A stretch of 64,000 nucleotides of DNA from the NCBI RefSeq assembly GCF_001428545.1, contig NZ_LMHZ01000001.1, positions 310,961-374,960 of the forward strand, read 5' to 3'. The notes under the pieces are model-generated. The model ran no database searches, was not told the origin of the DNA, and saw nothing but the letters and a program-made list of their open reading frames with translations. Source of the stretch: Noviherbaspirillum sp. Root189 (GTDB lineage Bacteria > Pseudomonadota > Gammaproteobacteria > Burkholderiales > Burkholderiaceae_D). Position numbers and translations under genes: made by a program. Within the stretch, counting starts at the first letter, position 1. Each line of letters starts with the position of its first letter. Of the stretch, positions 1 to 64,000 are shown one piece after another.

Positions 1-1
1 A

Positions 2-607
2 CAAGGCGCTCGCGCAGCATTTGCCTTATCGCGTCCGCCGGGGCACCATGCGGGCCCGGATTTCCTTGGCGGCTACTGCTTCATCAACAATGCCGCTGTC
101 GCCGCGCAGGCGTTCATTGACAGTGGCGCGTCACGCGTCGCCATCCTCGACGTCGACTACCACCACGGCAATGGCACGCAATCTATTTTTTACGAACGCG
201 CCGATGTGCTGTTCCAGTCCATCCATGGCGACCCAACAACGGAATACCCGTTCTACCTTGGTCACGCGGATGAAACCGGTGCGAGCGACGGCGTGGGCTT
301 CAATCAGAATTATCCGCTTGCTGCGGGCAGCAGCAATGCGCAATGGTTTGCCGCACTCGATGCCGCCTGCAAACGTATTGCGTCGTTTGCGCCGGATGCG
401 TTGGTGGTGTCATTAGGTGTCGATACCTACGTCGGCGATCCGATTTCCAAATTCAAGCTGGATGCGCCGGAGTATTTGCGCATGGGCAGCGAGCTTGCCG
501 GACTTGGATTGCCGACGCTGTTTGTCATGGAAGGCGGCTATGCAGTGCAAGAGATCGGTCTGAATGTCGCGCATGTGCTGCGCGGGTTCAGGGACCTTGC
601 TGGTTGA
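2..607 (+). CDS. Histone deacetylase-family amidohydrolase (acetylpolyamine amidohydrolase-like), 5' end missing
   Basis: The reading frame is open from the window edge, so the start lies upstream; 201 C-terminal residues are visible. Family signatures are clear: RPPGHHA near the beginning, GGYCFINNAA, the zinc/active-site block DVDYHHGNGT, SLGVDTY, and EGGY near the end. These belong to zinc-dependent deacetylases of the HDAC / acetoin utilisation / acetylpolyamine amidohydrolase superfamily, which remove acetyl groups from acetyl-lysine or acetylated polyamines in the cytoplasm. The bacterial-type GGYCFINNAA block and the family's usual length of about 340 residues suggest that roughly 140 residues lie upstream. 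The substrate cannot be told from this fragment. Family confidence is high; the acetylpolyamine assignment is inference. Confidence 0.88.
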   Translation, partial: QGARAAFALSRPPGHHAGPDFLGGYCFINNAAVAAQAFIDSGASRVAILDVDYHHGNGTQSIFYERADVLFQSIHGDPTTEYPFYLGHADETGASDGVGFNQNYPLAAGSSNAQWFAALDAACKRIASFAPDALVVSLGVDTYVGDPISKFKLDAPEYLRMGSELAGLGLPTLFVMEGGYAVQEIGLNVAHVLRGFRDLAG

Positions 608-794
608 GTGCGGTGCGGGTCGATAGACACTCTATAGACCCTGCACCTGGGATCTGAATGTCCTCACTGGGGGTGCGAACACTTCAGCGGGAAGAAGAAT
701 TTGTCGCGATCGGACTCGTGTGTGGCTTCTTCGCATTAGGACAAGAGTGCGCGCATCTGTTGCGCGCGCTCCGTCTGCGTTCTTATTCTCTGCT

Positions 795-1961
795 TTATTC
801 TCCCCCATACGCATACGTAAATTTGTTTCCGACTATGCGCCCCATCACGCGCGAACGCTGATCAAGACCGACGTGGTCTTTCGGGCTCATGGAAATCACG
901 CCCTGCGGCACCATCAGGTTCCTGGTATTTTCGATGGCCGTGCGCAACGCGGCTCGAAACTCCCGGGTGCCCGGCTTGGCGGTTTTAAGCGCCTGCGGCA
1001 CCGCATTCGCAATCAGCAGGTAAGCGCCCCAGGCATCTGCGGAAAATTGCGTCATCGTGTCGGGGCCATATGCGGCTTCATAGCGTTGCAGGAAGTCCAT
1101 CGCAGTCTTCTTGATGGGATTGGTGCTGGGCAGGGTCTTGGCGACCACGCCCGGGCCGGACGGGAAGAACGTCCCTTCCACATCTTTTCCGCCAACGCGC
1201 AGGAAGTCGAGCGTGCCGATACCATGCGTCTGGTAGATGCGGCCCTTATAGCCGCGCTCGACCAGGGTTTTTTGCGGCAATACCGCCGGCGTCGCCGAAC
1301 CGGCTACCAGGATGGCATCGGGCTGTGCCGACATCAGCTTCAGAATTTGCCCGGTGACGCTGGTATCGGTGCGCGCATAGCGCTCGCTCGCAACGACCTT
1401 GAGCTTGCGTAATTCGGCCAGCTTGGAAAACTCGCGCCACCATCCTTCGCCATAGGCATCCGCAAAGCCGATGAAGCCAACGGTCTTCACGCCATTGTCC
1501 GACATATGCTGGGTGATGATGGTCGCCATGTGCGAGTCGTTCTGCGGGATCTTGAATGCCCAGGCGCGCCTGGCATCCATTGGTTCGACGATCGCCGACG
1601 AGGCGGCCAGCGCAACCATGGGCGTTTCGGACTCGGCCGCAATATCGAGCATCGCCAGCGCGTTCGGTGTGGTGACCGGCCCCACCACCACATCGACTTT
1701 TTCCTCAGCGGTCAGCTTGCGCATGTTGCGGGTAGCGTTGGTCACATCCGAACCGTCGTCGAGAATGATGTATTCAGCCTTCTGCCCGGCAATTTCTTTT
1801 GGCCAGAGCAGCATCGCATTCTTGGTCGGGATGCCGATCGCAGCCGCCGGCCCGGTGGAGGAAATGGTGACGCCGACCTTGATCTGCGAGAAGGCCGGCG
1901 CGGCCAGCATGACAAAGGAAGCGCCAACAAGGGCGGGTAAGCGACGCAGGCAGAAGGACAT
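795..1961 (-). CDS. Periplasmic branched-chain amino acid-type ABC transporter substrate-binding protein (LivK family)
   Basis: This is a 388-residue protein with an N-terminal signal peptide ending near APAFSQ, followed by the type I periplasmic-binding-protein fold seen in LivJ/LivK. Typical blocks are KVGVTISSTGPAAAIG, LDDGSDVTNATRNMRKL, VVVGPVTTPNALAM and GFADAYGEGW. An AAGGA-type SD stands 8 bases before the ATG. Members bind amino acids, amides or small aromatic acids and deliver them to Liv-type permeases. No permease or ATPase genes flank it: the neighbours are a deacetylase and a DUF4214 lipoprotein. It is therefore an orphan that must dock to a transporter encoded elsewhere. The ligand is unknown. 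Confidence 0.85.
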   Translation of the reverse strand: MSFCLRRLPALVGASFVMLAAPAFSQIKVGVTISSTGPAAAIGIPTKNAMLLWPKEIAGQKAEYIILDDGSDVTNATRNMRKLTAEEKVDVVVGPVTTPNALAMLDIAAESETPMVALAASSAIVEPMDARRAWAFKIPQNDSHMATIITQHMSDNGVKTVGFIGFADAYGEGWWREFSKLAELRKLKVVASERYARTDTSVTGQILKLMSAQPDAILVAGSATPAVLPQKTLVERGYKGRIYQTHGIGTLDFLRVGGKDVEGTFFPSGPGVVAKTLPSTNPIKKTAMDFLQRYEAAYGPDTMTQFSADAWGAYLLIANAVPQALKTAKPGTREFRAALRTAIENTRNLMVPQGVISMSPKDHVGLDQRSRVMGRIVGNKFTYAYGGE

Positions 1962-2291
1962 GGATTTTCCTTGGTGGAGAAAGCTGAAATTATAGAACGG
2001 GACGGGTGGATACTTCCTGCGCAGAACAGGAAGCCGTCGCCAGACAGCTGCCGGACAATGGATGGCCGGAGAACGACATCATCATGGCGTTGACGATGTG
2101 ATTGACGCGACATGGATAGATGAAGAGTCAGATGATTGCCAACTAACTCAAATGCTCGGTCATTGCCCGGCGGAGAAGAAGAACTTGGCAGTAGCATGCA
2201 GCAATGCGTATTGCCGATCCGGCCGTAACGTGAAGATCTTGGGCCGATTGCAGCCCGTGGTCTTCACGTTATGCTTTGATGCTTTCTACAC
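1962..2291. other. Intergenic gap, no gene seen
   Basis: This 330-bp stretch separates the LivK-type gene, whose start faces it, from the end of the DUF4214 gene. I see no convincing coding frame. The only clear structure is the inverted repeat at 2226-2271, annotated separately. The right part should contain the 3' untranslated region of the DUF4214 gene; I could not pick a promoter. Confidence 0.5.
2226..2271 (-). terminator. Perfect 11-bp inverted repeat downstream of the DUF4214 gene
   Basis: The arms TAACGTGAAGA (2226-2236) and TCTTCACGTTA (2261-2271) are perfect complements. The 24-base loop holds a further GGGC/GCCC pairing, so a two-tier hairpin can form. It lies about 20 bases past the stop of the minus-strand gene ending at 2292. 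No U-tract follows on that strand, so it is either a non-canonical terminator / mRNA 3' end stabiliser or a regulatory palindrome. Confidence 0.4.
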
Positions 2292-3866
2292 TTATCGTGC
2301 CCGACTGTTCATGATGGTAATCATCGCGTTCATCATGTCACGGCAGGCGATGTAGCTCATTTCGCCCACGCAGGCATACCATTCTCCACTGAACCCGAGT
2401 GAGACAGGATAGAGCGACACATGTGCCGGAATATAGGTCTGCATGGTCTGTCTTACCCTGACTGGTTCGGACAACAGCATCTGCCGATAGGAAGCTTCGT
2501 CCATCTGCATCATCGTGACCAGCGGCTGCGGGTCCACGTACGGCAGGTCGCTCACTTGCAATGTCACTTGCGGACGGAATGAAGCAGGCGGTATGGGTCC
2601 GATCAGGCCGGGTTGCGGGTCGTTGTACAAGTTCCAGGTACGCGCCGGCATGACCGTGGTTTCCGACCCGCCTTGTCCTGGCGGTGCGCTGAAGGCCACG
2701 ATACGCGAGACCATGATGCCGTTCGGCATGGTCGTGGTATCGACATCCAGCCAGGCAAAGGTTTTGTCAGCCGAGATGTTGAATCTTGCAATCACCGGCG
2801 TATAGCTGGAGGGTGGCAGTAGTTCGACGTTTTCAATGCCGGTACCGCGCACTTCGAGTCGGAAACTGCCCCTGACCGCGGCGTCGTTCGCCGGCGCATT
2901 GACCAGGGCAGCCGTAAACGATGCCTGGCTAGGTGGGGAGGGGGGAACTTGTGTGGGAGGTGGCACAGAACCTGGCAAGGGCGGCGACCCCGAGGGATCC
3001 AGCGGCGGTGAACCTGCCGTCACCGGAATCCGGTCGATCGCCGCTTCAATGCCTTGCGGCGTTACCGCTGCGGCGATCTCCATTGTGCGCTGTATCGATA
3101 GCTCGGGCGTGTTGTAGTTCAGCCCTTGCTGGACCGCAAAATAATGCCCTACCGTATATTTGTTGTTCAACAGAGCCGGCACCCAACCCCAGGTTGGATC
3201 ATTCTGGAAGCTATGTGCGGAGTCAAGCATGCTGCGAATCAGCGTGCCCCTGCTGGCTGCACCGCTCGTAATACGTCCTGCCCAGAATTGCACGTCTTCT
3301 TCGGGTGGCGCGGTGTCTCCACTCCGCCCCAGCACATTCTTGTAAATGATCCGGACAAATTCCGATGGTGTCATGTTGACCGCATAACCGGTCAGTGACG
3401 GGTACTGGATGGCGGCGTTGTAAAAGTCTTCTGAAATCTGGTCGATGTTTTGGCCAGCTTTAAGGCGGTCTATCCAGAACTCAAGGCCATCGGCTTCCGG
3501 GATCCGGTTAAAGAATGCGACATAGAGTTCGATCAGTGTCTTGAGCGCGTTGGCATCGATGCTCTGTGCCTGCGCAGCCATCGCTGTATTCACGGTGACA
3601 TCGGTAAATTGCAGCCGCTGTGCGCCTGCATTGAGATTGGTGGTGCCATCCGCTCCCGCATTGTCGATCACTGCGTACCCGCTTGCACTCTTGACGATGG
3701 TGTAGTTGGCGCGCTCGCCAGAAAACACTGCTTTGTTTCCGACGACGGTAGCTGCTGCCAGCTTCGTACCGGACGTCATCGCCGATGTTGTTTCACCGCT
3801 CCCGCCACAGGCTGTAAGCAGCACGCATGCCGATGTAACGGCATACCTCTGTAAGACCGATTTCAT
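2292..3866 (-). CDS. DUF4214 domain-containing lipoprotein
   Basis: This 524-residue protein has a lipoprotein signal with lipobox LLTAC and a following GGSGE linker, so it is probably anchored in the outer or inner membrane. Residues about 95-260 match the DUF4214 pattern: IELYVAFFNRIPEADGLEFW, then SEFVRIIYKNVLGRSG. The second half begins with a Pro-rich linker (PPLDPSGSPPLPGSVPPP) and leads into a beta-rich C-terminal domain I do not recognise. DUF4214 domains are common in surface-layer and large secreted proteins, but no function is established. A GGGGTGAC SD-like stretch precedes the ATG. It appears to be a single-gene unit. Confidence 0.8.
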   Translation of the reverse strand: MKSVLQRYAVTSACVLLTACGGSGETTSAMTSGTKLAAATVVGNKAVFSGERANYTIVKSASGYAVIDNAGADGTTNLNAGAQRLQFTDVTVNTAMAAQAQSIDANALKTLIELYVAFFNRIPEADGLEFWIDRLKAGQNIDQISEDFYNAAIQYPSLTGYAVNMTPSEFVRIIYKNVLGRSGDTAPPEEDVQFWAGRITSGAASRGTLIRSMLDSAHSFQNDPTWGWVPALLNNKYTVGHYFAVQQGLNYNTPELSIQRTMEIAAAVTPQGIEAAIDRIPVTAGSPPLDPSGSPPLPGSVPPPTQVPPSPPSQASFTAALVNAPANDAAVRGSFRLEVRGTGIENVELLPPSSYTPVIARFNISADKTFAWLDVDTTTMPNGIMVSRIVAFSAPPGQGGSETTVMPARTWNLYNDPQPGLIGPIPPASFRPQVTLQVSDLPYVDPQPLVTMMQMDEASYRQMLLSEPVRVRQTMQTYIPAHVSLYPVSLGFSGEWYACVGEMSYIACRDMMNAMITIMNSRAR

Positions 3867-4069
3867 TTGTCACCCCAACGCTGTTTGTGCTGATGACGCT
3901 GACCGCGTCAATGTTCCTGACCCACCATGGGCCTTGATTTAAGAGCCGGCGCCAGAGGGCACGGTTCCCGGCAAGGGCACAGCGGATTTGATTTCTGTTA
4001 ATGATGATGCGGGGACAGCTGCGGGTGCGGCAAGGCAGAAAAGAGAAATCACCTCATTTTTTAAACGAT

Positions 4070-4097
4070 AAAAAACCGCCGGCGTACTGCCGGCGGT
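4070..4097 (-). terminator. Rho-independent terminator of the Ser/Thr-rich protein gene
   Basis: CCGCCGGC (4076-4083) and GCCGGCGG (4089-4096) form a perfect stem around GTACT. On the minus strand the hairpin is followed by a run of five or six U residues. It lies about 60 bases after the stop at 4158, as expected for an intrinsic terminator. Confidence 0.85.
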
Positions 4098-4157
4098 CGG
4101 AGCCATACAGGGAGGAGGTTGCAGAATGACGCTGCCACGCCCTCCGACAGCACAGGC

Positions 4158-4865
4158 TTACTTGCTGGTGCTGCCTGTCGTTCCTGTACTACTTGAAGGA
4201 GTAGTGGTGCTCGAAGGGCTGGAGCTTGACGGTGTCGTGCTGCCGGAGCTGCTGCTACCCGACGAATCGGTGGCGCTGGAGCCGGTGGACGAGCCGGTCG
4301 TCGAGCTTCCAGAACCCGATGTGCCCGACGTGCTGCTATCGGTACCGGTTGTGCCCGATCCGGACGAACCCGTCGAGCCGTAGCTTGGCATCGGCGGAAC
4401 ACTCAGACCGGAACTTGAGCCAGAGCTGCTGGTATCGGTGGAGCTACCCGAACCGCTCGAACCGGAAGTGCCCGACGTCCCGGACGTCCCGGATGTACCT
4501 GCCGTACCGGAAGTGCCCGATGTGTCCGAGGTGCCGGATGTACTTGAGCTGCCAGGCGTTGTCGTAGAAGTGGTCGTGCTGGGACTGGTGGTGCTCGTAC
4601 CTGACGAACCGCTGCTGCTGGTATCGGAAGACCCGGACGAACCCGAGGTGCTGCTCTTCGGCGTGTCCACCGTTGTCGTCGTGGTTGTCACCGGGGCTGA
4701 TGTTCCGCTGCCCGACGCGCCGCTGCTGGAGGTTCCCGCACCCGACGAAGTGGTGTCAGCCTTGGAAGGATCGGTAGTGACGGTAGTCGTGGTGGTGGTT
4801 TGTCCGAAGGCCATGGTCGCTGTGCCGATCAGCGAAATAAAAATGGCAATAGGTAACTTCTTCAT
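4158..4865 (-). CDS. Low-complexity Ser/Thr/Gly-rich secreted protein
   Basis: This is a 235-residue protein with a normal signal peptide (MKKLPIAIFISLIGTATMAFG) and a strong AAGGAG SD six bases before the ATG. Nearly everything after residue 22 is Ser, Thr, Gly and short TTTTTT or TSGTSG runs, with scattered Asp and Pro. No globular domain can be recognised. Its own terminator follows, so it looks like a real monocistronic gene. Such proteins are often cell-surface or periplasmic linkers, but no function can be assigned. The opposite strand also has an open frame (4438-4884) rich in Pro, Glu and Val; the signal peptide, SD and terminator all support the minus strand. Confidence 0.72.
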   Translation of the reverse strand: MKKLPIAIFISLIGTATMAFGQTTTTTTVTTDPSKADTTSSGAGTSSSGASGSGTSAPVTTTTTTVDTPKSSTSGSSGSSDTSSSGSSGTSTTSPSTTTSTTTPGSSSTSGTSDTSGTSGTAGTSGTSGTSGTSGSSGSGSSTDTSSSGSSSGLSVPPMPSYGSTGSSGSGTTGTDSSTSGTSGSGSSTTGSSTGSSATDSSGSSSSGSTTPSSSSPSSTTTPSSSTGTTGSTSK

Positions 4866-5155
4866 GCTCGCTCCTTGTTTTTAACAATGAATTCTTCAGA
4901 AACTGCCGAAGGCAAGCCGGCCAGGACGGGATCGGAATGTTTCGCGCTCCGAGTCGAGTCATGGCAGGTTCTTTGTTTAGACCTTATTTGGTTGACAGGT
5001 TCGCATCATTGTTGGTGCGCCGCGGAAAAGTCGATGGTCTTGCCAAAATACATAACCAGCACATCGCCAGCGATATGTTCGATGAGCAATCGCTTATGTG
5101 CAGTGAAGAAATTAGCGACGTCGCTCAAGTTGCTGCATGCTCATCATCAGCTTGG

Positions 5156-5536
5156 TCATTCTTCGCGTTCGCGGCTTTGCTGCTTGAGTTGCGTGTATTT
5201 GGTCGACGAGCCGTAAGAGGCCTCCACCGGGTATTTTTCTGCATTCTTGCGGATCTTGTCTTCGGCGGCCTGCAACAGATCGATCCCGCTTTCACCGGCA
5301 ATCAGCAAGAGGTAGAGCAGCACATCCGCGCATTCGTCGCGCAGCTGATCATGGAAATGCGGGTCGGATGCGAGTCGCCTGAGATCGTCATTCGATTTCC
5401 ACTGGGTCAGCTCCAGCAGTTCGGCCGCTTCAAGATTAAGGGAAATGATCAGGTCCTTCAGCGTATGGAATTGTCGCCAATTGCGTTCGTCACGAAAGCG
5501 ATTGAGCTGTTGATGGATTGCGTCGAGGTCGGCCAT
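5156..5536 (-). CDS. MazG-like nucleotide pyrophosphohydrolase (RS21-C6 / dCTP pyrophosphatase type)
   Basis: The 126-residue protein starts at MADLDAIHQQLNRFRDERNW. The frame extends upstream to 5698, but the ATG at 5536 has an AGGA SD about ten bases before it and begins exactly where family members begin. The all-alpha NTP-PPase signature is visible: LNLEAAELLELTQW (E-x2-E) and ECADVLLYLLLIAG (E-x2-D), which coordinate magnesium. These enzymes hydrolyse non-canonical or excess dNTPs to the monophosphate and pyrophosphate, cleaning the nucleotide pool in the cytoplasm. The C-terminal tail is rich in Lys, Gln and Arg. It diverges from the DadA-like gene across a spacer with tandem repeats. 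Confidence 0.85.
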   Translation of the reverse strand: MADLDAIHQQLNRFRDERNWRQFHTLKDLIISLNLEAAELLELTQWKSNDDLRRLASDPHFHDQLRDECADVLLYLLLIAGESGIDLLQAAEDKIRKNAEKYPVEASYGSSTKYTQLKQQSREREE

Positions 5537-5582
5537 GTTATCTGTCCTGCGGTTGTCGTTGTCGCCAGTGTGCCTTGCTTCG

Positions 5583-5609
5583 GCCAGTGCTGCCAGTGCT
5601 GCCAGTGGC
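5583..5609. repeat. Three tandem 9-bp repeats in a divergent intergenic region
   Basis: GCCAGTGCT occurs at 5583-5591 and 5592-5600, and GCCAGTGGC at 5601-5609; a further GCCAGTGTG sits about 20 bases to the left. The array lies between the starts of the MazG-like and DadA-like genes. It could be a binding array or simple slippage. Confidence 0.6.
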
Positions 5610-5680
5610 AACGAGCGATAAAAAGCAGCGGCAGGCAGCAGCCGAAAGCAACATCGCGCCAGACGCGATAGCATTGCCGG

Positions 5681-6958
5681 ATGGAGAATACTCAACACAC
5701 GGCGGCAGCCACCGGTAGCGGCGTTATTGTCATTGGCGCAGGTATCGTCGGCCTCTGCACTGCCTATGCCTTACGCAAAAAGGGAATGACTGTTACCGTC
5801 ATCGATCCTGAAGAGCCCGGCACGCAATGCTCATACGGCAATGCCGGTGCCATCTCTTTCGGCTCGGTAGCGCCGCTGGCCATGCCCGGCGTCATGAAGA
5901 ATGCAGTCGCCATGCTGCTCGATGCCGATAGTCCTCTGCATGTTCCCTTTCGCTACTGGATGCACGCGGCGCCATGGCTGAGCCGTTTCGTTGCCTCGGC
6001 GACGCCGCAGCGGGTCGAGCAGATCGCTTCGGCATTACAGCAATTGTTTGCCGGGGCAATGGACAACCACCGGGCGCTTGCACAGGAAATCGGCTGCCCG
6101 CAACGCGTTGTGCAAACCGGGCAGCTTCACCTGTACCGGGATGCGAATGCGCTGGCAAAGGACACCGGTTCATGGCAATTGCGAGAGCGCCACGGTGTAC
6201 GTACTGAACGCCTGGATGCCGATGGCATCCGTGCGCTGGAACCAGCGCTCAGTCCGGCTTATCGCACTGCCGTCTTCATGCCTGAGCAGGGGGCGGTGAC
6301 TGAACCATTCCTGTATGCGGAAGCGGTCGCCGCTGCATTCCGCGAGCGCGGTGGCGTCATTCTTCGTGACCGCGTAATGGGGCTGGCAAAAACGGCGGGT
6401 CAATCAGCCGGCTGGCGGGTGCAGGGAACGCAACAGGCGTATCAGACCCAGCATGTCGTGGTGGCCGCGGGTGCCTGGTCGGCGGCGCTGCTGCGCCCGC
6501 TAGGCTGGCGTGTGCCACTCGAAAGCCAGCGTGGATATCACCTGCACGTCGCGGAGCCGCAGATCTCGATCTCGCGCCCTCTGGTGTTTGCTGATCGCAA
6601 GGTATTCGTGGTGCCGATGGAAACCGGACTGCGCATTTCCGGCACCGTCGAGTTTGGCGGCCTCAGGATGCGGCCGACCTGGCGACGCGCCGACCTCCTC
6701 GGCGTGGCGGCGAAGGAGGGCTTGCCGGCGTTGCGGCTGGCGCCACAGGCATCGCGGTGGATGGGGCATCGGCCCTGCCTGCCAGATTCCTTGCCGGTGC
6801 TCGGGCCGGTGCCGCGCAGTCCGGGGCTGTGGTGCGCATTCGGACACGGGCATCTCGGTGTGACAGGCTCAGTGAATACTGCGCAATGGATCGCATCGGC
6901 GATAGCAGGAGCAATGGATATGGCGAAGTTCGAGGCGTTCAGTATCGCGAGGTTTTGA
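5681..6958 (+). CDS. FAD-dependent D-amino-acid dehydrogenase-like oxidoreductase (DadA family)
   Basis: This 425-residue protein is in the DAO superfamily. The N-terminal Rossmann motif VIVIGAGIVGLCTAYAL (residues about 15-31) binds the FAD adenosine. It is followed by TVIDPEEPGTQCSYGNAGAISFG, characteristic of DadA-like D-amino-acid dehydrogenases, and a C-terminal FAD-contact block near GHGHLGVTGS. Relatives deaminate D-amino acids (or other secondary or primary amines) oxidatively, feeding electrons to the respiratory chain at the inner membrane. No partner alanine racemase (dadX) or Lrp-type regulator is adjacent, so the substrate is open. The gene converges with a downstream lipoprotein hydrolase. 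The start at 5681 gives a short unstructured leader before the FAD motif. Confidence 0.85.
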   Translation: MENTQHTAAATGSGVIVIGAGIVGLCTAYALRKKGMTVTVIDPEEPGTQCSYGNAGAISFGSVAPLAMPGVMKNAVAMLLDADSPLHVPFRYWMHAAPWLSRFVASATPQRVEQIASALQQLFAGAMDNHRALAQEIGCPQRVVQTGQLHLYRDANALAKDTGSWQLRERHGVRTERLDADGIRALEPALSPAYRTAVFMPEQGAVTEPFLYAEAVAAAFRERGGVILRDRVMGLAKTAGQSAGWRVQGTQQAYQTQHVVVAAGAWSAALLRPLGWRVPLESQRGYHLHVAEPQISISRPLVFADRKVFVVPMETGLRISGTVEFGGLRMRPTWRRADLLGVAAKEGLPALRLAPQASRWMGHRPCLPDSLPVLGPVPRSPGLWCAFGHGHLGVTGSVNTAQWIASAIAGAMDMAKFEAFSIARF

Positions 6959-7035
6959 TTGGCCGGATTGGTGGGAAAACGACACGGGTCTAAATTCACA
7001 GGCATCGCTCTGACCGTAAAAGCAGGTCAAACAGT

Positions 7036-7968
7036 TCAGGCAGGCTGCGGCGCCCAGCCAAACAAGTCCTTGAACGCCTTCCGGTATTGCGATGCGCCCA
7101 GCCGCATGCTGTTGTTATGCGTACCGCCTTCCACCAGCAACAGGCGCTTCTTGCCTGGCGCGGCCTCATACAATTTTTCACTGAAGCGTGACGGCACGTA
7201 ACGGTCGTCGGAACCATGGACGATCAGCACCGGGAGATAGACGGCGGATATCTTGTTCACCGAATCGAATTTCTGCGATAGCAGCAATTGCAAGGGTAGC
7301 CATGGATAGGTCAGCGAGCGCGCAATGTCGACCAGCGAGGTAAATGAGGATTCGACGATCAGGCCATGCGCGGCGGGCAGTGAAGAAACGCCTGTTTTCT
7401 TGCTATGTTTGCCATGCAGACTGGCCGCGAGATCGATGGCCACTGCACCACCGAGCGAATGGCCATAGATGAAACGCTTTCCTGCATCGGGCTGCAAGGT
7501 GGTCAGGTGCTGCCATGCGACTTGCGCGTCTTCATACACCGTTTTTTCGGAAGGCAGGTCGCCGTCGCTTTTTCCAAAGCCGCGATAGTCGATGGCGAGC
7601 ACGGAAAAGCCGAACGCATGCAGTTGCTCGATGCGAAACAACTGACCGGTGAGGTTCCAGCGTGCGCCATGCAGGTATAGCACTGCCGGTGCATTCGGAT
7701 TGGGTGACGGCCACCACCAGGTATTGACATGCTGCGCCTTGCCATCGACCTGCACCGGAAGCGTTGCTTCGACGATGTCGTCGGGCATGCCGCTATACCA
7801 GCTCGCCGTGCCGGGCTCGACACGAAACGTCAGTTCACGCTCCTTCTGGGCAAGCTGACCGCAGCCGGCAGCGGCGAGGACCGAAACGATACTGGAGACC
7901 GCCACGATGGATACGCCGCGGCGGCGAATAAGTTGTGCAAATGCGGAAGAGAAAAACTTGAAGGCCAT
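7036..7968 (-). CDS. Alpha/beta hydrolase lipoprotein
   Basis: This 310-residue protein has an N-terminal hydrophobic segment ending in a lipobox-like AAAGC at about residue 36, so it is probably lipid-anchored. The alpha/beta-hydrolase core shows AVLYLHGARWN (oxyanion region), LAIDYRGFGKSDG, the nucleophile elbow GHSLGG, the acid region VHGSDDRYVP and the His region VEGGTHNN. Ser, Asp and His are thus all present, so it should be catalytically competent. This group includes serine aminopeptidase and BEM46-like hydrolases; the substrate is unknown. There is no clear SD in front of the ATG, so the exact start is less certain than the identity. Confidence 0.82.
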   Translation of the reverse strand: MAFKFFSSAFAQLIRRRGVSIVAVSSIVSVLAAAGCGQLAQKERELTFRVEPGTASWYSGMPDDIVEATLPVQVDGKAQHVNTWWWPSPNPNAPAVLYLHGARWNLTGQLFRIEQLHAFGFSVLAIDYRGFGKSDGDLPSEKTVYEDAQVAWQHLTTLQPDAGKRFIYGHSLGGAVAIDLAASLHGKHSKKTGVSSLPAAHGLIVESSFTSLVDIARSLTYPWLPLQLLLSQKFDSVNKISAVYLPVLIVHGSDDRYVPSRFSEKLYEAAPGKKRLLLVEGGTHNNSMRLGASQYRKAFKDLFGWAPQPA

Positions 7969-8182
7969 GAGCAGGAATGAATGATAACAATCGTGGCGGG
8001 TAAATGAACCGCAGTGTGAGTCAATAACAGCCTGCGCATCCTATCCGTACGTAGCACCGTGTCCGATGGAAACGATGTGCCAGGATAAGACTTTACGTTT
8101 GGCAAAACGTTCGCCCCGGACAGTAGGTAAAGCCATCCGGTGCAAAAGCGAGGCTGCATCTGTAGCACTTGTACTGAGCCTG

Positions 8183-8686
8183 TCAATCGTGCTGGTGATC
8201 GCTTGATTGATCGTGCGGATGCTTGTGGATCGGGTCGACCCAGTGCACTTCTTGCGGCGTCTCGACCGCGGCAATATCGAGATTGATCACCACGGCTTCA
8301 TTGTCGCTGCGGACCAATACGCACTCCAGCGGCTCAGCCTCGCTCGCGTTGATTTCCTGATGCGGCACATAAGGCGGAACGTAGATGAAATCGCCCGGAC
8401 CGGCTTCTGCGGTGAACTCCAGTGCATTACCCCAGCGCATGCGCGCATGGCCACGCACGACATAGATCACGCTTTCCAGTGCACCGTGATGATGCGCACC
8501 GGTTTTGGCGTTTGGATGGATGGTCACCGTCCCAGCCCACAGTTTTTGCGCGCCGACACGGGCATAGTTAATTGCGGCGGCGCGGTTCATGCCGGGCGTC
8601 TGCGGTGTGTTGGTGTCGAGGTTGTCGCCTTTGACCACCCGCACGCCGTTGTCGCGCCAATCCGGCTGGCTTGTCGTTTCGCTCAT
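8183..8686 (-). CDS. Cupin-domain protein
   Basis: The start is placed at MSETTSQPDW because a GGAGG sits six bases upstream; the frame itself runs open to 8797. The 167-residue product carries a single cupin barrel. Metal ligands are visible in GAHHHGALESVIYVVRG (His, His, Glu) and in VPPYVPHQEIN (His). The tail is unusually His-rich (HKHPHDQSSDHQHD) and could bind additional metal. Small cupins act as isomerases, dioxygenases or sensors, and the sequence does not say which. It is a lone gene on the minus strand, divergent from the GST gene. Confidence 0.8.
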   Translation of the reverse strand: MSETTSQPDWRDNGVRVVKGDNLDTNTPQTPGMNRAAAINYARVGAQKLWAGTVTIHPNAKTGAHHHGALESVIYVVRGHARMRWGNALEFTAEAGPGDFIYVPPYVPHQEINASEAEPLECVLVRSDNEAVVINLDIAAVETPQEVHWVDPIHKHPHDQSSDHQHD

Positions 8687-8944
8687 GGCATCCTCCATTG
8701 GGAATCCACATGATACGACGGTGCCCTGCATCCTGCAGGACTGTTCCCTGCGACCTTGCAACGCGCGTTCCTCCGGGTGTCCAGTGCTGTTATTCATCGT
8801 CCACTCACTGCCTGTCGGCGCATGTCATGGCGCGAATACAGGGGCAAAAGATTTTCCATGCATAAACAAGCTTGCGCTTCCTCATGAGGATGAAGGTTTT
8901 TCAATAGAATGAAATCAGACGAATGACATGAAAGGACATCACAC

Positions 8945-9673
8945 ATGCGCTATGAACTGTATTACTGGCCCGGTATTCAGGGGCGCGGGGAATTTGTCCG
9001 GCTGGCGCTCGAAGAGGCCGGCGCGGATTATGTCGACGTCGCACGCGGGTCCGAACGTCGTGGCCTCGGCATGGCAGCGATGATGGAACTGATGGAAAGC
9101 CCCGAGGTGACACGCCTGCCTTTCGCTCCGCCGTTCCTGAAGGCCGGCAAACAGCTGATCGGCCAGACTGCCAACATCCTGCTGTTTCTCGGACCGCGGC
9201 TGGGACTGGTGCCCAAGGGTGAGGCGGCGCGGATTTGGGTGCATCAATTGCAACTGACGATTGCCGACCTCATCACGGAAGTGCACGACACGCATCATCC
9301 GATTGGCAGCGGTTTGTATTACGAGGAACAGAAACCCGAAGCGCGCAGGCGGGCCGGCGACTTCCTGGAAGCGCGGGTGCCGAAGTTCTTTGATTATTTT
9401 GAAAGCATCCTGCAACGCAATCCGGACAGCGATGAATGGCTGGTCGGCGATGCGCTGAGCTATGCGGATCTGTCGCTATTCCAGGTGATTGCCGGCATGC
9501 GCTACGCTTTTCCAAAGGCGATGAAACGGCTGGAGCCTGACTATCCACTGCTGGTTGCGCTGCATGACCGGGTCGCCGCACGCAGACGTATCAAGGCTTA
9601 CCTCAAGTCGAAGCGACGGATACCGTTCAATAACGATGGGATCTTTCGGGCGTATAAGGAGCTGGATCGGTAA
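8945..9673 (+). CDS. Glutathione S-transferase family protein
   Basis: This 242-residue protein begins with the GST thioredoxin-fold block MRYELYYWPGIQGRGEFVRLALEEAGADY. The all-alpha C-terminal domain includes DEWLVGDALSYADLSLFQVI, the conserved helix with the N-capping Asp. The Tyr residues near the start are candidates for the thiolate-stabilising residue, as in alpha, mu, pi and sigma-like GSTs. It should conjugate glutathione to electrophiles or act in peroxide detoxification in the cytoplasm. It stands alone, about 260 bases from a divergent cupin gene and upstream of the SNF2 helicase gene. Confidence 0.87.
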   Translation: MRYELYYWPGIQGRGEFVRLALEEAGADYVDVARGSERRGLGMAAMMELMESPEVTRLPFAPPFLKAGKQLIGQTANILLFLGPRLGLVPKGEAARIWVHQLQLTIADLITEVHDTHHPIGSGLYYEEQKPEARRRAGDFLEARVPKFFDYFESILQRNPDSDEWLVGDALSYADLSLFQVIAGMRYAFPKAMKRLEPDYPLLVALHDRVAARRRIKAYLKSKRRIPFNNDGIFRAYKELDR

Positions 9674-9827
9674 GCATCATAACTAGGCGGCTTAGCTGGG
9701 GGCCAGGAGCCAGGGTTCGCAGCGAGGTGTCACGGGTAAAATAGCCGGTAATGATCACATCCAGCCTTTTTCGCCGCCATCGTTGCCATACCCGGCGCGT
9801 GCTGTTTCAACCCATCCGCACCGCCGT

Positions 9828-12800
9828 ATGACCGGTCCCACGTTGGCTCAGCAACTTACCTCTTGTACGCCAGGAGAAACCACGGTGCTGGCGCTTCTCG
9901 CCCTGCACGGCGAACCGCTGGGCCGGCTGCGCCTGCTCGAATGCCTGCGCATGCTCGGCATGACCGATAGCGCTGGCAATCCTTATCTTGCTGCCGGCGT
10001 CGCCGACCTGCTTGCCGACCTCCATAACAAGGGGCTTGTCAATGAAGCACCTGCCAATGCGGTCACCTGCGTGGAGGAGATCGTTCGGCCGGTGATCCTG
10101 CAGGCACTGGAAGGCATCGGTCCGGCATTCGGCGGGCTGTGCCGCGCGGTCGAAGCGGCGACGCCGGTGGGCCGCACTTATGACGGTTACTTGTTCCTGC
10201 GTACCTATAAGCAGGCGCTGGCACGGCTGCGCATGGCATTGCTGCAAGCGCAGGGGCCGGACAAGATCGCGCTGTGGATGGACACCTGTGCGCGTTTCCC
10301 GGAATTCCGGCGGCGCCATCCTTACGTCGAATTGCTCAGCCAGCCTTTCGATGCCACTCTGCTGAAGCATCTGCATCCGGCGTTGCAGGACGATGCGATG
10401 GTTGCCCTGCTGGCGCATACGCAACATGCACCGGAAACCGCCGCCCCCCTGCGCATCTGGACCGAACAGCGGCTGGCGCAGGGCGCCTGGAACGAAGATG
10501 CGCTGTCGCTGGCCTATGCAGAGCATCTGCTGCTCTGCGGACGCCTGCAGCAGGCCGAAGCCGTCATTGGCGATTGTCATGCACCCACCACCGGCTTTAC
10601 GCGCGCGGCTATTCTGCTGCTGCGTGGCGAACAAGCAGCGGCGCTGCGGGGATTCGATGCGGCGCTCAAGTTCCTGCGTAAGGAAAGCGGCAAACGGAAT
10701 GTGTTTGTCGATGGACCGAGCGGCGCCTTCTTTGTGCTGGCGATGTTGCGATCGAAGGACGCCAAACACAAGAAACTCGCGGAATCGTTGTTGACACTTG
10801 CGCAGCGCTCGCCGCAAGGCAGTTCGCGTATTTTCCATGCCTTGCAGGGCATGCAGGACACCTGGGCCGGCGCACAAAAATCCGACGTGCTGCAGGCATA
10901 CGAACGGTCGATGACCGACGACATGTTGCCCGCGCTATTCGATGCACTGGCAAGCTACTGGCTGGGCCAGCCGTTGCCGTCTCCGGGCAATGCAAGGCTC
11001 GAAAAGATATACGCGCGTGCGCAACAGCATGGCTTCGATTGGGTTGCCGCGCAGGCCGCTTCGTTGCTTGCACGACTGGGTGAAGACGGCTATGGGGAAC
11101 AAGCCCTGCTCTTGCGTCGTGAGCAGGGAGTCGATGACTTGTGCGACTGGTTCGAACATCAGGAACCGTGGGAGCGACAGCTATCGGCGTTGATGGATTT
11201 GCGGCGCGAGCAACGTCCGGCAACAAAACCCGAAGCACCTGGCAGGCTGGTGTGGATGATTGCTTACGATGCACGCAGCCAATCGGTGGAGATCGAACCG
11301 AGGGAGCAGCGGCGCGATCCCGGCGGCGACTGGGGAAAAGGCCGGCCCGTCGCGCTTAAGCGCCTGCGTGAAGACAGCGATGCGCTCGGCTTCCTGGTAC
11401 CGCAGGACCGGGCGGTGCTGGCCGCGATCGGTGTCAGTCCCTCTTTCTATCGCGGTCCCAGTTATGACATCGATAATGACAAGGCACTGCTTGCATTGAT
11501 CGGGCATCCATTGGTGTTCTGGCAAGACGCGCCTGAACAGAAGGTCGAACTGCTGTCCGGAAAAATCGAGCTGATCGTGACCGAACGGGACGGCAAGCTG
11601 CGGCTTGCGCTACAGCCGCCGGTGGACAGTACGTCGCGCCGTGAAGTGCTCATCGTTGAAGAGGGCGCATCGCGCCTGCGCATCGTCGAGATCAAGGACG
11701 AGCATCGCCGGATCGCTGCCATCATTGACAATGCGCTGGTGGTGCCGTCGCACGCCAGGGCCAGGTTGTTGCAGGCGGTGAACGCAGTATCGACGCTGGT
11801 GCCGATCCAGTCCGACATCGATATTGCGGACGGCAGCAGCGCGATCACGGATACCGAAAAAGTGGAGAGCGATACGCGCTTGCATGTCCATCTGCTGCCG
11901 TATGGCGAAGGCCTGAAGATGCAATTGCTGCAGAAGCCTTTTGGCGACGATGGTCCATCGTACACACCCGGCAAGGGCAGCGAGAATGTGATCGCCGAGG
12001 TGGGCGGTCGTCGCCTGCAGGCAAAGCGGTTGCTTGCGGAAGAACGCATGACGGCCGCAAGCCTGCTCGACGCCTGCCCGGCACTCGCCGATGCGGTCGA
12101 TACGCATGGCGATTGGTATCTTGCTGATCCGCAGTCCTGCCTTGAACTGTTGATGCAGTTGCGTGGCCGCGCCGACATCGTGCTCGCCTGGCCGCAAGGC
12201 GAACGTTTCAGCATTGTTGCCGAAGCGGGGCCACAACAGTTACAGATATCCATCAAAAGCGATCGCGACTGGTTCGAAGCGAATGGCGCATTGCGCATTG
12301 ATGACAAGACCGTACTCGAACTGCGTCGCCTGCTGTTCGATGTGCAGCAAGGTCAGGGGCGCTTCATTGCGCTTGACGGTAAGCGTTTTGTTGCGTTGAC
12401 CGAAGAGTTTCACCGGCGTATTGCCGAACTCGCTAATGTCAGCGATCTGGACGGCCCGGGCGGTGACGCCGTGCAGGTGCATCCACTGGCTGCCGGTGCG
12501 CTGGAAGAACTGGCGGCGGAGACGCCCGGCTTTGCTGGCGACCAGCGATGGCAGCAGCATGTCGCGCGCCTGCATGAGCTTGATGCCTATGCGCCCGCTG
12601 TACCAGGCACATTGCAGACGGAATTACGCGATTATCAATTGACGGGTTTTCAATGGCTGGCCAAGCTCGCGCACTGGGGCGTGGGTGCCTGTCTCGCCGA
12701 CGACATGGGACTCGGCAAGACCGTGCAAACCCTGGCCTTGCTGCTATTGCGTGCGCCGCAAGGGCCTGCGCTTGTTGTCGCGCCTACTTCAGTATGTCCA

Positions 12801-14012
12801 AACTGGATGAGCGAAATTGCCCGATTTGCGCCTACGCTCAATCCCATCCTGTTCGGTAGCGCAGAGCGTGCACGCACGCTGGACGATCTGCAAGCCTTTG
12901 ATGTCGTCGTTGTCAGTTACGGTTTGCTGCAACAGGCAGCCGAACTGTTTGCTGCCATGCACTGGCACACCATCGTGCTGGACGAGGCGCAAGCCATCAA
13001 GAATGCGCAGACCAAGCGCAGCCGGACCGTCATGGCGCTCCAGGGTGATTTCCGCATGGCGCTCAGCGGTACGCCGATTGAAAACCATTTGGGCGAGTTA
13101 TGGAGCCTGTTCCGCTTCATCAATCCGGGTTTGCTTGGTACAGCGGAGCAATTCAATGAACGTTTTGCGCTACCCATCGAGCGGCACAAGAATGTCCGCG
13201 TGCGCACGCGCTTGCGGCGCCTGATTCATCCCTTCATCCTGCGCCGGACCAAGGCGCAGGTATTGGCTGAGCTGCCCTCCCGCACCGAGATGCTGCGCCA
13301 TGTCGATCTCACCAGGGAAGAAACCGCACTCTATGAAGCGCTAAGGCGTATCGCGCTGGAACGGCTCGAAAAAGAAGATATGCCGGCCACGCAAAAGGCC
13401 TTGCAGATCGTGACCGAACTGATGAAGCTGCGGCGCGCGTGCTGCAATCCGAATCTGGTTGCGCCTGAACTCGGACTGGCGAGCAGCAAGTTGGCGGCGT
13501 TCGGCGAGCTGCTGGACGAATTGCTGGAGAACCGCCACAAGGCGCTGGTGTTCAGCCAGTTTGTCGATCACCTGAGCCTGATTCGCGGCTGGCTGGACCA
13601 GCGTGGCGTGCGCTACCAGTATCTGGATGGATCGACACCGATGCAGGAACGGCAACGCCGGGTCGAAGCTTTTCAGGCAGGGGATGGCGATGTGTTCCTG
13701 ATCAGCCTGAAGGCGGGCGGTACCGGGCTGAATCTGACGGCAGCCGATTATGTGATTCATATGGACCCGTGGTGGAACCCGGCGGTCGAGGACCAGGCAT
13801 CGGATCGCGCGCACCGGATCGGGCAGCAACGTCCGGTGACGATCTACCGGCTCATCGCTCGGCATACGATAGAAGAGGGAATCGTGGAACTGCATAAGCG
13901 CAAGCGGGCGTTGGCCGAGAGCTTGCTGGATGGTGGCGAGGCTGCAGCCGGATTGTCGTCGGAAGAGATGCTGGCGTTGTTGCGGCTGGAGTTGGGGCGG
14001 TTTGTCGAATAG
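9828..14012 (+). CDS. SNF2/Swi2-family DNA-dependent ATPase (RapA/HepA-like helicase)
   Basis: The start is taken at the ATG of MTGPTLAQQL; the frame could begin at a TTG at 9783, but no better SD is visible there. The 1,394-residue protein has a roughly 920-residue N-terminal region without a domain I can name, then a complete SNF2 motor. Motor landmarks are LRDYQLTGFQWLAKL (Q/I region), DDMGLGKT (Walker A, residues 958-965), DEAQ (1052-1055), SGTPIENHLGELWSL, then the second RecA lobe with LVFSQFVDHL, YLDGSTP, SLKAGGTGLNLTAADYV and the arginine-finger motif DRAHRIGQ. Bacterial members remodel stalled RNA polymerase or nucleoprotein complexes. The long N-terminal region is probably specific to this subfamily. 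The gene converges with a metallophosphoesterase gene. Confidence 0.9.
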   Translation: MTGPTLAQQLTSCTPGETTVLALLALHGEPLGRLRLLECLRMLGMTDSAGNPYLAAGVADLLADLHNKGLVNEAPANAVTCVEEIVRPVILQALEGIGPAFGGLCRAVEAATPVGRTYDGYLFLRTYKQALARLRMALLQAQGPDKIALWMDTCARFPEFRRRHPYVELLSQPFDATLLKHLHPALQDDAMVALLAHTQHAPETAAPLRIWTEQRLAQGAWNEDALSLAYAEHLLLCGRLQQAEAVIGDCHAPTTGFTRAAILLLRGEQAAALRGFDAALKFLRKESGKRNVFVDGPSGAFFVLAMLRSKDAKHKKLAESLLTLAQRSPQGSSRIFHALQGMQDTWAGAQKSDVLQAYERSMTDDMLPALFDALASYWLGQPLPSPGNARLEKIYARAQQHGFDWVAAQAASLLARLGEDGYGEQALLLRREQGVDDLCDWFEHQEPWERQLSALMDLRREQRPATKPEAPGRLVWMIAYDARSQSVEIEPREQRRDPGGDWGKGRPVALKRLREDSDALGFLVPQDRAVLAAIGVSPSFYRGPSYDIDNDKALLALIGHPLVFWQDAPEQKVELLSGKIELIVTERDGKLRLALQPPVDSTSRREVLIVEEGASRLRIVEIKDEHRRIAAIIDNALVVPSHARARLLQAVNAVSTLVPIQSDIDIADGSSAITDTEKVESDTRLHVHLLPYGEGLKMQLLQKPFGDDGPSYTPGKGSENVIAEVGGRRLQAKRLLAEERMTAASLLDACPALADAVDTHGDWYLADPQSCLELLMQLRGRADIVLAWPQGERFSIVAEAGPQQLQISIKSDRDWFEANGALRIDDKTVLELRRLLFDVQQGQGRFIALDGKRFVALTEEFHRRIAELANVSDLDGPGGDAVQVHPLAAGALEELAAETPGFAGDQRWQQHVARLHELDAYAPAVPGTLQTELRDYQLTGFQWLAKLAHWGVGACLADDMGLGKTVQTLALLLLRAPQGPALVVAPTSVCPNWMSEIARFAPTLNPILFGSAERARTLDDLQAFDVVVVSYGLLQQAAELFAAMHWHTIVLDEAQAIKNAQTKRSRTVMALQGDFRMALSGTPIENHLGELWSLFRFINPGLLGTAEQFNERFALPIERHKNVRVRTRLRRLIHPFILRRTKAQVLAELPSRTEMLRHVDLTREETALYEALRRIALERLEKEDMPATQKALQIVTELMKLRRACCNPNLVAPELGLASSKLAAFGELLDELLENRHKALVFSQFVDHLSLIRGWLDQRGVRYQYLDGSTPMQERQRRVEAFQAGDGDVFLISLKAGGTGLNLTAADYVIHMDPWWNPAVEDQASDRAHRIGQQRPVTIYRLIARHTIEEGIVELHKRKRALAESLLDGGEAAAGLSSEEMLALLRLELGRFVE

Positions 14013-14039
14013 CCGGGAATTACCGAGGACCACTACTCC

Positions 14040-14825
14040 TCAAACCTCCACGACGAGCCTTGCATCGAACGCCTTGTTCTCCCAAACCACTTCCTCCACA
14101 CTCTTTGCTTCCCGCCGGTTCAACGCATATCCGCGTGGATTCGCCACCACCCTTGTCCCGTTCAGCACGTAATCGAAACTGTCATGCACATGCCCGTGTA
14201 TCCACAGCGCTGCCTTGCCCATCAACGCACTCAGGTCGCTGACAAACGCCGCATTGAGCGGCGACCCGGCAAAGCGAGGATGGACCGAATTGGGATGCGG
14301 GCCATGATGCGTCACCACAATGGTCTTGCCGTCGAACGCTTCATCGAGCTTCTGTGCAAGCCAGTCACGCGATGCTTGATGCATGCGCAATGCATGTGCC
14401 GCGCTGAACAAGCCGTCGTCGGTCGTGATCAGTTTATGGTCGTACAGGATTTTCTCCGACTCGGCCATCGCGTCTTCTTGCGGCAACCCGCTGAATTGGT
14501 AATCGGTCCACAGGCAGCAACCCAGAAAACGCACGTCGCCAACACGCCACTCCGCATTTTCCAGATAACGGATATGACTGTTGGCGGTAGACTGCCGCAG
14601 CTTTTCAATCAATCCGGGATAGTGTTCGTGGTAAGCCTCATGATTACCGTTCACATAGACGACCGGCACCGGCCAATCGGCAAAAGCCTCAAGCGCCCCG
14701 GCGCCGTGATGGATATCACCGGCAATCACCAGTACATCAGCGTCCGCCGGTTCAATGACCCGATAGCCGGGAAATTGTCGTTGCAGGACATCGAGATGCA
14801 GGTCGGAAGCAATCTGGATTTTCAT
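14040..14825 (-). CDS. Calcineurin-like metallophosphoesterase
   Basis: The 261-residue product starts at MKIQIASDLHLDV; an upstream TTG at 14843 has no SD and is less likely. Metallophosphoesterase motifs run in order: SDLHLD (first Asp and His), VIAGDIHHG (bridging Asp), VNGNHEAYHEH (GNHE), then VTHHGPHPNS and IHGHVHDSFDY near the C-terminus for the remaining His ligands. Family members use a dinuclear Mn/Fe/Zn centre to cleave phosphomonoesters or diesters. Substrate is unknown. Three direct 11-bp repeats overlap its upstream region. Confidence 0.87.
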   Translation of the reverse strand: MKIQIASDLHLDVLQRQFPGYRVIEPADADVLVIAGDIHHGAGALEAFADWPVPVVYVNGNHEAYHEHYPGLIEKLRQSTANSHIRYLENAEWRVGDVRFLGCCLWTDYQFSGLPQEDAMAESEKILYDHKLITTDDGLFSAAHALRMHQASRDWLAQKLDEAFDGKTIVVTHHGPHPNSVHPRFAGSPLNAAFVSDLSALMGKAALWIHGHVHDSFDYVLNGTRVVANPRGYALNRREAKSVEEVVWENKAFDARLVVEV

Positions 14826-14839
14826 GGAGAACAGTATCC

Positions 14840-14872
14840 GCAATAAAGATGCAATAAATGTGCAATAAACAT
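14840..14872. repeat. Three tandem 11-bp direct repeats upstream of the metallophosphoesterase gene
   Basis: GCAATAAAGAT (14840-14850), GCAATAAATGT (14851-14861) and GCAATAAACAT (14862-14872) share GCAATAAA and differ only in the last three bases. The period is one DNA helical turn. The array starts 15 bases upstream of the start codon at 14825. Confidence 0.8.
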
Positions 14873-14884
14873 GAGCCTGTTAGT

Positions 14885-15424
14885 TTATCGCACCAGCTTC
14901 AACATGTCCTTGAAGCGCGGATGGGACGCCGTGCGCATCCATTCGAACAACACCATTTCCGTCGTCACCAGTTCCGCACCGGCAGCCTTCGCGCGTTCGA
15001 GTGCCATCTGCTTGTTGTAGGGAACGCGTGAACCAATTGCATCGGCAACCAGGCGCACCGCGCGACCATGCCGGCGTAAGCCCAGTACCGTTTGCAGTAC
15101 GCAGACATGCGCTTCGCAGCCGGCGACGATCAGATCGCCGCGTGTTTCATGCAGCTGTTCCAGGAAGCCGGCTTCGGCACAGGCATCGAAGTCCATCTTG
15201 CCGATGACGATATCGCAAAGCGCATGCACGTCTGCAACGTTGGGTCCAAGACCCGCTGGATTCTGCGCCGTACCCACAATCGGAATCTCCAGCAGCTTCG
15301 CGGTCCGGGCCAGTCGCAGCGCATTGGCCACGACCTGCGCGCTCTCGTGGATCGCCGGCATCAGGCGTTCCTGCAAATCGACGATGATGAGCGTCGCGCG
15401 GCTGGCATCGCAAAGGCTGGTCAT
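14885..15424 (-). CDS. Isochorismatase-family cysteine hydrolase
   Basis: The start is set at MTSLCDAS (15424) because this ATG overlaps the TGA of the preceding TetR gene as ATGA, indicating translational coupling; the frame continues upstream inside that gene. The 179-residue protein has the family core: ATLIIVDLQERLMPAI (catalytic Asp), a Lys in VIGKMDFDA, and IVAGCEAHVCVLQTVLGL with the nucleophilic Cys in the E-x-H-V-C-V context. YcaC-like isochorismatase-fold hydrolases of this kind act on small amides or carbamates. Pairing with a TetR gene and with the divergent flavoprotein suggests a small inducible degradative unit, but the substrate is not visible. Confidence 0.85.
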   Translation of the reverse strand: MTSLCDASRATLIIVDLQERLMPAIHESAQVVANALRLARTAKLLEIPIVGTAQNPAGLGPNVADVHALCDIVIGKMDFDACAEAGFLEQLHETRGDLIVAGCEAHVCVLQTVLGLRRHGRAVRLVADAIGSRVPYNKQMALERAKAAGAELVTTEMVLFEWMRTASHPRFKDMLKLVR

Positions 15425-16092
15425 TTTTTCACCTGCTGGATGAGTTTCTTTATATAGGCCGTAAACAAGGTGCGGCCATCCTGTCCGAACATGCGGATGC
15501 GGCCGGTATGGGTCAGCAGCAGCAAGCCGACACAATGACCGAACAAGGCCGTGGTTTCCTGCGCCGCCGTTTTTTTGCTGCATCCAAGGGCAATCAATCC
15601 TTCTTCGACCCCGCTCAGCGCTTCACGCAGACGCGCATTCAGGCGGTCGTTCAATTCCGGCGTCAAGCCCAGCGGCTTCATGCCCTGGAACAGGTAAAAG
15701 CCGAGGTCCAGTTCGCGCGGATAGTGCAGGTAGAAATCAAAAAAAGCGAGCGCATGATGCTCGATGCGTTGCACGGTATTCGCCTTCGCCGGCACGTCTG
15801 CGCTGACGGCGTCATTCAGGCGATCCAGCGATTGCGACAGCAGGTCGCCGTAAATTTCTTCCTTGCTCGCGTAATGATTGTAAAGCGCGCTGGCGGTATA
15901 GCCCGCTTCATTGGCAATGGCCCGCATATTGGCTCCCAGCAAGCCGTCCTTTTCAAATACCCGGCGCGCCGCATCCAGAATCATCTGCCGCTTCATGTCC
16001 TTGACCGCGCGCAGACGGGTCAGCCGTGGCGCTTCAGTATTGGCTTCCACTTCCATGGTGGCGTCTTTCACGGTATTTGCTTGTTTTTTCAT
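15421..16092 (-). CDS. TetR/AcrR-family transcriptional regulator
   Basis: This 223-residue protein has a charged N-terminal leader followed by a TetR HTH at residues about 33-80: MILDAARRVFEKDGLLGANMRAIANEAGYTASALYNHYASKEEIY, here cited only as the helix-turn-helix core ANEAGYTASALYNHY. The C-terminal half is the usual alpha-helical ligand domain. It heads a two-gene unit with the overlapping isochorismatase gene and diverges from the AbfD/HpaB-like flavoprotein gene. The palindrome TGAACATAGTTCA in the shared intergenic region is a good operator candidate, so the simplest model is repression of both directions until a substrate binds. Confidence 0.88.
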   Translation of the reverse strand: MKKQANTVKDATMEVEANTEAPRLTRLRAVKDMKRQMILDAARRVFEKDGLLGANMRAIANEAGYTASALYNHYASKEEIYGDLLSQSLDRLNDAVSADVPAKANTVQRIEHHALAFFDFYLHYPRELDLGFYLFQGMKPLGLTPELNDRLNARLREALSGVEEGLIALGCSKKTAAQETTALFGHCVGLLLLTHTGRIRMFGQDGRTLFTAYIKKLIQQVKK

Positions 16093-16130
16093 CGAGCAAA
16101 TGTAGCACAGACGGCATTTAAATTAACACC

Positions 16131-16161
16131 TTGACTGAAAAATGAACATAGTTCACATTAT
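16131..16161 (+). promoter_or_regulatory. Candidate promoter with embedded TetR operator
   Basis: TGAACATAGTTCA (16143-16155) is a perfect palindrome of 5-bp arms around ATA. It lies between a TTGACT (16131-16136) and a weak CATTAT (16156-16161), spaced 19 bases, reading toward the flavoprotein gene. The placement between divergent genes, one encoding a TetR protein, supports an operator. The promoter hexamers are weaker evidence. Confidence 0.5.
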
Positions 16162-16251
16162 GTGGAAACACATCATGCCAAAGGCGTTGCGAACGGTCGT
16201 TAAAGTTCAACCCTATTGCAGCGCACAACACCACTCATTGAGGAGACTGCA

Positions 16252-17817
16252 ATGCTGATGTCATCTGCGCAATACCGTGAATCCCTGCGTCAGTACAAGC
16301 CGAAGGTTTTTCTCGACGGGCGTCGGGTCGAGTCGGTGGCGGATGAGCCGGCCTTTGCACCGGGTATCAATGCGCTTGGTGTGACCTATGACTATGCGCT
16401 GAAAGAAGAGTTTGCGCCGCTGATGCTGGCCACGCAGCACACCAGCGGCAAGCAGGTCAATCGCATGTTGCACATCAATACCAGCAGCGGTGATTTGCTC
16501 AACAAGCTGGAAGCAGTACGCCTGCTTTGCCAGGAAACCGGATGCGCGCAACGCTATCTTGCGCATGATGCCTTCAACGCGATTTATCAGGCGACTCACC
16601 GCATTGATGCCGATAAGGGCACCACGTATGGCCAGGCTTTCCTGAATTATCTGCACGACGCGCAGGACCGGGACTTGTCAGTCGGCATCGCCATGACCGA
16701 TGCCAAGGGAGATCGCAGCAAGCGGCCGCATCAGCAAGCCAATCCCGACACCTACGTGCATATCGTGGAGCGCAACGGCAAAGGCATCGTGATATCAGGC
16801 ACCAAGGCGATTGTTACGGGGGCGCCTTACATGCATGAATTCCTGGTCATGCCGTGCCGGAACATGAGCGAAGCCGATGCCGAGTTCGCAGTCTGCTGCG
16901 CGGTGCCTTGCGATGCGCCGGGCCTGACACTGATCGCGCGGCCGGCGGGTCGTCCCGGCGAAAAGGCGGCGCTGTTTTCCAGCAAGTTCGGTCAGTCCAC
17001 CGCAGTGCTGGTCTTCGATCGGGTCTTCGTGCCCTGGGAGCGCGTGTTTTATGCGGGTGAATGGGAACACTCGTCCTACATGACCTATAACTATGCGACG
17101 CACCATCGCCATAGCTGTATTGGTGCGCGCGCCGGCTTTGGCGATTTGCTGATTGGCGCCGGTGCCTTGATGTGCGAGGCAAACGGTTTCGACCCGGGCA
17201 AGGAAACGCATTTGCGCGAGCAGATGGTGGAACTGATCAAGATCACCGAAGGCTTTTATGCCTGCGGGGTAGCCGCTTCGGTCTATGCGACTCAGGATGC
17301 GGAGGCAAAAACCTTTGTACCGGATGCGGTGTTTTCCAATATCGGCAAGTTGCTGTTGGCAACCCAGATCTATGACATGCACCGCATCGCGCATTACGTG
17401 TCGGGCGGCCTGATCGTTACCTTGCCTGGACCGGACGAAGACCACAATCCGGAAACGGCCGCCAATCTCGCCGACGTGCTGCGCGCCAACCCGGATGTGC
17501 CTTATGACAAGCGAATACAGGCGGCGCGATTTATCGAAGACTTGACGGCGTCGTACCAGGGCGGATGGTATTCGGTGATCAGCCTGCATGGCGGTGGATC
17601 GCCGGCGGCCATGAAGCAGGAGATCTACCGGAACTACCCGATCGGCAATAAGGTTGAACTGGTGGAGAGATTGATGGAGCGCGGAATTGTTGATGATCCG
17701 CGCCGGCCGATCACGGCGAACAAGCAGCCGGGGAAGTGTTGCTCAACCGGATGCACGGTGCCGGGGGCACCGGTGATGGTGGATTTGCCGGTGTCGGTAA
17801 AGAGACGAGAGGCGTAG
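16252..17817 (+). CDS. 4-hydroxybutyryl-CoA dehydratase / 4-hydroxyphenylacetate 3-hydroxylase superfamily flavoprotein
   Basis: The start at 16252 (MLMSSAQYRESL) has a GGAG SD eight bases upstream; the frame opens at 16216. The 521-residue protein has the HpaB N- and C-domains and from memory resembles clostridial AbfD more than E. coli HpaB, for instance in the N-terminal MLMSSAQYRESLR, in MTDAKGDR, and in the GDLLIGAGAL stretch. AbfD holds a [4Fe-4S] cluster through Cys99, Cys103, His292 and Cys299. Here the equivalents are Cys98, Tyr102, His285 and Ala292, so two ligands are missing. An extra cysteine group (Cys496, Cys497, Cys501 in KCCSTGC) sits near the C-terminus. Flavin binding is likely; whether it dehydrates a CoA ester or hydroxylates an aromatic is unresolved. 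Confidence 0.75.
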   Translation: MLMSSAQYRESLRQYKPKVFLDGRRVESVADEPAFAPGINALGVTYDYALKEEFAPLMLATQHTSGKQVNRMLHINTSSGDLLNKLEAVRLLCQETGCAQRYLAHDAFNAIYQATHRIDADKGTTYGQAFLNYLHDAQDRDLSVGIAMTDAKGDRSKRPHQQANPDTYVHIVERNGKGIVISGTKAIVTGAPYMHEFLVMPCRNMSEADAEFAVCCAVPCDAPGLTLIARPAGRPGEKAALFSSKFGQSTAVLVFDRVFVPWERVFYAGEWEHSSYMTYNYATHHRHSCIGARAGFGDLLIGAGALMCEANGFDPGKETHLREQMVELIKITEGFYACGVAASVYATQDAEAKTFVPDAVFSNIGKLLLATQIYDMHRIAHYVSGGLIVTLPGPDEDHNPETAANLADVLRANPDVPYDKRIQAARFIEDLTASYQGGWYSVISLHGGGSPAAMKQEIYRNYPIGNKVELVERLMERGIVDDPRRPITANKQPGKCCSTGCTVPGAPVMVDLPVSVKRREA

Positions 17818-18123
17818 TTGTCGTATGGCCCCTTGGCATCGTCATTTTGATTGGTGCTCTAAATTCTCAACAGGCTGTAACGGGCAATTCGGGCGACGGC
17901 GTTTACTGATGTTTCGGTATCAGCTGCGATGATGCCAAAGGAAACGCAATGCAGCACAATGTACAAACGCAGCGCAAAAAAAAGCCCGCGGACACAAGGT
18001 CAGCGGGCATAAATCCAACTCTTGGAGAGAGTGGAGGAGACTCTTTACAAATTACGGCAATGGCGATCGGGCTTCGCGGCGACCGCCGGTTACCGGCACT
18101 AAACTAGGCCGGCTTCGCGGGAA
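17818..18123. other. Intergenic gap between convergent genes
   Basis: This 306-bp stretch lies between the ends of the flavoprotein and DUF4148 genes. Its only recognisable element is the terminator at 17976-18008. No open frame with an SD or family match is seen. Confidence 0.5.
17976..18008 (-). terminator. Rho-independent terminator of the DUF4148 gene
   Basis: GCCCGC (17984-17989) and GCGGGC (18003-18008) form a stem; on the minus strand it is followed by a run of eight U residues. It is about 115 bases past the stop of the DUF4148 gene, so the transcript would have a long 3' untranslated region. Confidence 0.75.
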
Positions 18124-18516
18124 TTACTCGCCTGCAGCGGCGCTCTTGCCTTTGGCAGCAGCAACGGCTTCCTGGCGTACCTGGTCGCGTGTCTTGGTCG
18201 ATGCGACGTTGGTGAATTCAACAAATTCGCTGTTACGGTTGCTGGCGTACTGGCCTTGCGCATAAGCTTCTTCCAGTTCAGCGCGCACTTCAGCGCGTGT
18301 CTTGCCCGAAGCAACGTTCTTGTTGGTGAATTCGACGAATTCGGAGTTGTGAGCGATTTGACCGCTCGGGTTTGCCTGTTTCATTTCGGCAATGACTTCA
18401 GCGCGTGTCTTGGTCGACACGAAACCGCTGTGGTCGACGTAGGGGTAGGTGCTATCAGCAAATGCAGAGCCGGCGGCAAAAACAGCAACGGCAGCAATCA
18501 GATTCTTGGCGTTCAT
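18124..18516 (-). CDS. DUF4148 domain-containing periplasmic protein
   Basis: The start is taken at MNAKNLIAAVAVFAAG (18516), with GGAG seven to eight bases upstream. The 130-residue product has a signal peptide cleaved near AFA-D and then three repeats of the DUF4148 type: STKTRAEVIAEM, SGKTRAEVRAELEEAYAQG and STKTRDQVRQEAVAAAKG. The first two are separated by near-identical NSEFVEFTN segments. DUF4148 proteins are abundant in Burkholderiales, usually small and periplasmic, and without known function. Monocistronic, with its own terminator. Confidence 0.85.
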   Translation of the reverse strand: MNAKNLIAAVAVFAAGSAFADSTYPYVDHSGFVSTKTRAEVIAEMKQANPSGQIAHNSEFVEFTNKNVASGKTRAEVRAELEEAYAQGQYASNRNSEFVEFTNVASTKTRDQVRQEAVAAAKGKSAAAGE

Positions 18517-18744
18517 TTTATTCTCCAAATAAGGTTAATTGACTCCGGGCTCATTTGTTCTGAGTCCTTCGAGAGTCGCACTGCGTTGTGTGCTCATCGA
18601 TGAAGCACAGTCTATCCGTCGCACGAAGGAAGAAAAACCACGTATGCCGCAATGCATCATTTCTGTTTCCGAAATAATCGTTTGCCTGCTTCTGCATTTT
18701 TCTTCCTTGCGCCCCTCCTTGAAATTCTTGAAATCTTGTGAAAC

Positions 18745-20196
18745 TTACCAGCCGCCGCCCAGCGAGCGAATCAGGGCGACCGTCGTCGTCGCCCGCGCGC
18801 CGCGCAGTTGCACGGCGCTGCGCTCGACGGTCGCGAGGTTACGCTGCGCATCCAGCACCTCGATATAGCTGGTGCGTCCCGCCGCATACAGCTTGTTGGC
18901 GAGATCCGCCGACCGGCGTGCCGACGCCAGCGCATCGTCAATCGCTTCCGCCTGTCCCGATAGCGTGCGCAAGCCAACCAGGTTGTCTTCGACCTCGGCG
19001 AACGCGGTCAACACGCTTTGCCGGTATCCCGCCACCGATTCTTCCAGCGCCGCCTGGCTACGCACGATGTTGGCCTGGTTCCGGCCGCCATCGATCACCG
19101 GCAATGACAGCAGCGCACCGATGATCCAGCTGCGACTGCTCCACTGGAACAAATCGGACAAATCAGCCGACTCGCTGCCGCCCGCGCCGGTCAGGCGCAG
19201 CGCCGGAAACATTGCCGACCGTGCCACACCGATACGCGCATTCGATGCAATCATCGCGCGCTGGGCGGCAACGATATCCGGACGGCGTTCCAGCAGCGCG
19301 GATGGCAGACCGGCGGGAATCCCCGGCAACATGGACGCTGTCAGAAGCGGATTGGTCTGTGCACCGAAGGCCGCCGCTGGTTTGCCGAGCAATACCGCCA
19401 ACGCGTGTTCCAGTTGCGCGCGCTGCCGTTCCAGTGCAATCGCTTCGGAACGGATGGTCGACAATTCGGTCCTTGCGCGCACCACGTCGAGCTCACCGGC
19501 ATCACCCAGGTCGTAACGACGCTGATTGATGCGGACATTCTCTTCCCGAAGACGCACGGTCTCGTTCAGGAACGACAGCTCCGCATCCGCTGCACGCAGA
19601 CGGAAATACGTCTGTGCCACATCGGCCTGCAGTGCCAGCAGTACCGAGCGATACGTCGCTTCACTGGCGGCTGCATCCGCCTGCGCGGCGCTCACGTTAT
19701 TGCTTACCCGTCCAAACAGGTCGACTTCATAACTGGCCGTCAGGCGTGCCTGCCAAGCAGTGGTCGCCGGCACCGGGGTACCCGCCGGCAGCCCAAGAGC
19801 CACCGCCGAACTACGCCCACGCTGCGGACCGAATTCCGCATTTACCGTCGGCATGCGATCGGCTTCGGCGACGCCCGCAATCGCACGCGCCTGCTTCACG
19901 CGGGCCGCTGCTGCGGCGAGATTAGCGTTGGCGGCGGTGGCGTCATCGATCAGCTTGTTAAGTGCGGGATCGTTAAAGGCTTTCCACCATTCGCCGCGCG
20001 GCTGTGCTTCAGCCGGCTGGGCCGGTTTCCAGCGTGCCGCTTCCGCGAAGCTCGCTTCCTTGAAGCCGGATGGCATCTCGATGTCCGGTGCACGCAACTC
20101 CGGTGCCGCGCAGCCTGCCAGGATCATGGCTGCGAGCAATGGTGAAATCAGTCTTGGCAGCAAGGTCTTGGTCTTCATTTCATTCGTCATCATCAT
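18745..20196 (-). CDS. RND efflux outer-membrane lipoprotein (OprM/NodT family, BpeEF-OprC/CeoAB-OpcM type)
   Basis: This 483-residue outer-membrane factor has a lipoprotein signal with lipobox LAGCAAP, a core opening with GEWWKAFNDPALNKLIDDA, and two TolC-type helical repeats. It forms the exit duct of a tripartite pump. The TAA of the RND pump gene is immediately followed by its ATG cluster (ATGATGATG at 20196-20188), with GGGAG about ten bases upstream, so expression is tightly coupled. It is the last gene of an operon ordered llpE-like, adaptor, pump, OMF. This matches the Burkholderia ceo/bpeEF arrangement, which exports chloramphenicol, trimethoprim, fluoroquinolones and salicylate; substrate specificity here is inferred from that layout only. 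Confidence 0.88.
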   Translation of the reverse strand: MMMTNEMKTKTLLPRLISPLLAAMILAGCAAPELRAPDIEMPSGFKEASFAEAARWKPAQPAEAQPRGEWWKAFNDPALNKLIDDATAANANLAAAAARVKQARAIAGVAEADRMPTVNAEFGPQRGRSSAVALGLPAGTPVPATTAWQARLTASYEVDLFGRVSNNVSAAQADAAASEATYRSVLLALQADVAQTYFRLRAADAELSFLNETVRLREENVRINQRRYDLGDAGELDVVRARTELSTIRSEAIALERQRAQLEHALAVLLGKPAAAFGAQTNPLLTASMLPGIPAGLPSALLERRPDIVAAQRAMIASNARIGVARSAMFPALRLTGAGGSESADLSDLFQWSSRSWIIGALLSLPVIDGGRNQANIVRSQAALEESVAGYRQSVLTAFAEVEDNLVGLRTLSGQAEAIDDALASARRSADLANKLYAAGRTSYIEVLDAQRNLATVERSAVQLRGARATTTVALIRSLGGGW

Positions 20197-23100
20197 TTAC
20201 GCAACTCCCGTCGAAGCGGATTCAATGGCGGGCACTTTTCTTTCAAGGCGCTTTGCCAGATTGCGCAACAACACATAAAACACCGGCGTCAGGAACAAGC
20301 CGAACAAGGTCACGCCCAGCATGCCGGCAAACACGGCGACACCCATCGCATGGCGCATTTCCGCACCGGCGCCGGAAGAGAACACCAGCGGCACCACGCC
20401 CATGATGAAAGCGATCGAGGTCATCAGGATCGGGCGCAGACGCAGGCGGCAGGCTTCAAGCGCGGCTTGCACTACCGATCGCCCGTGGTCTTCCAGCTCA
20501 CGGGCGAACTCCACGATCAGGATCGCGTTCTTCGAGGCGAGACCGACCAGCACGAACAGCGCAATCTGCGTGAAGATGTTGTTGTCGCCACCGGTCAGCT
20601 TGACGCCCAGCAGTGCGCACAATATCGACATCGGCACGATCAGGATGACCGCCAGCGGCAGCGTCCAGCTTTCGTATTGCGCAGCCAGCACCAGGAACAC
20701 CAGCAGCACGCACAGCGGGAACACGAACACCATGGTGTTGCCGGCCAAAATTTCCTGATAGGTCAGTTCGGTCCATTCATAGGTCACCCCCTTGGGCAGC
20801 ACTTCCTTGGCAATCCGTTCCATCGCTGCCTGCGCCTGTCCGCTGGACACGCCCGGTGCGGCGCCGCCATTGATATCAGCCGAGACATAAGCGTTGTAGC
20901 GTTGCACGCGATCCGGGCCGTAACTGTCCTTGACACGCATCAGCGACGACAGCGGGATCATCTCGCCCTTGTTGCTACGAACCTTCAGTTGCGCGATGTC
21001 TTCGGCATGCGAGCGATAGGGCGCGTCTGCCTGCACCTTGACCTGATAGGTGCGGCCGAACTGGTTGAAGTCATTGACATACAGTGAACCGAGATTGATC
21101 TGCAGCGTCTGGTAAATCGTTGCCAGCGGCACGCCCAGTTGCTTGGCCTTGGTGCGGTCAATGTCGGCGAACAATTGCGGCACATTGATCTGGAAGCTGG
21201 AAAACACGCCAGCCAGTTCCGGCGTCTGCCATGCCTTCATCTGCAGCGCCTGTACGGCCTTGTACAGTTCGTCATAGCCGACGTTGCCGCGGTCTTCGAT
21301 CATCATCTTGAAGCCGCCGATGGTACCCAGGCCGTTGACCGGCGGCGGTGGGAACACCATGATGAACGCGTCTTCGATACTGCCCAGCTTGGTATTGATC
21401 TGCTGTGCAATGGCGGCACCCGATTGCGATGCGGACTTGCGCTGGTCGAATTCATCCAGGCCGAAGAATACGATGCCGGCGTTCGGTGCATTGGTGAAAC
21501 CGTTGATCGACAGGCCAGGGAAGGCGATCGAATCGCGCACGCCCGGCACCGATTTCGCGATATCCGACATGCGGCGGATCACTTCATCGGTGCGGTCAAG
21601 CGAGGCAGCATCGGGCAGTTGCGCGAAGCCCACCAGGTATTGCTTATCCTGACCGGGCACAAAGCCGCTCGGCACTGCCTTGAATACGAACACGGCGGCG
21701 ATGGCGAGCACGGCATACACAATCAGCGCAGCGGCCTTGCGGTTCAGCACCGTTTTCACGCCGCCTTCATAGCGCTCCGATGCACGGCCGAAGACACGGT
21801 TGAACCAGCCAAAGAAGCGGCCGAAGACCTTGTCCATGCCGCGTGTCAGCGCATCCTTCGGCGCATCATGCGGCTTGAGCAGGGCAGCGGCGAGCGCCGG
21901 CGACAGTGTCAGTGAATTGAATGCGGAAATCACGGTCGAGATGGCAATCGTCAGCGCAAACTGGCGATAGAACTGACCGGACAGACCGGACACAAAAGCA
22001 ATGGGTATAAATACCGCGCACAGCACCAGCGCGATTGCAATGATCGGGCCGCTGACTTCCCTCATTGCCTGCACCGTTGCATCGCGCGGCGACAAGCCGG
22101 CATGGATGTTGCGCTCGACGTTTTCCACGACCACGATCGCGTCGTCGACCACGATACCGATCGCCAGCACCAGTCCGAACAGCGACAAGGTATTGATCGA
22201 AAAGCCGAACATCAGCAAGACCGCGAAGGTACCCACGATGGAAACCGGCACTGCCACCAGCGGAATGATGGAGGCACGCCAGGTTTGCAGGAAGACGATC
22301 ACCACCAGCACCACCAGCGCAATCGCTTCAAGCAGGGTGTGGATCACCGCCTTGATCGATTCGCGTACGAACTGCGTCGGGTCATACACGACACTATATT
22401 CAACACCTTCCGGGAAGTCCTTCTTCAGTTCTTCCATCTTGGCGCGCACGTCAGACGACAATTGCAGCGCATTCGACTGCGGCGCTTCAAAAATCGCGAT
22501 GGCCGCTGCAGACTTGTTGTTAAGCAGTGAGCGCAGTGCATAATCGGTAGAGCCCAGCTCGATCCGTGCCACATCTTTCAGCAAGGTGACCGAACCGTCC
22601 TGACCAGTACGTACGATGATATCGCCAAATTCCTGTTCCGACTGCAGGCGCCCCTGGGTATTGACGGTCAGCTGGAACTCGGCATTCTTCGACGGCGAAC
22701 CGCCAATCACACCCGCCGCAACCTGCACGTTTTGTTCGCGGATGGCGGCCACTACGTCACTCGCTGTCATGTTGCGGGCGGCGACCTTTTGCGGATCGAG
22801 CCAGACACGCATCGCGTAGTCACCGGCACCGAACAGCAGCGTTTCTCCCATGCCCGGAATCCGTGCCAGCTGGTCTTTGATGTTGAGCACCGCATAGTTG
22901 CGCAGGTAGACATCGTCATAGCGGCCGTTCGGTGACGACAGGTGCACCACCATGGTCAGGTTGGGCGAACTCTTTGCAGTGGTGACGCCGATCTGACGCA
23001 CTTCTTCCGGCAAACGCGGCAAGGCGCGTTGCACCCGGTTCTGCACCTGGGTTTCCGCCTGCTCGACATTGGTGCCGATCTTGAAGGTCACGGTCAATGC

Positions 23101-23370
23101 CAGTGCGCCATCGGACGTCGCCTGCGAAGACATGTAGAGCATGTTTTCGACGCCGTTGATCGCCTCTTCCAGCGGACCGGCCACGGTTTCCGAAATGACT
23201 TTCGGATTCGCACCCGGATAAGCGGCGCGCACCACGACCGATGGCGGCACCACGTCCGGATATTCCGAGATCGGCAGTTTGAAGATGGCCAGTACGCCGG
23301 CCACGAAAATCAGGATCGACAGGACAGCGGCGAAGATCGGCCGGTCGACAAAAAATCTGGAGAAGTTCAT
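20197..23370 (-). CDS. RND (HAE1/AcrB family) multidrug efflux pump, inner-membrane subunit
   Basis: The start is at MNFSRFFVDRPIFAAVLSIL (23370), the canonical AcrB-like beginning, preceded by GAGAGA; the frame opens earlier at 23415. The 1,057-residue protein shows twelve hydrophobic segments in the usual arrangement and two large periplasmic loops. The proton-relay Asp pair lies in LAIGIVVDDAIVVVENVERN. Porter-domain signatures such as YPGANPKVISETVAGPLEEAINGVENMLYM are present (cited in part: AAYPGANPKVISETVAGPL). It pumps drugs using the proton gradient together with the neighbouring adaptor and outer-membrane factor. A 230-bp spacer separates it from the adaptor gene; I see no gene there. 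Confidence 0.93.
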   Translation of the reverse strand: MNFSRFFVDRPIFAAVLSILIFVAGVLAIFKLPISEYPDVVPPSVVVRAAYPGANPKVISETVAGPLEEAINGVENMLYMSSQATSDGALALTVTFKIGTNVEQAETQVQNRVQRALPRLPEEVRQIGVTTAKSSPNLTMVVHLSSPNGRYDDVYLRNYAVLNIKDQLARIPGMGETLLFGAGDYAMRVWLDPQKVAARNMTASDVVAAIREQNVQVAAGVIGGSPSKNAEFQLTVNTQGRLQSEQEFGDIIVRTGQDGSVTLLKDVARIELGSTDYALRSLLNNKSAAAIAIFEAPQSNALQLSSDVRAKMEELKKDFPEGVEYSVVYDPTQFVRESIKAVIHTLLEAIALVVLVVIVFLQTWRASIIPLVAVPVSIVGTFAVLLMFGFSINTLSLFGLVLAIGIVVDDAIVVVENVERNIHAGLSPRDATVQAMREVSGPIIAIALVLCAVFIPIAFVSGLSGQFYRQFALTIAISTVISAFNSLTLSPALAAALLKPHDAPKDALTRGMDKVFGRFFGWFNRVFGRASERYEGGVKTVLNRKAAALIVYAVLAIAAVFVFKAVPSGFVPGQDKQYLVGFAQLPDAASLDRTDEVIRRMSDIAKSVPGVRDSIAFPGLSINGFTNAPNAGIVFFGLDEFDQRKSASQSGAAIAQQINTKLGSIEDAFIMVFPPPPVNGLGTIGGFKMMIEDRGNVGYDELYKAVQALQMKAWQTPELAGVFSSFQINVPQLFADIDRTKAKQLGVPLATIYQTLQINLGSLYVNDFNQFGRTYQVKVQADAPYRSHAEDIAQLKVRSNKGEMIPLSSLMRVKDSYGPDRVQRYNAYVSADINGGAAPGVSSGQAQAAMERIAKEVLPKGVTYEWTELTYQEILAGNTMVFVFPLCVLLVFLVLAAQYESWTLPLAVILIVPMSILCALLGVKLTGGDNNIFTQIALFVLVGLASKNAILIVEFARELEDHGRSVVQAALEACRLRLRPILMTSIAFIMGVVPLVFSSGAGAEMRHAMGVAVFAGMLGVTLFGLFLTPVFYVLLRNLAKRLERKVPAIESASTGVA

Positions 23371-23600
23371 GTTGTTTCTCTCTTGAGAGTCGCTATGTCG
23401 TCTTTCATCCGGCAATGCGAGGTCCTGGCATGGTGACTGCCATTGCGGGAGTGAAGCTTGTACGGTTTAGCCGCGCTACCGATGATCGGGATTAGTGAAC
23501 CATCGCGTTGTCGCAGGCCATCCGGTCTGCCGTCATCTGCATGATGGACAGCCGGAGAGATATTTCTTGCGGTTCGCCCATGTGGACGCGTGGCGCACAG

Positions 23601-24866
23601 TCAGGATTTCGCCGGCACGGTGTCGTCTTTCTGCTCGGCCTTTTGTTCACCCTTCTGTTCGCCTTTCTGTTCACCTCTGGCGCGTATGTCTGAATTGGTC
23701 ACGGCAGCTTCCATCGGAATCGTCTGCGCGGTAACCGGCGCGCCGGGGCGAACCCGCTGCAGGCCATTGACCACCACTTTTTCACCGGGCTTTACGCCAT
23801 CACGTACCACGCGCAGGCCATCGATGACCGGGCCTAGCGTGACCGGGCGGTATTCCGCCTTGCCTTCCGCATTCACGACATATACGAACTTGCGGTTCTG
23901 GTCGGTGCCGACTGCACGATCCGAAATCAGCGCAGCTTTGGTATTTGCCGCGCCCCCGTTGCCGCTTGCCAGCTGTACGCGGGCAAACAAACCCGGCGCC
24001 AGTGCGTTGTCGGCGTTCTTGAAGGTGGCACGCATACGCACACTGCCAGTCGCCGGATCGACGCGATTGTCGACGAACTCCAGCGTGCCTTCATGCGGGA
24101 AGCCTGTTTCGTTGGCGAGTCCGATACGCACTGTCACCGGCTTGCCGCTGCGTGACTGTGCGCCGACGCGCAGGAAGGTGTCTTCATCGCCGTCGAAGCT
24201 GGCGTAGATCGGATTGTTCGACACGACAGAGGTCAGGACCACGCTGCCATCCACCAGATTGCCGGCAGTGACTTCCGCCTTGCTGACGCGGCCGTTGATC
24301 GGTGAGTGCACACGGGTAAATTCCAGGTTCAGCCTGGCCGCATTATATGCGGCCTGGGCGGCACGGGCATTGGCCTCGAGTTCTTTCACGCTGGAGGCTT
24401 TTTCATCGGCTTCACGCTGTGCGATTGCCTTGTCGGCGACCAGTTTCTCGGCACGGGCCAGTTCCAGTTTTGCCAGGTCGGCTTTGGCACGCGCCGCATG
24501 CGCGGCGGCTTCAGCGCGGCTGGCCTCGGCCTGGTAGGGACGCGGATCGATCACGAACAGGACGTCGCCCTTCTTTACTTCTGCGCCCGGCTTGAAATTG
24601 ATGGAAGAAATGAATCCCGCGACGCGCGGGCGGATTTCGACGCGGTCCACGGCTTCTAGGCGGCCGGAAAATTCCTGCGTTTCGATCACGGCTTTTTCGA
24701 CCACTTCGGCGGCTGAAATCGGCGGGCCGCCGGCAGCCTGGGGCGCTTCCTGTGCCGCCGGCTGTCCACAGCCGGACAAGGTAAAGGCGGCTGCGGCGCC
24801 GAGCGCAGCCAGGCCGGGCAGACGGCGCAAGCGAAGCAGCGAAGAAAAATGGAGATTCTGTTTCAT
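23601..24866 (-). CDS. RND efflux periplasmic adaptor (AcrA/BpeE-like) lipoprotein
   Basis: The start at MKQNLHFSSLL (24866) has AGGA about ten bases upstream. The 421-residue adaptor has a lipobox near LSGCGQP, then the barrel-sandwich, hairpin and beta-barrel domains. Key blocks are FSGRLEAVDRVEIRPRVAG, a helical hairpin rich in Ala, Lys and Glu, and RVHSPINGRVSKAEVTAGNLV. It links the inner-membrane pump to the outer-membrane factor. The C-terminus is unusual: four tandem EQK units (GEQKGEQKGEQKAEQK) encoded by a 12-bp DNA repeat, giving a charged flexible tail. It is the second gene in the llpE-like operon. Confidence 0.9.
   Translation of the reverse strand: MKQNLHFSSLLRLRRLPGLAALGAAAAFTLSGCGQPAAQEAPQAAGGPPISAAEVVEKAVIETQEFSGRLEAVDRVEIRPRVAGFISSINFKPGAEVKKGDVLFVIDPRPYQAEASRAEAAAHAARAKADLAKLELARAEKLVADKAIAQREADEKASSVKELEANARAAQAAYNAARLNLEFTRVHSPINGRVSKAEVTAGNLVDGSVVLTSVVSNNPIYASFDGDEDTFLRVGAQSRSGKPVTVRIGLANETGFPHEGTLEFVDNRVDPATGSVRMRATFKNADNALAPGLFARVQLASGNGGAANTKAALISDRAVGTDQNRKFVYVVNAEGKAEYRPVTLGPVIDGLRVVRDGVKPGEKVVVNGLQRVRPGAPVTAQTIPMEAAVTNSDIRARGEQKGEQKGEQKAEQKDDTVPAKS
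23628..23675. repeat. Four tandem 12-bp coding repeats at the adaptor C-terminus
   Basis: Four in-frame 12-base units, differing at a few positions, encode the (G/A)EQK tetrapeptides near the end of the adaptor gene. Copy number can change by slippage without frameshift. Confidence 0.75.
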
Positions 24867-24945
24867 GTTCTTATTCCTTTGAATCTGTAAATCTATGAAA
24901 GCCTGTAAAGCGATTAGCAGTGTCAACCCTCCCGTAACGGCAAGG

Positions 24946-25812
24946 TCAAGTGTTTTGTGGTGCGTTCAAGCCAGCGATAAACAATGTGATTTCGTCCAGC
25001 ACATTTCCCTGGCGGGCACAGCAACATCGCGCGTCCGGCACGTCCAGCGCGATCGGTGGCAGGCGACGCACCGTCGTGGCGACCCCGGATGCCAGCAGCT
25101 TCGCGCCATATTGTTCGGCTTCATCGCGCAATGGATCGTCATCGGCCGACAGAATCAATGCCGGCGGCAAACCCTTGGTACGGCTCGACTGCAGCGGCGA
25201 TGCATACGGATGTGCGCGGTCGACGGCATGCGGCAGATATCCGCGGTAGGACTGGGCGCAGGCATAGGCCGCTCCCATGCCGCCATTGGCTGCGGCGACC
25301 GTGCGCATCGAGCAGCTGCTGAGACCGGGGTCCAGCATCGGCATCATCAGTATCTGTGCCGCCAGCGCGGGACCACCGCGGTCCCGTGCCATCAGCGTTG
25401 CCACCGCGGCCAGGTTGCCGCCGGCTTCCAGTCCGGCCACGATCAGGCGTGCTTGTTTCCATCCCTTGCGCTTGCTGAAGCGGCCGGCCCAGGCGAGTAC
25501 CGCATGCGCATCTTCCGCGGCAGACGGGAAGGGCTTTTCGCTGGCCAGCGTATAGCTTGATGCCAGCACGATATAACCGGTACGCGCGGCCAGCACACGC
25601 ACGAAAATGTCCGACATGTCCAACTCATCCCTGACGAAGCCGCCCCCTGGAAAATAGATGATCATGCCTTCCGCCGGCTTGCCCGCGGGCGTGTATAGCC
25701 GCGCATCGAGTTCGCGGTGTTCGCCCTTGATGGCTTGTGCTCGCATCTTGACGTCGGCGATTTCCCGTTTCAGACTGTCCGGCATATCGTCTTCGCGCTG
25801 TTCCTGTACCAT
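24946..25812 (-). CDS. llpE: LlpE-like alpha/beta hydrolase-fold protein, catalytic residues replaced
   Basis: The start at MVQEQREDD (25812) has GAGG seven bases upstream. The 288-residue protein has the hormone-sensitive-lipase / acetyl-esterase fold, but the usual HGGG is PGGG (Pro55), the nucleophile elbow GDSAGG is GLEAGG (Glu129 in place of Ser), and the C-terminal HGF position reads ALDV, so no His. Only the acid (DDDPLRDE, about Asp226) persists. It should therefore be inactive as an esterase. It is first in the efflux operon and diverges from a LysR gene. This is the place of llpE in Burkholderia ceoR-llpE-ceoAB-opcM and bpeT-llpE-bpeEF-oprC, where LlpE has no known role in resistance. 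The symbol is by position and fold. Confidence 0.78.
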   Translation of the reverse strand: MVQEQREDDMPDSLKREIADVKMRAQAIKGEHRELDARLYTPAGKPAEGMIIYFPGGGFVRDELDMSDIFVRVLAARTGYIVLASSYTLASEKPFPSAAEDAHAVLAWAGRFSKRKGWKQARLIVAGLEAGGNLAAVATLMARDRGGPALAAQILMMPMLDPGLSSCSMRTVAAANGGMGAAYACAQSYRGYLPHAVDRAHPYASPLQSSRTKGLPPALILSADDDPLRDEAEQYGAKLLASGVATTVRRLPPIALDVPDARCCCARQGNVLDEITLFIAGLNAPQNT

Positions 25813-26043
25813 GGCATCCTCTGCATTGCAGCTTTTGCTGCCCATGGGCCGGACTATAGCTTTGTTCTGCAATCCGGATAAATAGCGATCATCTGAATTG
25901 ACTGTTCGTAATTCTGAACAATAAAAGTCATCCTCCTGTCACAAACCGGGGCGATGATGCGTCTTCATCATGAAAACAACTATGCGCGGGGCGCTCGTCG
26001 ATCCGACGGCTTCCCGTTTCCGACCATTTGAGGGAGATCCCCC

Positions 26044-27069
26044 ATGGATAAACTGCAGGCAATGGAAGTGTTTGTACAGGTTGTCGATGCCGGCGGGTTC
26101 ACCCGCGCCGCCGAGAACATGAAGTTGCCGAAAGCCACCGTATCGACCCTGATCCGTAATCTGGAGACGGAACTTGCGGTCAAGCTGCTCAATCGCACAA
26201 CCCGCCATGTCAGCGTGACTGCCGATGGCGCGGCTTACTATGAACGCTGCCTGAGCATTCTGGCGGATCTGAAAGATGCTGAAGAATCCCTGTCGCGAAC
26301 AAGGGCAAGTCCGAGCGGACGATTACGTGTCGATGTGCCGACCGGCATGGGACGCGGCATCATCATTCCTGCTCTGCCGCAATTCTTTGAGCGCTACCCC
26401 GACATCGAACTGGAAATCGGCTGCAGCGATCGCCTGGTCGAACTGGTTGAAGAAGGGATCGATTGCGCGGTGCGCGGGGGAGCACTGTCAGATTCGAACC
26501 TGATCGCACGCCGCGTGGGCGTCATGCATTTCGTCACCGTCGCGGCCCCAAGCTATCTCGCGCGCCACGGCCGTCCGCAACATCCGAACGATTTGCTGCA
26601 GCACCGCTGCATCAATTATTTTTCATCGAAGACCGGCAAAATTTACGAGTGGGATTTCGCACGCGAAGGCGAACGCCTCCAGATCCGCGTGCCGGGTCGT
26701 GTCGCGGTCAATGATGCCGATGCTTATATCGCGGCAAGCTTGTCGGGGATGGGGATCGCGCAGATGTCGCTGTTCGCTGCGCAGCCGATGCTGCTGTCAG
26801 GACAGATGGAAATGGTGCTGGAGGACTGGTGCGTCGATCCGATTCCCGTGCACATCGTTTATCCGCAGAACCGGCATTTGTCTGCCAAGGTGAGGGTATT
26901 CGTGGAATGGATTGCAGAACTGTTTTCCGTGCATGACGCCTTGCGTGGCGATGCTAAACATTGCCCGGCGATGCTTGGCACGATTAAGGCGAAAACCTTG
27001 CCTGCCTCTGCCGGGGCGGTGCCTCTCCCCATACCGCTGGAGATGCAACCGCTCGCGGACAGTCGGTAG
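26044..27069 (+). CDS. LysR-family regulator divergent from the efflux operon
   Basis: This 341-residue regulator has an N-terminal winged HTH (MDKLQAMEVFVQVVDAGGFTRAAENMK, then KATVSTLIRNLE; quoted in parts) of the CrgA-like LysR group. It is followed by a periplasmic-binding-fold effector domain starting near GRLRVDVPTGMGRGIIIPAL. The C-terminus carries an extra tail of about 35 residues beyond the usual LysR length. Its position divergent from llpE-adaptor-pump-OMF matches CeoR/BpeT in Burkholderia, which activate their efflux operon in response to aromatic inducers such as salicylate. The roughly 230-bp divergent spacer should hold the LysR box. I did not find an unambiguous T-N11-A site by eye. 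Confidence 0.87.
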   Translation: MDKLQAMEVFVQVVDAGGFTRAAENMKLPKATVSTLIRNLETELAVKLLNRTTRHVSVTADGAAYYERCLSILADLKDAEESLSRTRASPSGRLRVDVPTGMGRGIIIPALPQFFERYPDIELEIGCSDRLVELVEEGIDCAVRGGALSDSNLIARRVGVMHFVTVAAPSYLARHGRPQHPNDLLQHRCINYFSSKTGKIYEWDFAREGERLQIRVPGRVAVNDADAYIAASLSGMGIAQMSLFAAQPMLLSGQMEMVLEDWCVDPIPVHIVYPQNRHLSAKVRVFVEWIAELFSVHDALRGDAKHCPAMLGTIKAKTLPASAGAVPLPIPLEMQPLADSR

Positions 27070-27074
27070 GTGGC

Positions 27075-27914
27075 TTAAGCCGCAGCCATTTGTGTGCCGG
27101 CGGCGGCACGTTTCTTTGCACTTTCTGCCTTGTTGCGCAGACGGGACGGCGGCAGGCGACGCAGTGTGCGCAGCGACTGCAGGTCATGGATCACGATGGC
27201 GCGCTGGTCGACCGAGATCAGGCCGATGGCGTTGAACGCCGAGAAGGTACGGCTGACGGTTTCCAGTGTCAGGCCGAGATAGTTGCCGATTTCCTGGCGT
27301 GTCATGCGCAGGTTGAACTGGCTGCCGGAGTAACCCATTTCGGCAAAGCGCTCGGACAGGAATACCAGGAAGCGGGCGACGCGTGCTTCGGCGCTCAGCG
27401 AACCGAGCGTGCCGACCATCGCCTGTTCACGCACCAGTTCACGGCTCATCACGCCGTAGATTGCGGCTTCGAGTTCGGCATGGGTGCGGCCCAGTGTCGA
27501 GAAGGTCTTGAACGGAACCAGGATCACGTCGCAGTTGGTCAGCGCAACCGTTTCGGTCGAATACTGTTTGCGGTGGATGCCATCGATGCCGAACATGTCG
27601 CCCTTCATCGGGAAGCCCAGCACTTGCTCGTTGCCGAGCTCGTCAATCATCACGGTCTTCAGGAAGCCCGAATTCACGATGTACAGCATGTCGAAAGGTT
27701 GGCCGATCGTATGGATGCGCTGGCCCGCCTTGAACTGCATGTGCTGGAATTGGAAATCATCGTTGCTCAGGCGCACCGAGATACGCAGCAGGTCACAGAC
27801 TTCTTTCAGGCTGGACCACAGTTTGGCCTGACGCTGCCAGGAAGCGCCCGACGGAGATGGAGTTGCCAGGGAAACGGTATTGGAACGTAGATCGGTCATT
27901 TGCGAGGTCAACAT
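27075..27914 (-). CDS. Crp/Fnr-family regulator without the FNR cysteine cluster
   Basis: The start at MLTSQMTDLRSN (27914) has AAAGG eight bases upstream; the frame opens at 27956. The 279-residue protein has a cNMP-binding-type beta-barrel (FKAGQRIHTIGQPFDMLYIVNSG) and an FNR-type HTH whose recognition helix reads ETVSRT, the E-x2-S-R pattern that reads TTGAT half-sites. FNR senses oxygen with three N-terminal Cys plus one internal Cys. Here the N-terminal region has only one Cys (EVCDLL), while the internal one (TNCDV) remains. A [4Fe-4S] cluster is thus unlikely, and sensing must differ. The C-terminal tail is Lys/Ala rich. It converges with the LysR gene, six bases apart. Confidence 0.85.
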   Translation of the reverse strand: MLTSQMTDLRSNTVSLATPSPSGASWQRQAKLWSSLKEVCDLLRISVRLSNDDFQFQHMQFKAGQRIHTIGQPFDMLYIVNSGFLKTVMIDELGNEQVLGFPMKGDMFGIDGIHRKQYSTETVALTNCDVILVPFKTFSTLGRTHAELEAAIYGVMSRELVREQAMVGTLGSLSAEARVARFLVFLSERFAEMGYSGSQFNLRMTRQEIGNYLGLTLETVSRTFSAFNAIGLISVDQRAIVIHDLQSLRTLRRLPPSRLRNKAESAKKRAAAGTQMAAA

Positions 27915-28237
27915 TGCTATACCTTTTTGAAATAGTTGGTGGTTGTTCTTCGTCACAAAAACAGTTTGCGACGCGGCAATCAGTGGTTGAGATTATGTCC
28001 ATTCAACTGACTGCTGGAAATCAGCGAGAGGATGATTAGCAATGTCGGCACTCGGACCGAGGGAGTCGGATTATTCCTACACGGCCGTTAACACATTGTT
28101 ACCGCATGGAATAAACGACGGAAAAAAGGCGGGAAATCGCGCCGATGAAAGCCACGATTTGGAGTTGATTTAAAAGGACATTTTGAGAAAACGCAGTCCT
28201 GCGGTGCGCAGTTACGCTTTGTTACTGCCAGTTGTTC
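27915..28237. other. Intergenic gap between regulator genes
   Basis: This 323-bp stretch lies between the start of the Crp/Fnr gene and the end of the receiver-domain gene, both on the minus strand. It must hold the Crp/Fnr promoter. I found no intact FNR box (TTGAT-N4-ATCAA). A weak imperfect palindrome with GTTGA and TCAAC half-sites lies near 27990-28010. No gene is seen. Confidence 0.45.
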
Positions 28238-28648
28238 TCAGGCATTATCGTTGCCAGACGCGTTTGTTTGCTTATGCTGCCTGGCAAGCTTAATAATCGC
28301 GTTTCGAATGCCGGCGAGAACGGTCACGGCATTAAATGGCTTGACGATGAAGCCATGCACACCCCATTCGACCGCACGTTGCAGGAATGCCGGCTCCATC
28401 TTCCCCGAGACGAGAAAGATGAGCGCTTTCGGCAATCCATTGCGCAGCGTATCAAGTCTGGCGAAGCCTTCATCATCCGGTGTGCCGATATCGATGCAAA
28501 CCAGTTGCGGCTGCAGCTTGATCATGTTCGCCAGTCCTGCTGAACTGGTATTGGAATCTCCCACGACCTTATGTCCTCCATTGACCAGCACGCTGGTAAG
28601 CAGGTTGCGGGAAATGGCATTGGCATCGATGACGACTACTTTCAGCAT
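28238..28648 (-). CDS. Single-domain response regulator
   Basis: This 136-residue protein consists only of a CheY-like receiver. Landmarks are Asp8 in VVVIDANAISR (acidic pocket, with the usual second acidic residue missing), the phospho-acceptor Asp53 in LVCIDIG, Ser81 in FLVSGK and Lys103 in IVKPF. There is no output domain, so it probably acts by protein contact, as in chemotaxis or phosphorelay shuttling. No histidine kinase is adjacent. A short basic tail (KLARQHKQTNASG) follows the receiver. An AAGGA SD precedes the ATG by ten bases. Its partner cannot be guessed from context. Confidence 0.85.
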   Translation of the reverse strand: MLKVVVIDANAISRNLLTSVLVNGGHKVVGDSNTSSAGLANMIKLQPQLVCIDIGTPDDEGFARLDTLRNGLPKALIFLVSGKMEPAFLQRAVEWGVHGFIVKPFNAVTVLAGIRNAIIKLARQHKQTNASGNDNA

Positions 28649-28841
28649 CGCTCGGATTCCTTATCGTAGCTGGACGGCAATGCACATTATAAGGAGTATC
28701 GTGTGGCCGTTGCGCCTTGATTGCTGTCCTGCGCAGGGCCGTAGCACGTCATGATGCAAAGCCTTCATGTGGATTCGGCCCTTGCATTTTTGGCATAGAA
28801 TGAATTGATCCGCCTATGTCCAAACACCCGAGGATGCCGTC

Positions 28842-29417
28842 ATGTTCAAGAAACTGATTTTGCCCCTGCTGTTGCTTGGCGCCGTCACGCCCGTGTTCGC
28901 GCAAACCGGATCTCCCGTCGACCCCGCTTCCTGCCCGGGCATCCTCAACCAGACCTTCAATCGCCTCCAGGACGAAGCGCCACAAAACCTCTGCAAATAC
29001 GCAGGCCAGGTCGTGCTTGTGGTCAACACCGCCAGCTACTGTGGCTTCACCAGCCAATATGAGGGACTGGAAAAGCTTTACGCCAAATACCAGCCCAAGG
29101 GACTGACGGTTCTCGGCTTTCCCTCCAATGACTTCGGCGGCCAGGAGCCGGGTGACAGCAAGCAGATTGCCGATTTTTGCTACAACACCTATGGCGTCAA
29201 GTTCCCGATGTTTTCCAAGACTTCGGTCACCGGCAAGGATGCCAACCCCTTGCATGCGCAGCTGGCGAAAACCACCGGTACGGCGCCGAAGTGGAATTTT
29301 TATAAATACCTGATCGACCGCAGCGGCAAGGTGGTCGGCAGCTATTCCAGCCGCGTGACACCGACCGACCGGCAGCTCACTGCCGATATCGAAAAGGCGC
29401 TCGCGCAAAAAATGTGA
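28842..29417 (+). CDS. Periplasmic glutathione peroxidase-family thiol peroxidase
   Basis: This 191-residue protein has a signal peptide (MFKKLILPLLLLGAVTPVFA) and the GPx fold. Catalytic residues are visible: Cys in NTASYCGFTSQY, Gln in GFPSNDFGGQEPG, and Trp-Asn in PKWNFYKYL. The signal peptide is unusual for bacterial GPx/BtuE proteins, which are mostly cytoplasmic, so this one should reduce peroxides in the periplasm, probably using thioredoxin-like reductants. An additional Cys pair near the N-terminus (PASCPG, QNLCKY) might form a disulfide. GAGG lies eight bases before the ATG. A Usp gene follows on the same strand after about 140 bases, suggesting a stress-response neighbourhood. Confidence 0.9.
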   Translation: MFKKLILPLLLLGAVTPVFAQTGSPVDPASCPGILNQTFNRLQDEAPQNLCKYAGQVVLVVNTASYCGFTSQYEGLEKLYAKYQPKGLTVLGFPSNDFGGQEPGDSKQIADFCYNTYGVKFPMFSKTSVTGKDANPLHAQLAKTTGTAPKWNFYKYLIDRSGKVVGSYSSRVTPTDRQLTADIEKALAQKM

Positions 29418-29560
29418 GCGTCGGTATCCGCCATATCGCCATGTACTGGCCATGCCCCGGATGTTGATAAAAAACGAATTGCCAGAACGATCATGCGCTG
29501 TATGATGAGGGCAGGGACGGCAATAAATTTTTATCGCACAACACACAATAAGGGGCAAGC

Positions 29561-30013
29561 ATGTATCAAAGAATACTGGTCGCCTATAACGGCACGCCGG
29601 AGAGCCGGCTCGCACTGCAGGAATGCATTCGTCTGTCGCCCGGCCCTGCCGCGCAAATCCATCTGCTTGCGGTCGTGACGCCGGTGCCGATCGTACTGGC
29701 GGGCGAGTTCGTCGCCGCAGTGCCCACCATGGACGAGGAACTCGCCGAGCGCGATGCAATGGCGCAGGTGCTGGAATCGGGGCGGAAGTTGCTGGCCGAG
29801 GCAGGATTGAGTGTGACACCGCATCTCGAGGTCGGCGAGCCGATCACCGTGATCAGCGATCTGGTCAACCGGTACAACATCGAACTGGTCATCGTCGGGC
29901 ATTCGCGACACAAGCCGTTTGCAATGCGCTGGTGGCGCGGTTCGATGGATGCGGTGCTGGTGGATAAGGTGCGCTGCAGCGTGCTGGTCGCCGGCGAATG
30001 CCGTAAGGTCTAA
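29561..30013 (+). CDS. Universal stress protein (UspA family)
   Basis: This 150-residue single-domain Usp protein begins YQRILVAYNGTPESRLALQEC and contains the C-terminal nucleotide-contact stretch VIVGHSRHKPFAMRWWRGSMD, then VLVDKVRCSVLVAG. The G-x2-G-x9-G(S/T) ATP motif is recognisable but altered, since the second Gly is a His or Lys here, so ATP binding is uncertain. Usp proteins help survival in starvation, oxidative stress or membrane stress. AGGGGC lies six bases before the ATG. It lies downstream of the periplasmic peroxidase gene and converges with the DUF1854 gene. Confidence 0.87.
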   Translation: MYQRILVAYNGTPESRLALQECIRLSPGPAAQIHLLAVVTPVPIVLAGEFVAAVPTMDEELAERDAMAQVLESGRKLLAEAGLSVTPHLEVGEPITVISDLVNRYNIELVIVGHSRHKPFAMRWWRGSMDAVLVDKVRCSVLVAGECRKV

Positions 30014-30020
30014 ATCTTGC

Positions 30021-30058
30021 GGTCCTCTGCGGCAGGTGGTTGCCCGCCGCAGATGACC
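30021..30058. terminator. Hairpin between convergent usp and DUF1854 genes
   Basis: TCTGCGGC (30026-30033) and GCCGCAGA (30046-30053) form a perfect 8-bp stem, extended by GGTC/GACC across one mismatch. It lies between two convergent stops. No U-tract is present, so it may act as a bidirectional hairpin rather than a classic terminator. Confidence 0.5.
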
Positions 30059-30073
30059 ACTGTAACTGATCGC

Positions 30074-30535
30074 TTAGAGAAAGCGATCCAGGAGTTTTTT
30101 GCTCGCCTTGTCGAGTGCCTCGGTGTTGCGCAGCAGGTATTGCACGCCGTGGCTGTCGGCGATCAGCAAGGTCGATTCCGCGACGCGGCGGATATCCTCT
30201 TCGCCTTTCAATACAAAACGCGCGACGCCGCGATCGGTCTCCACTTCCCAGGTACTTGGCACGGCAAAGGTCGACACGTCGCGGATGCGCTTGATCACCG
30301 GCAGGAATTCGCGGCTCTTCAACTCTTCTTCCAGCAATTCCCGCACCGGTCCCGGCAGGTCGGCCAGCCGGTCGATCCATGCCAGTTCATGGCCATCGAT
30401 ATCGACCAGCGCAATGCCTTCATCCGGCGCGGCGATCGGAAAGGCCCGCACCGGTACCACGCCTTCATGCACGCCTTCCGGTGAAGTGAATACCAGCTTG
30501 CCGAAGGCATTGCGGCTTAAAGTAAAGTTGCTCAT
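30074..30535 (-). CDS. DUF1854 protein associated with cyanophycin loci
   Basis: This 153-residue protein matches the DUF1854 family: an N-terminal FTLSRNAFGKLVFTSPEG, then HELAWIDRLADLPGPVRELLEEEL and REFLPVIKRI. It has no signal peptide or membrane segment and is predicted cytoplasmic. Its ATG overlaps the end of the upstream ABC transporter gene (shared bases 30532-30535, ATGA), so the two are translationally coupled. The pair is repeatedly annotated next to cyanophycin synthetase genes in betaproteobacteria, as it is here, but its job is unknown. A regulatory or accessory role for the transporter is the obvious guess. Confidence 0.85.
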   Translation of the reverse strand: MSNFTLSRNAFGKLVFTSPEGVHEGVVPVRAFPIAAPDEGIALVDIDGHELAWIDRLADLPGPVRELLEEELKSREFLPVIKRIRDVSTFAVPSTWEVETDRGVARFVLKGEEDIRRVAESTLLIADSHGVQYLLRNTEALDKASKKLLDRFL

Positions 30536-32811
30536 GCAATGTCCTCGCTCAGTTCCGTAGCCGCGTCGTTTTCCGCCTGACGCTGCTGCGCCTGGTAGAG
30601 CCTGAAGTAGGCGCCGCCGCGCGCCAGCAACTCCTCATGCTTGCCGACTTCCACGATCTGTCCCTTGTCCAGCACCACCAGGCGATCCGCCTGGCGCAGC
30701 GTCGACAGACGGTGTGCGATCGCAATCGTGGTGCGACCGCGCACCAGGTTGTCCAGCGCCTTCTGGATCTCTTTTTCGGTCGTGGTGTCGACCGACGAGG
30801 TCGCTTCGTCAAGGATCAGCAATTGCGGGTCGATCAGCAGCGCGCGGGCAATGGAAATCCGCTGGCGTTCGCCGCCGGACAAGGTCTGACCCCGCTCACC
30901 GACCATGGAGTCATAGCCATGCGGCAGGCGCAGGATGAACTCATGCGCATTCGCCGCACGCGCCGCCGCCATGATCTCGGCGCGCGTCGCATTTGGCTTG
31001 CCGTAGGCGATATTGTCGGCGATGGTGCCAAAGAACAGGAAGGGTTCCTGCAGCACCAGGCCGATATGGCGACGATATTCGGCCACCGGCAACGAGCGGA
31101 TATCGACGCCGTCGACCATGATCGCGCCTTCCGACACGTCGTAGAAGCGGCAGATCAGGTTGACCAGCGTGCTCTTGCCCGAGCCGCTGTGGCCGACCAG
31201 GCCGATCATTTCACCCGGCTTGATCGACAGGTCGACGCCGCGCAGCACCGCCCGGTTGCCGTAACGGAAGCCGATATCCTTGATGTCGATGCGGCCTTCA
31301 ATGCGCTGCAGGTGAACCGGGTTGGTCGCTTCCGGCACACTCGACACGTGATCGAGGATGTCGAAAATGCGCTTGGCGCCGGCTGCCGCTTTCTGCGTGA
31401 CCGAAACGATCCGGCTCATCGAATCGAGACGGGTATAGAAGCGGCCGATGTAGGCGAGGAAGGCGGTCAGCACACCGACCGTGATCAAACCCTGCGACAC
31501 TTGCCAGATGCCGACCGCCCAGACGATCAGCAAGCCGATCTCGGTCAGAAAGGTCACGGTCGGCGAGAACAGCGACCACACCTTGTTGACGCGGTCGTTG
31601 ATGACGAGGTTGTGCTTGTTGGCTTCGCGGAAACGCGCCGCTTCGCGTTTTTCCTGGGCAAATGCCTTCACCACGCGGATGCCGGGAATGGTATCGGCCA
31701 ATACGTTGGTGACCTCGCCCCAGACCCGGTCGATCTTTTCAAATCCATGCCGCAGCTTGTCGCGTACCACATGGATCATCCATGCGATGAAGGGCAGCGG
31801 CAGCAGCGTGACCAAGGCCAGCCAGGGATTGATCGATACCAGGATGATCGCCGTCATCGTGATCATCAGCACATCGGTGGCGAAATCGAGCAGGTGCAGC
31901 GACAGGAACACACAGATGCGGTCGGTTTCCGATCCGATGCGCGCCATCAGGTCACCCGTGCGTCGTCCGCCGAAATATTCCAGCGACAGGCGCAACAGGT
32001 GTTCATACGTCGAGGTGCGCAGGTCCGCGCCAATGCGTTCGCTGACCAGCGCCAGGATATAGGTCCGCGCCCAGCCAAGGATCCAGGCAAACAGCGCTGC
32101 GCCGAACAGGCCGGAAAGATACAGTGCCACCAGGCTGGTATCGATGGACTTGCCGTTCTGATAAGGAATCAGCACATTGTCCATCAGCGGCATCGCCAGG
32201 TAAGGCGGCACCAGTGTTGCGGCGGTGGAAGCCAGGGTCAGCAGGAAGCCCAGCAGCAGCTGGCCCTTGTATGGTTTGGCGAAACGCCAGAGCCGAAACA
32301 ATGTCCAAGTTGACGGCGGCGTATGGATTTCGCGTGTGCAGACGGGACAGTCTTCCTGGTCTGCGGGAATCGGCGCCTTGCAACTGGCGCATATCGCCTG
32401 CTCCGGCGCGCGCAACGCAACGCCGCTGAGTTGCGCATCGCGTTGCTGCTCGAACTGGCCGATTACCCGCAGCGCATCGGGATTGTGTCCCAGCGTATAG
32501 CGCCAGCATGCCAGGCGTTGCTGATCGTCGTGCAATTCCAGTGTGCCGACACCGGCATGGTCATGATGTGTCAATGCCAGATGTTGACGGAATGACCATT
32601 CCTGCCATGCGCTATCACGTGTGGCCCTGGCAAGCAGACGACGGTTGGTGACCACGATAATGCCGGATGAAAAGCGCAATTGCGGGTCAAGATCGAGTTC
32701 GACGCTCGCTACCGCTGTTTCGCCGGGCTGTAGCCGGCTATCGGTATCGTGCTGCCAACTGGCCGGAACGGCACTGCGGGCGGGCAGCACCGGAAGGGAT
32801 TCTGTGTTCAT
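30532..32811 (-). CDS. Cyanophycin-locus ABC exporter (fused permease-ATPase) with N-terminal zinc-ribbon domain
   Basis: This 759-residue protein has three parts. Residues 1-150 form an unusual soluble domain ending in a zinc ribbon (CASC-x10-CPVC). Residues about 170-470 are a six-helix type I exporter membrane domain. Residues about 500-740 form the ATPase, with Walker A GHSGSGKST, signature LSGGERQR, Walker B LLILDEATS and the switch His in AIAHRLST. A homodimer is expected in the inner membrane. It diverges from cphA' across a 309-bp spacer, and its 3' end overlaps a DUF1854 gene. The substrate is unknown; context suggests a link with cyanophycin or its peptides. The N-terminal domain is not typical of MsbA-type exporters. 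Confidence 0.87.
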   Translation of the reverse strand: MNTESLPVLPARSAVPASWQHDTDSRLQPGETAVASVELDLDPQLRFSSGIIVVTNRRLLARATRDSAWQEWSFRQHLALTHHDHAGVGTLELHDDQQRLACWRYTLGHNPDALRVIGQFEQQRDAQLSGVALRAPEQAICASCKAPIPADQEDCPVCTREIHTPPSTWTLFRLWRFAKPYKGQLLLGFLLTLASTAATLVPPYLAMPLMDNVLIPYQNGKSIDTSLVALYLSGLFGAALFAWILGWARTYILALVSERIGADLRTSTYEHLLRLSLEYFGGRRTGDLMARIGSETDRICVFLSLHLLDFATDVLMITMTAIILVSINPWLALVTLLPLPFIAWMIHVVRDKLRHGFEKIDRVWGEVTNVLADTIPGIRVVKAFAQEKREAARFREANKHNLVINDRVNKVWSLFSPTVTFLTEIGLLIVWAVGIWQVSQGLITVGVLTAFLAYIGRFYTRLDSMSRIVSVTQKAAAGAKRIFDILDHVSSVPEATNPVHLQRIEGRIDIKDIGFRYGNRAVLRGVDLSIKPGEMIGLVGHSGSGKSTLVNLICRFYDVSEGAIMVDGVDIRSLPVAEYRRHIGLVLQEPFLFFGTIADNIAYGKPNATRAEIMAAARAANAHEFILRLPHGYDSMVGERGQTLSGGERQRISIARALLIDPQLLILDEATSSVDTTTEKEIQKALDNLVRGRTTIAIAHRLSTLRQADRLVVLDKGQIVEVGKHEELLARGGAYFRLYQAQQRQAENDAATELSEDIA

Positions 32812-33120
32812 TCAAGCTCTGAAAGGGCAAACAGGAAGAAGTTTTGTTTGCAGTATGTAAATTTACCGGTGCGGATTGCCTACAATTGCGTACGGGAATG
32901 GTCCCAATGCGGCGTCAATGTCGCACTAATGTGGCGCCAAGTATACCGAGAGGCGATAATGTTGTTTTGCAGGATGTGATCCCAGGCGATAATTTTTTCG
33001 TAGTTTCAGTAAACTAGCGACTGCGGAAAGCGTTATTCACGCACCGGCCGTAACAGAGACAGCATAAAAATTACCGAATTCACCATATAACGGCCTTTAC
33101 CCTTTAGCCTCACGTAATAA
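32812..33120. other. Divergent control region between the ABC exporter and cphA'
   Basis: This 309-bp stretch holds no gene. It carries the three-copy 11-bp repeat at 32906-32938, the palindrome TGGCGCCA (32932-32939) at the end of the third copy, and a GGGA-ATGG-TCCC motif just left of the first copy. It must contain the promoters of both directions. Confidence 0.6.
32906..32938. repeat. Three 11-bp direct repeats in the cyanophycin control region
   Basis: AATGCGGCGTC (32906-32916), AATGTCGCACT (32917-32927) and AATGTGGCGCC (32928-32938) share AATG followed by a GC-rich half. The 11-base period places each unit on the same face of the DNA, as expected for cooperative protein binding. Confidence 0.6.
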
Positions 33121-35286
33121 ATGAACAAAAAAACCATTGAGATCATCAATGTGATGTCTCTGCGCGGACCCAACCTATGGACGTATCGTCCCGTTATCGA
33201 GGCGTGGGTCGATATCGGCGATCTCGAAGATTCTCCCTCCAACACCATCCCCGGGTTCTATGAACGCCTGACCGCATGGCTGCCCGGCCTGATCGAGCAC
33301 CGCTGCGGTATCGGCGAGCGCGGCGGTTTCCTGCTGCGCCTGCGTGACGGCACCTGGCCGGCGCACATCATGGAACACGTGATGATCGAATTGCAAAACC
33401 TGGCCGGCGTCCAGACCGGGTTCGGCAAGGCGCGGGAAACTTCGAAGCGCGGTGTCTACAAGGTCGCCGTGCGCGCCCGCTACGAAGAGGTCGGCCGTGC
33501 CGCCCTGGTCGCCGCCCGCGACCTCGTCATGGCAGCCATCGAGGACAAGCCCTACGATGTCAGCGGTACCGTCAAGAACCTGAGCGAACTGGCGGAGTCG
33601 GTCGCGCTCGGCCCCAGCACCGCCAGCATCGTCGATACCGCCGGCGAACGCCGTATTCCCGCCTTGCGCCTGAACGACGGTAACCTGGTGCAACTTGGCT
33701 ACGGTCATCGCTCCCGCCGCATCTGGACTGCCGAAACCGACCAGACCAGCGCCATCGCGGAAAGCATTTCCAGCGACAAGGATCTCACCAAGAGCCTGCT
33801 GTCGTCCTGCGGCGTGCCGATTCCTGAAGGTCGTATGGTCAGCAGCCCGGACGACGCCTGGGACGCTGCCGAAGACATCGGCATTCCGGTCGTCGTTAAA
33901 CCCTCCGACGGCAATCACGGCCGCGGTGTTTCGACCGACCTCAATACCCGCGAAGACGTGATCGCGGCGTTCCATCTGGCCGACAAGGAAGGCAGCGGCG
34001 TTATCGTCGAGCGCTTCATTCGCGGCGACGAGCATCGCCTGCTCATCGTCGGTGGCAAGCTGGTCGCCGCCGCCAAAGGCGAAATCGCCACCGTCACCGG
34101 CGACGGCGTATCCAACGTGACCGAGCTCATCAATTCCCAACTCAACACTGACCCGCGTCGCGGCGAAAGCGAAGAGTTTCCGCTCAACGTCATTACCTAC
34201 GAGGAAGAGCCGACCGTGCTGCTGGTGCTGGAGCGCCAGGGCCTCGGGCCCGATTCCGTGCCGGAAGCCGGCAAGACCGTGCTGATCCAGCGCCATGGCA
34301 ACGTCGCCTTCGACATCACCGACGAAGTGCACCCCCAGGTGGCCGCTGCCGCTTCGCTGGCCGCCCGCATCGTCGGCCTCGATATTGCCGGTGTCGACCT
34401 GGTAGCACAGGATATCTCCCGTCCGCTCGAAGAGCAGGGCGGCGCCATCGTCGAAGTCAATGCCGGTCCCGGCCTGCTAATGCACCTGAAACCCGCGAGC
34501 GGCAAGCCGCGCCCGGTCGGTCAGGCGATCGTCGAGCACCTGTTTCCGGAGCAGGTGAACGGCCGCGTTCCGCTGGTGGGCGTCACCGGCAGCCGTGGCA
34601 AAACCATGGTCACGCGCCTCATCGGGCGCATGCTGCAACTGCACGGCCCGAATGCGGCGGTGGCCTGCAGCGATGGTCTGTTCCTCGGTCAGCGCCGGAT
34701 GGACAAGAACGATTGCGCCAACTGGCAGGCCGCGCATCGGGTGCTGATGAACCGTGCGGTTGAAGCCGCGGTGATTGAACACGGCTTCCGCTCGATCCTC
34801 ACCGAAGGCATTGCCTACGACCGCTGTCAGGTCGGTGTCGTTACCAACATCGATGACGACGCCAGCCTGCCCGATCTGTATATCGATGACGCCGACCAGG
34901 TGTTCAATGTTGCGCGTACCCAGGTCGATATCGTGCTGCCGGACGGCATCGCGGTACTCAACGGCGCCGACGAGCGTGTCGCGCGCATGGCCGAGCTGTG
35001 CGACGGCGACGTGATTTTCTTCAGCGCCTCACCGGACAACGATGTGGTCGCACAGCATCGTGCACAAGGCGGCCGTGCCGTTTATCTGCGCAATGGCCAG
35101 GTGATTCTCGCCAACGGCGCGCATGAGACCTCACTGGTAAAGATGTCCGCGATCGGCATTTCCAATCTGGACAAGCGCGCCTATGTCGCCGAAAACGTGC
35201 TGGCAGCGGTAGCGGCCGGGTGGGCGCTGGGTATCGCATCGGATGTGATTCTCGCCGCAGCGGAAACCTTTGATTACGGTGCTTGA
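33121..35286 (+). CDS. cphA': Short cyanophycin synthetase paralogue (CphA', lacks the Mur ligase C-lobe)
   Basis: This 721-residue protein has the CphA N-domain (SLRGPNLWTYRPVIEAWVDIG), an ATP-grasp G-domain (DLTKSLLSSCGVPIPEG, VVKPSDGNHGRGVS, IVEVNAGPG) and the beginning of the MurE-like M-domain with P-loop VTGSRGKTMVTRL at about residue 488. It stops before the C-terminal lobe that in CphA carries the DYxHNP segment. The P-loop is GSRGKTMV instead of the GTNGKTTT of cphA, and Gly-Lys-Thr is kept. By architecture it resembles the CphA2 class, which extends cyanophycin from beta-Asp-Arg dipeptides, but that activity is only inferred. The SD is weak. It is first in the rightward pair with cphA. 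Confidence 0.87.
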   Translation: MNKKTIEIINVMSLRGPNLWTYRPVIEAWVDIGDLEDSPSNTIPGFYERLTAWLPGLIEHRCGIGERGGFLLRLRDGTWPAHIMEHVMIELQNLAGVQTGFGKARETSKRGVYKVAVRARYEEVGRAALVAARDLVMAAIEDKPYDVSGTVKNLSELAESVALGPSTASIVDTAGERRIPALRLNDGNLVQLGYGHRSRRIWTAETDQTSAIAESISSDKDLTKSLLSSCGVPIPEGRMVSSPDDAWDAAEDIGIPVVVKPSDGNHGRGVSTDLNTREDVIAAFHLADKEGSGVIVERFIRGDEHRLLIVGGKLVAAAKGEIATVTGDGVSNVTELINSQLNTDPRRGESEEFPLNVITYEEEPTVLLVLERQGLGPDSVPEAGKTVLIQRHGNVAFDITDEVHPQVAAAASLAARIVGLDIAGVDLVAQDISRPLEEQGGAIVEVNAGPGLLMHLKPASGKPRPVGQAIVEHLFPEQVNGRVPLVGVTGSRGKTMVTRLIGRMLQLHGPNAAVACSDGLFLGQRRMDKNDCANWQAAHRVLMNRAVEAAVIEHGFRSILTEGIAYDRCQVGVVTNIDDDASLPDLYIDDADQVFNVARTQVDIVLPDGIAVLNGADERVARMAELCDGDVIFFSASPDNDVVAQHRAQGGRAVYLRNGQVILANGAHETSLVKMSAIGISNLDKRAYVAENVLAAVAAGWALGIASDVILAAAETFDYGA

Positions 35287-35427
35287 GCAACATGCCATGT
35301 GCCGTCGCCTTCCCGGCACTGCCGGTAAGGGTATGAAGCCCCTCGGGGCCAACCATGATCATGCAAAAATCAGCCAGGCCGGATGCGCGCAATCAGCGAG
35401 CTCCGGCTGGCAACCAAGGAAATACTG

Positions 35428-37995
35428 ATGGAAATTTCGCGTATCCGCGCACTGCGCGGGCCCAACCTGTGGAGTCGGCATACTTCGATCGAAGCAATCG
35501 TATCGTGCGAAGAGATCGAACGCGACATCGCCAACCTGCCGAAGTTTGAGCCACAGCTGCGTGCACGCTTCCCTGAAATCAAGTTTCTCGAACCGGCCAG
35601 CCCGCTACATCCGTGTTCGCTCGCGCATGCGCTTGAAGCCGCCGCGCTCGGCCTGCAGGCACAGGCCGGATGTCCGGTTACCTTCAGCCGTGCGGTGCAG
35701 ACTGTGGAGCCCGGCATCTACCAGGTGATCTTTGAATACACGGAAGAAGCCGTCGGCCGCCTCGCGCTCGAACTGGCGGAAGCGCTGTGCCGTAGCGCAC
35801 TGGACGATACTCCGTTCGATCTCGAAGGCGCGCTGGCGCGCCTGCGTGAACTGGACGAAGACATCCGCCTCGGCCCGAGCACCGGCGCCATCGTGCAGGC
35901 TGCGGTTGCACGCGGCATCCCTTATCGTCGCCTGACCGAAGGCAGCATGGTCCAGTTTGGCTGGGGAAGCCACCAGCGTCGCATCCAGGCCGCCGAGACC
36001 AGTCGCACCAGCGCGATTGCGGAGTCGATTGCACAGGACAAGGAATTGACCAAGATGCTGCTCAATGCCGCCGGCGTACCGGTGCCGCATGGCCGCTCGG
36101 TAACCGACGCCGAAGACGCGTGGAAAGCCGCCTGCGAAATCGACGGCCCGGTCGTGCTCAAGCCGCGCGACGGCAACCAGGGTAAAGGCGTCGCCGTCAA
36201 CATCCGCACCCGCGAAGAAGTGATCGCCGCATTCAACGTGGCGTATGGCATCAGCACCGACGTCATCGTCGAGCGTTACATCACCGGCCACGATTACCGT
36301 TTGCTGGTGGTCGGCGACCAGCTGGTCGCGGCGGCCCGTCGCGCACCGCCGCAGGTGATCGGCGACGGCAAGCACACCATCGGCCAGCTGATCGATGAAG
36401 TGAACAAGGATCCGCGCCGTGGCGACGGTCATGCGACTTCGCTGACCAAGATCCGCCTCGACGATATCGCCCGCGCGACGTTGACCAAGCAGGGTTATAC
36501 CACCGAAAGCGTGCCGCCCAAGGGCACGCTGGTGGTGTTGCGCAATAACGCCAACCTCAGCACCGGCGGTACTGCTACCGACGTGACCGAGGACGTGCAT
36601 CCCGACATGGCGGCGCGCGCGGTCGAAGCGGCGCAAATGGTCGGTCTTGATATCTGCGGCGTTGACGTCGTGTGCGAAAGCGTGCTCAAGCCGCTCGAAG
36701 AGCAGGGCGGCGGCATTGTCGAAGTCAATGCGGCGCCCGGACTGCGCATGCACCTGCAGCCCTCGTTCGGCAAAGGTCGCCCGGTCGGCGAAGCCATCAT
36801 CTCCACGATGTTCAGGGAAGGCGATGACGGCCGCATTCCGGTGGTGGCCGTCGCCGGGACCAACGGCAAGACCACGACGGTCAAGCTGACCGCGCACATC
36901 CTCACCACCAACCGCTATCGCGTCGGCGTGACCGGCACCGATGGCGTCTATATCAGCGGCCAGCGCATCGACACCGGCGACTGCAGCGGACCGCGCAGTG
37001 CGCGCAACGTGCTGATGCATCCCGATGTCGATGCCGCGGTGTTTGAAACAGCCCGCGGCGGCGTGCTGCGCGAAGGCCTCGGCTTCGACCGCTGCAATGT
37101 CGCGGTCGTCACCAATATCGGCGAAGGCGACCACCTCGGTCTCAACTTCATTACGACTGTCGAAGACCTCGCCGTCGTCAAGCGCGTCATCGTGCAAAAC
37201 GTCGCCCCCACCGGCACTGCGGTGTTGAACGCGGCCGATCCGATGGTGGCCAACATGGCAGCGGTATGCCCGGGATCGATCACCTTCTTCGCCAAGGATG
37301 TGCATCATCCGGTGATGACCGCGCATCGGGCGCAGGGGCGCCGTGTCCTGTTCGTCGAAAATAATGCGATCGTTGCCGCCGAAGGCAAACGCGTCCACAA
37401 GATTGCACTGAGCGACATTCCGCTAACCGCCAATGGCACCATCGGCTTTCAGGTCGAGAACGCGATGGCGGCGATCGGTGCGGCATGGGGACTTGGCATC
37501 GACTGGAAAGTCATCGAGGCCGGCCTCAAGTCCTTTGTCAGTGATGCGCAGAGTGCGCCCGGACGCTTCAATCTGTTTTCCTACAAAGGGGCAACGCTGA
37601 TCGCTGACTATGGCCATAACCCGGATGCGATCCAGGCGCTGGTCAATGCCATCGATACCATGCCGGCCAAGAAGCGCTCGGTCGTCATCAGTGGCGCCGG
37701 CGACCGGCGTGACATCGATATCCGTCGCCAGACGGAAATTCTGGGCGACGCCTTCGACAGCGTGGTGCTGTACGAAGACCAGTGCCAGCGCGGACGGGAA
37801 GATGGCGAGGTGATCAAGCTGCTGCGTGACGGACTGGTCAACGCCAAGCGTGCCAAGGAAGTGCGGGAAATCCGCGGCGAATTCGTTGCCATCGACACCG
37901 CACTGGAAAGCCTGTCGGAAGGCGATCTCTGCCTGATCCTGATTGACCAGGTGGACGAAGCGCTTGCCTATATCGGAAAACGCGCTACTGCCTGA
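35428..37995 (+). CDS. cphA: Cyanophycin synthetase
   Basis: The start at MEISRIRALRGPNLW (35428) has AAGGA eight bases upstream; the frame opens at 35383. The 855-residue enzyme is complete: N-domain, ATP-grasp domain (KPRDGNQGKGVAV; EVNAAPGLRMHL) and a full Mur ligase-like domain with P-loop AGTNGKTTT (about residues 476-484) and C-lobe segment ADYGHNPDAIQAL (about residue 726). It builds the storage polymer multi-L-arginyl-poly-L-aspartate by adding Asp to the backbone at one ATP site and Arg to its side chain at the other. It follows cphA' by 141 bases. No cyanophycinase or isoaspartyl dipeptidase gene lies in the window. A long hairpin follows the stop. Confidence 0.94.
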   Translation: MEISRIRALRGPNLWSRHTSIEAIVSCEEIERDIANLPKFEPQLRARFPEIKFLEPASPLHPCSLAHALEAAALGLQAQAGCPVTFSRAVQTVEPGIYQVIFEYTEEAVGRLALELAEALCRSALDDTPFDLEGALARLRELDEDIRLGPSTGAIVQAAVARGIPYRRLTEGSMVQFGWGSHQRRIQAAETSRTSAIAESIAQDKELTKMLLNAAGVPVPHGRSVTDAEDAWKAACEIDGPVVLKPRDGNQGKGVAVNIRTREEVIAAFNVAYGISTDVIVERYITGHDYRLLVVGDQLVAAARRAPPQVIGDGKHTIGQLIDEVNKDPRRGDGHATSLTKIRLDDIARATLTKQGYTTESVPPKGTLVVLRNNANLSTGGTATDVTEDVHPDMAARAVEAAQMVGLDICGVDVVCESVLKPLEEQGGGIVEVNAAPGLRMHLQPSFGKGRPVGEAIISTMFREGDDGRIPVVAVAGTNGKTTTVKLTAHILTTNRYRVGVTGTDGVYISGQRIDTGDCSGPRSARNVLMHPDVDAAVFETARGGVLREGLGFDRCNVAVVTNIGEGDHLGLNFITTVEDLAVVKRVIVQNVAPTGTAVLNAADPMVANMAAVCPGSITFFAKDVHHPVMTAHRAQGRRVLFVENNAIVAAEGKRVHKIALSDIPLTANGTIGFQVENAMAAIGAAWGLGIDWKVIEAGLKSFVSDAQSAPGRFNLFSYKGATLIADYGHNPDAIQALVNAIDTMPAKKRSVVISGAGDRRDIDIRRQTEILGDAFDSVVLYEDQCQRGREDGEVIKLLRDGLVNAKRAKEVREIRGEFVAIDTALESLSEGDLCLILIDQVDEALAYIGKRATA

Positions 37996-38028
37996 GTAGT
38001 CACGTAAGTTGGCTTTGTAAGAAGCTTC

Positions 38029-38073
38029 AGCGCCGTTGCGATGTCCGCACAGCACGGATATCGCAACGGCGCT
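38029..38073. terminator. Long perfect hairpin between convergent cphA and sugar dehydrogenase genes
   Basis: Arms 38029-38047 and 38055-38073 are 19 bases each and pair completely apart from one G-U, around a 7-base loop. Only a short U-rich tail follows on the plus strand (TATCTTT). It lies 34 bases past the cphA stop and 38 bases past the stop of the opposing gene, so it probably terminates or protects both messages. Confidence 0.8.
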
Positions 38074-38110
38074 TATCTTTAGAGAGCTTTCGTCCAGGGT
38101 TCTTTTCCCC

Positions 38111-39238
38111 TCAGGGCGCCGGCTGCAGCCGGATCAGCTGGCCATTGTCATGATCGGTCAGCACATACAGCAAACCATCCGGCCCTTCGCGCACATCGCG
38201 GATGCGCTGCTTCACATCCTGCAACAGCTTTTCTTCCTTCACCACCTTGTCGCCCTGCAGCACCAGCCGCGCGAGGTACTGGAACTTGAGCGCACCGACG
38301 AAAAGGTTGCCCTGCCATTCCTTGCCATAGCGGTCGCTGCGCAGGAAAGCCATACCGGATGGGGCGATAGAGGGATTCCAGTAATACACCGGTTGCTCCA
38401 TGCCTTCCTTCTCGGTCAAACCTTCACCGATCTTGCCGCCACCGTAGTCGAGCCCCCAACTGATGACGGGCCAGCCATAATTCTTGCCGGCTTCGGGACG
38501 GTTGACTTCATCCCCGCCTTGCGCGGCATGTTCATGGATCCAGAGCCGGCCATCCGGGCCGAGTGCCGCGCCTTGTGAATTGCGATGACCGTAACTCCAT
38601 ATCTCGGGCAATGCCCCTGCCTTGCCGACAAAGGGATTCGTTTTCGGCACTGAACCATCCTTGTTGATGCGCACTACCTTGCCGTGATGGTTGTCCAGTG
38701 TTTGCGCATCGTCCTTGCGCTTGTAGCGGTCGCCCAGCGTCAGGAAAAGCGTGCCGTCCTTCGCTTCGACGATACGGCAGCCGAAATGCGCATCGCTTCG
38801 CGTTTTCGGCTTCTGGCTGAACACCACCTTTACCTGCTCCAGTTTTTTTCCGTCATCGGACAGGCGTGCCGATGCGAGTGCGGTCGAGTTGCCACCGCCG
38901 GATTTGGCCGGCTCCGCATAGCAGAAATAGATGATGCGATTTTGCGAAAAACCGCTGTCGGTCTGCACATCGAGCAAGCCGCCCTGACCGCCGACATCGA
39001 CCTCGGGAAGGCCCGCTATGGGCGGACCGGCCTTGCCATTGGACTCGATCAGGCGCATTCGGCCCGGGCGTTCGGTGACCAGCATGCGTCCCTGGCCAAT
39101 GAACGCCAGTCCCCAGGGATGTTCAAGCTTGTCGGTCAGTACTTCAGCCTTGACACCGGCAGCGTGTGCACCGGTAAGGCAAGACAACAGGAATGCGCCG
39201 GCCAACAACCATGGCCGGGCATTACGTCGGTTCGGCAT
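38111..39238 (-). CDS. PQQ-dependent aldose sugar dehydrogenase-like protein (YliI/Asd family)
   Basis: This 375-residue protein has a signal peptide ending near GAHAA and a six-bladed beta-propeller of the soluble glucose/sorbosone dehydrogenase type. Diagnostic segments are LEHPWGLAFIGQGRMLVTERPGR (in parts), LPEVDVGGQGGLLDV, SDAHFGCRI, LTLGDRY, IWSYGHRNSQG and GKNYGWPVISWG. These hold PQQ and the catalytic His and Arg in family members, which oxidise aldoses in the periplasm. It has a good GGGGAG SD. No PQQ biosynthesis genes are in the window, so cofactor supply is unknown. It converges with cphA. Confidence 0.87.
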   Translation of the reverse strand: MPNRRNARPWLLAGAFLLSCLTGAHAAGVKAEVLTDKLEHPWGLAFIGQGRMLVTERPGRMRLIESNGKAGPPIAGLPEVDVGGQGGLLDVQTDSGFSQNRIIYFCYAEPAKSGGGNSTALASARLSDDGKKLEQVKVVFSQKPKTRSDAHFGCRIVEAKDGTLFLTLGDRYKRKDDAQTLDNHHGKVVRINKDGSVPKTNPFVGKAGALPEIWSYGHRNSQGAALGPDGRLWIHEHAAQGGDEVNRPEAGKNYGWPVISWGLDYGGGKIGEGLTEKEGMEQPVYYWNPSIAPSGMAFLRSDRYGKEWQGNLFVGALKFQYLARLVLQGDKVVKEEKLLQDVKQRIRDVREGPDGLLYVLTDHDNGQLIRLQPAP

Positions 39239-39349
39239 GATGAAACTCCCCTTGTACAGTCGGCTCGGTCGGTGCAGTCAATGCGGCGTACCGATGCGAT
39301 ATGCGGAGCAAGGCGAAAGAGGTCAAGGCCATGTACCCGCACATCGACA

Positions 39350-39646
39350 TTATCTGGATTTCTTATCCTGGGATTTTTCCGCATTTTTTCGATCCACCCC
39401 CGGCGTGGCATCGTCCATTTTTGGATCGACTTGCTTCGGCGGCGTCACTACCGCCTCTGGATCCGTCTTGGGCGGCACTACCACCATACCGGAATTCGAC
39501 GGCGCCTTCATTGATTTGTCCGGTGATGTGCTCATGCCCGGATCAGCCGGTGTCGGGATTGAGGGATTAGTCCGCCCCGTGCCGGTCTGGGCGAAGGATG
39601 CCGCCGATGCCAGGGCGGCGACCACTGCAACAAGCATGGTTTTCAT
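39350..39646 (-). CDS. Small secreted Pro/Lys-rich protein, function unknown
   Basis: The start is at MKTMLVAVVAALASAASFA (39646), because AAGGAG stands nine bases ahead of it and would abut the alternative ATG at 39655. The 98-residue product has a signal peptide cleaved after SFA and then a hydrophilic, disordered-looking chain rich in Pro, Thr, Asp and Lys (PSIPTPADPGMSTSPDKS, KTDPEAVVTPPKQVDPK). No domain is recognised. Similar short secreted proteins are common in Burkholderiales. The signal peptide and SD support it as a real gene; its role is unknown. Confidence 0.65.
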   Translation of the reverse strand: MKTMLVAVVAALASAASFAQTGTGRTNPSIPTPADPGMSTSPDKSMKAPSNSGMVVVPPKTDPEAVVTPPKQVDPKMDDATPGVDRKNAEKSQDKKSR

Positions 39647-39736
39647 CGATGACATCTCCTTGAGCGTGGATGGTGGGCGGATTGTCCGGTGGCCGTAGTG
39701 ACCATGTTGACTCTGCCTGCCCCGATTACCACCAGA

Positions 39737-40267
39737 TTAAGCTTGCTTTCCGGATTGCTCCTGCGTTGCATTGAGCGGCGCAGCGGCGGCGGTTTCGTCA
39801 GTGACGCCTTCGCGCGGTTCGCCCTGCGCAGTCATTTCCTGTTGCAGGGCGAGCATTTCGCGGCCGAGTTCTTCGCGCTTGTCGCCATCAATCATCCTCA
39901 GCACTGCGGGAAAAAGCTTTTCCTCTTCTTCCTCGTGATGGTGTTCCGTCTGCTCCTTCAGCACCTTGAATTTGGCCTCGAACTCCTTCTCGCCCGGATC
40001 CATTTCCAGCAGGTCCGCCAGCAGGCGTTTCAATGAAAGATGCTCTTCCAGCGCCTCCAGCAGATCATCCTCGGTGCGCGCCGCATTGACCGCCGGATAG
40101 AAAATCTCTTCCTCGGACTTGATATGGACTGTCAGCTTATCCGCCGCTTTGGCAAACAGCGATTGCCTGTTTGTATCATCGCTTTCCTTGACCTGCTTGA
40201 GCAGTTCTTCCATTTCCCTGTGCTGGGCGGTCAGCATTCTTACTGCATCAGTTTGTCGTTCGATCAT
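39737..40267 (-). CDS. Hemerythrin HHE domain protein
   Basis: The start is placed at MIERQTDAVRML (40267), with GGAG nine bases upstream; the frame opens at 40372. The 176-residue protein is a four-helix hemerythrin-like domain. Iron-ligand candidates are in LTAQHREMEELL, TVHIKSEEEIFYP (H-x3-E), LEEHLSLKRLL and the block EQTEHHHEEEEEKLFP. Such proteins bind oxygen or nitric oxide, or help repair iron-sulfur clusters. The C-terminal 40 residues are Ala/Glu/Gln-rich and disordered-looking. Divergent from the EamA transporter gene. Regulation is not visible. Confidence 0.87.
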   Translation of the reverse strand: MIERQTDAVRMLTAQHREMEELLKQVKESDDTNRQSLFAKAADKLTVHIKSEEEIFYPAVNAARTEDDLLEALEEHLSLKRLLADLLEMDPGEKEFEAKFKVLKEQTEHHHEEEEEKLFPAVLRMIDGDKREELGREMLALQQEMTAQGEPREGVTDETAAAAPLNATQEQSGKQA

Positions 40268-40447
40268 GCTCTGGCGCTCCAAAAATGTTTTTTCAACAAG
40301 GTTAGAGACCAAGGGCATCAACTGGTTCAGGAGCTGGCCGGAAGGAACGTGACGGTGCGCAAACATGCGCAAACATAATGGCTCAACGCAAAAATCTTGC
40401 CCCGCTTAAAATGTGTGCTCTACATTGGCATTGGATAAGGAAACAGC

Positions 40448-41341
40448 ATGACTGAACGCAAACCGCTCGACACCTTCGCGATCATGGTGATGCTGGCGCT
40501 CTGCGTGCTCTGGGGTATGCAACAGGTAGCCGTCAAAGTAGCGGCGCCGGATATGGGGCCAGTCATGCAGATTGGTGTGCGTTCGGTGATCGCAGCGTTG
40601 ATGGTCGCCGCCCTGATGCTGGTGCGCCGCGACAAGCTGTCGTTCAAGGACGGCACGCTGCTTCCAGGCATCGGCGCCGGCGTGCTTTTCGCTACGGAAT
40701 TCCTTTGCGTTGCGCTGGGCTTGCAGTACACCACCGCATCGCATATGTCAGTCTTTCTCTATACCGCACCGATCTTCACCGTGCTCGGCCTGCACTGGTC
40801 GATCGCCGGCGAGCGCCTGGCGCCGATGCAATGGGCCGGTGTGCTGGCGGCGTTTGCCGGAATCGCAGTGGCTTTTTCCAACGGCTTCGTCGCGCAGGGA
40901 CGTGACTGGTGGCATGTACTGATCGGCGACGCGCTCGGCGTGCTGGGCGGCATATTCTGGGCGGCGACCACGGTGCTGATCCGTCGTTCGGCCTTATCCG
41001 AGGCGCCGGCGGCTACTACGCTGTTGTATCAGCTGGGCAGCTGCGGCGTCATCCTCGTCGTGATTGGGTTGGCAGTCGGACAGGGCACCGGCATTACGCT
41101 GACCGGCACGGTGCTCGGCAGCCTGTTTTTCCAGGCAGTGATCGTGGCCTTCCTCAGCTACCTGGTGTGGTTCTGGATGTTGCGAAAATATCTGGCGTCA
41201 CGCCTGTCGGTCTTTGCCTTCCTCACGCCCTTGTTCGGCGTTGGTTTCGGCATGTTGTTTTTACATGATCCTATCGACCTGCGCTTTGCTGTCGGCGCGG
41301 TGCTGGTGATGCTGGGTGTCGTGATGGTCAACATGCGATAG
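40448..41341 (+). CDS. EamA/DMT-superfamily inner-membrane transporter
   Basis: This 297-residue protein has ten hydrophobic segments arranged as two EamA repeats (the first begins with MVMLALCVLWGMQQVAVKVA; the second with GDALGVLGGIFWAATTVLIRRS). EamA members export amino acids, nucleotides or metabolites in exchange for protons; the substrate here is unknown. AAGGA lies eight bases before the ATG. It is not in an obvious operon. The first TM helix retains the conserved WG motif of RhaT/EamA proteins. Confidence 0.87.
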   Translation: MTERKPLDTFAIMVMLALCVLWGMQQVAVKVAAPDMGPVMQIGVRSVIAALMVAALMLVRRDKLSFKDGTLLPGIGAGVLFATEFLCVALGLQYTTASHMSVFLYTAPIFTVLGLHWSIAGERLAPMQWAGVLAAFAGIAVAFSNGFVAQGRDWWHVLIGDALGVLGGIFWAATTVLIRRSALSEAPAATTLLYQLGSCGVILVVIGLAVGQGTGITLTGTVLGSLFFQAVIVAFLSYLVWFWMLRKYLASRLSVFAFLTPLFGVGFGMLFLHDPIDLRFAVGAVLVMLGVVMVNMR

Positions 41342-41469
41342 TGTTAAGTGCAAGTTGGCCCTGTGGCTACATGCATCGCCGTGGTTGAAAATTCCTATGG
41401 CACTTTTGCTGCGATGTGGAACCTAAGTTGACTGGCGCGATGTGCGCCTTGCCTGATAGGAGCTTTGCC

Positions 41470-41790
41470 ATGTTCTTCCGTTTGGGACGACTGTTCCGCA
41501 CCGTCGGTCGTGAAATCATTGTCCTATGGTACGCCTGCCGCAACCCGGCAACGCCCTTGCCTCTGAAGATTGGAGCCCTGTTGCTGGGCTTGTACGTGAT
41601 CAGTCCGATAGACATGGTGCCCGACTGGCTTGCCTTTCTTGGCTGGGCCGATGATGTGACCTTGCTTGCACTCGGCATTCCCGCGTTGCTGCGCCTGGTC
41701 CCGGTCCATGCATTGCAACAGGCGCATGTCGCCGCCGATCGCCTGATGTCGCGCGTGTCGCCATTGCGTTCCAGAGGCCGGCAGCAATAA
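41470..41790 (+). CDS. YkvA-like DUF1232 small membrane protein
   Basis: The start is at MFFRLGRLFRTVG (41470), with AGGAG eight bases upstream; the frame opens at 41416. The 106-residue protein has the DUF1232 signature KIGALLLGLYVISPIDMVPDWLAFLGWADDVTLL (quoted in parts: LYVISPIDMVPDW and GWADD), a hydrophobic helical hairpin with conserved Asp-Pro-Asp positions. The function of DUF1232 is not established. It is followed by a strong hairpin shared with the opposing gene. Confidence 0.83.
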   Translation: MFFRLGRLFRTVGREIIVLWYACRNPATPLPLKIGALLLGLYVISPIDMVPDWLAFLGWADDVTLLALGIPALLRLVPVHALQQAHVAADRLMSRVSPLRSRGRQQ

Positions 41791-41830
41791 CGGCAATTCG
41801 TCACGCAATATTGAAGAAATAACTACGCAA

Positions 41831-41872
41831 TAAAAAAACGGCGCGAAGAGCTTTGCAGGCTCTTCGCGCCGT
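41831..41872 (-). terminator. Intrinsic terminator of the metal-dependent hydrolase gene
   Basis: Perfect 14-bp arms, ACGGCGCGAAGAGC (41838-41851) and its complement (41859-41872), enclose TTTGCAG. On the minus strand a run of about seven U follows. It lies 58 bases past the stop at 41930 and may also stop transcription from the opposing DUF1232 gene. Confidence 0.9.
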
Positions 41873-41929
41873 TGTCTTATCCGGCTCCGCCGACATCTGC
41901 TTAGGTGCGCTTATTTCGCTTATGCGGTC

Positions 41930-42748
41930 TTATGCCCCGACCGGCGTGTAAGCGTTCATGTTGTCTTCCAGCCAGCGACGCGACAGGTCACTTTCCTGCT
42001 GCGACGGATGAAAGTCGGGGCGCAGGTATTCGCGCCACGGACGATAGCTCTGGCGGACCAGTCCGCGCTTGCCAAACAGGTAGCTTGCCGCGCTCTTCCA
42101 GGTGCGCCATTTCCATAGCGTGCCGTCATGCCGCAGGTTGTTGATCGTCTGCCGCAATGTATCTCCGAGGAAGATCAATGTCACGCGGCGGAACCAGGTG
42201 ATCCGCCATTCATGCGTGCCGCCCAGCGCCTGGTAAAGATCGAACGCCGTGCTCTTGTGCTCGGACTCTTCCGCGCTGTGCCAGAGCCACATGGTCTTTA
42301 GGCGTGCTTCGCTGCCATCGAGCCAGTCATGATTCTGCAGCATCCATTCGGCGAAGATCGCGGTGAAGTGCTCATTGGCGGCGGTGATCGCCAGCCAGTG
42401 ACGCGCATCGGCGCCTTCGAGCAGCTTTAGCCGCTTTTGCGCACGTGGCGCCCAGTCATTGACCAGTCCCTGCTTATCCAGGTGGGCATTGAACAGCGCA
42501 TGGACCCGGCGGTGCGTGGCTTCCTGACCGACAAAGCCTTGCACCTCCGCCTTGAAGCGTTGCTGCTGTTCGGGTGGCAGCGCCTTGAAGCCGTTGCGAA
42601 CAGAATCAATAAAAAACTGTTCGCCCACCGGGAAGCTCATCGACAAAGCATTGAACAATGCCGAGCGAAAGGCATCGCCGCCGCACCAGTGGCGGTCAAA
42701 AGGCGTCTCCAGATCAATCAATAGCCGACGCACAACAAGATCGGTCAT
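41930..42748 (-). CDS. Metal-dependent hydrolase of the Pfam PF10118 type
   Basis: The start at MTDLVVRRLLIDLE (42748) has GGAG nine bases upstream; the TTG at 42754 is unlikely. The 272-residue protein carries spaced Glu and His motifs resembling a diiron helical bundle: FVGQEATHRRVH, TAANEHFTAIFAEW and HSAEESEHKSTAFDLY, i.e. repeated E-x2-H patterns. The family name says 'predicted metal-dependent hydrolase', but biochemical proof is scarce and the motif layout also fits a ferritin-like oxygenase. It diverges from a TetR gene, and two identical-core operators sit in the spacer, so it is very probably the TetR target. Confidence 0.82.
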   Translation of the reverse strand: MTDLVVRRLLIDLETPFDRHWCGGDAFRSALFNALSMSFPVGEQFFIDSVRNGFKALPPEQQQRFKAEVQGFVGQEATHRRVHALFNAHLDKQGLVNDWAPRAQKRLKLLEGADARHWLAITAANEHFTAIFAEWMLQNHDWLDGSEARLKTMWLWHSAEESEHKSTAFDLYQALGGTHEWRITWFRRVTLIFLGDTLRQTINNLRHDGTLWKWRTWKSAASYLFGKRGLVRQSYRPWREYLRPDFHPSQQESDLSRRWLEDNMNAYTPVGA

Positions 42749-42780
42749 CTGCAATGCTCCATCGAAAAATTATGCGGGTT

Positions 42781-42796
42781 GGTACCCTTAAGTACC
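42781..42796. promoter_or_regulatory. TetR operator candidate, copy 1
   Basis: GGTAC-CCTTAA-GTACC: perfect 5-bp inverted arms around six bases, preceded by TT. It lies 33 bases upstream of the metal-dependent hydrolase start. Confidence 0.72.
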
Positions 42797-42822
42797 GGTA
42801 GCATATGGTGGTGCCGGCTATT

Positions 42823-42838
42823 GGTACTGTCAAGTACC
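42823..42838. promoter_or_regulatory. TetR operator candidate, copy 2
   Basis: GGTAC-TGTCAA-GTACC: same arms and spacing as copy 1, again preceded by TT, with its start 42 bases (four helical turns) from the first. It lies 34 bases upstream of the TetR start at 42872, so it would allow autorepression. Confidence 0.72.
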
Positions 42839-42871
42839 AGCTTTAGAAAAGAAAGTCTAAAAAACGAAAAG

Positions 42872-43477
42872 ATGACGCAAATTCCGAAAACACCTGATCC
42901 GGCTGTTGCTCACCGTCACCGCCTGCTGGAAGGCATGGCGCAAGCTGTTGCGGCCAAGGGCTACGCCGAGACCACCATTTCCGATATCGTGCGCGAAGCG
43001 TCCGTTTCGCGCCGCACTTTTTACGAATATTTCAACACCAAAGCCGATTGCCTGATCGCCCTGTACACCGCAGCCAGTCACAACGCGCTTGACGTACTGC
43101 GCAATGCTATCGATCCTGCTCGTCCATGGCAGGCACAAGTGGAAACGGCAATCCATGCCTATCTTGGCTGTCTCGCACAAAACCCGGTACTGATGCGTAC
43201 GCTATTTATCGAGATCCTCGGACTCGGTGCCGAAGGACTTGCCGCCCGACGCAGGGTCAACAATGAAATCGCGAGTTTCATGCTCAAGGTCATCAACGCC
43301 GAGCAGGTTGGCAAGCCGGGTGACACGGCACTAACGGCCGACATGGCCATGACCGTAGTTGGCGGTATCAATGAACTGGTGTTGCAGGCCATAGAACAGG
43401 ATAGTGCCGCCGACGTTGCCAAGCTGGCCGAACCGGCGATCCGCCTGGTCAAGGCGGTCACCCGGGATGTCGTCTGA
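42872..43477 (+). CDS. TetR/AcrR-family regulator (partner of the metal-dependent hydrolase)
   Basis: The start is set at MTQIPKTPDPAVAHRHRLLEG (42872) because the preceding frame from 42779 would cover both operators. No strong SD is visible. The 201-residue protein has a TetR HTH at residues about 18-60 (ETTISDIVREASVSRRTFYEYF) and an alpha-helical C-terminal domain. It diverges from the PF10118 hydrolase gene and is expected to bind the two GGTAC-N6-GTACC sites in the spacer. The likely effector is a lipid or hydrophobic compound, by analogy with other TetR-PF10118 pairs; this is inference. Confidence 0.87.
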   Translation: MTQIPKTPDPAVAHRHRLLEGMAQAVAAKGYAETTISDIVREASVSRRTFYEYFNTKADCLIALYTAASHNALDVLRNAIDPARPWQAQVETAIHAYLGCLAQNPVLMRTLFIEILGLGAEGLAARRRVNNEIASFMLKVINAEQVGKPGDTALTADMAMTVVGGINELVLQAIEQDSAADVAKLAEPAIRLVKAVTRDVV

Positions 43478-43543
43478 GGACGCTTGCCCGCCGGCGACCC
43501 CATCACCCGGTCGCGGCCTGATGGCAGTCGCGGCATTTGCTGT

Positions 43544-46162
43544 TCACTTCTTAGTCAGCCCGAGCGTCTTTTTCATCGCCGCAGTCAAGGTCTGGCGTGT
43601 CGTCAGAAAATCCTGCCAAGGATCCTGCTTCAGTGTATCGAGGCGTTCCGGCAGCGTTGCGACGGTCCATGCCGTCGCCTTGTCAATGTGGTCCAGTTCT
43701 TCCCAGGCGATCGGCACCGACACCGGTAGACCAGGACGCGCACGTACCGAGTAGGGCGCAACGGTGCTGGCATGACGACGGTTGCGCTGGAAATCGACAA
43801 AGACTTTTTTCACCCGGTTTTTTTCGCCCATGGTGGCGCTGAACAACTTCGGCAGCGTACGCGCGAGATGCTTGGCAATCGCTTGCGAGAAGTCGGTGAC
43901 CTCGTCCCATGTATGGCGACGCGCAAGCGGCACCACGATGTGCAGGCCTTTGCCGCCACTGGTTTTCAAAAAGCTTTTCAGGCCGAGCTCATCGAGCATG
44001 ACCTTCGTCAGTTGCGCAGCTTCCTTCACGGTCGTCCATGGCAATGAGGGATCCGGATCGAGATCGAAGACCATATTGTCAGGCCGGTCAATCTTGTCCG
44101 CTGTCGCACTGCAGATGTGCAGTTCCATCATGCCCATCTGGCTTGCTCCGGCGAGCGCATGCGCATCGTCGATAGCCATCAACGGGTCATGCTCGGGATC
44201 CAGGGAAGGGTCGAGCAGGCGTATCCCGGGAATGGACAGTTTTGTCGCATGCTTTTGAAAGAACTGTTCTCCGCGTATGCCCTCGGGACAGCGCAACAGA
44301 TACACCGGCCGATTGTTCAGGTAAGGCAACAACATAGGCGCGACCCGCGCGTAATGGGTTGCAACATCGAATTTGGTGAGGCCGGTGCTTGGGTCAACAA
44401 CCCGGTCAGCGTGGGTGATGCGGATACCGGCGACCTCATCCTTGCCTGCCTGTTGCGTGGGGGCAGGGTTGGCCTGACGACGCTTTACTGCTTTCTCCGG
44501 CGTTCCGGCCATGATGGTTGCCGGACCATTGGAAACCGGTACAGACTGCTCACGTCGAATCTCCTTCGCAGGCTTGTCTTCACGCAGCCCATGAAAAACT
44601 GCTTGCCGCACAATGCCGTCGGTGGTCCATTCGGCAAAGGAGATTTCGGCGACCAGCTGCGGTTTGACCCAATGCGTTTCCGCGCGACGGACGCCGGCCG
44701 GCATGCGTTCGAACGGACGTTTATCAATTTCCAGCCTGCTCAGGCGCTGGTGGAGCGCAAGCAAGGTCTTGTGGTCGAAGCCGGTACCAACGCGGCCGGT
44801 ATAGCGCAATTTTCCGTCTTCATACACGCCGAGCAACAGGGCGCCCAGGAACTTGCGGCTGCCTTGCGGTTCCGTATAGCCGGCGATGACGAATTCCTGA
44901 CGGTGCTGACACTTGAGTTTGATCCAGGTGTTGCTGCGCTTGCCGACGTAAGGCGAATCGGCAAGCTTACCGATGATGCCTTCCATCGACATGCCGCACG
45001 CGCTGGTGAGCAGCTGCTGTGGCGGCTCCGACATCGGCGCACTGTATCGGATCGCGCTGTTGTCAGCGTCAGTCAGCAATTTACTAAGTCGTGCGCGGCG
45101 GTCGCTGAGTGCGGCCCCGCGCAAGTCGTAGCCGTTCAGGTAAGGAACATCAAACAGGAAATAGAGAATCCTGGACGGACTTTTTTCATCGAAGGCATTT
45201 TGCAGCAGCTGGAACGAGGGAACGCCATGTTCATCGAGGACGACAATTTCACCATCTAGCCATGCAGTCTTCAGCCTAAGGCCCTTGATGGCTTCCACCT
45301 GCTTTGGCAGGCGAGCGGTCCAGTCCTTGCCGTCACGCGTGAACAACCTGACTTCGCCGTTGTCGACGCGTGTCAGCAGGCGGTAACCGTCAAATTTGAC
45401 TTCAAAGAGCCATTCCCCAGCCGATGGTACTTCATCGACCAGCGTGGCAAGTTGCGGCAACATGGTTTCCGGCAATGGCGCTTTGACCGAGCCTGGCATT
45501 TTTCCCTGGGCCGGGGTTTTAGATACGGTACGCGATGCCCTGGTATTCAAGTGGGCATCGTTGGTCTTCACTGGTGCCTGGGCTTTTTTCGCGACGCTGG
45601 ATTGAAAGGCAGGCGCGCCCTGCAGCACGCTGTCAGGCAGCGCTTCGGTGATGTCGTAGTCCTTGATGGAGCGTGCGGTCTCATCCTTTTCCTTGATGAG
45701 CAGCCACTGTTCCTTGCCGCCGCTGCCAGCGAGGCGGGTGCGCACCAGGGTCCAGCCGCCATGCAGTTTTTCTCCGTCGAGCCGGAACTTGATCTTGCCT
45801 GCCCGGTAAGCAGCCGCCGGGTCTTCCTGCGGTTCCCAATAGCCAATGTCCCAGACATCGACATGGCCGGCGCCATACTGGTGTTCAGGTATGTCACCCT
45901 CGAAATCGATGTAATCGAGAGGATGGTCTTCGACATGCACCGCGAGGCGCTTTTCCGCCGGGTCGAGGCTGGGCCCCTTTGGCACTGCCCAGCTTTTCAG
46001 CGTGCCGTCGATTTCAAGCCGAAAGTCATAGTGCAGGCGGCGCGCATCATGTTTTTGCACGACGAAGCGCAAGCGCTCCGATAGTGCAACAACCATTCCT
46101 TTCGGTTCCGGCGTGATGCCGAAGTTGCGCTTGGCGTGATAGGTCGACAGCTTGTCGGGCAT
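43544..46162 (-). CDS. ligD: Multifunctional ATP-dependent DNA ligase D (NHEJ)
   Basis: This 872-residue protein has all three LigD modules in the order phosphoesterase, ligase, polymerase. The 3'-phosphoesterase (residues about 20-170) shows RRLHYDFRLEIDG and HVEDHPLDYIDFEG. The ligase (about 225-530) has the adenylation lysine in FEVKFDGYR, near residue 255. The polymerase/primase (about 570-860) has ITHADRVVDPSTG and the metal-binding VFDLDPDPSLPW. LigD seals double-strand breaks together with Ku, which recruits it to ends. Here the upstream position normally held by ku carries only a short remnant, so LigD may act without Ku or with a copy elsewhere. GGAGG lies just upstream of its start. 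Confidence 0.93.
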   Translation of the reverse strand: MPDKLSTYHAKRNFGITPEPKGMVVALSERLRFVVQKHDARRLHYDFRLEIDGTLKSWAVPKGPSLDPAEKRLAVHVEDHPLDYIDFEGDIPEHQYGAGHVDVWDIGYWEPQEDPAAAYRAGKIKFRLDGEKLHGGWTLVRTRLAGSGGKEQWLLIKEKDETARSIKDYDITEALPDSVLQGAPAFQSSVAKKAQAPVKTNDAHLNTRASRTVSKTPAQGKMPGSVKAPLPETMLPQLATLVDEVPSAGEWLFEVKFDGYRLLTRVDNGEVRLFTRDGKDWTARLPKQVEAIKGLRLKTAWLDGEIVVLDEHGVPSFQLLQNAFDEKSPSRILYFLFDVPYLNGYDLRGAALSDRRARLSKLLTDADNSAIRYSAPMSEPPQQLLTSACGMSMEGIIGKLADSPYVGKRSNTWIKLKCQHRQEFVIAGYTEPQGSRKFLGALLLGVYEDGKLRYTGRVGTGFDHKTLLALHQRLSRLEIDKRPFERMPAGVRRAETHWVKPQLVAEISFAEWTTDGIVRQAVFHGLREDKPAKEIRREQSVPVSNGPATIMAGTPEKAVKRRQANPAPTQQAGKDEVAGIRITHADRVVDPSTGLTKFDVATHYARVAPMLLPYLNNRPVYLLRCPEGIRGEQFFQKHATKLSIPGIRLLDPSLDPEHDPLMAIDDAHALAGASQMGMMELHICSATADKIDRPDNMVFDLDPDPSLPWTTVKEAAQLTKVMLDELGLKSFLKTSGGKGLHIVVPLARRHTWDEVTDFSQAIAKHLARTLPKLFSATMGEKNRVKKVFVDFQRNRRHASTVAPYSVRARPGLPVSVPIAWEELDHIDKATAWTVATLPERLDTLKQDPWQDFLTTRQTLTAAMKKTLGLTKK

Positions 46163-46536
46163 GGCAATCCTCCTTGCTCCTTACTTTGATGCGGCGTGCA
46201 GGCGGTACGTCAATGCACCGACTTCGAGGGTCTGCCGCGACTTGCCGTTTTGCGTGCGGCGGGCGGCCTGTTCGAAGCTGATTGCACCTTTCCACATGAC
46301 ACGTGCCATGACCAGTCCTTTCAGGGAAGCTGATTGGTTGAAATGTTAATTGTTCGACATGGGTTGCTTCACCGAGTTCTCGAGGCTGCTTCGACTTCCG
46401 GTATTCGTTTTTTGCGAACAAAAGATCATTATTTATTCGCTTTTTATATTTACGCAGAGCCCGTACCATGGTGCCGTTGTGAATGGCCGGCGCCTCGCGC
46501 AAGGCGGCACACACATACTTATTCTTCGGAGGAAAC
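46163..46536. other. Spacer between ligD and the Tim44-like gene
   Basis: This 374-bp stretch holds the ku remnant (46181-46309) on the minus strand. Its right half (about 46330-46480) is noticeably AT-rich and should carry the promoter of the Tim44-like gene; TATATT near 46447 is a possible -10. No other gene is seen. Confidence 0.55.
46181..46309 (-). pseudogene. Remnant of ku (internally deleted), upstream of ligD
   Basis: A 42-codon frame opens with MARVMWKGAISF, the near-invariant start of bacterial Ku (usually followed by GLV-x-IPV). It then departs from Ku at once and stops 18 bases before ligD. An intact AAGGA SD stands seven bases before the ATG. In the next frame, the following bases read PPAARKTASRGRPSKSVH-stop, a basic Ala/Lys/Arg stretch like Ku C-terminal tails. 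This is consistent with a frameshifting internal deletion that fused the Ku start to its tail. The Ku start is directly visible; the deletion model is inference. The remnant may still be translated and might couple ligD translation. Confidence 0.72.
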
Positions 46537-47499
46537 ATGAAAAAGTTTTTGGTCACCTTGATGGTTGCGGTCAGCGCGCTGTCTGTCGTCGTCACAGACG
46601 CGCAGGCCAAGCGCATGGGTAGCGGCGGGTCGTTCGGCAAGCAGTCGCAGGGTGTCAGCCGTCAGTCGGCCGCACCGTCACAAAGTCAGGCGGCCCCTAC
46701 GGCGGCCAAAGCTGCGCCGGCCGCTGCTGCTCCTGCAGCCGCTGCCAAACCGGCTAGCCCGTGGAAAGGCATTCTCGGCGGCGCACTGCTCGGTCTCGGC
46801 CTCGGCGCATTGCTTTCGCATTTCGGCCTTGGCGGTGCAATGGCCAGCATGATCAGCACAATACTGATGCTTGCCCTCCTGGCTGGTGCGGCGTTCTTCA
46901 TCTACCGCATGATCATGCGTAAGCGTGAAGGCGGAGCAATGGCGAAAAGCGGCTTGACCCCTGCTTACGCGAACGGCTCAGGCGCGGGCTCGGGCGGCTA
47001 TACCCCCGAAATCGGTTCACGCATCGAACCGACGCAGCCAGCGGCACTGCAGTCTTCGTTCAGTGCATCGGGCAACGAGAGCGACAATAACGTCAACAAT
47101 GGCGCAAGCCATGCACCATGGGGTGTGCCGGCGGACTTTGACAGCGCGGGTTTCCTGCGTCATGCAAAGACTTACTTTATCCGTCTGCAAGCTGCCTGGG
47201 ACAAGGCCGATGTGAATGATCTGCGCGAGTTCACATCACCTGAGATGTTTGCGGAAATGAAGCTGCAGTTGCAGGAACGCGGCGCGTCGGCCAACCATAC
47301 CGATGTGGTGTCGCTGAACGCGGAACTGCTGGGCATGGAAACGGTCGGCAACGACTACCTTGCCAGCGTGAAGTTCTCGGGCATGATCCGCGAATCGGAA
47401 AACGCGGCTGCGGAACCGTTCACCGAGGTATGGAACCTGAGCAAGCCGGTATCCGGCAATGGCGGCTGGATCCTGGCGGGCATTCAGCAGCTGGCGTAA
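46537..47499 (+). CDS. Tim44-like domain membrane protein
   Basis: The start at MKKFLVTLMVAVSAL (46537) has GGAGG six bases upstream. The 320-residue protein has a signal sequence, an Ala/Pro/Gln-rich linker (residues about 40-90), and two or three hydrophobic segments (GILGGALLGLGLGALLSHFG and MISTILMLALLAGAAFFIYRM) with Gly-rich character. The C-terminal Tim44-like domain (about 210-320) includes FLRHAKTYFIRLQAAWDKADVNDLREFTSPEMFAEMK (in parts). In bacteria these proteins sit in the inner membrane and have no proven role; the fold is shared with mitochondrial Tim44 and MBA1. It has its own terminator. Confidence 0.87.
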   Translation: MKKFLVTLMVAVSALSVVVTDAQAKRMGSGGSFGKQSQGVSRQSAAPSQSQAAPTAAKAAPAAAAPAAAAKPASPWKGILGGALLGLGLGALLSHFGLGGAMASMISTILMLALLAGAAFFIYRMIMRKREGGAMAKSGLTPAYANGSGAGSGGYTPEIGSRIEPTQPAALQSSFSASGNESDNNVNNGASHAPWGVPADFDSAGFLRHAKTYFIRLQAAWDKADVNDLREFTSPEMFAEMKLQLQERGASANHTDVVSLNAELLGMETVGNDYLASVKFSGMIRESENAAAEPFTEVWNLSKPVSGNGGWILAGIQQLA

Positions 47500-47577
47500 G
47501 GCGCCGGTAGTAGAAGTAGTAGTCGCTCCATTGGGTGCAATGCCTGGTGGATGACGCGTGAGAAGCAGTAACGAGAG

Positions 47578-47602
47578 GGGCTGGGTAACCAGCCCTTTTT
47601 TT
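47578..47602 (+). terminator. Rho-independent terminator of the Tim44-like gene
   Basis: GGGCTGG (47578-47584) and CCAGCCC (47589-47595) form a 7-bp stem around GTAA, followed by seven T. It lies about 80 bases past the stop at 47499. Confidence 0.88.
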
Positions 47603-47821
47603 GCGCGTTCGATATTGAACTGACCGCACATCGGAACGACTTCAAGAGCTGACGACATCGAGAGCATGTCGCAGCCCTGAATAATGACCGGCGCGGTATC
47701 AAAGCCATTTGTTACTCCCCATAACAGTGCGATACCGGAACGAATGCACCGTGATGGCACAAGCCATGCCTTCCTTTCCTAAGATTGTGTACAAAAAAAG
47801 CGTACGAAATTGGCATTCACA

Positions 47822-47838
47822 TTGGCACAGGAATTGCT
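47822..47838 (+). promoter_or_regulatory. Sigma-54 (RpoN) promoter candidate for the porin-ABC operon
   Basis: TTGGCAC-AGGAA-TTGCT matches the -24/-12 consensus (TTGGCAC-N5-TTGCW), with exactly ten bases between the GG (47824-47825) and the GC (47836-47837). Transcription would start near 47849, 50 bases before the porin ATG. An activator site is expected upstream; the partial dyad at 47745-47761 resembles an NtrC site but matches its second half poorly. Confidence 0.62.
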
Positions 47839-47899
47839 CCAGAGCACGCAGGCCGCTGCGCCTGCAGCGGCGTGCCCTCATCCATCACGAAGGAAATAA

Positions 47900-48985
47900 A
47901 TGAAGACAACTCAGGCAGCATTGGGATTGATTGCGTGTGTCATGGCTGGCAGCGCCTTTGCACAGACCAACGTCACCATCGGTGGACTGGTCGATACGTT
48001 CGCCGGTTCGGTCAAGAACAGCGGCGATCCTGGGCGCAAGGGCGTCGTAGGAAGTGGCGGCATGACCACCTCCTGGTTCGGTTTCAAGGGTACGGAAGAC
48101 CTTGGCGGCGGACTGCGCGCAGAATTCGCGCTGACGGGCTTTTTCCGCGGCGACACGGGTGAAAGCGGCCGTTTCGGCGGCGACAACCTGTTCTCGCGCG
48201 ATGCCAACATCGGCCTTGCTGGCGGCTTCGGTAAAGTGCAGCTGGGTCGCGGCCTCGCTCCGAATTTCCTGCCGACCGTACTGTTTAATCCATTCGGCGA
48301 TTCGTTCACGTTCTCGCCGCTGGTGGTCCATCTCAATGTTCCGTCCGGGGCCTTTGCTGCACGTACCTGGACTGCCGCCAACGCCGGTGACACCGGCTGG
48401 AGTAACCAGATCATCTATACCACGCCGAAATTTGGCGGCCTGTCTGCCAACGTGCATTACCAGTTCGGTGAAGTCGCCGGCGCGACCGGCCGCAACAACG
48501 TCGGCGTCAACCTGCTGTATTTCAACGGCCCATTCGCCGCAACAGCGTTCTATCACGATGTACAGAGCGCCAATCCGAACCCGGGTGCGATCATCGACGT
48601 TACCGCAAGTCCGGTCAGCTTTGCGTCGATCAACAAACAGAAGGCTTACTTCGTTGGCGCCAGCTATGACTTCAAAGTCGTCAAGCTGTTCGGCACTTAC
48701 CAGCGCAATAAGGACGACACGACGACTGCCGCCGAGCTGACCGACAAGGTCGCCAGCCTCGGGCTGTCCGCGCCCGTCGGTCCGGGTTCCGTGCTGCTCG
48801 GGTATGCCCACACGGACCGCACCGGCTCGCTGGTTGGTGCGGATCGTAAGCGTGACACCGTATCGGTCGGCTACGACTACGTGATGTCCAAGCGAACCGA
48901 CCTGTACGCGATTGCGATGACCGACAAGATCACCGGCGCATCGCGCGCACAAAGCTTCGGCGTCGGTGTTCGTCACAAGTTCTGA
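47900..48985 (+). CDS. Gram-negative general porin (Porin_4 family)
   Basis: This 361-residue outer-membrane protein has a signal peptide ending in GSAFAQ and a 16-strand trimeric porin pattern. Markers are VTIGGLVDTFAG at the start, SWFGFKGTEDLGGGLRAEF, the LFSRDANIGL strand, and the terminal aromatic VGVRHKF-stop needed for BAM assembly. Porins of this family are typical of Burkholderiales. It opens an apparent four-gene cluster with an SBP, ATPase and permease. The shared orientation and the RpoN-type promoter suggest that it lets the ABC transporter's substrate cross the outer membrane; that link is inference. Confidence 0.9.
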   Translation: MKTTQAALGLIACVMAGSAFAQTNVTIGGLVDTFAGSVKNSGDPGRKGVVGSGGMTTSWFGFKGTEDLGGGLRAEFALTGFFRGDTGESGRFGGDNLFSRDANIGLAGGFGKVQLGRGLAPNFLPTVLFNPFGDSFTFSPLVVHLNVPSGAFAARTWTAANAGDTGWSNQIIYTTPKFGGLSANVHYQFGEVAGATGRNNVGVNLLYFNGPFAATAFYHDVQSANPNPGAIIDVTASPVSFASINKQKAYFVGASYDFKVVKLFGTYQRNKDDTTTAAELTDKVASLGLSAPVGPGSVLLGYAHTDRTGSLVGADRKRDTVSVGYDYVMSKRTDLYAIAMTDKITGASRAQSFGVGVRHKF

Positions 48986-49052
48986 AGCAATTTGTTTTGA
49001 GTCAACTCATGCCGGGCGCGCCGTCCGGCATGTCACCACACAAAGGATTGTT

Positions 49053-50084
49053 ATGCGTTCATCACGCGTTTTGCGCTGGGCAACCGGCTTGTTGATAGGC
49101 GCGGTTGCGCTGACTGCCACGGCACAGGAAACCAAGGTCAAGTTTCAGCTCGACTGGCGCTTCGAAGGTCCGGCCGCCCTGTTCCTGGTTGCCAAATCCA
49201 AGGGCTACTTTACCCAGGAAAAGCTCGATGTCACCATTGATGCCGGCAACGGTTCCGGCAATGCGGTCAATCGGGTCGCCTCCGGTTCTTATGACATGGG
49301 CTTCGCCGATCTCGCCGCCCTGATGGAATTCACTGCCAATAACCCGACTGCGCCGAGCAAACCGGTCGGTGTGATGATGGTATATAACGACACGCCTGCC
49401 GCCGTCTTCGCGCTGAAGAAATCCGGCATCAAGACGCCGGCCGACTTGTCCGGTAAAAAGCTTGGCGCGCCGGTATTCGATGCCGGACGCCGCGCGTATC
49501 CGATTTTTGCGAAAGCCAACCAGCTCGATAACACCAAGGCGAACTGGATCAGCATGGACCCGCCGCTGCGTGAAACCATGCTGGCACGTGGCGATGTCGA
49601 TGCGATCACCGGTTTTTACTTTACCTCGCTGCTCAACCTCAATGCGCGCGGGATCAAGGATGAAGACGTGGTCGTGATGCCTTTCCCCAATTACGGCGTC
49701 AAGATGTACGGCAATGCGATCATCGCTTCCGATACCTTCGTCAAGCAAAAGCCGGAAGCCGTGAAAGCCTTCCTGCGTGCGTTTGCCAAGGCAGCCAGGG
49801 ATGTGATGGCCAATCCGGAAGAAGCCATCAAGAGCGTCAAGGAACGCGATGGCCTGGTGGATGAAAAGCTGGAACTGCGCCGCCTCAAGCTGGCGATCGC
49901 GGGTTCGATCGCGACCGCCAATGCCAGGGCGGAGGGTTTCGGCCAGATCTCCGCGCCGCGCATGTCGTTGATGGCCTCGCAGGTTTCGGATGCCTACAAC
50001 ACCAAGACACGCGTCGATCCAACCGCGATCTGGAATGCGTCTTTCCTGCCATCGAAGGCAGAGCTCAACGTCTTCCCCAAGTAA
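49053..50084 (+). CDS. NMT1/THI5-like (SsuA/TauA-type) ABC substrate-binding protein
   Basis: The start at MRSSRVLRWATGLL (49053) has AAGGA seven bases upstream; the frame opens at 48966. The 343-residue protein has a signal peptide cleaved after TATA-Q and the NMT1 fold: VKFQLDWRFEGPAALFLVAKSKGYF, then GYFTQEKLDVTIDAGNGSG. Related proteins bind pyrimidine precursors, sulfonates, nitrate, riboflavin or thiamine intermediates. No residue pattern lets me name the ligand. It follows the porin by about 70 bases and precedes the ATPase and permease, forming a complete NMT1-type importer. Confidence 0.88.
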   Translation: MRSSRVLRWATGLLIGAVALTATAQETKVKFQLDWRFEGPAALFLVAKSKGYFTQEKLDVTIDAGNGSGNAVNRVASGSYDMGFADLAALMEFTANNPTAPSKPVGVMMVYNDTPAAVFALKKSGIKTPADLSGKKLGAPVFDAGRRAYPIFAKANQLDNTKANWISMDPPLRETMLARGDVDAITGFYFTSLLNLNARGIKDEDVVVMPFPNYGVKMYGNAIIASDTFVKQKPEAVKAFLRAFAKAARDVMANPEEAIKSVKERDGLVDEKLELRRLKLAIAGSIATANARAEGFGQISAPRMSLMASQVSDAYNTKTRVDPTAIWNASFLPSKAELNVFPK

Positions 50085-50142
50085 TTTTCAGCAATGCATG
50101 ACGGCTCCTGCAATGACGCGGGAGCTTCTTTCCGGATTGTCC

Positions 50143-50928
50143 ATGTCTGCCACTTTCGTCGATTTCAACCACGTCTACCTTGCCTACGGCGAGTCCTCCG
50201 AGTTTGCGGTGGAAGACATCAACCTGCAGACCCGGCAGGGCGAATTCATCGCCATCGTCGGCCCCTCCGGCTGCGGCAAATCCACTTTCATGAAACTGGC
50301 TACCGGCCTCAAGCCGCCGACCCGCGGCAAGGTCGCCATCGATGGCGCACCGGTCACAGGTCCGCTCAAGTTTGTCGGCATGGCCTTCCAGGCGCCGACG
50401 CTGCTGCCATGGCGTACCACGCTCGATAACGTGCTGTTGCCGCTGGAAATCGTCGAGCCTTATCGCAGCAACTTCAAGCGCAACAAAGCCGAGTACGTCG
50501 GGCGCGCACTGGCACTGCTCAAGACAGTAGGCCTCGACGGCTATGCCGACAAGTTTCCCTGGCAATTGTCGGGCGGCATGCAGCAGCGTGCGTCGATCTG
50601 CCGGGCGCTGATCCATGAGCCCAAGATGCTGCTGCTTGATGAGCCCTTCGGCGCGCTCGATGCTTTTACTCGCGAAGAGCTGTGGTGCGTGCTGCGCGAC
50701 CTCTGGACCGAGCGCAAATTCAACGTCATCCTGGTCACGCACGACCTGCGTGAAGCCGCCTTCCTCGCCGATACCATCTATGTGATGAGCAAGCGTCCGG
50801 GGCGTATCGTCGCCCGCCGTGAGAATCCGCTGCCGCAGCCGCGCGAACTCGATGTCACTTACACCGAAGCCTTTACCGGACTCGTGCATGAACTGCGCGA
50901 GCACATCGGTCGGGTGCGCAGCAGCTGA
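50143..50928 (+). CDS. ABC importer ATPase (SsuB/TauB-like)
   Basis: The start is placed at MSATFVDFNHVYLAYG (50143), which gives the normal 261-residue length; the frame opens at 49990 within the upstream gene. Motifs in order: Walker A GPSGCGKST, Q-loop AFQAPTLLPW, signature LSGGMQQR, Walker B LLLDEPFGALD, and the H-loop ILVTHDLREA. It energises uptake of the substrate of the neighbouring NMT1-type binding protein at the inner membrane. It lies about 60 bases after the SBP gene and 60 bases before the permease gene. Confidence 0.92.
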   Translation: MSATFVDFNHVYLAYGESSEFAVEDINLQTRQGEFIAIVGPSGCGKSTFMKLATGLKPPTRGKVAIDGAPVTGPLKFVGMAFQAPTLLPWRTTLDNVLLPLEIVEPYRSNFKRNKAEYVGRALALLKTVGLDGYADKFPWQLSGGMQQRASICRALIHEPKMLLLDEPFGALDAFTREELWCVLRDLWTERKFNVILVTHDLREAAFLADTIYVMSKRPGRIVARRENPLPQPRELDVTYTEAFTGLVHELREHIGRVRSS

Positions 50929-50987
50929 CTCCAGGCTTGCCGCATTTTTCCTCTCTCATTCGACGTCCTACCGGTGGCCCTTAGCTT

Positions 50988-51758
50988 ATGTCCATGAATA
51001 CCAAATCCGTCAAAACTTTCGCGCCTTGGCTGCTACTGGTGGCAATCCTCATCCTCTGGCAAATCATTTGCAGCGCCTTTAACGTGTCAGAGTTCATTTT
51101 CCCGAGTCCCTATGCGATCGGTCAATCGATGGTGGAATTCGCCGGCCCGATCGCCGGTCATGCGTTGCGCACGTTTTGGGTCACGATGGCGGGGTTTGCC
51201 CTCGCTGTTATCGTTGGCTTGATCCTTGGCTTTGGCATCGGCTCGTCGCCGGTCATGTATGCGGCTTTCTATCCGCTGATGACTGCCTTCAATGCATTGC
51301 CGAAAGCGGCCTTTGTGCCCATTCTGGTGGTGTGGTTCGGCATCGGCGCCGGCCCGGCCATCCTGACCGCATTTCTGATCTCGTTCTTCCCCATCATGGT
51401 CAATATCGCCACGGGACTGGCCACGCTCGAGCCGGAACTGGAAGACGTGCTGCGCGTACTCGGCGCACGGCGCATGGATGTGCTGCTGAAGGTAGGGCTG
51501 CCGCGCTCGATGCCTTACTTTTTCGCTTCACTGAAAGTGGCGATCACGCTGGCATTCGTCGGCTCGACCGTGTCGGAAATGAATGCCTCGAATGAAGGCA
51601 TTGGCTACCTGCTGGTCTCCGCCGGTTCATCGATGAAGATGCCGCTGGCTTTCGCTGGATTGGTCGTGATCGGGGCAATGGCAATGGCGATGTATGAGCT
51701 GTTCGCCATTATTGAAAAACGCACCACGGCTTGGGCGCATCGTGGGCAAGGAAAATAA
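50988..51758 (+). CDS. ABC importer permease (SsuC/TauC-like)
   Basis: This 256-residue inner-membrane protein has about six hydrophobic helices and the BPD_transp_1 coupling region with the EAA-like sequence LEPELEDVLRVLGARRMDVLLKVGLPRSMPYFF (in parts: LRVLGARRMD and GLPRSMPY). It completes the importer with the preceding SBP and ATPase. An extra MSMN start makes the precise ATG uncertain by two codons. It is the last gene of the cluster; a weak hairpin lies at 51781-51803. Confidence 0.9.
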   Translation: MSMNTKSVKTFAPWLLLVAILILWQIICSAFNVSEFIFPSPYAIGQSMVEFAGPIAGHALRTFWVTMAGFALAVIVGLILGFGIGSSPVMYAAFYPLMTAFNALPKAAFVPILVVWFGIGAGPAILTAFLISFFPIMVNIATGLATLEPELEDVLRVLGARRMDVLLKVGLPRSMPYFFASLKVAITLAFVGSTVSEMNASNEGIGYLLVSAGSSMKMPLAFAGLVVIGAMAMAMYELFAIIEKRTTAWAHRGQGK

Positions 51759-52165
51759 ACGCTTCCCAATTTAAATTTCCATGCGGCAATAAACTCCCCG
51801 CATTGTCTGCATAAATACGGTTTTTTCGTACAAAGACGCCCATTCTCTATAGAAACTTTCCTTTCGGTACGTTAACATCGAGGGACTGATTTCGCGGTCC
51901 GCCGGGCCTCAACCACGCCTGTTCCGGATCCCACATATCGTCGCCATTTCCTCGCGGCCCATTGCATTTACCAGATCCTGCGCTTCGTTCCGATGACGAA
52001 CAGCGCTTTTCTGTGTTTGAGATTTGCCATGACAAGCATGCTGCATAACGCACTTCATCTGTCGCGAGGTACCCGGGACGACCGGGTAGCGAACGCATTC
52101 CTGTTGCACTCACCGTATTGCTGCCAGCTGCTCCTTTCCAAACTCCCTTTTCTTGTCATTTCGCC
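51759..52165. other. Spacer between the ABC operon and the secretion operon
   Basis: This 407-bp stretch has no gene I can support. ATGCGG (51781-51786) and CCGCAT (51798-51803) can pair as a weak hairpin after the permease gene. The promoter of the downstream tolC-like gene must lie here, but no element stands out. Confidence 0.5.
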
Positions 52166-53932
52166 ATGCCGTCCTTGACTACCTTTACTTGCGAGTATGC
52201 TCGCGCACGTCGTTTACATCGATTCCATGTGCCGTCGGCAAGAACCGCTTGTGCCATTGCCGTTGTGCTATTGCTGACCGCCTGCGGCTCGGTGCCGATT
52301 CAACCCCTGAGCCAGGCCGAACTCGATAAACAGACGGTTGCCGATCGCACTGCGGCACAGCAGGGTATTCCTGGCATCCAGGGCGAACTGTCGATGGATG
52401 AAGCCGTCGCCCGTGCGCTCAAGTACAACCTGGATCGCCGCACCCGGATGATGGAAGAAGCGCTGGCGCTCAACCAGCTCGACGCCGCAAGCTGGGACAT
52501 GCTGCCCAAGCTGACGGCCAGCGCCGGCTATGCATCGCGCAACAAGAATCTGATTACCCGCAGCGAAGACGCGGTCACCGGCTTACCCTCGCTTGCCAAT
52601 CCCTATATTTCCTCGGAACGGAACCATCAGATCTATGATCTTGGCCTGACATGGAACCTGCTCGATTTCGGGCTGAGTTATGTCTACGCCAAGCAGCAGG
52701 GCGACCGCGTCATGATCGCCGCCGAACGCCGCCGCAAGGCCATGCATACGCTGATCCAGGATGTGCGCACCGCATTCTGGCGTACCGCCAGCGCGCAAAA
52801 GCTGCGCGATGACGTCAAGAACGCGATCGTGCTTGCCGAGGATGCGCTGCAGGATGCACGCAAGGCCGAAACCGAACGCGTGCGCTCGCCGATCGATGCA
52901 CTGCGCTATCAGCGTCAGTTGCTGGAAAACCTGCGCCTGCTGGAAAGCATTGAGCAGGAATTGTCATCCGGTCGCATCGAGTTGGCCAGCCTGATGAACA
53001 CGCCGCTTAACCTGGATTTCCGTGTACAGGAGCCGAGCGACACGGTTGACGCCACGCTATTGGATGTGCCGGTACAGCGCATGGAGGACATGGCGGTAAC
53101 CCAGAACGCGGATATCCGCGAACAGTTCTACACCAGTCGCATCGCGGTCGAGGAAACCAAGCGCACCATGCTGCGCCTGTTTCCGAATTTGTCCTTCAAC
53201 TACAACGTCAAGTATGACACCGACCGTTTCCTGATCAATAACCACTGGAACGACACCGGCCTGCAGCTTTCGTACAACCTGTTCAACCTGCTATCGGCGC
53301 CGGCACAGAAAAAACTGGCCGATGCCGGCGTCAAGCTTGCCGACCAGCGCCGTATCGCCGCGCAGATGACCGTACTCACCCAGGTGCACTTGTCACGCTT
53401 GTCTTATCAGATCGCGTATCGCCAGTATGTGCGCGCAGACCAGGTATGGCAGGCCGATGCCAAGATCGCCCAGCATATCAAGAACCGCGAAACCGCCGAA
53501 ACCCAGAGCAAGCTTGAACAGGTCGCCAACAGTACGACCGCCATCCTCAGCCTGTTGCGCCGCTATCAATCGCTGTCGCAAGTACAAGCGGCCGCCAGCA
53601 AGCTGCAGGCCACGATGGGACTGGAACCGGTGATCGGCAGTGTGACCGAGATGTCGCTGGAAGACCTGACCCGGTCGGTGGGAACTTCCATGCGCGACTG
53701 GAGCCGTCAGCTGGACAAATCTCCGCAACCGGCGACGCAAGCATCGGATCCGCTAAAGACTGGTGCCGTCAAAAGCGACCCTGCCGCGTCGACACCGTTG
53801 CAGGCAATGGCCTTGCGCATGACGAGGGAAGTTGGTCCGGGTCGTGAGCAAACTGGAAGCATCGGGGATCAGTTCATCGCAATCGCGACGCAGGATATGG
53901 GAACATCACCCGCGATGGACGTGATGGAGTGA
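52166..53932 (+). CDS. TolC-family outer-membrane lipoprotein (long form), part of the adhesin secretion operon
   Basis: The start is set at the ATG of MPSLTTFTCEYARARR (52166); the SD is weak. The 588-residue protein has a lipobox (LLTACGSV) about 45 residues in and two OEP/TolC repeats rich in Ala, Gln and Arg coiled-coil (SMDEAVARALKYNLDRRTRMMEEAL; FWRTASAQKLRDDV). It is longer than typical TolC (about 430-500), with an N-terminal extension and a roughly 90-residue Pro/Ser-rich C-terminal tail. Its stop overlaps the next gene, so it and the adaptor are co-translated. Its likely role is the outer-membrane channel for the giant repeat protein encoded two genes downstream. Confidence 0.87.
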   Translation: MPSLTTFTCEYARARRLHRFHVPSARTACAIAVVLLLTACGSVPIQPLSQAELDKQTVADRTAAQQGIPGIQGELSMDEAVARALKYNLDRRTRMMEEALALNQLDAASWDMLPKLTASAGYASRNKNLITRSEDAVTGLPSLANPYISSERNHQIYDLGLTWNLLDFGLSYVYAKQQGDRVMIAAERRRKAMHTLIQDVRTAFWRTASAQKLRDDVKNAIVLAEDALQDARKAETERVRSPIDALRYQRQLLENLRLLESIEQELSSGRIELASLMNTPLNLDFRVQEPSDTVDATLLDVPVQRMEDMAVTQNADIREQFYTSRIAVEETKRTMLRLFPNLSFNYNVKYDTDRFLINNHWNDTGLQLSYNLFNLLSAPAQKKLADAGVKLADQRRIAAQMTVLTQVHLSRLSYQIAYRQYVRADQVWQADAKIAQHIKNRETAETQSKLEQVANSTTAILSLLRRYQSLSQVQAAASKLQATMGLEPVIGSVTEMSLEDLTRSVGTSMRDWSRQLDKSPQPATQASDPLKTGAVKSDPAASTPLQAMALRMTREVGPGREQTGSIGDQFIAIATQDMGTSPAMDVME

Positions 53933-53937
53933 CCGAC

Positions 53938-54735
53938 ATGAATTTCAATGACAAAGAAGGTCGAGTTTCATTCGCAGCGATCGCTGCATTGCTGCTGTCC
54001 GCATGCGTCTCGGCCAATGCACAGCAAGCTGCAGCGACGCCCGCACCGGCAAGAGCCGCGCTGGAAAAGCAGGACATCCGCGCGCAGCTTTCACCGCGCC
54101 GTTTTACCACCGTTGCCGCAGAAATTGGCGCCAAGATCAGCCGCATTAGCGTTGTCGAAGGAGGCCGTTTCAAGGCTGGCCAGACTCTGGTATCGCTCGA
54201 CTGTTCGCTGCAGGCAGCGCAGTTGCAAAAGGCCAAGGCGTCGCTAACCGCTGCTGAACGCACGTATAGCGGCAACAAGCGCCTAGCCGAGCTGAACTCG
54301 GTTGGCAAGGTGGAACTGGAAGTGTCCGAAGCCGAAACCTCCAAGGCCAAGGCCGAAGTCACACTGATGAACGTTTCCCTCGACAAATGCCATATCGCCG
54401 CGCCCTTCAGTGGACGTGTGGTTGAGCAGCGCGTGCGCGAACAACAATTCGTGCAGCCGGGACAGCCGATGCTCGACATCCTCGACGACAGTGTCCTCGA
54501 ACTCGAGTTTCTGGTGCCGTCACGCTGGCTGGCGTGGCTGAAAGCAGGTTATGGATTCCAGGTACGCATCGATGAAACCGGCAAGAGTTACCCGGCCAAG
54601 ATTCTGCGCCTCGGCGCGAGGGTGGATCCGGTCAGCCAGTCGGTGAAGGCAGTTGCCACCGTGGACGGCAACTTTCCCGAGCTGATGGCGGGTATGAGCG
54701 GCAAGATTGCGCTCGTGCCGCCGGCAGGGCAATAA
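53938..54735 (+). CDS. Short HlyD/RND-type periplasmic adaptor
   Basis: The start at MNFNDKEGRVSF (53938) has GGAG eight bases upstream; a GTG at 53929 overlapping the previous stop is the alternative. The 265-residue protein has a signal peptide (lipobox-like LSACVSAN) and a minimal adaptor fold: lipoyl half-motifs AEIGAKISRISVVEGGRFKAGQTLVSLDC and HIAAPFSGRVVEQRV around one short helical hairpin, then a beta-barrel. It is shorter than usual adaptors (350-420), lacking the C-terminal membrane-proximal domain. It should bridge to the TolC homologue. No inner-membrane pump or ABC ATPase is adjacent. Confidence 0.85.
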   Translation: MNFNDKEGRVSFAAIAALLLSACVSANAQQAAATPAPARAALEKQDIRAQLSPRRFTTVAAEIGAKISRISVVEGGRFKAGQTLVSLDCSLQAAQLQKAKASLTAAERTYSGNKRLAELNSVGKVELEVSEAETSKAKAEVTLMNVSLDKCHIAAPFSGRVVEQRVREQQFVQPGQPMLDILDDSVLELEFLVPSRWLAWLKAGYGFQVRIDETGKSYPAKILRLGARVDPVSQSVKAVATVDGNFPELMAGMSGKIALVPPAGQ

Positions 54736-54771
54736 CAACATTTTTAAACAGTCTTCGGCAGGAGCATCAAT

Positions 54772-57700
54772 ATGAAACCAACCAACAAGAATCGTCGCGC
54801 GCTGGTGAATCCCCGTCCCGGCATGATGGCGCTTGAAGCGAGAATCATGTTTGATGCCGCAGTCGTTGATACGGCCGTCGCAGCAAAAAACGTCGTCGAT
54901 GCGGCGATCAAGGATGCGACAAAAGTTGAAGCGGCTCCGAGCAGGGTGGTGGCTGCCGATGTAAAGCCTTCGCAAGCGGATCCAAAAAACGCGACAAGTG
55001 ATGCGGCAGGCACTGCCGGCACGAATCCAGCGGTGCGGGAATTGGCAACCCGCGACATTCAGATTTTCCGTAACGATGCAACAACGCCGGAATTGAAGGA
55101 GGCGATGTTGCGGGCAGAACAGGCGATTCGTGACTATCTGACCACACAAAGCAGTGACTCGCTGTTTTCCTTGTTCAACGCCGGAATGAACAGCGCCTCG
55201 CAGGCGTGGCAGAGCAATGCGGATGCGTTGCGGCTTGATATCCTGGACGGTCGGTACACGCTCCAGGTCAAAGTGGTCAGCAGTGCGGATATCGGTGGTG
55301 TTTTCGCTGCCTTTGCGGCTCAGGGAACGGATGGCCAAGCAACCATTTTCATCAATCAGGAGTGGCTCGCCCGAAATCCTTCAACCGAAACAGTCAGCCG
55401 CGTACTGGTCGAAGAGTTCGGTCACGGGATGGATCGATACCTGAATGCCGGCGTCGATACGCCTGGTGACGAAGGCGAATCGTTCGCCGCCAGCGTCCTC
55501 AACTTGAATTTCAGCGAAAGCGACCGACTTCGCATCGCTTCGGAAAATGACCACTCGACAATCTATGTCGACGGGCAGGCGATCGAGATCGAAGAAGCTG
55601 CATTGACGTTTAGTGCGGTGTATAAGGGACAGCCAAGTTCATGGAGCCAGGAAGCGAATCAGATCGCCAATGTCGCGACGATCACAGGAACAAACTTCAA
55701 ATTTACTTCGCTCGATCCAAGCGCTCCCTATTTCTCCGGTAACAATGTCTCCGGGGTATTGACGTACACAGACAATAGCGGTCAGACGCAATCCGTCAGT
55801 GGTGTGATAAGCCGACTGGTCAAAACGGGTAATACGGTTGAAGCCCTGTTTTTCTATGCATGGGGCAATACCACCGTCATCGGTGACGGCGGCACCGGCC
55901 CCGGGAAAGATACTGCGGAGACCGCATACCTGCTCTGTATCGATCCTACCAAATTTACCGTCGGCCAGAACTACAACACCAGTAGCGATCCGGTCGATAC
56001 GGCAATGAACAAACTGATCGTTCCGAATAGCGCACCGGTGGCCGCGAACGATAGTGCGACCGTTCTGGAAGATGCCACGTCGCCGGTCACCGGCAATCTG
56101 CTCAGCAACGACACGGACGCCAATGGCGATGCGCTACGGGTAACACAGTTCATCGTGTCCGGTCAGACCTATAGCGTCGTATCCGGTGCAGCGCAGTCTG
56201 CAACGCTTGCCGGTATCGGCAGCCTGACCATCGGCAGCAACGGTGCGTACAGCTTTTCGCCCGCAACGAACTATGCCGGCGCAGTGCCGGTGATTACCTA
56301 TACCGTCAGCGACGGTAGCGCCAGCACGACCGGCAGTTTTTCGATCCGTATTACCGCCGTCAACGATGCACCGGCCGGCACCGACACGAGCGTAACTATC
56401 AGGCAGGGAAACACCTATACCTTTTCCGCTGCCGACTTTGGATTCACCGACCTGAACGATACGCCGACCAATACGCTGTCGGCAGTCAAGATCACCACAC
56501 TGCCTAATAACGGCACGCTGACACTCAATGGCGTGGCCGTGACCACCGGTCAGATAGTCGCCGCTGCGGACATTTCCAAACTGGTATTTACTTCGGCGAG
56601 TGCCGGTACGGTGTCGTTTACGTTCCAGGTAAAAGATAACGGCGGAACAAGCAATGGCGATAAAGACCTTGACGAGTCGGCGAATACCGTCAATGTGACG
56701 GTCACCGCACTCAATAGTGCGCCGGTCGCCGGGACCGCCTCGGTTACCGCTACCGAAGCGGGCGGGGTGGCAAATGCCACTCTTGGTACCGATCCCTCGG
56801 GGAACCTGATTACCTCATTTGCCAGTGATCCGGACGGCGATACCCTCAGCGTATCAGGCGTTAGCAGCGGGACCGAATCCAAAACCATTGCGGCATCAGG
56901 CAGCACCAGCATACAAGGCACTTACGGGACGCTGACCATTGCGGCAAACGGCACTTACACCTACCAGGTAACGAATAGCGCAGCCGCAGTTCAGGCCTTA
57001 CTGAACAACAGTGGTAAGGATGTTTTCAGTTATACGGTGAAGGATCCCTCCGGCCTGACATCGACTAACACGTTTACCGTCACGATCAATGGCAGCAATG
57101 ATGCGCCGGTGGCGGTTGCCGATTTCAATTCGGCTAAGGAGCAAGATTCCGGCACAAGCTACGCGGGAACGGCTACCGGCAATGTATTGACGAACGACAC
57201 AGATCCCGATACTGGGGACACGAAGACAGTGGTAGGTCTGGTCGCGAGCGCCACTGCGGCGGCTACTTCTGCGACAAATGCCAATCAAATCACAGTTACT
57301 TCGTTGGGAAACTTGTCTTCTAATCAGACAAAGGACTACGCTAATGTTGGCGATGTTTTACAGGTCACTAACGGCGCCACTACTGTTTACGATAAAAACC
57401 CTTCAAATCTGGCAAATCGTATAACCGTAACTGCGGTGGATTCTGCAACAAAAACCATCACATTAAGTTCCACCGTAAATATTCCTTCAGGTTCGACAAT
57501 CGAGTTCTGGGAGCCAAATAACGGGGGGCAGATTTCCGGCAACAGCTTCTATCAAACCAATGGAGGCTCAGTCGCGGCGTCAAATTTGACTAAAACGATA
57601 TCGGTATCTGCGATTAGCGGCAGCATTCTGACCGGTATGACGGTAACAGGAACAGGAATTCCTGCAAACACGACGGTCACTGCTGTAAATGGAAGCACGT

Positions 57701-60700
57701 TGACACTAAGTAACGATGTTGCTTTAAACACTTCTACGGCATTATCGTTTTCGCTTGCACCGGCTAGCTCAATTCACGGGCAGCGCGGCACACTTAATTT
57801 GTCCGCTGACGGTACTTATACCTACACAATTACGAATACAAGCTTAGCGGCAGGTCAGACCTACGGTGAAGCCTTTACTTATACCATGCGTGATTCGTCT
57901 GGCCTCACGAGTTCGGCCATTCTTACCATTCGCATAGAAGGCACTACAAATAACACGGAGCCGCTCGTCAATAATGCTGTGGCGACAGCGGTGGAATCCG
58001 GGTTTGACAGCAATGGCTCGGCGGTTGGCACAAACCCTACCTCTGGAACGGTTACTTGGACCGGTAATGGCACGGTTACATCCGCTTGGTCCGACAAGAC
58101 ACCGGGGACTACTGGAATGACCGTCTCCGGCACTTATGGCTCGCTTACCATTGCAGCAAACGGTACCTATACCTATACAGTAGCAAACAGTAATTCAACG
58201 GTCGATGCCCTCAATATTGGTGACACGCTGACCGATGTATTTTTTTACAAGGTGACCAATGGATCAGTGTACGGGGTTGCCAAACTGACCGTGACGATAG
58301 AGGGCGCTAACGACGCACCTGTCGCCTTTGTCGATGCCGCTACCGCTAGCGAAAAAGGCGGCTCGAACAATGGCTCAGGCGGATATGATCCATCCGGCAA
58401 CGTCCTGCGCAACGATACCGATGTGGATGCCGGTGACACCCGTAACGTCAGCAATGTCATCGCGGGAACGGGCACCCCGAACGTGACAGTGGCCGCATCA
58501 AGCACCTCGGGCACGAACCCTACGTCGGTCAATGGCAGTTACGGTACGCTCAAAATAGGTGCTGACGGCAGCTACGTCTATACCGTCGATAATGCCAATG
58601 CCGCGGTCGAAGCGCTGGCAATTGGCAACACGCTGACGGATGCCTTCACTTATGAGATCAAGGACAGCAAGGGAAAAACCGCAACCGCCACCTTGACCGT
58701 GACGATCAACGGCGCCGCCGATGAACACGCACCGGTCAATACATTGTCAGGGACGCCGACGATAACCGAGTACGGCTCAACGTCAATTCAGTTGTCGGTG
58801 TCCGATCAGGATACCGACGTCACCAGCGCACGCATTACCGTTACCTCCGGAAAACTGAGCATCGGCGCATTGAACGGCGCGACGCTCAGCGCTGGCAGCA
58901 ATGGTTCCAATCAACTGACATTGTCCGGGACGCAAGTCCAGATCAATGCGGCGTTGGCGACACTGACATATCAAGCCGGCGACGTGTATGCCGCTTCCGA
59001 TACCTTGATGCTGGTAACGACCGATTCCACCGGTAACACCGATACGGATACCCTGGCCATCGCCATCACTGCGGACAACAGAGCGCTCACGGTCAACAGT
59101 CCGACAGTCAATGAAGCGTCTCCGTATGCGATCTTCACCGTGAGCGGCCAGGCCGGGCAGCGCATCACCTTATCCCTTGCCGAAACGGGAAGCGGGACCG
59201 GGAATGCTTCGAGCGGCATGGACTACCTGCCTGATCTTGAATATTTCAACGGAAGTGCCTGGGTCGCTTATACCGGTGGTACGGTCCAGATTCCCGGCAG
59301 TTCTGGTGCCGCCGACCTGCTGGTTCGCGTCGCCATCCTGAATGACAAGACATATGAAGGAAGTGAATCCTTTCAGCTGGTTGCCGCAAACTCCGCTGGC
59401 GGATCGTTTACCGGGGTCGGCACGATCACGGATGATGGCAGCGGCACGATTTACAAGCCCGACGGAACCCAAAACACGACTACCGGCAAGGACGACGATC
59501 GCGCGTTCGGCGTGAGCGACGTATCCGTCAATGAGGGGGCGGGATACGCGGTATTCAGCGTCTCAGGCGCGATCGGGCAGGTGATCAGCCTTGACCTGAC
59601 CAATGCAAGCGCAACCAATGACGACCATGGAACGACCCTGGAATACTCCAGCGATGGCACTACCTGGACCGCTTATACCGGTGCCTTCACGATGACAGGG
59701 ACTTCCGTCCAGGTGCGGGTCAGTATCACCAATGACAATATTTACGAAGGTCAGGAATCGTTTGCACTGACTGCAGCCAATGTCGGTGGAAAATCGGCCA
59801 TCGGCATTGCCACTATTTTTGACGATGGAACCGGCGCCGGTGGCACGAACAATGACACCCCAACGCTTTCGACATCCAATGTCACGGTATCCGAGGGAAG
59901 CGATGCGGTGTTCACCATCACGGCGGACAAGATCAGCAATACCGCGATTACTTTCACGCCTGTCCTGAGTAACGGGACCGCGGTGATCGGAACCGACACC
60001 GCTGCAACCGGTACGTTGTCGGTTTCTACAGATGAAGGAACAACGTGGAATGCTGTCGGCTCCAGCGTCAGCATTCCTGGCGGCCAGACTTCCATTCAAC
60101 TGAAAATTACCACCGTCAATGACGGCCTTGCGGAAACCAACGAAACCTTTAGCTTGAGTACCGGCAGCATCATCGGTGCCGTAACCAATCCGGCCGGCGT
60201 AACAAGCACAGCGACCATCGTGGAGAGCGCGGCTATTGCGGATACCGCGAGCGCAACGGAAGCCGGCGGCATCGCTAACGCGACGGTGGGCACCGACCCG
60301 ACCGGCAATGTACTCACCAACGATACAGGTAACCCGATCACGCTGATAAAAGCGCAGACCGGGACCGCTATCACAGGCGGTGCGTCTTCTGTTGGCGCCC
60401 TCAGTACCGCCAATAACAATGGCACGACGCTGACCGGTAGCTATGGCAGTCTGGTGATCGGTGCGGACGGCAGCTATGTCTACACCGTCGATAACAGCAA
60501 TACGGCTGTACAGGCGCTCAATGCCAACGGCACGCTGACGGAGAAGTTCAGCTACCAGATTCAGGATCTCGCGAACCATACGTCGGACGCCACGCTGACC
60601 GTAACGATACATGGTGCAAATGACGCGCCTGCAGCAACGACGACATCGAATCAGACAGCGACGGTCGGTCAGGCGCTGTCGGGGCAAGTCAATGCGTTTA

Positions 60701-63700
60701 CGGACGTTGATAATACGGGACTTACCTACACTGCTACGCTATCTGACGGCAGTGCTCTGCCTCCGTGGTTGCAGTTCAACAGCAACACGTGCACGTTCAG
60801 CGGTACGCCGACCATCGGCGCGGTAGGCACTTATGTTCTGAAGGTGACCGGCAGCGATGGCAGCCTGTCGGACAGCACCACATTCAGCCTCGCAGTGCAG
60901 AACGGAACTGCCCCGGCCCAGACCTTGACCATCGCATCCATGACCAAGGACTCTGGCGTAGCGACGGATTTCATCACGAATGACGGAACGGCAAATCGTA
61001 CGGTCACCGGGTCGCTGAGCGCCGTATTGGGTGCCGATGAGGTCGTGGAAGTATCGTTCGATAGTGGGGCGACGTGGACGACGGCGACCACAAGCGGCAC
61101 AGGCTGGACTGTGAGCGACACGGGCGCCCATGGCGGCGACTGGACGATCCAGGCGCGCGTGAAAGATACATCGACCAGCCTGACCGGGACGGCTGCGAGC
61201 AAGAACGTCAAACTGGATACTGTCGGCCCGGCTGCGGTCGACGGAACGCTGACGATTGCGGAAAACTCAAGCAATGCCAGCAGCGTGGGATCTGTTACGG
61301 CTACCGATACAAATGGCCCGGTCAGTTATACATTGACCGACGATGCCGGCGGGCGCTTTGCTATTGGAAACACCGGTGCCGTGACCGTTTCCGATGGCAC
61401 GCTGCTCAACTATGAAGTCGCAACCACGCATAACATCACCGTGCGGGCAACCGATGCTGCCGGCAACACCACTGATAAGATATTGACGGTGACCGTCACT
61501 AATGTGGACGAACGTGCGCCGGCATTTACTTCGGGCACAACCGCCAATGTCGCCGAAGCACAAAACCTGTTGTATACCGCAGCAGCGACAGACACTGTCG
61601 ACTTTACCAACCAGATTGTCAGCTACAGCCTCAAACCGTCGACAGGCGATGCAGACGTGTTGAGCATTGATACGAGTACCGGAAAAGTTACCCTGACAAC
61701 AGATAACCTCAGCTACGCCGGCAAGGCGACATACACCTTCACCGTCATCGCAAGCGATGCGACCGGCAATCAAAGCGAGCAAGCAGTGACGGTCAGCGTC
61801 AACGATCCGAATGCCGGAAATCAGCCGGCGTCGGAAGTGGATTTCACCAACACAAGCACGAACATTGTCGAAAACACTTCGACGACTGGCGGTATCAAGG
61901 TCGCCGATATTACGGTCACCGACGATGGCAAGGGCACGAACACCTTGAGCCTGACGGGTGACGATGCCGGCAAGTTCGAAATCCGAAATGGCAACGCGTT
62001 GTATTTCATCGGGTCCAGTCCGGATTTTGAAACCAGAACCAGCTACAGCGTGACGGTGAGTGTCGATGATCTAACGGTCGGAACGACACCGGACGTGTCG
62101 AAAGTATTTACGCTGAACGTCACCAACGTTGACGAAGTGGCACCTGTGTTTGGTTCCGGCGACACGGCAAGTGTGACCGAAGGCCAGAACCTGTTGTACA
62201 CGGCGCAGGCTACGGACGAGCAAGACTTTACCAACAAGGTCGTGACCTACAGTCTGAAGAGCGGGAATAATGATGATGCTGCGCTTCTTGCCATCGACGC
62301 TACAACAGGCAAAGTCACGCGTGCTACGGGGAATCTCGACTTCGAAGCCAAAGCGAGCTACAGCTTCACCGTCGTGGCGAAAGATGCAACAGGCAATGCC
62401 ACGGAAAAGACAGTCACGGTTAGCGTGACAAATGTCGATGAAGTCGCTCCGGCCATTACTTCTGCTGCAACCGCCAATGCCATCGAGAATCAGAACCTGC
62501 TCTATACCGCGGTGGCCACGGATACCGTCGATTTCACGGACAAGGCGGTCACTTACAGCCTGAAGGCAGGTGTCGGCGATGAAGCGGCGCTTGCCATCAA
62601 TGCAACGACCGGTGCGGTGACGCTGGCAAGTGGCAACCTCGATTTTGAGACCAAGAGCAGTTATACCGTCACTGTCATTGCACGTGATGCTACCGGCAAC
62701 AGCAGTGAAAGGACTGTGGTTGTTACTGTGGCAGATGTCGATGAAACGGTGCCAGCTCCCGCACCAGCACCGGCTCCCACGCCAACGCCAACGCCAACGC
62801 CAACGCCCACGCCCACGCCAACGCCAACGCCAACGCCAACGCCAACGCCCACGCCAACGCCAACGCCAACGCCAACGCCAACGCCAATACCAACACCAAC
62901 ACCGACACCGACACCGACACCGACACCAGTTCCAACGCCCGCACCTGAGCCGGCTCCCACACCTGCGCCTGTGCCAACGCCAGCTCCGACCCCCGTACCT
63001 GAGCCAGCTCCGGTTCCTGTGCCAACACCCGTGCCTGTTCCTGCGCCGGTCCCAGCACCGACCCCGATACCGACGCCAGCGCCTGCGCCCGTACCCGTCG
63101 TGGAACCACCGGCACCGGTCAGCACCCCGGCACCCGCACCCGTTGCAACGCCACCCGCTGCTCCAACCATCGTTGTCGATCCACGCGGTGCCACCGTGGC
63201 CGTGCCGAGCTTCAGCGACAACAGCAGTGTATCCACGATCGCCGCCGCACCAGGCAGCCTGGTTGGCAACGATGCATCACGGACTGGCATAGGCCGCGCC
63301 GCATCGGCCACCGATATCCCAGCCGAACAAGTGATCCGCCGCTCGGCCGAACTGAGCGACGTCTATACCCGATCCGAAGGCTTTCGTACGGTGGTCGCAA
63401 AAGCGGATGAGCCCGCGCTTGTGATCTTCCGCGGCGTGCCGGACCAGTACACCGAAAGTGGCGCGCGCATTTCGCTGACCGTACCCGCTGATGCCTTTGC
63501 GCATACCCAGCCGAAGGAAGTGGTCCGCCTGGCAGCCACCCTGCAGGATGGCCGCCCCTTGCCAACCTGGGTGCAGTTCAATGCCCAGACCGGGCAGTTC
63601 ACCGGCGAGGTCCCTAACGGTACGGCAGGCGAACTGCGCATCAAGGTGATTGCACGCGACATGCAGGGACGCGAAGCGACCGCGCTTTTCCGTGTCAATA

Positions 63701-63858
63701 TCGGCAACGTCAATCCAAAAACCATCGAGGGCGGCAAGAACCCCGGCAAGGCCAGTCTGTCTGATCAGCTGCGGCAACCCGCCATGTCCACGCGTCACTC
63801 CGAGCGCGTGGCGGAAGGTAGTCGCAGTACCGCCGGCCAGGTCCGGCGCTTTGGATAG
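54772..63858 (+). CDS. Giant repeat adhesin (LEPR-XLL-type N-terminus, VCBS, Calx-beta and cadherin-like repeats)
   Basis: The 3,028-residue protein has no Sec signal. Residues 21-29 read LEARIMFDA, a variant of the LEPR-XLL sorting-type motif of very large secreted proteins. A domain at about 100-290 contains [13 protein letters not shown] and [12 protein letters not shown]. From about 419 come VCBS-type repeats (419, 647, 774, 1061, 1178 and 1818, with the NDAPV / GTYGTLTI / ADGSYVYTV pattern), three Calx-beta-like units (about 1437, 1577, 1697), a dystroglycan-type Ig domain (about 1948) and cadherin-like repeats (about 2157-2660). A Pro-Thr spacer follows (2660-2800), then a final [16 protein letters not shown] domain. 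No RTX nonapeptides are seen. It is probably exported by the flanking TolC/HlyD genes and displayed at the surface. Confidence 0.87.
57240..57780 (+). other. AT-richer insertion inside a VCBS repeat of the adhesin
   Basis: The VCBS repeat starting near 57091 is interrupted by about 170-180 residues rich in Asn, Thr and Ser before its [15 protein letters not shown] end near 57785. The stretch is visibly richer in A and T than flanking repeats and lacks the repeat consensus. It is in frame. Confidence 0.6.
62776..62936 (+). repeat. Hexanucleotide tandem array encoding a Pro-Thr spacer
   Basis: More than twenty in-frame 6-base units (CCAACG, CCCACG, CCGACA and similar) encode an almost uninterrupted (Pro-Thr)n run, followed by Pro-Ala, Pro-Val and Pro-Glu dipeptides to about 63170. 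Loss or gain of units keeps the frame, so spacer length can vary. Confidence 0.9.
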
Positions 63859-63867
63859 GAATAGTTG

Positions 63868-64000
63868 ATGGAAATGATGGACAGCGCCCCGGCCGCGATA
63901 GTGGCGGGCCTGATCGACATGGCGCACCAGGCCCGCCATGCGAAAGACAGTGTCGAACTGGAATTCATGGCGGTCAACGGCACCCATGCGCTGGCGCCTT
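63868..64000 (+). CDS. HlyD-like adaptor with GAF-like N-terminus, 3' end beyond the window
   Basis: Only the first 44 residues are visible, starting MEMMDSAPAAIVAGLIDMAHQAR. AGGA lies eight bases before the ATG and nine bases separate it from the adhesin stop, so it belongs to the same operon. The stretch ARHAKDSVELEFMAVNGTHALAP resembles the start of HlyD-family proteins that carry an N-terminal GAF-like domain (E-L-x-F-x-x-V-N-x-T-x-x-L-x-P), from memory of that family. If right, the operon has a second adaptor. Too little is visible to say more. Confidence 0.6.
   Translation, partial: MEMMDSAPAAIVAGLIDMAHQARHAKDSVELEFMAVNGTHALAP

Follow-up and report, generated by a model that had tools for sequence, protein, structure and literature searches.

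The ku gene upstream of ligD in Noviherbaspirillum sp. Root189 is a pseudogene: sequence homologous to ku stands where relatives carry ku, and it is unable to encode the Ku core. NHEJ with a ring-forming Ku has probably been lost from this strain, and the explanation that best fits the observations as a whole, held here with considerable confidence, is that ku was deleted, that LigD is either a leftover or works independently of Ku, and that a short Ku encoded elsewhere in the genome has been kept for a non-clamping task. The window, i.e., the whole stretch of DNA that was analysed, comprises 64,000 nucleotides of the Root189 genome (G000). Fifteen genomes of the genus were compared, including G000, N. 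aerium (G009), N. malthae (G008), N. aridicola (G013), N. denitrificans (G007), N. galbum (G003), N. autotrophicum (G014), and N. massiliense (G006).

The ku scar and the retained ligD

The features of the locus within the window are as follows:

42779..43477, plus strand: TetR-type regulator beyond ligD, flank marker (Pfam PF00440)
43544..46162, minus strand: ligD, 872 codons, with phosphoesterase, ligase, and primase-polymerase modules (Pfam PF13298, PF01068/PF04679, PF21686)
46181..46309, minus strand: 42-codon out-of-frame fusion resulting from the deletion (direct sequence reading)
46210..46272, minus strand: 3′ remnant of ku, read in the neighbouring frame (NRPPAARKTASRGRPSKSVH*) and closed by the former ku stop codon (comparison with eight intact ku genes)
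46274..46309, minus strand: 5′ remnant of ku, first 12 codons (MARVMWKGAISF) (33 of 36 bases as in ku of G009)
46273..46486, minus strand: leader of the former ku-ligD operon, conserved, together with the ku start (73% identity over 217 bases against G009)
46483..47499, plus strand: divergent neighbour with a Tim44-like domain, locus marker (Pfam PF04280)

The frame at 46309-46181 on the minus strand, with the translation MARVMWKGAISFEQAARRTQNGKSRQTLEVGALTYRLHAASK, has GAAAGG upstream of its ATG and begins with MARVMWKGAISF, followed by 30 residues unlike Ku. All three of the base differences that separate its first 12 codons from the N. aerium ku start are synonymous. Past codon 12, the neighbouring frame reads NRPPAARKTASRGRPSKSVH*, which resembles the C-termini of intact congeneric Ku; this stretch is in the ku frame and is read out of phase in the frame continued from the scar start. 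The first-pass annotation, which had described a Ku-like start of 12 codons with an SD followed by divergence, and a Ku-like tail in the +1 frame, was thus borne out at both ends.

For the tail, a comparison was made between the 66 bases past codon 12 and the final 90 bases of eight intact ku genes, with 500 dinucleotide shuffles scored for each. The observed score was reached by no shuffle for G009 and G001, by one each for G005 and G007, by three for G013, and by four for G006, while the matches to G011 (46 shuffles) and G012 (105 shuffles) are at chance level. When the tail was placed freely on the whole of ku, the gene end was the best position in five of the eight (G009, G005, G013, G001, and G011), at or no more than 4 bases from the end of the stop codon; it lay 21–45 bases further into the gene in G006 and G007, and G012 gave an unrelated position. 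On the other side of the scar, the leader shared with G009 continues into the gene, and the match stops at ku base 37. The 42-codon fusion terminates 18 bases ahead of the ligD start codon and may be translated as a leader; a Pfam search of this frame returned no match, so no Ku core is encoded.

The comparison of ligD upstream regions that had been proposed for finding the breakpoints places them at about codon 13 and about 20 codons before the ku end. Between these points, an ancestral ku-ligD operon underwent an internal deletion of ku, estimated at about 800 bases from the ~290-codon ku of relatives, with ligD left whole. Because the leader before ku is retained, ligD is probably still served by the old operon promoter. 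The idea of a decayed ku directly upstream of an intact ligD is supported, but the gene was lost through an internal deletion that also shifted the frame, and not through diffuse decay. One objection foreseen, that the intact ku of relatives might show no alignment to these bases, falls away, since such alignment was found and both ku ends are recognisable in the window.

The LigD of G000 is the full three-module enzyme that had been read from the DNA, with all three modules matched in Pfam, and it carries the motifs KFDG at 256 and DLDP at 700. Its pN/pS against six congeners (0.316–0.357) is no higher than that of the other pairs (0.318–0.506) in a comparison that excludes the LigD of G011, although the synonymous sites of these pairs are near saturation, so that a recent relaxation of LigD is possible. 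Of the flank markers, the Tim44-like neighbour is present in all seven genomes searched, and the TetR-type regulator adjoins the locus in G008, G009, and G010.

Erosion of the ku-ligD operon in the genus

Ten of the 15 genus genomes have the LigD polymerase module, and an intact ku of 290–297 codons lies directly upstream of ligD in eight of these 10, which supports reading the scar at the same spot in G000 as a former ku. In N. malthae (G008), ku is missing and LigD is reduced to 521 codons, with phosphoesterase and polymerase modules and without the ligase module (L148:1282-2844). In N. denitrificans (G007), ku is present and LigD lacks the phosphoesterase module (L150:1756-4443); the ku stop codon there directly abuts the start of this LigD. 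G010, the sister of G000, has neither ku nor ligD at the locus, and a GGDEF-EAL gene and a DUF1294 gene stand between the flank genes in place of ku-ligD (L143:3426-6692). Full Ku and LigD are both lacking from four further genomes (G002, G003, G004, and G014), and the second flank was not found in the 8 kb around their Tim44-like gene.

An rpoB tree pairs G000 with G010 and G008 with G009, each with 100/99 support (bootstrap unsettled). Since G009 keeps ku and its sister G008 does not, G008 and G000 most likely lost the gene independently. A recent loss of NHEJ, one of the outcomes foreseen by the first-pass annotation, is favoured by these varied losses from the operon in G008, G007, and G010. 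Further full-length Ku genes of another lineage are found at L089:2864-3748 (G012) and L090:5971-6861 (G013); their products start with MAARSIADL and MASARSLADL, respectively, and they are not beside ligD in the stretches examined.

A short Ku carried throughout the genus

A whole-genome search of G000 for Ku returned a single Ku-family match, located on C23 and covering profile positions 67-171:

G000:C23:298386-299033 (L032:8387-9034): short Ku gene, following a hemerythrin gene (PF02735 match)

The match to PF02735 spans profile positions 70-171, with an E-value of 1.2e-21 and 77.9 bits (cut-off 25), and a profile search against solved Ku gives an E-value of 9.6e-25; on these profile scores, the short Ku is homologous to the Ku beta-barrel family. 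Two-component NHEJ, comprising a full-length Ku and LigD, was accordingly not found in G000, whose sole Ku-family match in the whole-genome search is confined to positions 67-171. The suggestion that a second ku lies elsewhere holds with one restriction: one other Ku-family gene exists, but it is without the DNA-encircling part. A second working ku is rejected for the 90-contig draft assembly, in which the only other Ku-family match lacks residues 1-71.

The short Ku is present in 14 of the 15 genus genomes, the exception being G012, a 520-contig assembly. It occurs in all five genomes that have neither full Ku nor LigD and accompanies full Ku in seven of the eight that retain it. A fragment peculiar to G000 is excluded by this distribution. 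Outside the genus, an N-terminally short match was seen in none of the 108 Ku-bearing family genomes (245 family genomes were sampled, 123 with Ku), which for this sample also rules out the short Ku as a common family form. Among 398 genomes sampled across the phylum, of which 89 have Ku, N-terminally short single matches occur in at least four other genomes (G483, G374, G338, and G643) and split matches in at least two (G531 and G483); pieces of this kind thus also exist outside Noviherbaspirillum.

Anatomy and predicted fold of the short Ku

The short Ku protein has 216 residues in G000 and 139 in G002. Its start was taken to be a GTG with GAAAGG or GGAAGG located 7 bases upstream in 12 of the 14 genomes; G011 has GGAGAG instead, and G006 has no such motif. 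This start is putative, because the motif bases also encode residues in the older frame and because an ATG lies in frame at a more upstream position in G003, G007, and G010. In alignment, residue 1 of the short Ku corresponds to residue 72 of the 295-residue G009 Ku. In the comparison with the solved Ku of M. tuberculosis, chain residue 98 lines up with profile position 5; chain and native numbering differ by 22, as set by the GLVN turn that is numbered 12-15 in the available text of PMC12784962, and Ku residues 1-71 are thus missing from the short Ku.

The cryo-EM analysis of Ku in PMC12784962, in the part of that text at hand, defines the bridge as residues 23-91 and lists hydrogen-bonded DNA contacts at 21, 33, 43, 44, 46, 58, 62, and 88. 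Beginning at Ku residue 72, the short Ku lacks hairpin 1, most of the bridge, and seven of these eight contacts, with only position 88 left. It matches the profile of bacterial Ku (PF02735) and aligns with the solved structures (PDB 8v53, 9i91, and 9vnq), but differs from them in having no equivalent of residues 1-71. The bridge and DNA-contact residues for encircling DNA were not found in the alignments to full and solved Ku, and the short Ku, judged from its sequence, looks incapable of encircling DNA. The conserved part comprises residues 14-93; outside it the protein is acidic, then basic and variable. A structural model of the N. aerium short Ku has low scores (mean pLDDT 50.5, pTM 0.31); a Foldseek search with this model gave seven matches at E ≤ 0.001, all of them to bacterial Ku, but with TM ~0.3.

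Selection on the short Ku and its origin

The core of the short Ku is under strong purifying selection, including between two genomes that lack full Ku and LigD. Over the 80-codon core, nonsynonymous and synonymous changes number 4 and 22 between G004 and G014, the two genomes in question (P 3.6e-10), 1 and 18 between G008 and G009, 6 and 46 between G000 and G010, and 15 and 36 between G001 and G005; by a simple neutral count, P lies between 4e-21 and 4e-10 in all four close pairs. No constraint is seen in the first 13 codons, and that on the tail is weaker than that on the core (P 1e-6 to 0.014). The pN/pS of the short Ku core exceeds that of the full Ku core in seven of seven compared genome pairs with both forms, narrowly in two, and the short Ku core is therefore less constrained than its full-length counterpart.

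All 14 short Ku form one clade, with support of 100/97 in a first tree built without the additional full-length Ku of G012 and G013, and of 99/97 in a second tree that includes them. In the second tree, this clade joins the ligD-linked Ku of the genus and the Ku of L129, a MAG labelled Paucimonas (99/97). The branches of the Ku tree are long, and two family loci (L091 and L092) were left out of both trees. A hemerythrin gene lies upstream of the short Ku on the same strand in all 14 genomes, 10 of which were recovered by regular expression and the remaining four by tblastn; the gene-order clustering took in antisense frames and is drawn on for hemerythrin only. In L129, a hemerythrin gene is directly upstream of a full-length Ku. 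The G003 copy of the short Ku still has a recognisable, degenerate Ku N-terminus, its score being reached by 0 of 500 shuffles against each of eight full Ku. On the simplest reading, a full-length Ku linked to hemerythrin would have lost its first third and given rise to the short Ku; as L129 shows no specific grouping with the short clade, the case for descent from that locus is one of gene order.

C-terminal sequences in the genus have a shared trait of their own: all eight ligD-linked Ku end in basic residues and a final His, the hemerythrins (14 of 14) and some short Ku end likewise, and among the 28 Ku of other genera sampled from the family, none does so.

What remains of end joining

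As there is no full Ku in the strain, LigD is without the ring that brings it to ends; no Ku ring could form on DNA ends, and classical Ku-LigD end joining would be lost or very weak. LigD may be a recent leftover, or it may be retained to fill gaps, trim ends, and ligate independently of Ku. In the short Ku, the central strands and helices are preserved but the DNA grip is not; a protein-binding role is therefore expected for it, possibly with the hemerythrin-type protein encoded before it as the partner. On balance, with confidence only a little above even, the short Ku is taken to be a ring-less, genus-wide Ku paralogue, expressed after the hemerythrin gene, that shed its DNA-gripping half and is selected for a non-NHEJ task (e.g., protein docking or stress response), and that in at least five species has outlasted both LigD and full Ku.

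A role for LigD alone in base-excision or gap repair would explain why LigD is kept; this reading is held tentatively and below even confidence. The LigD of G000 is complete and evolves no faster, by pN/pS, than that of its congeners, and the accessible text of PMC4770248 reports a 5′-dRP lyase activity of LigD with a proposed base excision repair role, which suggests that LigD could act alone in base repair. Against this, the loss of ligD in the sister G010 and of the ligase module in G008 makes any Ku-independent role dispensable nearby, and B. subtilis LigD without Ku gave no product in an end-joining assay, according to the portion of PMC13201618 available. That the short Ku replaces the lost one, recruiting LigD to breaks without a full ring so that a reduced NHEJ survives, is improbable. 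It is the only Ku-family gene detected in G000, and the core fold and helix region appear to persist in it; yet it is found alike in the five genomes without LigD and in seven of the eight that keep full Ku, it is without nearly all the published DNA-contact residues, and its C-terminal half, a part of Ku linked to LigD recruitment in the same text, is poorly conserved.

The contrary view, in which the short Ku genes are pseudogenes that decay slowly and independently, is likewise unlikely. In its favour, the frame has just 139 codons in G002, this copy and those in G006 and G011 are divergent, constraint on the tail is weak, and the start codon is a putative one; but no internal stop occurs in any of the 14 frames, nonsynonymous changes in the core are far below neutral expectation in all four close pairs, the genes form a single clade, and the upstream hemerythrin gene is kept on the same strand in every case. 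As for the scar itself, an assembly artefact that hides an intact ku in the living strain is scarcely credible: G000 is a draft of 90 contigs, but the scar lies inside a 382,673-base contig, the completeness of the genome is given as 100, and the ku tail in the scar has diverged from the tails of congeners in the normal way.

Known systems and significance

Genomes with LigD only are already known. The survey of bacterial NHEJ in PMC7719229, as far as its available text extends, describes repeated gains and losses of NHEJ, and G000, with LigD and no full Ku, resembles its LigD-only genomes; however, 90% of these are without the POL and PE domains, whereas G000 has all three LigD modules, a visible deleted ku, and a short Ku elsewhere. 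With the Streptomyces KuA, KuB, and KuC (PMC5124664, available text) the genus shares several Ku-like genes, some of them unlinked to ligD; the Streptomyces proteins have 302-383 residues and a full core, whereas the extra copy in Noviherbaspirillum is without the first 71 residues. The open-licence literature yielded nothing on Ku or LigD in Noviherbaspirillum, nor on a bacterial Ku shortened at the N-terminus. More surprising than the scar is the genus-wide Ku derivative, apparently kept for something besides clamping DNA ends.

The scar provides an example, dated by its neighbours, of bacterial NHEJ coming apart, in which decay may proceed by losing ku first while LigD stays, or by LigD losing a single module. 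Should the short Ku prove functional, it would show that the Ku fold can be of use without closing around DNA, and the role of the rest of Ku would be addressable by a one-gene deletion in species that have no other part of NHEJ.
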